This document shows positions 1 through 29,829 of a DNA stretch of 29,829 nucleotides, piece by piece. Each line of letters begins with the position of its first letter. The stretch's first letter is position 1. The notes beneath the pieces are model-generated. The model saw only the letters and a program-made list of their open reading frames with translations. It was not told where the DNA came from and ran no database searches. Position numbers and translations under genes: made by a program. Origin of the DNA: a virus; IMG/VR virus record IMGVR_UViG_3300030102_003900, positions 1 through 29,829 of that record; one strand, written 5' to 3'.

Positions 1-4
1 ATGG

Positions 5-550
5 TCACTCCTTCGTTGTGATCTTGGTTCTTGTTGCTACATAAACACCGAATAAATCGGCAGGCACGTCTTTCCCTTTTTCGATTTGTTCTCGAACAAA
101 CGCTTTAAGAGTCATCGGTTCTACCTTTTCGGCTTGTTTAACATTATGACCTTTATTTCTTAAATCGTCAACAATTGATTTTGCTTCATTGTCTTGATTT
201 CTACCAAAGGTTAATGTTACGTTATTTTTAATTAAGTCCCCATGATTATTTTCACGGAGCCAATCAAAAGCCTCGTCAGTTCTCGATGCAGGTATCCTTG
301 CACCATAGTATGGTTTTATCTCTACAGATGAACCATCGGTAAGTTTAAGTAAACTTACACCAGTCTTTTGCATTAAGTTTGGGATATCCTGCTCAGAAAG
401 TTTCAACTCTTCTGCTTTTTTCTTTTTAAGCTGATCTTCTAACGTTGTTACTTCCTTCTGGATGTCCAATAACTTATTGCAGAGTTCAGCAATCTCTTGA
501 GATGCTGATGTGTCGATTGTTATATTTTTCGACAGTGCTTCTAAGTCCAT
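5..550 (-). CDS. conserved phage protein, coiled-coil N-terminus, function unknown (181 aa)
   Basis: I place the start at the ATG at 550 because AAGGAGG lies at 556-562, five bases upstream. The frame stays open to 643, but that 31-residue extension is hydrophobic, runs across the divergent promoter region and has no ribosome site of its own. The protein is 181 residues and soluble. Residues about 15-50 are charged and probably form a coiled coil (KLLDIQKEVTTLEDQLKKKK). The C-terminal part ends in a conserved-looking stretch (MTLKAFVREQ, then DLFGVYVATRTKI) that I have seen in proteins of many unrelated phages without a known function. It is transcribed away from the helicase gene, with 71 bases between the starts. 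The location beside helicase and exonuclease genes suggests a DNA-related role, but this is guilt by association only. Confidence 0.8.
   Translation of the reverse strand: MDLEALSKNITIDTSASQEIAELCNKLLDIQKEVTTLEDQLKKKKAEELKLSEQDIPNLMQKTGVSLLKLTDGSSVEIKPYYGARIPASRTDEAFDWLRENNHGDLIKNNVTLTFGRNQDNEAKSIVDDLRNKGHNVKQAEKVEPMTLKAFVREQIEKGKDVPADLFGVYVATRTKITTKE
8..13 (-). promoter_or_regulatory. ribosome binding site of a gene beyond the left edge
   Basis: AAGGAG on the minus strand follows shortly after... the stop of the 181-residue gene at 5-7 overlaps its downstream side. The last two bases of the window on this strand are AT, so an ATG would form if the next base outside is G, at a spacing of five. 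This suggests another minus-strand gene begins exactly at the left edge. Confidence 0.45.
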
Positions 551-555
551 AACGA

Positions 556-562
556 CCTCCTT
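556..562 (-). promoter_or_regulatory. ribosome binding site that fixes the start at 550
   Basis: AAGGAGG on the minus strand, five bases before the ATG at 550. It is among the strongest Shine-Dalgarno matches in the window and argues against the longer reading that begins at 643. Confidence 0.8.
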
Positions 563-584
563 GATTGCCATGTAAATTAATAAT

Positions 585-611
585 TTGACTAAGTCAAGAA
601 AAAAATATATT
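585..611 (+). promoter_or_regulatory. divergent promoter/operator candidate with a perfect dyad
   Basis: TTGACT-A-AGTCAA at 585-597 is a perfect inverted repeat around one central base, so each strand carries TTGACT, a -35-like hexamer. On the plus strand TATATT (606-611) follows after 15 bases, a slightly short spacing, and would place transcription start a few bases before the helicase ATG at 622. On the minus strand TACATG follows after 17 bases and is a poor -10. The dyad is also the right size for a repressor or activator half-site pair. The repeat is seen directly; the regulatory role is inferred from its place between two divergent genes. Confidence 0.4.
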
Positions 612-621
612 GATGGGATAA

Positions 622-2037
622 ATGAAATACAACTACAAAACACAACCTTTTCAACATCAAAGGGATGCTCTCAATGCAGGTGGAATGCATATGGATTATG
701 CATATTTTATGGAAATGGGTACAGGTAAAACAAAAGTTGCAATTGATAATGCTGCTTTTATGAAAAGAAATATGTGGATTGATTGGGTAATAGTGATTGC
801 GCCAAACTCAGTTTATAGAAATTGGATTGATGAAATACAAAAACATAGTGATGCTAATGTTATTCATGTACATAAAGATAAAAGTATTTATGGTGATATG
901 ACACGACATCCTGAAAGAGCTTTGAAATGGTTTTTAATTAATGTTGAAGCTTTATCACATAAGTCTGGTGTAGAGAAATTAAAATCTTTATTAACTAGAA
1001 AGAACTGTCGTCATCTGATGATTCTAGATGAATCCACCACAATAAAAAACCGATCAGCGAAAAGAACACGAAACATTTGTAAATTAGGGAAACTAGCAGA
1101 CTACCGAAGAATCCTAACAGGATCACCAATAACAAAATCTCCATTAGATCTATATACACAATGTGAGTTCTTAAGTCCACAATTATTAGGTTTTGATTCG
1201 TTTTTTACATTTAGAGCTAGATATGCAGTTATGCAACAGATTGAAATGGGTGGTAGACAAATGCTATTTCCTAAATATTACACAAATTTAGATGAATTGA
1301 CTGACAAATTAAAAACTTTCTCATTTAGAGTAAGGAAAAAAGATTGTCTAGATTTACCTGATAAACTATATACCGTAAGAAAAATAAATCTGACCCCTAA
1401 ACAACAAGAAGTTTACAATAGGTTGAAGAAGTTTGCCTATGCAACTATTAACCAAGATGAGGTTAGTTTTGCTAATAAACTTACAGAAATATTGCGTCTA
1501 CACCAGGTAGCAAATGGTTTTGTCAAAGCTGATGATGGCACAATAAATGTATTTGATGATTGTCCAAAGTTAAAAGAATTAATGGAGATATTGGAAGACA
1601 CTGAAGGTAAGTTTATAATATGGGCTAATTATGTACAAAATATAAAAACTATTATTAATAAACTGAAGGAGAAGTACGGTGCTAACTCTGTGGTTTCGAT
1701 TTTTGGAGAAGTTTCAACGGAAGATAGGCAACAAGCTGTCTCCAAGTTTCAGAATGATAATAGCTGCCGTTTTTTTGTTGGGAATCCTTCCACTGGTGGT
1801 TATGGTCTCACCCTTACATCTGCTTCTTATGTGGTGTATTTCAGTAATTCGTATAACTTGGAAGTTCGTGAACAAAGTGAAGACAGGGCTCATAGAATTG
1901 GTCAAGACAAAAATGTAACCTATATTGATCTGATCGCAGAGAATACAATTGATGAATTTATAGTGAATGCATTAGATAAAAAATTAAAACTCTCAGCAGA
2001 AACTTTAGGAGAAGAAGTTAAGAAGTGGCTAAAGTAG
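622..2037 (+). CDS. SNF2-type superfamily 2 helicase/ATPase
   Basis: The 471-residue protein has the ordered motifs of an SNF2-like SF2 ATPase: GTGKT at 33-37 (Walker A), APNSVYRNW at 60-68 (motif Ia), DEST at 136-139 in place of DEAH (Walker B), LTGSP at 165-169 (motif III), GYGLTLTSAS at 393-402 (motif V), and EQSEDRAHRIGQ at 417-428 (motif VI with arginine finger). Phage members of this group act as DNA translocases or helicases in replication or recombination. It is the only plus-strand gene here. It starts 71 bases from a divergent gene, has only a weak ribosome site, and its last 20 bases overlap the end of the convergent exonuclease gene. No nuclease, methylase or zinc domain is attached. 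The family call is firm; the exact role is not known. Confidence 0.93.
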   Translation: MKYNYKTQPFQHQRDALNAGGMHMDYAYFMEMGTGKTKVAIDNAAFMKRNMWIDWVIVIAPNSVYRNWIDEIQKHSDANVIHVHKDKSIYGDMTRHPERALKWFLINVEALSHKSGVEKLKSLLTRKNCRHLMILDESTTIKNRSAKRTRNICKLGKLADYRRILTGSPITKSPLDLYTQCEFLSPQLLGFDSFFTFRARYAVMQQIEMGGRQMLFPKYYTNLDELTDKLKTFSFRVRKKDCLDLPDKLYTVRKINLTPKQQEVYNRLKKFAYATINQDEVSFANKLTEILRLHQVANGFVKADDGTINVFDDCPKLKELMEILEDTEGKFIIWANYVQNIKTIINKLKEKYGANSVVSIFGEVSTEDRQQAVSKFQNDNSCRFFVGNPSTGGYGLTLTSASYVVYFSNSYNLEVREQSEDRAHRIGQDKNVTYIDLIAENTIDEFIVNALDKKLKLSAETLGEEVKKWLK

Positions 2038-2740
2038 AGTAATATTGTTCTACTTTTTTAAACCATTTATCTTCATACTCAGATAACTTCGATTGATCCA
2101 TCTTAAAACCTTGAAATAATAAATCTTTAGTGCATACAGCTATGAAACCTTGCAAGATCTCGCCATGTTGCTTCTTATGTGCTAAACTATATGCTGCAAT
2201 TTGGTAATAATAATCTTCAATCCACTCTTCTCGTTTAGGTTTATTTGATTGTTTAAAGTCAATTATAGTGGGTTTATCATCAAAAATACCAACTAAATCT
2301 GTAGAACCAGCCCATCTATCTTCATATGCTAGGTTTACCTCACTCCCATATATAGTCTTTAAAGGGCCTAAGCCGTCCTCTATGACCCTATGAGCCATTA
2401 ACCTGGCCTGAGCACCCTCTTTTGATAAATTGAAGTATCCTACGCCATTTATGTAATTTTCTAGTACATAGTGCATTTCAGTGCCCCGGGTCGCTGCCTG
2501 ATTCATGATTCGTTGAGCTTCTTGATGACCTACTCTTTCTCTCCAAGCATCTAGCCCTGCTTTCTTATCTTCAGACTCTGTAGCTTTTAATATAGTAGTA
2601 ACAGAAGGGACTTTCTTTTCTCCTACTTTGTAGGTTCTTGGTCCGTGGTCATCGTCTCGAAAGTAATTACTATAAGAGTATTTATTATCCCACTTATAAT
2701 CTGTAATTGTGAATTTGTTTTCTTCTCGGATAATCTTCAT
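2018..2740 (-). CDS. PD-(D/E)XK exonuclease, RecB/Cas4-like
   Basis: The 240-residue protein shows the RecB-nuclease motif set: RGTEMH at 85-90 (GxxxH), an acidic residue E134, D148 in GSTDLVG, D161-x-K163 in the catalytic core strand, and Q180-x3-Y184 (QxxxY motif). No Cys cluster of the Cas4 iron-sulfur type is visible. In podoviruses an exonuclease at this place degrades host DNA or processes replication intermediates, like the role of T7 gp6, although this sequence is of the RecB/PDDEXK_1 type. The gene follows the 58-residue membrane gene after 12 bases and ends in a 20-base tail-to-tail overlap with the helicase. Start chosen at ATG 2740; there is no strong ribosome site. Confidence 0.87.
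   Translation of the reverse strand: MKIIREENKFTITDYKWDNKYSYSNYFRDDDHGPRTYKVGEKKVPSVTTILKATESEDKKAGLDAWRERVGHQEAQRIMNQAATRGTEMHYVLENYINGVGYFNLSKEGAQARLMAHRVIEDGLGPLKTIYGSEVNLAYEDRWAGSTDLVGIFDDKPTIIDFKQSNKPKREEWIEDYYYQIAAYSLAHKKQHGEILQGFIAVCTKDLLFQGFKMDQSKLSEYEDKWFKKVEQYYSTLATS
2031..2059. terminator. hairpin terminator shared by two convergent genes
   Basis: AAAGTAGA at 2031-2038 and TCTACTTT at 2049-2056 form a perfect 8-bp stem with a 10-base loop. On the plus strand the stem runs into a T tract to 2059, as in an intrinsic terminator; on the minus strand the T run is only the stem's own TTT. The hairpin covers the helicase stop codon and codes for the last residues of the exonuclease on the other strand. 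Confidence 0.6.
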
Positions 2741-2752
2741 CCGAGATCTATA

Positions 2753-2929
2753 CTACATATGATTTGAAAGTACAGCTAAAAGAATTGCACCTAAACCACA
2801 TATAATAAATTTTTCCATTCTAGCAATTCTAGCTTCCATTCTATCTATTCTTTCAAATGTTTGTTTTTGCATATATCTGCAAATTCTTTCATGATGCTCT
2901 ATCTTTTGTAATGCAGATTTTTTAGGCAT
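2753..2929 (-). CDS. 58-residue single-span membrane protein, holin-like candidate
   Basis: The reading frame runs from ATG at 2929 to TAG at 2753 and fills what would otherwise be a 190-base gap. The start overlaps the stop of the 1014-residue gene as TAATG, a pattern repeated at most junctions here. Residues 1-40 are charged and helix-forming, with regularly spaced Arg and Glu (ERIDRMEARIARMEK). Residues 41-55 are one hydrophobic span (FIICGLGAILLAVLS) near the C-terminus. This layout resembles XhlA-type phage membrane proteins and some small holins: a cytoplasmic helix followed by a C-terminal anchor. It could serve lysis or anchor the ejection proteins encoded just upstream. Coding is well supported by the layout; function is a guess. 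Confidence 0.7.
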   Translation of the reverse strand: MPKKSALQKIEHHERICRYMQKQTFERIDRMEARIARMEKFIICGLGAILLAVLSNHM

Positions 2930-5900
2930 TATTGTTGTCCTCTTTCTGCAATTGCCTGACTCAAAGGATCATTTGGAAACAATGCTTTAAATTGGTTTGC
3001 TTGTATAGGTTGTATGCTTTGAATGTTTTGTGTTTGTAAAAACCTTGGATCTACAAGACCTTGGTATGCAGGTGTAGTGCTCATTGTATTTGCAGGTGGT
3101 TGAAAATTGACTACTGCGTTTGCAGTTTGACCACCTTTATCATTACCCACTAAAAAATTTACTCCTGATACATCTTCTGCTTGTGAACTGTTTTTAATTA
3201 CATTTTGTTCTGGAAACAATTCATCTTTTATTTTTTTAGGAAAAGCATTAGTGCTAAAACCTAGTGCAGGTACTTTTATATTTTTATTTATCAGATAATC
3301 TGTTACTTCTTCAAAATCAATTTTTTTAGGGTCTACATCAGGAAAATCTTTATCTTCTTCTGCAGCCCAGTTCAATAATCTAAACATAGATTTAGGCATA
3401 TTAGTTGGACTTACAACCTTACCTAGTTTATCAAATCTTTCTAAATCAGAATAAACATCAAGCATTAGCTTTAGTGCCTTTGGACTTGATAATAAATATC
3501 CACCTGAACCAAGTAACAATGCAAAAGGTATAGCGGCAGCAATCGAACCACCCCCAATTACAAAAGCACCTGCGGCACCCGCCGCACCACCTTGTAGAAT
3601 TAATCTTCTCATAATGAACTGTTGTGAGTCAGATATTAATTTTCCATATTCCTTATCAAGAATATCAATCATCTGTCTTAAATCATTAGCTGCGGCTTTA
3701 CCTTGAGCACCACCGCCAAACATTTCAGTCCACTTAGCCATTGAAGCTTCTTTTGATGCTTCGTCTGTATATCCCATAGCTTCTCTGAATTTTTTAATAT
3801 TAAAGTTACCTGCTTCACCCGCTTTTATCATAAGATCTCTAGCGTCTACTTCTCCAATTTTATATCTTTGCGCCATTACAGGATCAACTCTAGTTACTTG
3901 TTCTAATGATTTTGTTCCTGCAGCGTCAAATATTTCTTCATAACCTTTATATTGAACAGCTCCTAATCTTTCTGCATCGGCTAATCTATCTGCAATAGTT
4001 TTACCTACCATGTTTGGTTGCTTCTCAAATGATTTCATGAATGCATCCCAAAGATATCTTGATCTTGCTCTATTAAATAATTCAACACCCTCTTTAAAAT
4101 TAGGATTATCTGTACCAAATAAATATCTTAGTTCTTTAATACCATCCGCAGATCCTTTAGAAAATTCTTGGTGTAATACTCTGCTCCACATTTGGTCACC
4201 TGTTACTTTGACTGGCAGATTGTTTAACATACCTTTAACAGAAAAAATATTTGCTGAACCATTAATAATTCTTTTAGCTGTAGGTGTATCAAACTTACCA
4301 ACAATTGTGCTAAAATATCTATTTGCAGTTTCTAGTTGTTCACCAAAGTCATTCATTTTAGTTATAGTTTTTTGTGCAAACTCATCTGCTGCTTCTTTAC
4401 CAGTAGAATTTAAAATGTCATCATATTGTGATTTAAAGTTTGAACTAGCTAAATAACCTTGTATATTATCTGGATTTGCTACTTTATTAAAATCTTCTTT
4501 GAATGCAGTCCTTAATGAAAAAGCAATTTGAGAGGGGTCTCTCATCTTTGTAGTAGCTAACGATCTAGTTAATACTCTCATCAACCCTTGATATTCACTT
4601 GGTTTAATTTGATCATCCATAGTTCTAATTTTATTAATGACATCAATTAACGTGTCATCAAATCCAGAGTCTTTCATTCTTTGCGCTGTATACTCAGGAA
4701 TACCTGTATCAGGTGTAGTTTTACCTACAAATTGTCTAGGTAAACTAAGTTCAAATCTTTCCATAAAATCTTGAGCAACTTTCTTAACACTTTGTGTTGG
4801 AATAAACTGTGGGTTATTCATTGTATCAATAATGTTGTCTAAAGTTTTAAACTGTGTTTGTATTGTTTTGTTAAAGTCTAAAAAGTTTCTTTGCATAGCT
4901 GGTAAGAATTGATATTGAAGCATACCAACTTGTTCTAATGGAGCTTTAGTAACTACCTCATCTAAGAATCTACTAAACAATTGTTTCTCTACTGCAGCTC
5001 TTTGTTTCTTTGCAAATATGTTAGCAAAGGGAAATACCCCAAATGTTTTCTCAAAACCTTGAACAATCTTACCACCAAACTTTTCTGTTTGAGCAACTGT
5101 AGATGCACTTAGTTGAATATTTCTTTTAGCTGCGGCTTCTGTTAGTTCTTTTGATTCTTTACCTAAACCTACAATACCTTTCATACCTCTTAATGTATGA
5201 GCTAGTATAGGTCCTAAAGATGATCCAGCTAAATTAAAAAATAATGCATTACGCATAGCTTCTGCAGAATGTACTAATACTTGTTGTGCATAAGGTAATT
5301 TTTTTATATCATTGTTGGATATATCACCTAAATCATTGTTTGCTGCTGTTTCAAAATCTGTTGCAACATTAGCCATATCATATAAGACAGAACCTGCACC
5401 TGCTCCAACTGAACCTGCAAGTTGTGCTTTTACTTCTGTTGTAATTAATTGTGTGGGTGCTGCACCAACAGTTCTAAAACCATCTACAAACTTTCCTAAA
5501 GCTCTTGCAGTCTTACTTAAAATTTTTACATTTCTTATGACTGGTAATCTTTGTAATGCTTTTTCATATTTATCAAAGTTTGTTGCTGCGGCTCTTAACT
5601 TATCAGCACCATATCCTGCTGAAGGATCTCTCGCAAACGCACTAACAATTTTAGGCATGTCTTTAATATATACTGCACCACTACCAACTACATCTCCAGC
5701 TAATTCTAAATCTGATCTTTCTACACCTTCACCGGTGAATGGAAAAATACCTTCAGTTGCTGTTTTAAAAGGATCTGCTTTCTTTTCTTTTTCTTTAGCA
5801 ACTAACGCTGCTCCAATGTTTCTTTCTTTTTCTACTTCTGCTACGGAACTATATCCTTTTAATTGACCTGATTGAAATGCTAAATCAACAGCAGCTCGTT

Positions 5901-5973
5901 GATCATCATTAAGTTTCGTTGGGTCAAATGTTTTATCATCTAACCTTTTTTGCAGTTCCTGTATTGTAGCCAT
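2929..5973 (-). CDS. large internal virion / DNA-ejection protein candidate (1014 aa, T7 gp16 position)
   Basis: This is the longest protein in the window. It is mostly helical and polar, rich in Lys, Glu and Ala, with Gly/Ala-rich membrane-compatible stretches near 165-200 and especially about 790-840 (GGAAGAAGAFVIGGGS, followed by IAAAIPFALLLG). I see no lytic transglycosylase motif like that of T7 gp16. It overlaps its upstream neighbour as TAATG, and the order 281-712-1014 residues parallels T7 gp14-gp15-gp16, the proteins ejected into the cell envelope. A protein with amphipathic regions and a membrane-like C-terminal part suits that role. The assignment rests on position, size and composition, not on recognised homology. 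A tape-measure-type protein is less likely, because no long-tail genes are seen. Confidence 0.7.
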   Translation of the reverse strand: MATIQELQKRLDDKTFDPTKLNDDQRAAVDLAFQSGQLKGYSSVAEVEKERNIGAALVAKEKEKKADPFKTATEGIFPFTGEGVERSDLELAGDVVGSGAVYIKDMPKIVSAFARDPSAGYGADKLRAAATNFDKYEKALQRLPVIRNVKILSKTARALGKFVDGFRTVGAAPTQLITTEVKAQLAGSVGAGAGSVLYDMANVATDFETAANNDLGDISNNDIKKLPYAQQVLVHSAEAMRNALFFNLAGSSLGPILAHTLRGMKGIVGLGKESKELTEAAAKRNIQLSASTVAQTEKFGGKIVQGFEKTFGVFPFANIFAKKQRAAVEKQLFSRFLDEVVTKAPLEQVGMLQYQFLPAMQRNFLDFNKTIQTQFKTLDNIIDTMNNPQFIPTQSVKKVAQDFMERFELSLPRQFVGKTTPDTGIPEYTAQRMKDSGFDDTLIDVINKIRTMDDQIKPSEYQGLMRVLTRSLATTKMRDPSQIAFSLRTAFKEDFNKVANPDNIQGYLASSNFKSQYDDILNSTGKEAADEFAQKTITKMNDFGEQLETANRYFSTIVGKFDTPTAKRIINGSANIFSVKGMLNNLPVKVTGDQMWSRVLHQEFSKGSADGIKELRYLFGTDNPNFKEGVELFNRARSRYLWDAFMKSFEKQPNMVGKTIADRLADAERLGAVQYKGYEEIFDAAGTKSLEQVTRVDPVMAQRYKIGEVDARDLMIKAGEAGNFNIKKFREAMGYTDEASKEASMAKWTEMFGGGAQGKAAANDLRQMIDILDKEYGKLISDSQQFIMRRLILQGGAAGAAGAFVIGGGSIAAAIPFALLLGSGGYLLSSPKALKLMLDVYSDLERFDKLGKVVSPTNMPKSMFRLLNWAAEEDKDFPDVDPKKIDFEEVTDYLINKNIKVPALGFSTNAFPKKIKDELFPEQNVIKNSSQAEDVSGVNFLVGNDKGGQTANAVVNFQPPANTMSTTPAYQGLVDPRFLQTQNIQSIQPIQANQFKALFPNDPLSQAIAERGQQ

Positions 5974-8111
5974 TATTCAATTGTCCCCAATATCTGTTCT
6001 TGGTTTTGTGCAATATTTGCTTGTAGATTTTGGTTTGCTCTTTGAGCATAAATATTACTTATATAAGGCATTTGAGTAAAACTTAATAAAAAGTCTTCAC
6101 TACCGCCAGCCTCAATGTAGTTTTTAGATAATCTTAAAAATTGTGCTTCTAAATCTTTTGCTAATTGTTTGTAAGATGATTTAACAACATCCTCACCAGT
6201 AAACACACCTAATATTCTTGTAGATTCAGCAGCATCTTGTACGTCTGCTCTAGTCAATCTGTCCTCTGATTTGTTTGCATTAGCAAGAATATATTTCATT
6301 CTAACTTCAATAAGTCTAGCTCTAGTAATATTATCTAATTCACCATCTTTTGTTTTAGCACCATCCATAATTGATCGTACTTCTTTTTTATAATCTTGAA
6401 CTACTTTTTCTGTTTCTTTTCTTTCAGCTTCTGTGCTTGCAACCACATTACCAGCGTCATCTATCTTGTCTGATGTAATTAAATCAATTATTTCTGCATC
6501 AGTTGCTGAACTCACGCTACCTACATCACCTATACCTAAAAGCTCAAAGGTATCTCCGAGAGCACCTGTAACTTGTTCAAATGCTAATTTACCTTTTGCA
6601 GTTAAACCAAATGCTTCTTTAGGTAATGCATCAACAATTTGTGTAAATTTATATCCTTGTTCAATACTAGATAATTGTTTTCTCATTTTATCTAATCTAG
6701 CTGGTGAAACTTTTACAGGTGTGTATTCAGTATACTTCATAGGTACAGCCATAGTGCCTGAACCATCAGGTGTAGGTACAAACATTACATCTAAACCTGT
6801 TTTCTTATCAGTTCCAATCTGTACAGTTCTTGCACCAAAAGGTAAACTTGGATCTCTAACTACAACAGTTCTTCTTTCTTTATCAGCTGCAATTCCTAAT
6901 GTTCCTTGTTTTTCTTTTGCTTTTAAAAATGCAACAGCTAAGTCTTTTCTTCTATCTTGTTCTTTTGCAAATAATGCTAAAGCTGTATCAGCTACACCTG
7001 AACCTGCCTGACCTGCAACATCTAAAAATCCTCTTACACCTGTTTGTGCTGTCTTACCTGACATCAAGCCAGATGCTAATTTTAATAATAACAAGTTGCT
7101 TGTTTGATCGTTACCACCTGTAAGGTTTGTAATTCTATCGTAGAATGCATTAAACTCATCAGCCTCTTTGCTTTTTGCCATTTTATTTTTAATCATAGCA
7201 CCTTTATCAGCATCTTTTTGTTGTTTATCTGCTAAAAATTGTATTTCACCTTCACTTAAATCTGTTTCTTTATTCACTTTAGGTAAAGCTGCCTCATTTG
7301 TAATATTAGCTCCTCCTGTAGTTGTGTTATCAAACTTAAACACATCAGAGATTTGATCTATTGTAGCCGTAGGAGTTGTTCCTGCTGCCTGCTCTGATTT
7401 GTAAGCTTCATCTAATTTTTGTTGTGCAATTTTTTTATAATCTGGAGATCCAATTACAATTTCTTTACCATCAATAACTGTTACTTTACCAATGTTTGCT
7501 TTATCTGATTCAACAGCATTTAAAACATCTTTAACTTTAAATGCTACTGGTTCTCCCAATACTTGTTCTTCTGCAGGAGATTTATCACCTAACAAAATAC
7601 CTCCTGTTATTCCACCAAGACCAACTGCTGTCGTTCCTTTGGGAATTCTTTTTGAGAATTCTTTACCAGTAGTTTGCATTGCTGCAGAAGTTTGCGGAAA
7701 TTTAGATTTTAAAGTTCTTTGTCCACCTGCAAGTCTTAAACCTCTTGATGCTAAAGGTGTACCAAGAGCTAAACTTCCAATACCCATTGCAGTCTGACCT
7801 ATGTCTCCTTCTTTTACACCTTGCATAATATCTCCAACACCTTCACCACCAAGTAATAAACCTGTTCCTAATTCAGTACTTCCTGTTGCACCTGGAAATT
7901 TTTTAGCTCCTCTAGCCATTAATCCTTGAAGACCTGTTCCTGAAGTTCCTTTTCCTAAACCTGCACCTGAAGTACCTAATGCTTTTTGATAACCCATAGG
8001 CATACCTTGGGCTGCTCTCGCCGCCCTTATGCCACGCATTGTACGGAAAGCACCAAGCCCTGCACGACCTACATTCATCAGCGTTCCTAAAAAAGGTACA
8101 AAAGCTACCAT
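5973..8111 (-). CDS. internal virion protein candidate (712 aa, T7 gp15 position)
   Basis: The N-terminal 180 residues are rich in Gly, Ala and Thr with short hydrophobic segments (for example residues 1-22 and a GGITGGILLG segment near 165). The remainder is a long polar helical region with many Lys, Asp and Gln residues, ending in a Gln/Asn-rich tail (RANQNLQANIAQNQEQ). A clear ribosome site (AAAGGAG) lies before ATG 8111. The stop overlaps the next start as TAATG, so it is probably co-translated with the 1014-residue protein. Size and order match T7 gp15. I do not recognise a domain. The call is from context; confidence that it is a gene is very high, while function is moderate. Confidence 0.7.
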   Translation of the reverse strand: MVAFVPFLGTLMNVGRAGLGAFRTMRGIRAARAAQGMPMGYQKALGTSGAGLGKGTSGTGLQGLMARGAKKFPGATGSTELGTGLLLGGEGVGDIMQGVKEGDIGQTAMGIGSLALGTPLASRGLRLAGGQRTLKSKFPQTSAAMQTTGKEFSKRIPKGTTAVGLGGITGGILLGDKSPAEEQVLGEPVAFKVKDVLNAVESDKANIGKVTVIDGKEIVIGSPDYKKIAQQKLDEAYKSEQAAGTTPTATIDQISDVFKFDNTTTGGANITNEAALPKVNKETDLSEGEIQFLADKQQKDADKGAMIKNKMAKSKEADEFNAFYDRITNLTGGNDQTSNLLLLKLASGLMSGKTAQTGVRGFLDVAGQAGSGVADTALALFAKEQDRRKDLAVAFLKAKEKQGTLGIAADKERRTVVVRDPSLPFGARTVQIGTDKKTGLDVMFVPTPDGSGTMAVPMKYTEYTPVKVSPARLDKMRKQLSSIEQGYKFTQIVDALPKEAFGLTAKGKLAFEQVTGALGDTFELLGIGDVGSVSSATDAEIIDLITSDKIDDAGNVVASTEAERKETEKVVQDYKKEVRSIMDGAKTKDGELDNITRARLIEVRMKYILANANKSEDRLTRADVQDAAESTRILGVFTGEDVVKSSYKQLAKDLEAQFLRLSKNYIEAGGSEDFLLSFTQMPYISNIYAQRANQNLQANIAQNQEQILGTIE

Positions 8112-8114
8112 TGC

Positions 8115-8960
8115 TTATCTCCTTTGTGCCATATTATAAGCAGCATACGCACCAATTCCTGTTCCTGCAGCCTGAGCAAACGGATTAGTTCCTGGTGCCG
8201 TGGTTGCTGTAACGGCTGATTGTGATGTTGGTAAATTAGTCATGATACCTTTTAAGAATTCTAATCTTTGATAAGGCTCATATGATCTAGCTAACTGTGT
8301 TTGTCTTTGAGCATCTAAAGCTTGTTGGCCAAGTGCTCTTTGTACACCACCTGCTTGTAATAAACTTGCTATGTCAGCTTGTTGCATTGCTTGTTGTTGG
8401 CCACCCAAAGCTCCTAACAATTGACCAGCTTGTTGCTGTAAACCTTGTTGCTGAGCTGCCAAGCCTGCTGCACTTTGAAAACCTTGCGCTAAAGATTGAC
8501 CAATGTTTGCTTGTGTTGCTCTTTGTAATTCTGCTCTTTGTACTCCTTCTCTAGCACCACCGAATGCACCTGCACCAATTGCTTGAGAAGATAATTGATT
8601 TTGTGCCATCTGTCCTTGTCTTGCAATTTCATCAGTAACATATTGTTGATAAGGATTTAAAAATTGACCTATGTTAGGTCCCATTGATGATTGTAATACA
8701 GAACCAATACCTGCACCAACAGCTTGCTGACCTACACCTGTTTGTCCTGCTTGCATAAACCCAGCTTGTTCTAAACCGCTTGGTCCTGCAACTTGAAACG
8801 CAGGTATGCCCACAGGTTTCTCTGCAAGTTTAGCAGCCTGATCGTAGAGTGCGAGTTTTCGGCTTTCTACTTCTGGTGCTTCTCTAGCTATCGATACTTG
8901 TGTTCCTGAAGTGGAGCCGCCTCCGCCGCCACCACCTCCTCCTCCGAAGATGAAACTCAT
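8115..8960 (-). CDS. Ala/Gln-rich virion protein with poly-glycine N-terminus (T7 gp14 position)
   Basis: The protein has 281 residues. Residues 6-15 are ten consecutive glycines. The rest is dominated by Ala, Gln and Gly, with predicted helices (for example AAGLAAQQQGLQQQAGQ) and very few Lys residues. AAAGGAG lies about ten bases before ATG 8960. Proteins of this composition sit directly before the two large internal virion proteins in many marine podoviruses, like the small inner core protein gp14 in T7. Here the next gene begins three bases after its stop. It probably assembles in the core or ejection tunnel; this is inferred from position and composition. Confidence 0.7.
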   Translation of the reverse strand: MSFIFGGGGGGGGGGSTSGTQVSIAREAPEVESRKLALYDQAAKLAEKPVGIPAFQVAGPSGLEQAGFMQAGQTGVGQQAVGAGIGSVLQSSMGPNIGQFLNPYQQYVTDEIARQGQMAQNQLSSQAIGAGAFGGAREGVQRAELQRATQANIGQSLAQGFQSAAGLAAQQQGLQQQAGQLLGALGGQQQAMQQADIASLLQAGGVQRALGQQALDAQRQTQLARSYEPYQRLEFLKGIMTNLPTSQSAVTATTAPGTNPFAQAAGTGIGAYAAYNMAQRR

Positions 8961-8961
8961 A

Positions 8962-9423
8962 TTATGTTAACTCCTTTGTATATAAATATCTTTTTACTTT
9001 CCATTGCTTACCTTCTAAAAACTTTTGCCATCCAGGTCTTGCATGCACTGCTATTCTTTTGCAATCGTTTTGTATTGCAACATTCTCGATAGTCTCTGCT
9101 GCTTCGTCCTGCCATAACTCTCGTTTCTCTCCTTTTAATAATATGACTTCACATTGTTTAAAGTTTGGTAACTCTACTACTCTTGTAACAAAGACACCAA
9201 ATACTTTGTACTTTATGCCGTCATCGGAACCAAACATTATAAATAATTGAAAGGCTCCTTTTTTTAATCCTTCATGAAGATCTGTAATATCCATGGGGTC
9301 ACCATCATATTTCAAACCTTCCCTCAACATAAACTCAACAAGATTCCAATACTCATCAAGTTTTTTTGGTTCGATGTATAATACACCGACCTCTTTTCTA
9401 ATTTGTTTCTTTTCTGGCCGCAT
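8962..9423 (-). CDS. GNAT acetyltransferase-like phage protein (T7 gp13 position)
   Basis: The 153-residue protein has an alternating strand-helix pattern that fits a small GNAT fold: a central strand pair around residues 58-83 (FQLFIMFG, KVFGVFVTRVVE), a strand near 90-97 (CEVILL), a helix near 105-120, and CKRIAVHARPGWQKFL near 121-136, which matches the late GNAT strand and helix. A clear acetyl-CoA loop (Q/RxxGxG/A) is not evident, so it may be catalytically dead. Acyltransferase-like proteins occur at this position in T7-like marine phages. It overlaps the preceding gene by 26 bases and ends one base before the start of the poly-Gly protein. Confidence 0.6.
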   Translation of the reverse strand: MRPEKKQIRKEVGVLYIEPKKLDEYWNLVEFMLREGLKYDGDPMDITDLHEGLKKGAFQLFIMFGSDDGIKYKVFGVFVTRVVELPNFKQCEVILLKGEKRELWQDEAAETIENVAIQNDCKRIAVHARPGWQKFLEGKQWKVKRYLYTKELT

Positions 9424-10345
9424 CTAATAAATCAAATATTCTTTTAAATTTAGCTTGCTGACCATAAAAGAAAGCAGCTCCTTTTTTTCTCATATCTTTG
9501 TAACTACTAGGGTTAGCACCTTCCATAATTCCAGCACCTAAAATAGCATCAGCTCTAGATACAAATTCACCATCAGCTAATTGAGCTAACATTGTGTCTT
9601 CGTCTTTATCTCCATTGCCTGACCCATCTTCTACATACCCTTCTGCTCTCACATAATTGTTGTAATCTTTTTCATCATGATCTGTTTTTGATGGTAAATA
9701 GTTTATACCACCTGTATTAAATTTTTTAACTTCTGCTATTCCACCTTTATGAAATGTAAATAATGTATTACCTTGTTGATATGAATAAGGAGATATACCT
9801 GCAGCTTCTCCTTCATAATCGTAAGTATCTAAAATATTTGCTAATTGTTTATCAGCTTCTTCTTTTGCTTTTTTATAATCTTCAGGTCTTGTGCCTTCAG
9901 GCATTTCAACTTTTTCGTCCTTCTCTAATAAACTTGTTCCTGCTAAAGTTAAACCTAATTTTTCTCCTGTGCCTAATCCTCTAAATCCAGATCCTTTTTC
10001 GACAATATCTCCTGCTTGATTCTTAACTGCTGGTTCACCTATTAATCTTTGAATACCACTTCCTATATTTGCAGGAACTGTTGCTACTTGTTCACCAATT
10101 GAAAGTTCAGGAGCTCCCATTTTTGCTATATTTGCAGCAGAGGGTTGTCCTAAATAGTTTCCACTAGCAAACATACTTGGCATTGAACTTGCTTTACCAA
10201 AGGCTTGAAAAGGAGCAACACCTGCCATACCTGCAAATTGACCGATACCGCCTGCTATTGCAGCATCTCTTAATGATCGTTTAGTTGATTTACCTCTTAG
10301 TTTTTGTATACCAAAGGTTGCAAGTGCTATTGTTAATGGATCCAT
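9398..10345 (-). CDS. virion-associated protein with DGEFV motif
   Basis: The protein has 315 residues. The N-terminal half is Gly/Ala-rich with weakly hydrophobic stretches. Near 199-213 there are Gly-Gly motifs (HKGGIAEVKKFNTGG). The C-terminal region carries LADGEFVSRADAILGAG at 256-272, followed by a basic region with MRKKGAAFFYG at 285-295. The DGEFV-type motif is common near the ends of tail or virion proteins of marine phages, but I know of no assigned activity. It is the first gene after a 59-base gap with a promoter-like sequence, and it leads the ejection-protein block. Structural role inferred. Confidence 0.65.
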   Translation of the reverse strand: MDPLTIALATFGIQKLRGKSTKRSLRDAAIAGGIGQFAGMAGVAPFQAFGKASSMPSMFASGNYLGQPSAANIAKMGAPELSIGEQVATVPANIGSGIQRLIGEPAVKNQAGDIVEKGSGFRGLGTGEKLGLTLAGTSLLEKDEKVEMPEGTRPEDYKKAKEEADKQLANILDTYDYEGEAAGISPYSYQQGNTLFTFHKGGIAEVKKFNTGGINYLPSKTDHDEKDYNNYVRAEGYVEDGSGNGDKDEDTMLAQLADGEFVSRADAILGAGIMEGANPSSYKDMRKKGAAFFYGQQAKFKRIFDLLDAARKETN

Positions 10346-10373
10346 AATAATAATTTTAACTAGTTATTATGGT

Positions 10374-10402
10374 ATTTTAACTTATATAGAGCTATTCTTC
10401 AA
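10374..10402 (-). promoter_or_regulatory. sigma70-like promoter candidate before the ejection-protein block
   Basis: On the minus strand TTGAAG (10402-10397) and TAAAAT (10379-10374) are separated by exactly 17 bases. It lies in the 59-base gap between the GT-A gene stop (10405) and ATG 10345. The same -10 hexamer and spacing occur in the stronger promoter at 22947-22975, which adds support. Predicted start is about 20 bases before the ATG, with no clear ribosome site after it. Confidence 0.45.
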
Positions 10403-10404
10403 TA

Positions 10405-11163
10405 TCAGTCAACTTTATAGAATTCGTCTTTGACTTTGCCTGAATACTTATATTCACCGATATGGCTTATTTCTTCATCACATAAAGCATGAATTTTACC
10501 ACCTATTGATGTCCATAATTTACAAAAATAGAAGTCTTCACCCATGTACGTTTTATTTTTTGGACTCCAATAAGTGTCAAAAAAGTTATAATAGTTAGGT
10601 CTATCTATAAGCTCTCCATTGACTAATGTCTTTTGACTTATAATCAATTCTTTATAATGCTCTTTCAATTTATCAAATGCTGATCTTTTAATCATCATCA
10701 TACCTGTAGGTCCTTTAGATACTTCTATAAAACCATCTTTAGGTCTAATGTCATTTGTATCTGGTATTTCTATAGGAAACAAATGTCCCATACTGTGAAT
10801 ACTATCATCAGGTCTTGTTTCAAAATCTTTTCTAAATTTAGCATCTGTCTTTTGTTTCATTGGATAAGGTATTAAAGATACTTCGTGAGGTGATTTAAAC
10901 AATCTATAAACCGATCTTGTACTAAACTCAATATCAGAATCTATAAATAACATCTGATCTGCATCAGAATTCATAAATGCAGAAGCACACAAATTTCTAC
11001 CTTGTGTAACTAATGATGACTTCATTAATTGAAATGTAATTTTTGTTTTATTTAAAATACATTCTTTTTGTAAATCTAAACATGCTTTCATGTAGTGAAT
11101 TGAAACTTCAGAATGCACAGGGGTGCAGACCATCATATGATTTTTATTTATTTCGTTGGACAT
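10405..11163 (-). CDS. GT-A fold glycosyltransferase (GT2-like)
   Basis: The 252-residue protein has an N-terminal strand MMVCTPVHSEV (10-20), an RN pair in TQGRNLCASAF (53-63), and a DxD metal/nucleotide-sugar motif as D75-S-D77 in FIDSDIEF. Later come GPTGMMMIKRSAF and GEDFYFC, typical of the acceptor side of small GT-A enzymes in marine phages. It would transfer a sugar from a nucleotide donor in the cytoplasm. The start at 11163 is supported by GAGGAG six bases upstream and lies inside the end of the GT-B gene (20-base overlap), so the two are probably translated together. Acceptor unknown: virion protein, phage DNA or host glycan are all possible. Confidence 0.85.
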   Translation of the reverse strand: MSNEINKNHMMVCTPVHSEVSIHYMKACLDLQKECILNKTKITFQLMKSSLVTQGRNLCASAFMNSDADQMLFIDSDIEFSTRSVYRLFKSPHEVSLIPYPMKQKTDAKFRKDFETRPDDSIHSMGHLFPIEIPDTNDIRPKDGFIEVSKGPTGMMMIKRSAFDKLKEHYKELIISQKTLVNGELIDRPNYYNFFDTYWSPKNKTYMGEDFYFCKLWTSIGGKIHALCDEEISHIGEYKYSGKVKDEFYKVD

Positions 11164-12088
11164 GAATTACTCCTCTTAAAAAACTTTCCCAATTTTTAGC
11201 AGTGTTTCGCCAATCATAAAATCTTTTATAATATTCTTGTTGAAATTTAAATACATTAGTTAAATCATTTTGTAATATCTTTTTTGCTTCGACACAACAT
11301 TCAGCTACTTGTTGAGCTAATTTAGCTTTATCTCTTGTAAAAGGAATATAGATAGGAAACTCTGCACAGGTTTCAAACAATGCACCGAGATCCGTGGTTA
11401 TTAATAATTGACCAGCTGCTAATGATTCCATAGCTGATATACAAAATGTTTCTTCCCATATACTAGGAAAACAATTTACATCATATTCTTTTAATTTTCC
11501 CATTAAGGTTTTATGATCACAGTAACCCATATAATTTACATTAGGTAAATCTTTTGCTTTTTGATAAAGGTCTAAATATTCTTTATCATTTTGATTATGA
11601 AACTGTTTTCCATAAATAATCGTGCTCGAATAAACATCTAAAGTAATATCTGGATCTCTATCTTTTAATGAGTCCATCGCTGCTAAAGCAACTTCTAATC
11701 CTCTCCAGGGTGTTGAGATGTAACACATTTTTAATTTTTTCTTAGGTGTAAAATCTGTTTTTAATAGTAATTCTTCATAGTCAATTCCATTTTTTATAAC
11801 TGTACATTTATCTTCAGGAATTTTAAAAAACATACGATATTTTTCATAGCTCCAATGACTATTAAAAACATACCAATCATATTTAGAATGATTCTCTTTA
11901 TTTTGAAACCAAGGGGCTAGGTTAGGTTGATCATAAGAATTTTTTAACCAAAGTATATTTGCTCTAATAGGATCTAAAGGTTCTTTTTCTGGTATAGATG
12001 TAGTTATCTGTACAGAATCTAGTATACCTTGATTCGCATACTTTTTAAGATAAGCTAATTGTAATTCGGTTCCACCTGCTGGTTGCAT
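11144..12088 (-). CDS. GT-B fold glycosyltransferase (GT4-like)
   Basis: The 314-residue protein has GGTE at 5-8, where GT4 enzymes have their first glycine loop, so little of the usual N-terminal strand is present. VIKNGID at 97-103 ends the N-terminal domain. The nucleotide-sugar site is seen as E213-x7-E221 in EETFCISAMESLAAG. A strand near 119-126 (LKMCYIST) starts the C-terminal Rossmann domain. The protein is short for the family (usually 350-400 residues), mainly at the N-terminus. The ATG at 12088 overlaps the preceding stop as TAATG. The partner gene downstream is a GT-A enzyme, so the phage has two unrelated sugar transferases in tandem. Substrates unknown. Confidence 0.86.
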   Translation of the reverse strand: MQPAGGTELQLAYLKKYANQGILDSVQITTSIPEKEPLDPIRANILWLKNSYDQPNLAPWFQNKENHSKYDWYVFNSHWSYEKYRMFFKIPEDKCTVIKNGIDYEELLLKTDFTPKKKLKMCYISTPWRGLEVALAAMDSLKDRDPDITLDVYSSTIIYGKQFHNQNDKEYLDLYQKAKDLPNVNYMGYCDHKTLMGKLKEYDVNCFPSIWEETFCISAMESLAAGQLLITTDLGALFETCAEFPIYIPFTRDKAKLAQQVAECCVEAKKILQNDLTNVFKFQQEYYKRFYDWRNTAKNWESFLRGVIHVQRNK

Positions 12089-12312
12089 TATGATTTGGTT
12101 TTACCAAATACTGTAAGAGATGCAACTGTTATTTTTTGGTTAATTTGAAGATCATCAGCAACAGTATCAGTATTGGAATCAGCAACATCATTATCAAAAT
12201 CATCTTTGCTAGCATATACTTTACCTGTTCTTTTGTTCTTTATCTCCTCTTCCGCTTTCGCTGGAATTACAGGAACTTCTTCGCCATTAATTATGACTGT
12301 TTTTTGTGTCAT
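12088..12312 (-). CDS. small acidic phage protein, unknown (74 aa)
   Basis: A 74-residue soluble protein with a short N-terminal strand pair (KTVIINGEEVPVIP), a charged middle, an Asp-rich stretch (residues about 37-54) and a C-terminal strand. I do not recognise a family. Its ATG overlaps the stop of the basic 44-residue gene as ATGA, and its stop overlaps the glycosyltransferase start as TAATG, so it lies in one translationally coupled series running from the nozzle gene into the two transferases. Confidence 0.7.
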   Translation of the reverse strand: MTQKTVIINGEEVPVIPAKAEEEIKNKRTGKVYASKDDFDNDVADSNTDTVADDLQINQKITVASLTVFGKTKS

Positions 12313-12443
12313 TGTTTTCGTCCTTGTCGGTTGTATTTCTTATAACATCTTTTCTTGTGTTTGTTAAGTCTCTTTGTATGCCGTCGTGGTCGCTTACGAG
12401 GTTTTGGTCTTGGTGTAAAATTTATAAATTTACGTTTAGCCAT
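12309..12443 (-). CDS. 44-residue very basic protein
   Basis: ATG at 12443 to TGA at 12309. Over half of the residues are Lys, Arg or His, with PRPKPRKRPRRHTKR in the N-terminal half. It starts inside the last codons of the 116-residue gene and ends in an ATGA overlap with the next gene. A fortuitous frame this basic, placed exactly between two overlapping junctions, is unlikely. It could bind DNA or RNA or neutralise packaged DNA. Short Arg/Lys-rich proteins of this kind occur next to structural genes in other marine phages; the function is not known. Confidence 0.72.
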   Translation of the reverse strand: MAKRKFINFTPRPKPRKRPRRHTKRLNKHKKRCYKKYNRQGRKQ

Positions 12444-12786
12444 TTTCTTGAGATCTATCTATGAGTGCATAAGTAATAGCACCTTGAATTTTACTGCTTC
12501 CTGTAGCTGCTGTAACTGTAACTGCATCACCTGCCTCAAGATTTAAAGTTTGTGGTGTAGCATTAACTTGTGTTTTTGCTGGGACATCATCTCTAAAAAA
12601 CTCATACTCAGCACTAGAATCAGAAGAATCTACTAAATTCATATTAACTAAAATAGCTGATGACGCATCGTTGTTAGCAACATAAATACTTTTTATAATA
12701 ATTGTTGCGTTCGCAGGACATGTGAGTGCAGTTGTCTTACTTGTATCGGTCTGTTTAAAACCTTGATTTTTATATTGTATAGTCAT
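12436..12786 (-). CDS. small beta-rich virion protein candidate (116 aa)
   Basis: The 116-residue protein is rich in Ser, Thr, Ala and Val in alternating patterns that predict a beta sandwich (ATIIIKSIYVANND, SAILVNMNLVDS, DAVTVTAATG). It has no signal or membrane segment. Such proteins beside the tail nozzle gene are often minor structural or decoration proteins. Its start overlaps the preceding 54-residue gene as ATGA and its end overlaps the basic 44-residue gene. The family is not named; the structural role is inferred from composition and position. Confidence 0.7.
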   Translation of the reverse strand: MTIQYKNQGFKQTDTSKTTALTCPANATIIIKSIYVANNDASSAILVNMNLVDSSDSSAEYEFFRDDVPAKTQVNATPQTLNLEAGDAVTVTAATGSSKIQGAITYALIDRSQENG

Positions 12787-12947
12787 GATAAAAAATAATT
12801 AAAAGCTTCGTTATCGTTTTTTTGATCTTGTTGGTATGAAGTGTTTAATTGATTTTGTAAAGTTTCCAAAGCTAAATTTATTTGTCTGAAAGAATCAGTA
12901 TTAAATTCTTTTGGTGGTTCAGGTAAAAATACTTGTACTTTAGCCAT
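12783..12947 (-). CDS. 54-residue conserved marine-phage miniprotein
   Basis: The frame runs from ATG at 12947 to TGA at 12783, overlapping the stop of the nozzle gene (TAATG) and the start of the next gene (ATGA). The sequence begins MAKVQVFLPEPPKEF and ends in a Gln/Asn-rich helix with TSYQQDQKND and NYFLS. I recall very similar short proteins next to tail genes in uncultured marine phages, always without known function. It is soluble and probably one or two helices. Confidence 0.75.
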   Translation of the reverse strand: MAKVQVFLPEPPKEFNTDSFRQINLALETLQNQLNTSYQQDQKNDNEAFNYFLS

Positions 12948-14860
12948 TATCTTCTACCATCAGGTTGTATATCAAATCTAAATTGACCAAATCTCCAACT
13001 TTCATTTGTACTATCATTTTCAATTTTTACAGCAGCTAATCTAGCTCTTGCTCTTGTGTCTACCTTATCCGTAGTTGAGTTAATTGTAAATGGCCCTAAA
13101 GGAGAACCCTGTTGAACATTAGCAGGATAGTCTCTCAATTCTAAAGTTACTTTTGCATTTCCATTAATATATTTAAAATCAGGAATAAATCTTCTTACTT
13201 TAATAAAAAACTCCCCGTCTCCTTGAGCATCTAAATCAAAGTCACCTGATTTTATAAATGCATTAATAGCAGTGGTTGTACCATTAGCTAAAACTTGATT
13301 AGTGCCTTTTTCATGATTAAATACTCTTGAAGCTCCATTAGATACTCCTTGAACTGTCGGAGTTGTAGGAGCAAGAGAGCTTGTAAATTCTGTTGCTATA
13401 GGATCTTCAAATACATGTTTGTCTTCATATGTGGTTCTCGCTAAAGAACCTGTTGTCCAAGTTTGTTCAGCATAGTTATAAGTTACCATTCGATCAATAA
13501 AATTTGAACTGTTACTTGCATAAAACCAAGTAATTTCAGAGTATAAACCATTGTGCCCAGCACAAGTTAATTCTGAACCATTTATAAAATTAAATCCTGG
13601 TGCACTATCATTTGTTTGAAAAACAAAATCTTCTACCAAACAAGGTAAAGCTTTTACTGTACCATCAAATATAAAAAACCCACCTGAATCTGACATCCAA
13701 TACACAGCACCATTAGCATAAACAATTGACTTTTGACCCATACAACCACAATTTGATCCTACTTGTCTTATACTGAATGTAAAAGGTGGTCCTACAAATT
13801 GCATTAAATAAGCTGAAGTATCAGTTAAAATTAATATATAATCTTTTGCTTTTGCAGCTCCAACTATTTTTGTTCCGCTATCAATTCTAAAAGAACCTGC
13901 TGTGTTTGTGGATGTTGCTGTGTAATCTGTTAGTGTTTCTTGATCTGAAAATCTTATAAACATTTTATCTTGTGTCGCTGTATTACCAATTGTTGTTTCT
14001 GTTCCCAAAATAATTAAGTGTCTGTCTCTATCTGAGACCATACTCATCACGGATTTGGTAGGAGCATTTGTTATTATCGTTGCTCTATTAGAAACACCTG
14101 AATTTGGATCCCAAGAAAATGTTTCACCATTTTTAATAGTTGCTATTAATAATTCACCATAATTGTCTAATGACCATGCTCCAGGATCTAACACTGCGTC
14201 TGAAGTTGTTCTCGGTGTGCCCCAAGTTGATCCACCCCATAAGGCTGTGCCCCAACCAAAACCAAAAGCTTGTTGTAATGGCCCTATTTTGTAATAAGGT
14301 TTTGAATCTAGTGTTCCATCGTTTGTTGCTCCTGTTCCTGTTTCTGCAGACGGCATTAATATGGTGAATGTAGTATTGGTAGGTGCTAATTGAACTTCAA
14401 ACAATACATTATCAAAATCAGAAGCTACGTAAGCTGTTTGTCCAGCTGTAAACGATCCAGCATTTTCAAATGTAAGTATGTCACCTGGTTCGAGGCCGTG
14501 GTTCGTGGGACTTGTAATTGTAACCGTTCTAGAACCGTTTGTGGTTGTAATATCACATCCTGTTTTTGCTAAAGATGGATTAAAAGGTGTGATGTCATAA
14601 TAATCATCGCCATCATAAACATACAAAATTTTGTTTGTGCCAAAAGCGATATACCTTCTGCCCTCTAGATCAGCCCAACTGTGTGAGGCTCTTGCTGCAC
14701 CTATTAGTTGTTTGTCCATAATCTCAGACCAACCACCGATCTTTTCGGGCATAGCATATCTAAATCTAACGAAGTCGCCATCTACCCATTGGTTTTCAGC
14801 TCCCGAAGCAGATGCTTGTTTATTAAATCCTGGTGCAAATTGTACTTTTGTTAAAGGCAT
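12947..14860 (-). CDS. tail nozzle-like virion protein (T7 gp12 position)
   Basis: The 637-residue protein begins MPLTKVQFAPGFNKQ, followed by WVDGDFVRFRYAMPEKIGGW. This opening is typical of a large marine podovirus structural family often placed at the tail tubular protein B / nozzle position. The body is beta-rich with repeated strand-turn units, including TNGSRTVTITSPTNHGLEPGD near residue 108, and Trp/Gly-rich turns such as FGWGTALWGGSTWG near 200. The size is close to T7 gp12 (about 790) but shorter. It follows the oxygenase cassette after a 76-base gap with promoter-like and inverted-repeat sequences. I am confident in the family and less so in the exact tail position. Confidence 0.8.
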   Translation of the reverse strand: MPLTKVQFAPGFNKQASASGAENQWVDGDFVRFRYAMPEKIGGWSEIMDKQLIGAARASHSWADLEGRRYIAFGTNKILYVYDGDDYYDITPFNPSLAKTGCDITTTNGSRTVTITSPTNHGLEPGDILTFENAGSFTAGQTAYVASDFDNVLFEVQLAPTNTTFTILMPSAETGTGATNDGTLDSKPYYKIGPLQQAFGFGWGTALWGGSTWGTPRTTSDAVLDPGAWSLDNYGELLIATIKNGETFSWDPNSGVSNRATIITNAPTKSVMSMVSDRDRHLIILGTETTIGNTATQDKMFIRFSDQETLTDYTATSTNTAGSFRIDSGTKIVGAAKAKDYILILTDTSAYLMQFVGPPFTFSIRQVGSNCGCMGQKSIVYANGAVYWMSDSGGFFIFDGTVKALPCLVEDFVFQTNDSAPGFNFINGSELTCAGHNGLYSEITWFYASNSSNFIDRMVTYNYAEQTWTTGSLARTTYEDKHVFEDPIATEFTSSLAPTTPTVQGVSNGASRVFNHEKGTNQVLANGTTTAINAFIKSGDFDLDAQGDGEFFIKVRRFIPDFKYINGNAKVTLELRDYPANVQQGSPLGPFTINSTTDKVDTRARARLAAVKIENDSTNESWRFGQFRFDIQPDGRR

Positions 14861-14866
14861 GACTTA

Positions 14867-14895
14867 ATTATACACCATAAGGGTATATCTATAAA
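14867..14895 (-). promoter_or_regulatory. promoter candidate, possibly giving a leaderless nozzle mRNA
   Basis: On the minus strand a perfect TATAAT (14872-14867) lies 17 bases after TTTATA (14895-14890), which matches four of six -35 positions. Transcription would start at or next to the ATG at 14860, giving a leaderless message; no ribosome site precedes that ATG. An 8-bp inverted repeat overlaps the -35. Confidence 0.4.
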
Positions 14896-14914
14896 GATTA
14901 AGGTAAATAGATAT
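14885..14914. repeat. inverted repeat in the cassette/nozzle gap
   Basis: ATATCTAT (14885-14892) and ATAGATAT (14907-14914) are exact inverted copies around a 14-base loop. On the plus strand a CTTTTT follows, but no plus-strand gene is near. It overlaps the -35 of the candidate promoter for the minus-strand nozzle gene, so an operator is as likely as a hairpin. Confidence 0.4.
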
Positions 14915-14936
14915 CTTTTTGGTTATTTTAACAGTA

Positions 14937-15476
14937 TTAAATTGGTATCAAAGATATATTGATGTTTTTATTATATTTTCTACACACCTCTTTATAATCC
15001 ATTATATTAAATACGTCGAAGGCTATGGTAACTCTAACCTTTTTAAATGGTTTTAAAACAACAACTTTATGTCTTTTATCACTTGGACCAATGTATAGAA
15101 GACCTATTTTATTTTTTATTTCTTGATCCTCAAATATGGTTTTTGTTGATTCTGGATTGATAGATAAATATCCATGGCATCTACAGTTTTCATGATGATG
15201 CCAATCTAGGACTTCATTTTCTTGATGAAAATTTAACCAGGCCTGCATCCACAAAGGTTCTTTTGTTTTTAAATATTTTCTTATTTGTTTTTTTAATTCA
15301 AAAAATAACTCATAGAAGTAAGGCGACCCAAAGGTTAAATTAAATATGTTATACACTTGATAATTCCAGGTTGAGGATTGATTAGGAAACTTAATATCAA
15401 ATCTTTCTTTGGCTATTAAACAATCCTTATAAAATTGTTTGTGATTTTGTTGTATTATTTTAAGAGTCTGTATCAT
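14937..15476 (-). CDS. 2OG-Fe(II) oxygenase-like protein, HHxE-type
   Basis: The 179-residue protein has WHHHENC at 92-98, then HGYLSINP at 101-108, NKIGLLYIGPSDKRHKVVV at 122-140 and VRVTIAFD at 147-154. This order fits the double-stranded beta-helix oxygenase fold: metal ligands H94-x-E96 (or H93-x-H95), a second His at H136, and R148 for 2-oxoglutarate. Similar sequences occur in cyanophages and marine phages. It is the last gene of the cassette, starting 17 bases inside the preceding oxygenase gene. The metal motif has Glu rather than the usual Asp. Substrate unknown. Confidence 0.7.
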   Translation of the reverse strand: MIQTLKIIQQNHKQFYKDCLIAKERFDIKFPNQSSTWNYQVYNIFNLTFGSPYFYELFFELKKQIRKYLKTKEPLWMQAWLNFHQENEVLDWHHHENCRCHGYLSINPESTKTIFEDQEIKNKIGLLYIGPSDKRHKVVVLKPFKKVRVTIAFDVFNIMDYKEVCRKYNKNINISLIPI

Positions 15477-15954
15477 AATAATTAAAATTAATTACCACTC
15501 TAAACTCTTGATCAGTGCAAGAGCTGCCTGTGTGTTCTTCCTTAGAATTAAATATTACCATTTTATTTTCCTCACTGCGAACTTTAGATTTTTTAAATCT
15601 AGTATAACCATTGTTAGTGTTTATATAAAGAATAGCCGTTTTTTGTTTAGTAGTTTTTCTAAGAGGGTTGTCTATATGAAAACCATGTTCTACTATTTTT
15701 GATGTTCTATATATAAGATTAGCTTTAATTCTAATTAATGCTCTTAGTTTAATTTTATCTAAAGCAGGTAAAAGTAATTTATAAAAAGGACTTGTAATTT
15801 CATTTGCTTTATAAAAATTATGGATAAATTGAAATTGATTATCGCCCGCTCTAACTACTCCCTCTGCAAGAAACCATGGAAAATAAGCTCCTAACATGTT
15901 TTCTTTAAGCTCTAAAAAATTTTGTGAATCTAAAAAATTAGGTATGATTTTCAT
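15460..15954 (-). CDS. 2OG-Fe(II) oxygenase-like protein, phage type
   Basis: The 164-residue protein carries HGFHIDNP with H93-x-D95 as the iron pair, KTAILYINTNNGYTRF at 105-120 as the central strands, and FNSKEEHTGSSCTDQEFRVVINF at 135-157, giving distal H141 and the 2-oxoglutarate-binding R152. The combination of NTNNGYT and HTGSSCTD with RVVINF is characteristic of a small oxygenase type that is very common in cyanophages and pelagiphages. All expected ligands are present, so it is probably active. It overlaps the next gene by 17 bases and the methyltransferase by 17 bases. Confidence 0.88.
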   Translation of the reverse strand: MKIIPNFLDSQNFLELKENMLGAYFPWFLAEGVVRAGDNQFQFIHNFYKANEITSPFYKLLLPALDKIKLRALIRIKANLIYRTSKIVEHGFHIDNPLRKTTKQKTAILYINTNNGYTRFKKSKVRSEENKMVIFNSKEEHTGSSCTDQEFRVVINFNYYDTDS

Positions 15955-16651
15955 TTTTCAAACTTCTTACAAGAACATCTTGTGGTTCTATTTTTATCCA
16001 AGCGATTCCATTTTGATGTGCACTGTTATCTCTTTTTCTTATGTTTAATAAAGTAAATTTACTAGTAGACACTAAATGTTTTAGTTTATCTTTTTCTGGA
16101 CATAGCTCATACATAGTTTCAGGTATTTTTCCTTTATGTAAAGTCTCTACTAACATTGTTAACATACTGTATGCAGGCCAAAAACAAGGTGCACTATCAA
16201 CAAAAACATTACAGTATTTATTTACTTTAGGTAAAATAGAAGCAAACATATCTAATAAAGCTAAAGGTTCTTTATAAAAATCAAAAAATATAAAATCTAA
16301 TTTTTTTACTTTAAGTTTGTTCATGTAAATATCTCCAAACTCAAATTTAATTTGTTTACTTATATTTAATTCTTTAATCTTGTTTTCTATAAAAGATTTA
16401 TATGTTCCTTCTTTTCCATATCCTTTCCAATGTTCTCCGTTATCAAATGTATATACTTTACCAAAACCATTTTCTTTAAATGCTTGAGCTGCCATAAAAG
16501 AAGTGCAACCTAAACCAGTTCCAAACTCTATAAAGTTTTGAGGTTTTTTCATTTTTAATAGCGAATACATAAATAAAGCTGTTGCGTATGTGTCATACAT
16601 CTCACCTTCTCTTGCGATGTATTCTAATACATTTTTAAAATTATCATTCAT
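15938..16651 (-). CDS. class I SAM-dependent methyltransferase
   Basis: I start this 237-residue protein at ATG 16651, eight bases inside the end of the preceding gene. The frame is open to 16708, but the codon there is TTG with no ribosome site. FIEFGTGLGCTSF at 40-52 is motif I (SAM-binding glycine loop), YTFDNGEHW at 67-75 holds the acidic end of strand 2 (D70), and LDFIFFDFY at 118-126 is the strand 4 region. The enzyme would use S-adenosylmethionine; acceptor unknown. It resembles small class I enzymes such as those acting on sugars or small O-nucleophiles rather than DNA: no DPPY/NPPY motif is seen. It is embedded among 2OG oxygenases, which suggests the same substrate or pathway. Confidence 0.85.
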   Translation of the reverse strand: MNDNFKNVLEYIAREGEMYDTYATALFMYSLLKMKKPQNFIEFGTGLGCTSFMAAQAFKENGFGKVYTFDNGEHWKGYGKEGTYKSFIENKIKELNISKQIKFEFGDIYMNKLKVKKLDFIFFDFYKEPLALLDMFASILPKVNKYCNVFVDSAPCFWPAYSMLTMLVETLHKGKIPETMYELCPEKDKLKHLVSTSKFTLLNIRKRDNSAHQNGIAWIKIEPQDVLVRSLKNENHT

Positions 16652-17225
16652 AAGTTGAAATATTAAATGAAATAGATATTCTATCTTTCTTAGATAAGTT
16701 TGCTTCAACTCTATGTTTTAACCACGATGGAAAAAGTAATAATTCACCCTCGACATTATTAAAACTCCAAATAGTAGAATTGTATTTGTTAAACTCAGAA
16801 CATTGTTCTCTTTGATCTATATAACATCCAACTTCTATGTCTCTTTCAAAAACTATTGACCCAGAATTTTTTGGACACACAACATAAAAAACACCAGAAA
16901 ATAAAGACTTAGGATGAGTATGAGTTACATTATAATCTTTATAGTTATTTATATTTATCCATAAATTACATATTTCTAATTTTTTAGTTAATGCATATAA
17001 TTTTTTAAATTCATTTGCTACAGTTAGTATTTGATTGCAAAGTTCTTTTAATATTCTATCTTCTATCTTTATATCCAAACTTTGCCAGCCACCTCTGTTA
17101 CTAAACTTTCTACCGCCTTTTTTCTTTTCTTGATAACATACCTTAGTTAATTTTTTTAAATCAATATTTAAGGGTGTTATTCCAACAGGGGTTGGAAGTA
17201 TTTCATGAACTATGGTTTCTAACAT
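16644..17225 (-). CDS. 2OG-Fe(II) oxygenase, TIGR02466-like (copy A)
   Basis: The 193-residue protein opens with an N-terminal segment containing KFSNRGGWQS (40-49). It has VTHTHPKSLFSGVFYV at 100-115, giving H102-x-H104 as the metal pair in place of HxD, and LLLFPSWLKHRVEANLS at 162-178, giving H171. RISISFN at 182-188 supplies the 2-oxoglutarate Arg (R182). This is the pattern of the family I know as TIGR02466 / 2OG-FeII_Oxy_5, often placed beside methyltransferases and other oxygenases in marine phages. It resembles the product of 18059-18694 along its whole length. The start overlaps the coiled-coil gene by seven bases. Confidence 0.87.
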   Translation of the reverse strand: MLETIVHEILPTPVGITPLNIDLKKLTKVCYQEKKKGGRKFSNRGGWQSLDIKIEDRILKELCNQILTVANEFKKLYALTKKLEICNLWININNYKDYNVTHTHPKSLFSGVFYVVCPKNSGSIVFERDIEVGCYIDQREQCSEFNKYNSTIWSFNNVEGELLLFPSWLKHRVEANLSKKDRISISFNISTYE

Positions 17226-17446
17226 TTATCTATAAGCTCTTTATTAATCCTTCTTAACTTTGCAACCTTGTTACAAAATTCTTCGTTTATTTTTAAAACA
17301 GTTTGTAATTGAAGTTCTAATGTTTCTATTCTTTCTTTTAATTCTTTATTTAACATTACTTCAGATTTTTTAACTTCCGTTTCCATATTCAGTCTACTCT
17401 TTAAATCTAGATTTTCTTCTTCTAATTGTTTTAGTCTATGTTCCAC
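17219..17446 (-). CDS. 75-residue coiled-coil protein with GTG start
   Basis: Nearly the whole protein is a coiled coil with heptad-like Leu/Ile spacing (RLKQLEEENLDLKSRL, then LKERIETLELQLQTVL). There is no membrane segment. The start codon is GTG at 17446, supported by AAGGAGG at 17453-17459, six bases away and one of the best ribosome sites in the cassette. It overlaps both neighbouring oxygenase genes (11 and 7 bases). A strong ribosome site suggests high expression compared with its neighbours. It may be a scaffold or multimerisation partner for the oxygenases, or a fibre stalk piece; neither is shown. Confidence 0.75.
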   Translation of the reverse strand: MEHRLKQLEEENLDLKSRLNMETEVKKSEVMLNKELKERIETLELQLQTVLKINEEFCNKVAKLRRINKELIDKC

Positions 17447-18062
17447 TTTTATCCTCCTTGTAATACAAACCTAAACCTAAAGTAGGTCTAGTATCATATT
17501 TATTTTTTATATTGTTTTTGTTCTTTTTATTAAAGTGTAGAAAAACTTGAGTGCATTTATTTCCTGTAAAAGGTTCTCTCCAATGTTCTAGATCGCATCC
17601 TCTGTAGACCAACATGTCTCCAGGTAATAAATTCACTTGTACGTTTTTACTTTTTTTATTTTTAATAAAAATAGGCCAAGGATCTCCTGCAATATTTAAA
17701 GTAGTAGAAAATTCACAATGTTTTCTATCTGTGTGTTTTTCTAAAACATTTCCTTTTATATAAATTCTACAATAACTATAATTTTCTATTAAAGGACATC
17801 CTACTTCTTTTTGCATTTTATCTTTTAAAATTAATAACAATATATCTAAAGCAGGATCACCGTACAGATTATATATTTTTTTATCTGGAATTTGCGAATC
17901 ACCCCAACTTCCATAATCTTCATTTAAAGGAGATACAGATTTTGTATTGGTTAAGAAAGTAAATATGTCTTTTTTTAAAGATATATATTTATCTAAAAAA
18001 TGTATTAAACTTTTATCTAAAGCTTTTTTAATTACGCTGTATCCATCTTCTTTAAAACTCAT
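17436..18062 (-). CDS. 2OG-Fe(II) oxygenase-like protein, HxD present, canonical Arg absent
   Basis: The 208-residue protein has YSYCRIYIKG at 95-104, then LEKHTDRKHCEFSTTLNI with the iron pair H110-x-D112. VNLLPGDMLVYRG at 143-155 precedes H160 in LEHWREPF. After GNKCTQVFLHF (167-177) the position where an Arg or Lys usually binds 2-oxoglutarate holds Thr/Gln. The GDPWPIFIK stretch (126-134) is typical of a phage oxygenase type I have seen next to the TIGR02466-like genes. The gene overlaps its upstream neighbour as ATGA. Fold call good; activity with 2-oxoglutarate less sure because of the missing Arg. Confidence 0.8.
   Translation of the reverse strand: MSFKEDGYSVIKKALDKSLIHFLDKYISLKKDIFTFLTNTKSVSPLNEDYGSWGDSQIPDKKIYNLYGDPALDILLLILKDKMQKEVGCPLIENYSYCRIYIKGNVLEKHTDRKHCEFSTTLNIAGDPWPIFIKNKKSKNVQVNLLPGDMLVYRGCDLEHWREPFTGNKCTQVFLHFNKKNKNNIKNKYDTRPTLGLGLYYKEDKSGT
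17453..17459 (-). promoter_or_regulatory. strong ribosome binding site deciding a GTG start
   Basis: AAGGAGG on the minus strand, six bases before GTG 17446. It lies within the coding end of the preceding oxygenase gene. Most other genes in the cassette have no visible Shine-Dalgarno sequence and rely on overlap. Confidence 0.75.
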
Positions 18063-18694
18063 TTGATTTCTTTAAGTTTTATATTTAAAGCAAAACTAAT
18101 TCTCTCCTCATTTGATAGATTTTCTTTTACAGAATGTTGTAAATAACTTGGAAACATAACCATCATTGATTCTTCTGGTGTTACTTTCCAGCTCATAGAG
18201 TTCAAAGCATGTTGTGCTGTCATTTCAAAATTAAAATAAGAACACCCATGATTGATATAGGAGTTTTGATAAAAAGTTATATCTCCACAATTTTTTGGAG
18301 CTTTAACATAAAAGACAATACTAAAGTCACTGCCACTATGAGTGTGCATATGATTTTCATGTCCTTTTCTATTTATAATAAACCAAGGTTCTTCAAAAGT
18401 AACTTGAATATCATTTTTAAAATGAAACAATCTTAAATTATCGTACACCATAGGCTGTATAAATTTTACAAATTCTTCTGCTAACTTATTTTTTAGTAAA
18501 GGTTTAGAATGAAAACCCCCTAAATTACTAAATTCTGTTTTTAAGTGTTTTTCTTTTTTTTCTAATTTTTTAACTAAAGCATATAATTTTTTATTAATGC
18601 TTTTTATTCCTTTTCTTATTTTTATATCTTGTCCATCACAATCAAGTTTTTTTATAAACAATGGAACTCCAAATATATTTTGCATTTGATTCAT
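18059..18694 (-). CDS. 2OG-Fe(II) oxygenase, TIGR02466-like (copy B)
   Basis: The 211-residue protein matches copy A (16644-17225) motif for motif: FSNLGGFHS at 55-63, HMHTHSGSDFSIVFYV at 115-130 (H117-x-H119), GDITFY at 137-142, MFPSYLQHSVKENLS at 180-194 (H187), and RISFALNI at 198-205 (R198). The region between the second strand and the distal motif is longer than a minimal fold, as usual in this family. A second Met at residue 4 (18685) could also be the start; the first overlaps the preceding stop as ATGA, so I prefer it. The two copies are diverged and separated by an oxygenase and the coiled-coil gene. Confidence 0.87.
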   Translation of the reverse strand: MNQMQNIFGVPLFIKKLDCDGQDIKIRKGIKSINKKLYALVKKLEKKEKHLKTEFSNLGGFHSKPLLKNKLAEEFVKFIQPMVYDNLRLFHFKNDIQVTFEEPWFIINRKGHENHMHTHSGSDFSIVFYVKAPKNCGDITFYQNSYINHGCSYFNFEMTAQHALNSMSWKVTPEESMMVMFPSYLQHSVKENLSNEERISFALNIKLKEIK

Positions 18695-19155
18695 ACGTAC
18701 CAGCCTCCTAACATGTATCTCTCTTTTATTTTAACTTTATTAACCTTATGTAACATATTTCCATTTTTAAACAAGATTAACTTACCAGCCTCTGGTTTAA
18801 TTTTTTTAATGCCCACCAACTCTGTCTCCCCTCCTTTGTAATCATCATTTAAATATATAAAAAATCCACATTCATCTCCCTCATCATAGTGAGAATTCAT
18901 ATAAGAACCCTTAGGCCATAACACTATTTCATAATTTGAAAGCACGCATTTATTAAAAAATTTTTTTACATATTTATTCTCAATAACATTTAATATTTTA
19001 TTAAAAATAGAATAATGTATGTTTTTTATTTTTAAGGGTTTGGTTCCTGTAGTTTTAGAACCATGAATATAAGTTTTATCTAAATTATCTTTATAGATAT
19101 TTATTATTTCTTTACATTCTTTTTTAGATAAAAATTCTTTTTCTTCAAAATACAT
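18691..19155 (-). CDS. 2OG-Fe(II) oxygenase, prolyl 4-hydroxylase-like
   Basis: The compact 154-residue protein begins with an FLSKKECKEII helix (8-18), the usual opening of prolyl hydroxylase-like phage oxygenases. LWPKGSYMNSHYDEGDECGFFIYL contains H89-x-D91, followed by the conserved DDYKGGETEL turn at 104-113, GKLILFKNGNMLHKV with H136, and ERYMLGGWY with R146. All four functional residues are in place. Bacterial and phage members hydroxylate proline or other side chains, but many act on unknown substrates. Its start abuts the preceding stop (TAA-ATG) and its end overlaps the next start as ATGA. Confidence 0.9.
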   Translation of the reverse strand: MYFEEKEFLSKKECKEIINIYKDNLDKTYIHGSKTTGTKPLKIKNIHYSIFNKILNVIENKYVKKFFNKCVLSNYEIVLWPKGSYMNSHYDEGDECGFFIYLNDDYKGGETELVGIKKIKPEAGKLILFKNGNMLHKVNKVKIKERYMLGGWYV

Positions 19156-19794
19156 TTATTTAAAAGGGTATCCTAAACACCATATAACTAAAGAGTGTCT
19201 AATGCCTTGTGTTATAGGTTTAACCCTATGCCAAACATGAGATGGAAATACAACTATAGAACCTCTTTTCTGTAGGTGTTTACATTTTAAAATTTTACTA
19301 GAGGGTTTTTCGGTTATAGGATCATAGTCTCTAGGGTCAAATTCTAATAAACCTCCCTTATAATCGCTTGCATCTGATAAACTTATAATACATGATAACT
19401 TTCTTATCTTACCTTTAAAATTAATATCTGAAGAACTATTGGGTTCAGGTAAAGAATCACAGTGCCATCCATAGTGTTGACCTTTTTTATATTCAGTAAA
19501 TTGAATAGATTCACACCAGTCCCAATCAAAATTCCATTTAGCAGATGAGTTGGCTATAGTTATGTATGGACATATTTCATCATAAAGAAATTTATCATTC
19601 ATAAAAACTATGTTTGAATTTCTTTTCTTTTTTAAATCTTTGATTTCTTTTTTATTTAGCTTTCTTTTTAAATCAGTGTATTTTCCAATATTACCTAAAT
19701 TTAATTTTCTTTGTTTAGCTAGTTTTACAACTTCATCACAAAATTTATTTGGCAAAACAGATTCAAAAAACCAATAGTGTTCTTTTAAAAGCAT
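19156..19794 (-). CDS. 2OG-Fe(II) oxygenase, PKHD/PiuC-like
   Basis: The 212-residue protein has IQFTEYKKGQHYGWHCDSL at 97-115 with H111-x-D113, RKLSCIISLSDASDYKGGLLEF at 131-152, and RGSIVVFPSHVWHRVKPIT at 177-195 with H189. GIRHSLVIWCLGYP follows, with R199. This is the classic signature of PKHD-type hydroxylases related to PiuC and widespread in T4-like cyanophages and pelagiphages. A highly basic insertion at 42-60 (KRKLNKKEIKDLKKKR) is a local oddity. It is coupled to the preceding gene by a TAATG overlap. The family is firm; the natural substrate in phages is unknown. Confidence 0.92.
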   Translation of the reverse strand: MLLKEHYWFFESVLPNKFCDEVVKLAKQRKLNLGNIGKYTDLKRKLNKKEIKDLKKKRNSNIVFMNDKFLYDEICPYITIANSSAKWNFDWDWCESIQFTEYKKGQHYGWHCDSLPEPNSSSDINFKGKIRKLSCIISLSDASDYKGGLLEFDPRDYDPITEKPSSKILKCKHLQKRGSIVVFPSHVWHRVKPITQGIRHSLVIWCLGYPFK

Positions 19795-20465
19795 TATATT
19801 CTCTTGTGTTCTGTTCCATGTTTTTTTAATAATGAACCATCAGTCCTACTTAAATCATAAAAAAAACTAATTAAAGTAAGTCTTTCTTCATTATCATCAT
19901 TGTCAAAATTATCGACTCCATGAGATTGATTTGAATCAAATAAAATCATTCTGTTGTAAATAGAATTAAACGAACATGTTTTTGTAAAATTAGAATTGTT
20001 ATCTTTTAATGCATTTTGATAAATTTTTGAACTAGATGTTTTATTTTCTTTTATATATTTCCATTTAACAGTTGTGTTTTTATCCATCTTATAATTAAAA
20101 AAATTATTATTACTAAATAAAGATGTTCCGTTATTTGGATTTTTAGATAAATAAATAATACAAGTAAATTCTGCTTGGTCATCTTTGTGAACCCAACCAG
20201 GTCCTCTATGATCTTCTGGTTTTATTTTCTGAAAAAATTGAGAACAGTTCCATTGTAAATTTTTATATTCGTTTGGAAATATTGAAGCTACTATTTTTTT
20301 ACTTGAATAAAGAAATAATTCATAATGAAGATTACCAACGTGCTCACATCTTTTTCCTGGCCATTTACCTGTTTTATCTTTTTCATAGGGAAAAGAGTTG
20401 GCTACTTCAACAACCTTATCAGGGTTATCAAAAAAATTATCTATACAAACAGTTGGCCAAATCAT
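19794..20465 (-). CDS. 2OG-oxygenase-fold protein, DUF6445-like
   Basis: The first gene of the cassette, 223 residues. It opens WPTVCIDNFFDNPDKVVEVA (3-22), then has GPGWVHKDDQAEFTCIIYL at 88-106 with H93-x-D95, NNGTSLF at 111-117, NRMILFDSNQSHGVDNF at 171-187 with H182, and ERLTLISFF at 194-202 with R195. The opening and the SHGVDNF/RLTLISFF ending match the phage and bacterial family I know as DUF6445, which has a 2OG-oxygenase-like fold. A poorly conserved Asn/Lys-rich insert spans 124-165. The 46-base AT-rich gap before it holds no convincing promoter, so it may be read through from the fibre genes. Confidence 0.82.
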   Translation of the reverse strand: MIWPTVCIDNFFDNPDKVVEVANSFPYEKDKTGKWPGKRCEHVGNLHYELFLYSSKKIVASIFPNEYKNLQWNCSQFFQKIKPEDHRGPGWVHKDDQAEFTCIIYLSKNPNNGTSLFSNNNFFNYKMDKNTTVKWKYIKENKTSSSKIYQNALKDNNSNFTKTCSFNSIYNRMILFDSNQSHGVDNFDNDDNEERLTLISFFYDLSRTDGSLLKKHGTEHKRI

Positions 20466-20511
20466 ACTTTGTAAGTACGATACATATCATATATAAATAT
20501 AAAGTCTAGAT
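20466..20511. other. AT-rich gap before the oxygenase cassette, no clear signal
   Basis: 46 bases between the stop of the 148-residue gene and ATG 20465. TATGAT and TAGACT hexamers occur but not at promoter spacing. No hairpin with a T run and no ribosome site were found, so the cassette may depend on read-through from the fibre promoter. Confidence 0.4.
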
Positions 20512-20958
20512 TTATGCTAAATCCCAGCTAGAAGTAGCTGAATTCCAAAGATAATTATTAGAGTCTGTTCCTGTAGATTTCCAAGTTTGATCATCTTCTG
20601 ACCATTCTTTAACAGGTAATTGAATATTTTCGTTTACGTTTTGAACTGTTGGATATGCAACAGGTGCCTCCCAATCATCATCAGCATTTAAAGTCCATGA
20701 AGGATAAGGTTGAGGTCTAATAAACTTATCTTTTACAGAGTCGTAAGTATCTCCTACACCTGCGTATTGTTTTCTAAAATTATTATTGTAAGAAGTTTGT
20801 TTCCAAACTCCACCTTTAAATAAATTTTGGCAATAGCTCTCACCATCAGAGTGCATATCATTTTCACCTAAAGGTCCAGCTGCTGTTGGAACATCATTTC
20901 CAACTACTACAACTTTTTCTACGATATCGTTTTCATCTAATTTTGCAAAATGTGCCAT
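20512..20958 (-). CDS. conserved fibre-region virion protein (148 aa)
   Basis: The 148-residue protein begins MAHFAKLDENDIVEKVVVV and contains VWKQTSYNNNFRKQYAGVGDTYD (about 51-73), followed by FIRPQPYPSWTL and WEAPVAYP. I recognise this arrangement from many marine myo- and podoviruses, where it lies beside fibre genes and is annotated as a hypothetical or structural protein. A fibre-assembly role would fit but is not shown. It starts five bases after the glycine-rich adhesin gene, and its stop is followed by the gap before the oxygenase cassette. Confidence 0.8.
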   Translation of the reverse strand: MAHFAKLDENDIVEKVVVVGNDVPTAAGPLGENDMHSDGESYCQNLFKGGVWKQTSYNNNFRKQYAGVGDTYDSVKDKFIRPQPYPSWTLNADDDWEAPVAYPTVQNVNENIQLPVKEWSEDDQTWKSTGTDSNNYLWNSATSSWDLA

Positions 20959-20963
20959 AAATC

Positions 20964-21827
20964 CTACGTATAAGTTAATGTACCAGAGACCGTAAATGTT
21001 GCATACGTATCTGATCCATCAGTTGCTGTTGTATTAGTTCCAGGAGCTACAGCTAATCTAGGTGCAAGAGATGTTGGATATCTTAATACTACGATACCGC
21101 TTCCTCCAGCTCCAGCGTTTTGGTATTGCTCATTCGCGCCACCTCCGCCGCCTCCTGTATTGGTGCTGCCTGGCTGACCTGCAGAACCTGGTCTAGAAGA
21201 ACCGTTTCCGCCTCCTCCGGATCCGCCTGATCCACCTGTGTAACCTGGCCAATAAACACCGCCTCCGCCGCCTCCAGCTCTAGTTACTGGCGAACCTGTA
21301 ATGGAAGAAGCTGATCCTGCTCCACCTGGACCACCTGCCCCTTGGCCACCGCCAAGAGATTGTCCATCTGATCCAACTTGATTGGCTCCACCACCACCAG
21401 CTTGTCCACCAAAGCCTGGCTGTAAACCACCTCTGTTTCCTTCTGGTGGAGTGTATCCTCCAGCGTTTCCTGTCCCTCCAGGACCTCCTCCGCCTGATCC
21501 ACCTGGCGATCCGTTTTTACCACCGCCACTAGATGCAAAACTTCCTATGCTTGAAGCTACTCCAGGAGTTCCATCCCCTGAGTTACCAGCTTGTCCGCCT
21601 GTACCACCGCCACCGATAGTGATTGTCGTTTCTGCTTCTGTTATAGTTAATTTTGTTCCACCTGGATATGAAGTTCTATAGCCGCCTGCTCCGCCACCAC
21701 CAGAAAAAATCCAGTTGGCACCGCCACCGCCTGCAATAACGAGATAGTCAACATCAAAAGCTACTCCGCCTTTACTGTAACCAAAACCTGAGGCTGATGC
21801 TGCTCCAAATGTTCCTATAATTGGCAT
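20964..21827 (-). CDS. glycine-rich tail adhesin / receptor-binding protein
   Basis: In this 287-residue protein, residues about 33-235 are extremely Gly-rich with interspersed Ser, Pro, Asn and short blocks of up to six Gly (GGGGG motifs near 115, 183 and 222). It opens with FDVDYLVIAGGGGAN (24-38), a start typical of glycine-rich domains of phage adhesins. The C-terminus has a small beta region (GIVVLRYP, then TFTVSGTLTYT). Polyglycine-II helix bundles of this kind form the receptor-binding tip in T-even gp38-type adhesins. AGGAGGAG at 21835-21842 gives a strong ribosome site. The base composition is much richer in G and C than its surroundings because of the GGN codons. Confidence 0.82.
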   Translation of the reverse strand: MPIIGTFGAASASGFGYSKGGVAFDVDYLVIAGGGGANWIFSGGGGAGGYRTSYPGGTKLTITEAETTITIGGGGTGGQAGNSGDGTPGVASSIGSFASSGGGKNGSPGGSGGGGPGGTGNAGGYTPPEGNRGGLQPGFGGQAGGGGANQVGSDGQSLGGGQGAGGPGGAGSASSITGSPVTRAGGGGGGVYWPGYTGGSGGSGGGGNGSSRPGSAGQPGSTNTGGGGGGANEQYQNAGAGGSGIVVLRYPTSLAPRLAVAPGTNTTATDGSDTYATFTVSGTLTYT

Positions 21828-21834
21828 AATCTTT

Positions 21835-21842
21835 CTCCTCCT
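21835..21842 (-). promoter_or_regulatory. ribosome binding site of the adhesin gene
   Basis: AGGAGGAG on the minus strand, seven bases before ATG 21827, in the short gap after the fibre gene. It is among the strongest translation signals in the window. Confidence 0.75.
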
Positions 21843-21848
21843 ATATTA

Positions 21849-22919
21849 TTACGCAAACTGTGTGAGAGATGCTAAAACTGTAAATGTTGCATCTGCTGTT
21901 TTTATAACAGTATAAGAATAAACATCAAGTGAATTAGTATTACCTGCTGATGGTGCAGATCCGCCCTGCCATTCAGGAGTAACTCCTGAGCCATCTACTT
22001 GTACAGCTGAATTGTAATAAGCTGTTCCACCTTGTTTTACTATATGAGCCACTGTTAAAGATTCTCCAGTATCCATAATTGAGTTTAAAGAATTTGATCC
22101 ATCACCTCTAATGTTTAATGTCCAGTTTCCTGAAGCATCTGTAGTGAAGTTCCAAACTGCTTGAGTAATTACATCATAGTTTACTGTTCCTGTAGCAGCC
22201 GTTGCTTCAGTAGTAACTTTTTCAGCAGTTTGTTGAATTTTTGCAGCACCTAACGATACTCTTCCTACACCTTTTCCAGCAAAACTTAAATCAATGTTAG
22301 AATCACCACCCGTTGCAGTGACGCTCGGAGCGTTACCTGTTGCAGCGTTAGTTACATCAATTTGGTTTACTGCAGATGCTGTAGTTTGAAATGTAATTTG
22401 TTCATTACCGTTTTCGTCTTGTATTCCATGAGCATCATCAATTTTAATATTGTTGTCATTAGTGTCTAAATCCCCACCAAGCTGTGGTGAAGTATCTTCC
22501 ACGATATCTTTTAAGAAAAATACATCTACTGCGTTTGTTCCGTCAACATAAATTACGTGAGTTTTTCCAGCAACTAAAGTTACACCTGTACCACTCGCTG
22601 TTTTAAAAGTTAAAGTGTTTCCAGATCTTGTTGTTGAGTCTTGCACGATGTAAGTTTTTTCAATTCCATCTGGACAAGTTACTACTCTTGTTCCTGCTAA
22701 AGTTCCTGTTAATTTAAGTACAGCATTTCTTGCATTTGATAATGTTCCATTGGTCATTGCTAAAGTTACATCTGATGATGCACAATCGATAGCTTCAAAA
22801 CCTGCTACTGCTTGTTGTACTAAATTTAAGTTTGTATTTGTTTTATCACCCCATGTACCAGCGTTTTCGCCAGTTACCATAAGTTCTAATTTTAAATCTG
22901 TTGAATAACTTGATGCCAT
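21849..22919 (-). CDS. tail fibre / stalk protein
   Basis: The 356-residue protein opens MASSYSTDLKLELMVTGENAG with TWGDKTNTNLN (22-32). This opening is found in many marine phage fibre proteins and is thought to be the virion-attachment part. The rest is beta-rich with repeated Thr/Ala/Val/Asn runs (LKLTGTLAGTRVV, NTLTFKTASGTGVTLVAG) and a region DTNDNNIKIDDAHGIQDENG near 152-171 typical of fibre shafts. No peptidase or chaperone tail is seen. It follows the best promoter of the window and precedes the glycine-rich adhesin, suggesting shaft plus tip. Confidence 0.8.
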   Translation of the reverse strand: MASSYSTDLKLELMVTGENAGTWGDKTNTNLNLVQQAVAGFEAIDCASSDVTLAMTNGTLSNARNAVLKLTGTLAGTRVVTCPDGIEKTYIVQDSTTRSGNTLTFKTASGTGVTLVAGKTHVIYVDGTNAVDVFFLKDIVEDTSPQLGGDLDTNDNNIKIDDAHGIQDENGNEQITFQTTASAVNQIDVTNAATGNAPSVTATGGDSNIDLSFAGKGVGRVSLGAAKIQQTAEKVTTEATAATGTVNYDVITQAVWNFTTDASGNWTLNIRGDGSNSLNSIMDTGESLTVAHIVKQGGTAYYNSAVQVDGSGVTPEWQGGSAPSAGNTNSLDVYSYTVIKTADATFTVLASLTQFA

Positions 22920-22946
22920 AATTTTTATCCTTTATTAAATACCTTA

Positions 22947-22975
22947 ATTTTATTTCTATTGCACTTCCTTGTCAA
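22947..22975 (-). promoter_or_regulatory. near-consensus sigma70 promoter for the fibre genes
   Basis: On the minus strand a perfect TTGACA (22975-22970) is followed after exactly 17 bases by TAAAAT (22952-22947, five of six). It begins directly after the stop codon of the 486-residue gene. Predicted start is near 22940, and an AAAGGA ribosome site and ATG 22919 follow. This would let host RNA polymerase transcribe the fibre genes and possibly the oxygenase cassette behind them. Confidence 0.7.
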
Positions 22976-24436
22976 CTAGGCTACTAGTTTCCAAGTTGGT
23001 GCTACTCCTGGGTCTACTAAAGCCCATGTATTAACTCCTATTATACCTGTTGAAAAGCTACTTGTCACTCCAGTAGGTGTTACTAAAACACTTAACCCTG
23101 CTGTAGGTACACCCATAACTGAAGATAATTGAATACCAGAAGGACTAGCTATTGTATTAGGTGTAGCGTCTTCATTTCCAAGTGAAATACTTACTTGTTG
23201 ACCTGTTAAAGTTAAATTTGCATTTGCAGTAATAGATATTGTGCCTGTTGTCGAATTTAGTTGATTTCCTGTGATGTCTGTATCTGGTTCAGGATCAACA
23301 GTTCCTTCAGACATTGACATACCCATATTAGTTGTTGCTGAACCCCAAGATTGGGCACCCCAACCAATAACTGCACCCCAGCCTGGAGTACTTTGTGCGG
23401 ACAGCTCTACAGTAACAGAAACATCAGTGCTTTCATTTCCTAAACTTATACTTGATGAAACACCTGTTACATCAACAAATCCCCAATCACCTTCTGCACC
23501 CCAAACTTCATCACCCCAAGCATCTCTTCCCCAACCTTGTTCATTTTGCCCAACAGCTGTTCCAAGATTTGCAGATAATTGTTGTCCTGTAGGAAAAACA
23601 TCAGTTCGATCAGCTACGCTTCCTTCTGAAATATTTAATGCACTTAAAGGGTTTTCCCTTAAGAAAATTTCTGTAGCTGCTGTTACACTTACACTTCCTG
23701 TAGTTGAAGTTAACTGTTCTCCTGTTTCAGGAACTTGCTGACCGATAGCTACTCCTGGAATAAAAGGACCACCCCATTCTGTTGTCGAAGCATTCCATGT
23801 GCTTGTACCCCAAGCTTCTTTTGCACCAAAACCAATTGTTAAATCTAATCCTGTAAGAGTAACATCTATTGCTGATTCACCCCAATTTTCAAAACCCCAT
23901 GTGTCTGAACCCCAACCTTGTTCAGGAAATGCTTCAACAGTTCCTAATGAAGTATTTAAAGTTACAGCAGATGGAGATGCAAAAACTTCATCTTGATTAC
24001 CCCAAGAATTAACATTCCATGCTTGTGCTCCCCAAGTTTCTTGAGTGATATCAAAAATACCTCCCATGCCAATACCATGAACATAACATAAATAATAAAA
24101 ATCTGTTTCTGATGAAGGAGTTACTTCAACGTATCTGGTAGTTGCAGCATTGAAGGTTGTGGTATTTGTATAATTTGTTTGATTACTGGAACCATCCAAA
24201 TAATAAGTTACACCCGATGAGATTATTCCTGATGTGTTTTGTGTAGTTGAAAATATTAAAGGGTGGTTATTATTTGAAGAGTCACTTTGATCAAACCGTA
24301 GAGTTGCTCCATTAACCCAGTTTACAGTTCCAGGACCTGTAGAATTTCTTGCACCATCTAGATAAAAGACGTTGCCTGTTCCACCACCATAAAGGTTACC
24401 CGATGCTACGGTAACTGTATAAGTTAATTCTGCCAT
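22976..24436 (-). CDS. virion protein with cupredoxin-like domain and Trp-Gly repeats
   Basis: The protein has 486 residues in two parts. Residues 1-130 look like a cupredoxin fold: NNNHPLIFSTT gives H58, and YYLCYVHGIGMGG gives C117-x2-H120-x3-M124, together the His-Cys-His-Met set of a type 1 copper site. Residues 131-486 consist of beta repeats, each built from a Trp-Gly part (GWGSDTWGFENWGE at 174-187, GWGRDAWGDEVWG at 301-313, GWGAVIGWGAQSWGS at 352-366) and an Ig-like part (for example LTGQQVSISLGNED at 410-423). This suggests a fibre-like surface protein. TAGGAG lies before ATG 24436. Copper binding is predicted, not known; similar His/Cys/Met domains recur in marine phage structural proteins. 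Confidence 0.78.
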   Translation of the reverse strand: MAELTYTVTVASGNLYGGGTGNVFYLDGARNSTGPGTVNWVNGATLRFDQSDSSNNNHPLIFSTTQNTSGIISSGVTYYLDGSSNQTNYTNTTTFNAATTRYVEVTPSSETDFYYLCYVHGIGMGGIFDITQETWGAQAWNVNSWGNQDEVFASPSAVTLNTSLGTVEAFPEQGWGSDTWGFENWGESAIDVTLTGLDLTIGFGAKEAWGTSTWNASTTEWGGPFIPGVAIGQQVPETGEQLTSTTGSVSVTAATEIFLRENPLSALNISEGSVADRTDVFPTGQQLSANLGTAVGQNEQGWGRDAWGDEVWGAEGDWGFVDVTGVSSSISLGNESTDVSVTVELSAQSTPGWGAVIGWGAQSWGSATTNMGMSMSEGTVDPEPDTDITGNQLNSTTGTISITANANLTLTGQQVSISLGNEDATPNTIASPSGIQLSSVMGVPTAGLSVLVTPTGVTSSFSTGIIGVNTWALVDPGVAPTWKLVA

Positions 24437-24453
24437 AGCATCGGGCTCCTAAG

Positions 24454-24885
24454 TTATGCAATTCTTAATATAGCGGCGCTCGATGTAAAGTTTGGAAATT
24501 GAATTGTAAAAGTTCCAGAAGTTGCAGTTTTATCAGCACCAAAATCTAAAACACAAACTGCTTTGTTAGCTTCAGTTGAGTTATAGATTAAAGCACCTCT
24601 CGCAGTAAGTGTTACTCCTGTGAAAGATAAATCTGCAAAGTCTACGATTGCGACTCCGCCTGTTGCCAATGAAGTTTGTTGTGATGCTAAAGTTCCACCT
24701 TTTGCAGTATACTGTCCAGAAGCCGAAACTTCATTACCTGTAGTGTAAGAAGTAGTTGCTGAACTTAATGTTGCTTGTGATGTGTATAATGCTAGTTTAA
24801 ATACGTCGCCACCATTTTCTAAATCATGAACTCCTTCTAGAAGTTCTTTTTTAAATGAATTGGCTACTGCTTGTGTAATTGCCAT
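24454..24885 (-). CDS. conserved beta-rich virion protein (143 aa)
   Basis: The 143-residue protein opens MAITQAVANSFKKELLEGVHDL, a helical start, then becomes beta-rich with FKLALYTSQATLS, VAIVDFADLSFTGVTL and ALIYNSTEANKAVCVLDF. I recognise this sequence type from many marine phages and prophages, usually between adaptor and fibre genes; it is believed structural, without a specific role. AAGGAG lies a few bases before ATG 24885. It is separated from the Trp-Gly protein by 17 bases. Confidence 0.8.
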   Translation of the reverse strand: MAITQAVANSFKKELLEGVHDLENGGDVFKLALYTSQATLSSATTSYTTGNEVSASGQYTAKGGTLASQQTSLATGGVAIVDFADLSFTGVTLTARGALIYNSTEANKAVCVLDFGADKTATSGTFTIQFPNFTSSAAILRIA

Positions 24886-24909
24886 AGTGTTTTCTCCTTA
24901 ATAAATCTT

Positions 24910-25599
24910 TTAGTTATTAGGCGAAGGTGAAGGTATTTTTACCCTTGGCACCCCGTCTGTATACTCGTCTCTACGTCTTCTGCCCATTTGCTCTAACGCA
25001 AAACTTTGTATAGATACATTATACTTGTCTGAATAGATTTTGTACATATCCATAGGACCTTTTAAAAACTCATAAGCTTGAACCATTACTGCGTTAAATA
25101 ATAGGTCAGGAGCATTTTTTGACACATAAGTTTCAGTATTTGTAGAACTTAAAGCATCTGGTGAGTAGATATAACTTAATTGAACTTCATAAGTAGCATT
25201 AGGAGTAGGTGCCAAAATAAGCGTAGTTTCCTTCCAATTAGCATAATATTTTGGAACTCCTGTAGCTCCTGTTGAGTTATACTCAAAAATAAAACTTGTA
25301 TCTCTTTTATCTAAATATTCTTTTGTTGAAGGTGATTGAGTAGTGTCCAATACATAAATTGATCTAACAATAATTGATGTTCTTGTAGATGAAGTTACAG
25401 GAGAGCTAGGTAAAATTAAATAAGGTGAATTTAATTGTAAATTTGCAGTTGCATATTCTCTTGTATAATCTGCATCAACTTCTCTAAAAATACGAAGCTC
25501 AGCATCTCTAATCATTGATTGTAAAATAGAATCAGATAGAACAGAACTTCCAACTTCTGTATAATCTCTTACCTTTTGTAATAATTCAGCAAACGTCAT
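24910..25599 (-). CDS. head-tail adaptor-like protein 1 (T7 gp11 / SU10 adaptor-like)
   Basis: The 229-residue protein begins with helices typical of podovirus adaptor proteins (MTFAELLQKVRDYTEV, then MIRDAELRIFREVDADY at 29-45). A beta part follows (IIVRSIYVLD at 75-84, then KYYANWKETTLILAPTPNA at 117-135, whose TLILAPTP segment is characteristic). C-terminal helices include NAPDLLFNAVMVQAYEFLKG. It would form a ring below the portal and connect it to the nozzle. Its ATG overlaps the preceding stop as ATGA. A second adaptor-like protein lies one gene upstream. Confidence 0.78.
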   Translation of the reverse strand: MTFAELLQKVRDYTEVGSSVLSDSILQSMIRDAELRIFREVDADYTREYATANLQLNSPYLILPSSPVTSSTRTSIIVRSIYVLDTTQSPSTKEYLDKRDTSFIFEYNSTGATGVPKYYANWKETTLILAPTPNATYEVQLSYIYSPDALSSTNTETYVSKNAPDLLFNAVMVQAYEFLKGPMDMYKIYSDKYNVSIQSFALEQMGRRRRDEYTDGVPRVKIPSPSPNN

Positions 25600-25940
25600 G
25601 ATATACTTATTGTAACACTCCCTATTATAGATCGTAACCGTCTTTTGTTATTTTCTTCATTAGCATCTGTAGATGGTTGCATACCATCTGACGTAAATTG
25701 TCCTGGCCAAAGAGCAGGATTTAAATCAACTACCACAGGTGCAGCTCTTTGAGGTCTTGCATTGTATAATGCTACAGGATCAGCTCTGTGTGGTTTTGGA
25801 TCTAATTGAGGATGTTTTTTTTCAAACTCCGATATGTGAACTAATGAACCATTCCATTCTTTTACCATTTCTGTGTATGGAAATGCTTGACCTGATCTAT
25901 CAGATATTGATTGTGAATATTTACCTCTCGAATATGCCAT
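25596..25940 (-). CDS. small conserved virion-region protein (114 aa)
   Basis: The 114-residue soluble protein is Pro- and Arg-containing and probably partly unfolded. It contains AFPYTEMVKEWNGSLVH (19-35), then FEKKHPQLDPKPH and DPVALYNARPQR. Such proteins are often found between the two adaptor-like genes in marine phages; the start MAYSRGKYSQSISDRSG followed by EWNGS looks familiar, but I know no function. It overlaps the adaptor gene that follows by four bases (ATGA) and starts two bases after the stop of the other adaptor. Confidence 0.75.
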   Translation of the reverse strand: MAYSRGKYSQSISDRSGQAFPYTEMVKEWNGSLVHISEFEKKHPQLDPKPHRADPVALYNARPQRAAPVVVDLNPALWPGQFTSDGMQPSTDANEENNKRRLRSIIGSVTISIS

Positions 25941-25942
25941 AA

Positions 25943-26614
25943 TTATCCTTGTGGGTAATAAACATTAGGAGAAATATAAACAGATGTTCTTTGTCCGTCT
26001 TCCTCTAATGCTCTTTTTAGTTCATCTTCATATAATAATTTAAGTGCTTGTATTCTATCAGGTGCAATTTTTTGTGATAAATAAAAAGCTAATCCAGATA
26101 CCATGCATGGAAAAAATCTAAAAGGCATATCAGCTGTATTAGTGTATGCACCTACATCTTCAATTCTTGCAAGATAGTAATAGAATATATTAGTCACTGC
26201 GCTCGTATCAGGAGCCAGATATAAACTAATAGTTGGTGTTAGTTGTCTATCAACATAATATTGAGAAGGTGTTCCAGCTTGTGTTTTATTTGGAATAGCA
26301 ATGTATTCAGATCTTGATACTTTAGTCAGAGTTTGTTGAGTGCCACCTGAAACTGTAACAACAGCTTCAAGCACATCATTACAATCGCTTGGAGTATTAT
26401 ATGTAACTTGATTATTAACTAAAGTTTCTGTTTTAGATTTTACTTTCCAGAGATTAATTCCTCTGTTGCCCCATTCAGAAAATAAAAGATTAAGACTTCT
26501 TCTAGCAGATTTAATATCATTACCAGAATTAGTTCTTACACCACATCTTTCGTAAGCTTCTTCAATGACCTCATCAATAGATGGATTAAAACTTGTAGTT
26601 CCTGAACTTGCCAT
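25943..26614 (-). CDS. head-tail adaptor-like protein 2
   Basis: The 223-residue protein has the clear N-terminal signature of a phage adaptor or connector: IDEVIEEAYERCGVR (13-27) followed by KSARRSLNLLFSEWGNRGIN (35-54). A middle beta part has NQVTYNTPSDCNDVLEAVVT and TPTISLYLAPDTS, and the C-terminus is helical (IQALKLLYEDELKRALEED). This is the same architecture as the 229-residue protein two genes downstream, with low sequence similarity. One may be the true ring under the portal and the other a second ring. Its stop is followed by... it is preceded by the EF-hand-like gene, six bases away. Confidence 0.82.
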   Translation of the reverse strand: MASSGTTSFNPSIDEVIEEAYERCGVRTNSGNDIKSARRSLNLLFSEWGNRGINLWKVKSKTETLVNNQVTYNTPSDCNDVLEAVVTVSGGTQQTLTKVSRSEYIAIPNKTQAGTPSQYYVDRQLTPTISLYLAPDTSAVTNIFYYYLARIEDVGAYTNTADMPFRFFPCMVSGLAFYLSQKIAPDRIQALKLLYEDELKRALEEDGQRTSVYISPNVYYPQG

Positions 26615-26620
26615 TTCATC

Positions 26621-26803
26621 CTATGCTTTTTTCATCATTTTGCCATACTTGGCTTTGCCAATTTGGCCTGTCATTTTATAATTTTTATGACCACCGCCTG
26701 CTGCCATTCCACCTGACATTTTTTTCATCATCTTAAAATCTTCTGCATCAATTCTGCCATTATTATTTTTGTCTAACTTTTTTTGATTACCTTTAAGTGC
26801 CAT
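26621..26803 (-). CDS. 60-residue EF-hand / dockerin-like miniprotein
   Basis: Residues 11-22 (DKNNNGRIDAED) match a calcium-binding EF-hand loop: D11, N13, N15, G16, I18, D19 and D22, with Asp rather than Glu at loop position 12, as in dockerins. A helix follows (FKMMKKM), then a Gly-rich, Lys-rich tail. There is only one loop, so it would need a partner or dimer. The start overlaps the 55-residue gene as TAATG. Calcium binding is predicted from the loop; role in the virion or lysis unknown. Confidence 0.75.
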   Translation of the reverse strand: MALKGNQKKLDKNNNGRIDAEDFKMMKKMSGGMAAGGGHKNYKMTGQIGKAKYGKMMKKA

Positions 26804-26970
26804 TACTTTACTCCTTCAAATTTCCCTCCCTTGATAGCGATACCCATACCACCACAAGATAGTTTTTGTATTTTTGGTTTTTGTTTTTGTTTTTCCTTAT
26901 CCTCTTTGACAGACTCTGTAGCCTTTCTTAGAGCTTTTAAGTATTCTTTATATTCAGTTGCTTCTTCCAT
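26803..26970 (-). CDS. 55-residue conserved small protein
   Basis: ATG at 26970 to TAA at 26803, in TAATG overlaps with both neighbours. Residues 1-35 are a charged helix with many Lys and Glu (YLKALRKATES, then DKEKQKQKPKIQK). The end, LSCGGMGIAIKGGKFEGVK, is a Gly-rich tail like the GG-x-A-x-(R/K)G-x-KF tails I have seen in other short marine-phage proteins. Function unknown. The exact fit between overlapping junctions makes coding likely. Confidence 0.75.
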   Translation of the reverse strand: MEEATEYKEYLKALRKATESVKEDKEKQKQKPKIQKLSCGGMGIAIKGGKFEGVK

Positions 26971-27368
26971 TATGTATCTATCATACCACCATAATATAAT
27001 TTAGTAAACGCACCCTTAGATGCAAAAGTCTTTACGTTTGTTGGTTTTCCACCAACTCCTTGAGCTCTACTTCTTTTCCTTACAACGGCACTCCGCTTCT
27101 GTGAGTCTGTCATCCTTGCCGCTTTTGCAGCAGGGACGCACTTTGGATACTTCCGTTTTTTGTCCGATGCTAATTTTGAACGACCACAAGGTGCGTACGA
27201 ACCATCTTTTCGTTTGCTTCCAATATCTACCCATTTCTCTGAAAACCATTTTTTAAGTCCTCCACTTTTCATACCACCTGCTGGAACACAGTTGGGAACC
27301 ATTCTCCCACCTTTTTTCTTCATGCCCTTTTGGACATATCCTTCCCAACAAGTGCCTCGCTCACTCAT
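26970..27368 (-). CDS. basic Cys-containing marine-phage protein, DUF5872-like
   Basis: The 132-residue protein is very basic with four Cys (C7, C27, C61, C77). It has two recognisable motifs: GYVQKGMKKKGGRMVPNCVP at 10-29, and KWVDIGSKRKDGSYAPCGR at 45-63 followed by KRKYPKCVPAAKAARMT at 71-87. Both are frequent in proteins of large and small marine phages; the second is the pattern I associate with DUF5872. The Cys pairs could bind zinc. It overlaps its upstream neighbour as ATGA. Probably structural or nucleic-acid-binding, but this is not known. Confidence 0.78.
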   Translation of the reverse strand: MSERGTCWEGYVQKGMKKKGGRMVPNCVPAGGMKSGGLKKWFSEKWVDIGSKRKDGSYAPCGRSKLASDKKRKYPKCVPAAKAARMTDSQKRSAVVRKRSRAQGVGGKPTNVKTFASKGAFTKLYYGGMIDT

Positions 27369-28048
27369 TTTAATAAATCACCATAATAATCGACTGAACT
27401 TTTGTTTGATAAATTAATGTCACCTGAATCGTGTTTTATAAATTTACCTTGGTATGCATTTGTAATTGAATCTAATGAATTAGCTTGTTTCTTATGTAAT
27501 GCAGATGCTTTGTGTAATCCTTTTGCAACTTTTTTAATTTTTGCTTCTGAACCTTTATTAAATTTATAAGAAAAAGAAAGTGTGCCACCCTTAGTTTTTG
27601 TTTCATTACCAAAATTATTACTTGATTTACCTTTGTTTAAATTAATATTAAATGAACTTGATTTTCCTAAATTAAAAGTTTTGTTATAGTTTATATTTTT
27701 AGATTTAGTTTCTAACTCTTGAAAACCCTTCATGTTTTCTTTTTTGGTGGATTTAGATAAATTAACATTACCAAATTTTTTGTTACTAATTCCTAATCCT
27801 AAACCTTTATTTTCAAAATTAACTTTACCCTCTACACCAGACTCTGCCGTAATTGAAGGTGTTACAGTTGTGTTAGCTAATAAACCTTTATTTGCTTTTT
27901 TTGGTCCCCAATCTTTTCTTTTAGTTCCTGATGGATCTTTTATTTTACCCGCACAAATTTTACTAGCATATGCGTTCGCATATGCACTGGGATATACCTT
28001 AAATTTTCTTTTGGCTGCAGCCTTGCCTCTAGCACATAGTTTTGTCAT
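27365..28048 (-). CDS. basic repeat-like protein with CARGKAAAKRKF motif
   Basis: In this 227-residue protein residues 1-48 carry KLCARGKAAAKRKFKVYPSA, then ASKICAGKIKDPSGTKRKDWGP, a motif block often found in marine phages near DUF5872-like proteins. The remainder is rich in Asn, Lys, Gly and Ser with alternating beta patterns (SSSFNINLNKG, GGTLSFSYKFNKG), suggesting a beta-solenoid or amyloid-like structure. No signal peptide. Its end overlaps the next gene as ATGA; a 53-base gap with an inverted repeat lies before its start. Function unknown. Confidence 0.75.
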   Translation of the reverse strand: MTKLCARGKAAAKRKFKVYPSAYANAYASKICAGKIKDPSGTKRKDWGPKKANKGLLANTTVTPSITAESGVEGKVNFENKGLGLGISNKKFGNVNLSKSTKKENMKGFQELETKSKNINYNKTFNLGKSSSFNINLNKGKSSNNFGNETKTKGGTLSFSYKFNKGSEAKIKKVAKGLHKASALHKKQANSLDSITNAYQGKFIKHDSGDINLSNKSSVDYYGDLLK

Positions 28049-28052
28049 TGTC

Positions 28053-28106
28053 TTTAAGCCTCTTTCGGTTGTACAACTTTTTAGATTGTATCACTTTAGG
28101 CTTAAA
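28053..28106. repeat. long-loop inverted repeat at a gene junction
   Basis: TTTAAGCCT (28053-28061) and AGGCTTAAA (28098-28106) are exact inverted copies. The loop contains a second palindrome, GTTGTACAAC (28068-28077). The right arm includes the stop codon of the 47-residue gene, and the left arm ends five bases before ATG 28048. The structure could attenuate transcription or control translation of the 227-residue gene, or stabilise mRNA. Confidence 0.4.
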
Positions 28107-28245
28107 CAGTAAATGTCCTAGCGAGAGGATTCTTTTTATTGGATTTTTTGGCGTATAATTTTTCTTTTTTCTTTTTCTTTTCATCTTTTGCGCCACGTAT
28201 TTGTCCCTCTACTTGTTTTGTCATTGAGGATCTACTTATTGCCAT
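28102..28245 (-). CDS. 47-residue Lys-rich protein
   Basis: ATG at 28245 to TAA at 28102. The start overlaps the endolysin stop as TAATG. The protein is soluble and strongly basic, with a run of Lys in the middle (DEKKKKKEKLYAKKSNKK) and a hydrophobic end (PLARTFTV). It resembles short Lys-rich proteins found next to lysis or tail genes in marine phages, but I cannot name a family. Coding is supported by position and coupling only. Confidence 0.62.
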   Translation of the reverse strand: MAISRSSMTKQVEGQIRGAKDEKKKKKEKLYAKKSNKKNPLARTFTV

Positions 28246-28721
28246 TATACTAACTCCTTTGCACTTCCCATTATTGGTTTATATTTTGTTTTACCCTCTG
28301 ATTTGTAAGCATGCAAGTATGATGCTCTTGGTGTTCCTTCTACCCATGAGCAATGTATCCATCCGCTATTAGGTTCGCCTGGAGTGTAGAACTCAAGGAT
28401 CAATTGATCTGGTGAAAGGTTGTTTTTAATCCAATCAAATAATTCAGCATTGTCCACGCCAATACATTCGAAATCTGCCGCCTCAGCTTTTGCATGCTGG
28501 CTGTTCTGACTCGATCCTATGGCTAGGCACAGCTCTACGCTACGGAAACCGCTCGTCACCTTTACCCTGCCAAAGTGGTCACGCACTGGCTGAAGAATAT
28601 TCTCACACAATGCTTTTAATTTTTCTACTTGCTCCGCACTAGGATTATTGTTGATGCCTTTTCTGATTGCAGTGTCTGATTTTGTTAATTCTGAAAGTGT
28701 AAAATTACGTGAAAGATTCAT
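28245..28721 (-). CDS. endolysin, peptidase M15 family (M15_3-like)
   Basis: The 158-residue protein has VTSGFRS at 55-61, SQHAKAEAADF at 74-84 with zinc ligands H76 and D83, and ILEFYTPGEPNSGWIHCSW at 108-126 with E110 as probable catalytic base and H123 as third ligand. This is the full set for an M15A/M15_3-type zinc peptidase such as L,D- or D,D-carboxypeptidase/endopeptidase endolysins, which cut the peptide side chains of peptidoglycan. No signal peptide, so release needs a holin. AGGAG lies shortly before ATG 28721. The neighbouring 70- and 139-residue membrane-associated proteins are possible partners. Confidence 0.9.
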   Translation of the reverse strand: MNLSRNFTLSELTKSDTAIRKGINNNPSAEQVEKLKALCENILQPVRDHFGRVKVTSGFRSVELCLAIGSSQNSQHAKAEAADFECIGVDNAELFDWIKNNLSPDQLILEFYTPGEPNSGWIHCSWVEGTPRASYLHAYKSEGKTKYKPIMGSAKELV

Positions 28722-28728
28722 AAGTCTC

Positions 28729-28941
28729 CTATTCTATTATTAATTTTTTTATGCTTTTACTACCGTCAATATTTTCCTCTAATTCTGCAGAACCCTGCCA
28801 ACATTTATAAGATACAGTTTCTGAATACTGTCTCTCAGCCGTACGCTTGCCGCGTAAACATTCGGCCATTGAACTTTGCAAACGGGCCTCTTTAATTTCT
28901 CCGTTAACAAACATAAGTAATCCTATTACAGCTTCTATCAT
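28729..28941 (-). CDS. 70-residue protein with hydrophobic N-terminus, lysis-region
   Basis: A 70-residue protein with a short hydrophobic start (MIEAVIGLLMFVNG) followed by a charged region with two Cys (AECLRGKR and YKCWQG) and the end ELEENIDGSKSIKKLIIE. The start could be a weak signal or anchor that exposes the Cys-containing part to the periplasm. I recall near-identical layouts next to endolysins in marine phages, but with no assigned role; a spanin or lysis accessory is possible. It overlaps the 139-residue gene as ATGA and precedes the endolysin by seven bases. Confidence 0.68.
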   Translation of the reverse strand: MIEAVIGLLMFVNGEIKEARLQSSMAECLRGKRTAERQYSETVSYKCWQGSAELEENIDGSKSIKKLIIE

Positions 28942-29357
28942 TGTGAGTGTCCGTTTTTGTATGAGATATCTCTATCCGCATCTTTTAATTTTTCAATATC
29001 TACCAAAACTTTATCCATTTGTTTTTGTAAAAACTCGATGTTCACTTTATTTAAAGCCATTGAGTCGATATGTTTATTCAAACGATCAGTGGTTTTGTAT
29101 AAATCTTCAATCATCATATATTGTTCTTGATCAGCAGGTAATGATCCAGCTTGACCTCTTGGCCATTTAATTCTGAACTCTGTGTTTTGATCTAAGTCTT
29201 GTGTCATTAATTCTATTTTTGTTGAATGTTGATTTAATTTTTCATGAATACCGAAATAAGCCCAAGTGCCAACCGCAATCATTGCGATCAAAGAGGCAAC
29301 CGTCTTCATCGGCATTTGTACAGCAGCTTCTTCAGATATGCTTATTGGTTTAGGCAT
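28938..29357 (-). CDS. single-span membrane protein with coiled coil, lysis or virion accessory
   Basis: In this 139-residue protein residues 18-36 form one membrane segment (KTVASLIAMIAVGTWAYFG) after a short polar N-terminus (ISISEEAAVQMPM). Residues about 37-130 are polar and helical, with TDRLNKHIDSMALNK and EFLQKQMDKVLVDIEKLKD as coiled-coil candidates, and an intervening KWPRGQAGSLPADQEQ loop. The layout with N-terminus inside and a long outside helix resembles an i-spanin, but the same family occurs in large cyanophages without proof of function. It directly follows the 32-residue gene (TAA-ATG). Confidence 0.72.
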   Translation of the reverse strand: MPKPISISEEAAVQMPMKTVASLIAMIAVGTWAYFGIHEKLNQHSTKIELMTQDLDQNTEFRIKWPRGQAGSLPADQEQYMMIEDLYKTTDRLNKHIDSMALNKVNIEFLQKQMDKVLVDIEKLKDADRDISYKNGHSQ

Positions 29358-29456
29358 TTATTTTTTCTTTTGTCTTTTTGGAATAAACAACTTTGCAATA
29401 GACGAACAAAATTTATCTAACGCTCCAAAAATTTTAAACATTACTTTGTCAAACAT
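29358..29456 (-). CDS. 32-residue amphipathic miniprotein
   Basis: ATG at 29456 to TAA at 29358; the stop is followed immediately by the ATG of the membrane protein, and the start overlaps the preceding stop as TAATG. The sequence MFDKVMFKIFGALDKFCSSIAK followed by a Lys/Arg-rich end (PKRQKKK) forms an amphipathic helix with a basic tail, as in small membrane-active or pinholin-like peptides. Without homologues this is uncertain, but the perfect fit into the coupled gene series supports translation. Confidence 0.55.
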   Translation of the reverse strand: MFDKVMFKIFGALDKFCSSIAKLFIPKRQKKK

Positions 29457-29611
29457 TATATTCTCTGTAATTGTGGGTTTTCAGTAGTTATATTTTTTTC
29501 AGCTCTTGGTCTAGCTATAGAATCTCTACTTCTTTTACGAAGTTGTGCTACCGCTGACTCTTTTAACTGTCTTGCCTTCTTTGCAAATTTTAAATCTTTT
29601 TCTAAATTCAT
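29456..29611 (-). CDS. 51-residue basic helical protein
   Basis: I start at ATG 29611, which follows the preceding gene's stop as TAATATG, with an A/G-rich weak ribosome site. The frame is open further to a GTG at 29656 inside the preceding gene, with no ribosome site. The protein has a helical N-terminal half (MNLEKDLKFAKKARQLKES) and an Arg-rich middle (LRKRSRDSIARPRAEK). It has no membrane segment. No family recognised; short Arg/Lys-rich proteins are common near the structural genes of marine phages. Confidence 0.6.
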   Translation of the reverse strand: MNLEKDLKFAKKARQLKESAVAQLRKRSRDSIARPRAEKNITTENPQLQRI

Positions 29612-29612
29612 A

Positions 29613-29829
29613 TTATTCTTTCTTTTTATCATACATCTCGTAAAACATGTTGTCACTATCCTCAGTCACAAAGTCCGTATCTTCTGCATCCCAGTAAGTA
29701 TTTTGGACTTTATAGTCAGGCCAACTGTTATCAGTAGTATAGCTATTAATGTGCCACAAAATACGATTATTAGGCTGAGCTGCATAATTGCCGTTATCAA
29801 GCTCCAATATATGTGCACACTTATGTTCA
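29613..29829 (-). CDS. C-terminal part of a conserved marine-phage protein, cut by the window edge
   Basis: The frame stays open from TAA at 29613 to the right edge, so the start lies outside. The 71 visible residues include HKCAHILELDNGNYAAQPNN, then RILWHINSYTTD, and end in an acidic tail (EDTDFVTEDSDNMFYE). The block C-A-H-x-L-E-L-x-x-G-N-x-A-x-Q-P-N-N-R-I-L-W is one I have seen at the ends of unassigned marine-phage proteins. A TTG at 29807 is not a credible start. Function unknown. Confidence 0.7.
   Translation of the reverse strand, partial: EHKCAHILELDNGNYAAQPNNRILWHINSYTTDNSWPDYKVQNTYWDAEDTDFVTEDSDNMFYEMYDKKKE

Follow-up and report, generated by a model that had tools for sequence, protein, structure and literature searches.

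A variable cassette of 2OG-Fe(II)-oxygenase-like genes beside the tail-fibre genes of a pelagiphage, with a possible role in tailoring host-recognition proteins

In HTVC023P-type pelagiphages, eight non-orthologous 2OG genes, often near each other, have been reported with a 'ferrochelatase' partner, and these 2OG and 'ferrochelatase' AMGs were described as non-adjacent iron/haem partners (PMC9599517). The cyanophages S-SCSM1 and S-CREM1 carry 24 and 10 2OG oxygenases, respectively (PMC9602691, PMC9964418). Modulation of 2OG/NtcA has been proposed for cyanophage 2OG oxygenases (PMC3037559), and a metabolic reading tied to iron metabolism has been published for HTVC027P (PMC12753301). The window analysed here, 29,829 nucleotides of IMG/VR virus record IMGVR_UViG_3300030102_003900, is a fragment of an HTVC023P-type pelagiphage with SAR11-type bacteria as hosts.

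A contiguous cassette of oxygenase-like genes

Ten contiguous minus-strand genes at 14937-20465 form a coding-dense block of about 5.5 kb, with zero intergenic gaps and overlaps of 0, 1, 4, 4, 7, 8, 11, 17 and 17 nt, as expected from the initial annotation, which had described about 5.5 kb spent without gaps on one enzyme class:

19794..20465, minus strand: g1, DUF6445-type 2OG-oxygenase-like protein, 223 aa, H93-K-D95...H182...R195 (PF20043, DUF6445, 1.6e-13, 51.6 bits against a cut-off of 24; PF13640 4e-4; phrog_1644 2e-34)
19156..19794, minus strand: g2, PKHD/PiuC-like 2OG-Fe(II) oxygenase, 212 aa (PF13640 2e-14; phrog_61; PRK05467/PiuC below threshold; weak PDB matches to 3dkq/PiuC)
18691..19155, minus strand: g3, prolyl-4-hydroxylase-like 2OG oxygenase, 154 aa, H89-Y-D...H136...R146 (PF13640 5.9e-11; phrog_2297)
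18059..18694, minus strand: g4, TIGR02466/2OG-FeII_Oxy_5 protein, 211 aa, H117-T-H119...H187...R198, all four residues conserved in A6 (PF13759 4.5e-20; TIGR02466 81.5 bits against a cut-off of 62.5; phrog_81)
17436..18062, minus strand: g5, GDPWP-type 2OG-like oxygenase, 208 aa (no Pfam match; phrog_2954 9e-47)
17219..17446, minus strand: g6, 75-aa predicted coiled-coil protein (weak coiled-coil-like matches at most)
16644..17225, minus strand: g7, second TIGR02466-type protein, 193 aa, H102-T-H104...H171...R182 (PF13759 3e-23; TIGR02466 99.4 bits, above the cut-off; phrog_81)
15938..16651, minus strand: g8, class I SAM-dependent methyltransferase, 237 aa (PF13578 3.9e-6, over the cut-off)
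15460..15954, minus strand: g9, NTNNGYT-type 2OG oxygenase, 164 aa, H93-I-D...H141...R152 (phrog_274 3e-48; PF13640 2.4e-5, just under the cut-off)
14937..15476, minus strand: g10, HxH-type DSBH protein, 179 aa, invariant H93-x-H95...H136...R148 (phrog_2696 7e-38; phrog_81 4.5e-6; PF13759 1e-4, partial)

All except g6 and g8 are 2OG-Fe(II)-oxygenase-like double-stranded beta-helix (DSBH) proteins with predicted catalysis, in agreement with the eight of ten proposed initially; Pfam, NCBIfam and PHROG profile searches place them in seven PHROG families, where at least five types had been expected. The DSBH fold is supported throughout, by AF2 models with Foldseek/VIA for g5 and g10, the least secure of the eight, and by profile match to fold-defined families for the other six. 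The metal ligands, HxD...H in g1, g2, g3, g5 and g9 and the three-His variant HxH...H in g4, g7 and g10, are invariant or nearly so in alignments; g10, first read as an HHxE type, in fact has an HxH pair. As previously counted, a distal Arg stands at the expected place in seven of the eight (R195, R199, R146, R198, R182, R152 and R148), g5 being the exception. Since HxD/E/H...H...R also turns up in 15% of oxygenase sequences shuffled with their composition kept, this motif alone is weak evidence, and the oxygenase claim is carried by family profiles and structures; given these profiles and folds, we reject chance motif matches. The g10 model (pLDDT 93) reaches a VIA Z of 16.5 to 3bvc/2rg4 (TIGR02466-like) and of about 13 to PHD2.

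The family of g5 has an invariant H110-x-D112 and H160, and lacks the usual 2OG-binding Arg, with an invariant Q172 in that region, plus H176. Its AF2 model (pLDDT 95) aligns to 2OG oxygenases across nearly the full length, with a Foldseek match to P4H 4j25 (4e-10) and VIA Z of 15.9-17.3 to SnoN, PHD2 and P4H; 822 of 1000 chains score Z >= 8. Given this high-confidence fold, and zero Pfam or NCBIfam matches of g5 to any chelatase, we reject the 'ferrochelatase' label that databases and papers attach to it. Other labels are similarly at odds with the profiles: phrog_1644, the g1 family, is labelled 'minor coat protein', the g3 family 'DNA endonuclease', and phrog_274 'DNA endonuclease V', although the sole meaningful Pfam match of g9 is to PF13640 and HxD...H...R is present. 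The tailoring-enzyme content is thus hidden, because databases label four of the seven families in this way.

An independent IMG/VR contig, L175, carries these genes too, 94-99.8% identical in DNA, which rules out an assembly artefact. The g8 start is probably the ATG at 16651, as in the near-identical L175 copy; a TTG at 16708 would give 256 aa. Judged from 84 synonymous versus 26 non-synonymous differences from L175 and a median omega of 0.17 in 22 pairs, the cassette genes are under purifying selection. Cassette GC is 0.26 versus 0.36 in the anchor gene described below, and is lower in all 73 cassettes; we give recent foreign origin little weight as a reading of this, since cassette GC3 equals that of the rest of the window. 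A promoter and terminator scan gave signal at or near the shuffle background.

A variable slot beside the tail-fibre genes

The cassette lies directly after the genes F486-F356-F287-F148 and is followed by the conserved anchor:

22976..24436, minus strand: F486, variable tail-fibre-module protein; family match absent
21849..22919, minus strand: F356, conserved tail-fibre-module protein (phrog_31104/5906)
20964..21827, minus strand: F287, hypervariable glycine-rich adhesin-like protein (Gly_rich_2; PF21722 2.2e-12); candidate substrate
20512..20958, minus strand: F148, variable small protein (MAHFAK...PYPSW...) beside the fibres (phrog_7759); candidate substrate
12947..14860, minus strand: anchor, conserved virion ('stabilization') protein closing the slot (phrog_3287; 55% identity to HTVC023P gp72)
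11144..12088, minus strand: glycosyltransferase of GT4 type, beyond the anchor (PF00534 1.3e-12; phrog_2170)

The glycosyltransferase is possibly a further tailoring enzyme. A PDB sequence search with F287 returned a spurious halogenase match and nothing else, and relatives of F148 occur in cyanomyoviruses, HTVC008M and HTVC033P.

Relatives were fetched with F356 as bait and are the best 80 of at least 598 matches per scan, a sample that leans to close relatives. Among these best matches, the slot between the tail-fibre/adhesin genes and the anchor holds oxygenases at 72 of 77 loci, so the genes are not scattered in relatives, with a mean of 5.2 and a maximum of 10 per slot in combinations that almost always differ. 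Because Jackhmmer labels can wander from one family to another inside the 2OG superfamily, genes are counted here as 'oxygenase-like'; they number 403 among the 554 genes of the cassettes and 21 among the 772 genes outside them in the same sample. A possible metal triad is kept in 378 of the 403, and 23 belong to a ligand-less family. The slot also carries flavin halogenases (17 loci), O-carbamoyltransferases (11 loci) and the g6 coiled-coil protein (11 loci) among these 80 best matches, as well as sulfotransferases and methyltransferases. The Trp halogenase match in the slot stands at 4e-102, and the nearest solved relatives are VirX1, and GdmN, novobiocin carbamoyltransferase and TobZ.

Slot content in this sample falls into 177 groups and is not saturating. 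Only g2 (58) and g5 (51) are near-core in its 70 cassettes, followed by g9 (23), g1 (10) and g7 (9), and g3, g4, g8 and g10 have no second member at 40% identity among them. These counts reject a fixed operon moving as a unit: the cassette keeps its location but draws on an open gene pool that is reshuffled. The multistep pathway suggested initially therefore stands in part. The block of one enzyme class, purifying selection and recurring partners for new hydroxyls and aromatic rings speak for it, whereas one fixed linear pathway does not hold, and many parallel modifications fit a reshuffled pool better. In HTVC027P the cassette is on the opposite strand, so late co-transcription is not universal.

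For 533 pairs of these best-matching relatives with similar anchors, median similarity was 0.81 and 0.77 for upstream genes, 0.74 for F356 and 0.79 for the anchor, versus 0.21 for F486, 0.15 for F148, 0.11 for the cassette and 0.00 for F287, a glycine-rich protein for which BLAST similarity is unreliable. The slot thus keeps pace with the fibre/adhesin genes in its variation, against a conserved background of flanking structural genes. Cassette similarity correlates with that of F287 (rho 0.20, p 0.001), F148 (rho 0.23, p 0.005) and F356 (rho 0.26, p 0.004), and shows no correlation with the equally adjacent anchor (rho -0.14); the F287 and F148 correlations survive conditioning on anchor and F356. 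The cassette evolves with the fibre genes rather than the backbone, a modest correlation of which linkage alone could explain part.

Possible substrates of the cassette enzymes

We propose, with a probability of roughly 45%, that the cassette is a hypervariable island of tailoring enzymes acting on the phage's own host-recognition proteins. Gene position and overlaps suggest that the eight 2OG/Fe(II)-type oxygenases and the methyltransferase would be translated together as a coupled block, at a late position in the structural region. They may act as post-translational modifiers, with F287, F148 and the variable fibre as likeliest targets: the oxygenases would hydroxylate side chains such as Pro, Lys and Asn/Asp and, going by family chemistry, the O-carbamoyl-, sulfo- and methyltransferases of relatives would cap hydroxyls, and their flavin halogenases would modify Trp/Tyr. 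Since each phage lineage has its own enzyme set, the chemical surface of the adhesin could change by enzyme swapping as well as by fibre sequence, which may alter receptor choice or permit escape from host resistance. The proposal rests on the oxygenase-enriched slot directly after the fibre/adhesin genes, its fibre-like tempo and correlation with F287 and F148, the co-located halogenase and transferases, which are tailoring enzymes, purifying selection, and the likeness of the g5 fold to protein prolyl hydroxylases. Related suites also adjoin tail genes in other phages: in HTVC008M, Mosig and HTVC033P, in S-RIM44 with two halogenases, and with a carbamoyltransferase in S-SSM5, P-RSM4, S-MS29 and S-CAM8. 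Against tailoring of fibres, F148-like proteins stand without nearby oxygenases in 7 of 13 fetched loci of phages other than the HTVC023P type, and some relatives lie among replication or metabolic genes, as with the g5 relative in S-ShM2 and ACG-2014f and, in S-SCSM1, with many of its 24 oxygenases, although seven of the 24 flank tail-fibre genes. Furthermore, 144 tests of fibre/adhesin residue composition against halogenase, carbamoyl- or sulfotransferase presence gave nothing robust, the two best p-values stemming from 5-6 related loci.

The enzymes might instead act on the host in takeover or superinfection exclusion, modifying surface glycans/LPS or proteins (translation factors, regulators or ribosomal proteins), and their fast turnover would then reflect a host-phage arms race. 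In favour, a bacterial P4H whose structure was determined together with EF-Tu is among the proteins close to g5 in fold, genes for host interaction typically lie in hypervariable islands, and a glycosyltransferase is close by. We nonetheless consider host targets unlikely: related suites are shared by T4-like phages infecting SAR11 or Synechococcus, hosts from two phyla whose surfaces differ, which makes a common host-surface target less likely, and the island sits among structural genes, its similarity following the fibre-side genes more than the anchor. This co-variation leans towards a phage product over the host surface. A small-molecule or metabolic role, through 2-oxoglutarate or O2 drawdown or action on a metabolite, appears improbable. 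All cassette enzymes would consume 2OG, a drawdown role has already been proposed, and iron uptake goes up during HTVC027P infection; but one efficient enzyme would be enough for a 2OG sink, whereas there are eight dissimilar ones here, relatives add halogenases and carbamoyl- and sulfotransferases, and cassette content is hypervariable.

Phages do possess chemistry for oxidising and capping bases, which counts for a role in DNA (hyper)modification or repair, with bases oxidised and then decorated by transferases to evade restriction; so do the S-SCSM1 oxygenases and the S-ShM2 relative of g5 among replication genes, and the separate DNA-modification genes of HTVC023P-type phages. That role too strikes us as rather improbable, since the best profile and fold matches are PKHD/P4H/TIGR02466-type proteins, AlkB comes only lower in the g5 Foldseek list, TET/JBP families are absent from the matches, and the cassette adjoins fibres, not replication genes. 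Jelly-roll components incorporated in the virion, rather than enzymes, would suit the labels of phrog_1644 and phrog_3639 and the place among structural genes. Such a structural role is very hard to reconcile with the metal ligands retained in nearly all oxygenase-like cassette members of the sample, and the reported S-SCSM1 virion proteome names no oxygenase despite the many in its genome.

Returning to tailoring of host-recognition proteins, most of the variable coding beside the fibres in these pelagiphages would then be tailoring enzymes. More tentatively, the most abundant pelagiphage group in the ocean might combinatorially diversify its receptor-binding surface by post-translational chemistry, using 3-10 oxygenases plus partners, with host range set also through enzyme swapping. 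The proposal brings three puzzles of marine virology under one testable explanation, namely the abundance of 2OG oxygenases in phages, the target of VirX1 and the carbamoyltransferases near cyanophage fibres and, if true, would point to an extensive natural repertoire of small enzymes that modify proteins.

Comparison with known systems

The AMGs of PMC9599517 come from the same phage group and the same locus families. Here, however, they form contiguous arrays of up to 10, the 'ferrochelatase' being another DSBH protein of 2OG type; that paper mentions neither the slot beside the fibres and its hypervariability nor the halogenase, carbamoyl- and sulfotransferase partners. S-SCSM1 and S-CREM1 likewise hold very many dissimilar 2OG oxygenases within one phage, but those of S-SCSM1 are dispersed in a genome of about 230 kb, compared with about 60 kb here. 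Protein prolyl hydroxylases (P. putida P4H 4j25/4iw3; PHD2; PiuC/PKHD) resemble g5 in fold and HxD...H, and g2 and g3 by profile, although identity is 10-15% and g5 has Q172 in the region of the usual 2OG-binding Arg. Among solved structures, VirX1 of cyanophage Syn10 (PDB 6qgm) is the one most closely related to the cassette halogenases (E 1.7e-101 over the full length); it is a flavin-dependent halogenase described, unlike them, for biocatalysis. T4-like marine phages (S-SSM5, P-RSM4, S-CAM8, HTVC008M, Mosig, S-RIM44) also combine a carbamoyltransferase or Trp halogenase with several 2OG oxygenases and a 'ferrochelatase', and the first four carry an F148-like protein in the tail-fibre-side cluster; they differ in being myoviruses with smaller or differently ordered sets. 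In the papers found, these clusters had no earlier reading as one island, and a literature search on phage tail-fibre hydroxylation returned nothing. That phages can be rich in 2OG oxygenases was known before; what appears to be new is the contiguous island, together with its partner enzymes and a tempo like that of the fibres.

Composition of the cassette and its probable host

The 29.8-kb window, an IMG/VR virus record, very probably derives from a phage of SAR11, since its conserved genes match those of Pelagibacter phages HTVC023P and HTVC027P and of phage 023Pt_psg01 (55%, 53%, and 46% identity, respectively, for the 637-aa anchor, the conserved virion protein closing the cassette slot), and close relatives of the cassette lie on contigs of the Pelagibacteraceae single-cell genomes AG-404-L13 and AG-422-I02. 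The cassette is arranged as follows:

g1-g10: 20465-14937, minus strand, ten genes, gap-free
g6: coiled coil, 75 aa
g8: SAM methyltransferase

The other eight genes fall into seven PHROG families, tied to 2OG-Fe(II) oxygenases by Pfam or structure. Window members of PHROGs 274, 2297, 2954, and 1644 are 2OG-oxygenase-like despite their labels (DNA endonuclease (V), ferrochelatase, or minor coat protein), and these labels have been carried into GenBank and papers. The doubtful members are g5 and g10. A Pfam search gave no match for g5, which is labelled 'ferrochelatase' in PHROGs, GenBank records, and two papers. Among 45 aligned relatives, H110-x-D112 and H160 are invariant and Q172/H176 occupies the usual Arg place, while the predicted model (pLDDT 95) matches P. 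putida prolyl-4-hydroxylase (4e-10), and PHD2 and SnoN at Z 15-17. Based on these invariant ligands and model matches, g5 is a 2OG-type double-stranded beta-helix protein with putative 2OG dependence. In g10, H93-x-H95, H136, and R148 are all invariant, and the predicted model (pLDDT 93) resembles 3bvc/2rg4 (Z 16.5) and, less closely, PHD2 (Z about 13); since its top raw Foldseek matches are plain cupins, its enzyme class is less certain than its fold.

Content and turnover across related loci

IMG/VR was scanned twice, with the anchor and the fibre-module protein F356 as queries, and the best 80 of at least 598 matches per scan yielded about 150 further loci. A total of 77 distinct loci, a number that includes the window itself and several named phages, span the fibre module to the anchor. 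Oxygenase-like genes make up 403 of the 554 genes in this interval, compared with 21 of 772 elsewhere, and average 5.2 per cassette (maximum 10). The HxD/E/H...H motif is retained in 378 of the 403, and PF13640 (38) and PF13759 (31) are the commonest Pfam families among 84 members sampled and scanned singly. The remaining cassette genes are chiefly tailoring enzymes or small proteins, including flavin halogenases (17 loci), carbamoyltransferases (11 loci), several sulfotransferase types, and methyltransferases. Halogenases and carbamoyl-, sulfo-, and methyltransferases are recurrent companions of the oxygenases.

Several further families accompany these enzymes. Two sulfotransferase-bearing loci (L036:9240-9972, L041:9255-9972) encode a weak APS-kinase-like protein and a CTP_transf_like nucleotidyltransferase, possibly enabling the phage to provide its own sulfate donor, PAPS. 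The third most frequent cassette gene, 'u110' (~105-126 aa; ...SFKTEAEKMVFD...), has no family match and occurs at L048:9578-9958 and in 35 other complete cassettes, mostly adjoining the anchor. ParB-N-like small proteins occur in some cassettes (L064:6760-7131, L069:1768-2181), several at the anchor-side end. A conserved family of ~167 aa, A5, has members at L068:205-708, L071:1799-2302, L003:22549-23052 (adjoining HTVC023P gp65), and others, and none in the window. It lacks metal-ligand histidines, and profile comparison by hhalign (prob 68, E 5e-5) relates it to the TIGR02466-type oxygenases. In 23 of 33 cases it lies directly upstream of a g2-type oxygenase, the two genes usually overlapping by 14 nt; it is possibly a pseudoenzyme partner of g2.

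At 40% identity, 530 cassette genes from 70 loci form 177 groups, 119 of them singletons, and accumulation is unsaturated, rising from 45 groups across 10 loci to 177 across all 70. Within this set g2 occurs in 58 loci, g5 in 51, and both in 50, where they are adjacent in 16 and no more than two genes apart in 36; g3, g4, g8, and g10 are confined to the window. Despite this turnover, the cassette genes are maintained under purifying selection, with 84 synonymous and 26 non-synonymous differences between the window and the near-identical cassette of an independent contig (L175), and a median dN/dS of 0.17 in 22 other ortholog pairs.

Association with host-recognition genes

The cassette is hypervariable at a fixed, fibre-side slot. 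Among locus pairs with similar anchors, flanking structural genes have similarities of 0.74-0.81, and the cassette 0.11; the fibre-side proteins F486 and F148 have 0.21 and 0.15, and F287, a Gly_rich_2 protein whose glycine-richness makes such values unreliable, 0.00. Given where it sits within that module, F287 may be an adhesin of the fibre apparatus. Cassette similarity correlates with that of F287, F148, and F356 and not with that of the anchor, though the correlation, with rho about 0.2, is a modest one to which linkage may have contributed.

We propose that the cassette enzymes would act on proteins, plausibly the phage's own adhesin or fibre, and that such modifications could tune receptor binding or permit escape. 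Post-translational methylation is known on phage structural proteins, tail fibre included (PMC13288928), and is therefore a precedent for the general idea of modified phage proteins. Alternatively, the targets could be host proteins or the host surface, 2OG or another metabolite, or DNA, or the proteins could serve as structural jelly rolls. A survey of cyanophage genes that lists 2OG and carbamoyltransferase genes, prnA, and a 'ferrochelatase domain' proposed modulation of 2OG levels or DNA repair (PMC3037559). One cyanophage carries 24 2OG genes (PMC9602691), and eight non-orthologous 2OG genes, often near one another but not adjacent, with ferrochelatase partners, were described in the HTVC023P-type group, with no mention of halogenase, carbamoyltransferase, sulfotransferase, or tail fibre (PMC9599517). 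Judged against the open-licence literature, combinatorial chemical diversification of receptor-binding proteins would be a categorically new reading, with perhaps a one-in-three chance of being correct.

Enzyme suites in other marine phages

Comparable sets of enzymes are found next to the tail genes of several other marine phages, although in S-ShM2 and ACG-2014f the g5 relative lies away from fibres, and S-SCSM1 has seven oxygenases around tail fibres and others amid replication genes. A g5 relative and another oxygenase also occur on a 275-kb contig, phage or chromosome, of the SAR11 single cell Pelagibacterales SAG-MED28. In Mosig EXVC030M, haem oxygenase and phycocyanobilin:ferredoxin oxidoreductase genes (L194, 9984-11220) directly follow the oxygenase cassette; its SAR11 host is not known to have phycobilisomes. 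The Mosig oxygenases, 'ferrochelatase', and 'endonuclease V' are flanked by tail fibres and neck genes, and HTVC033P has a related suite near tail genes. In HTVC008M, an F148-like protein has a 'ferrochelatase' and oxygenases as neighbours, and a Trp halogenase lies a few kilobases further along. S-RIM44 carries two Trp halogenases, oxygenases, 'minor coat protein', 'endonuclease V', and 'ferrochelatase' adjoining neck genes, and S-SSM5, P-RSM4, S-MS29, and S-CAM8 combine a carbamoyltransferase, 2OG oxygenase, and 'ferrochelatase' with an F148-like protein.
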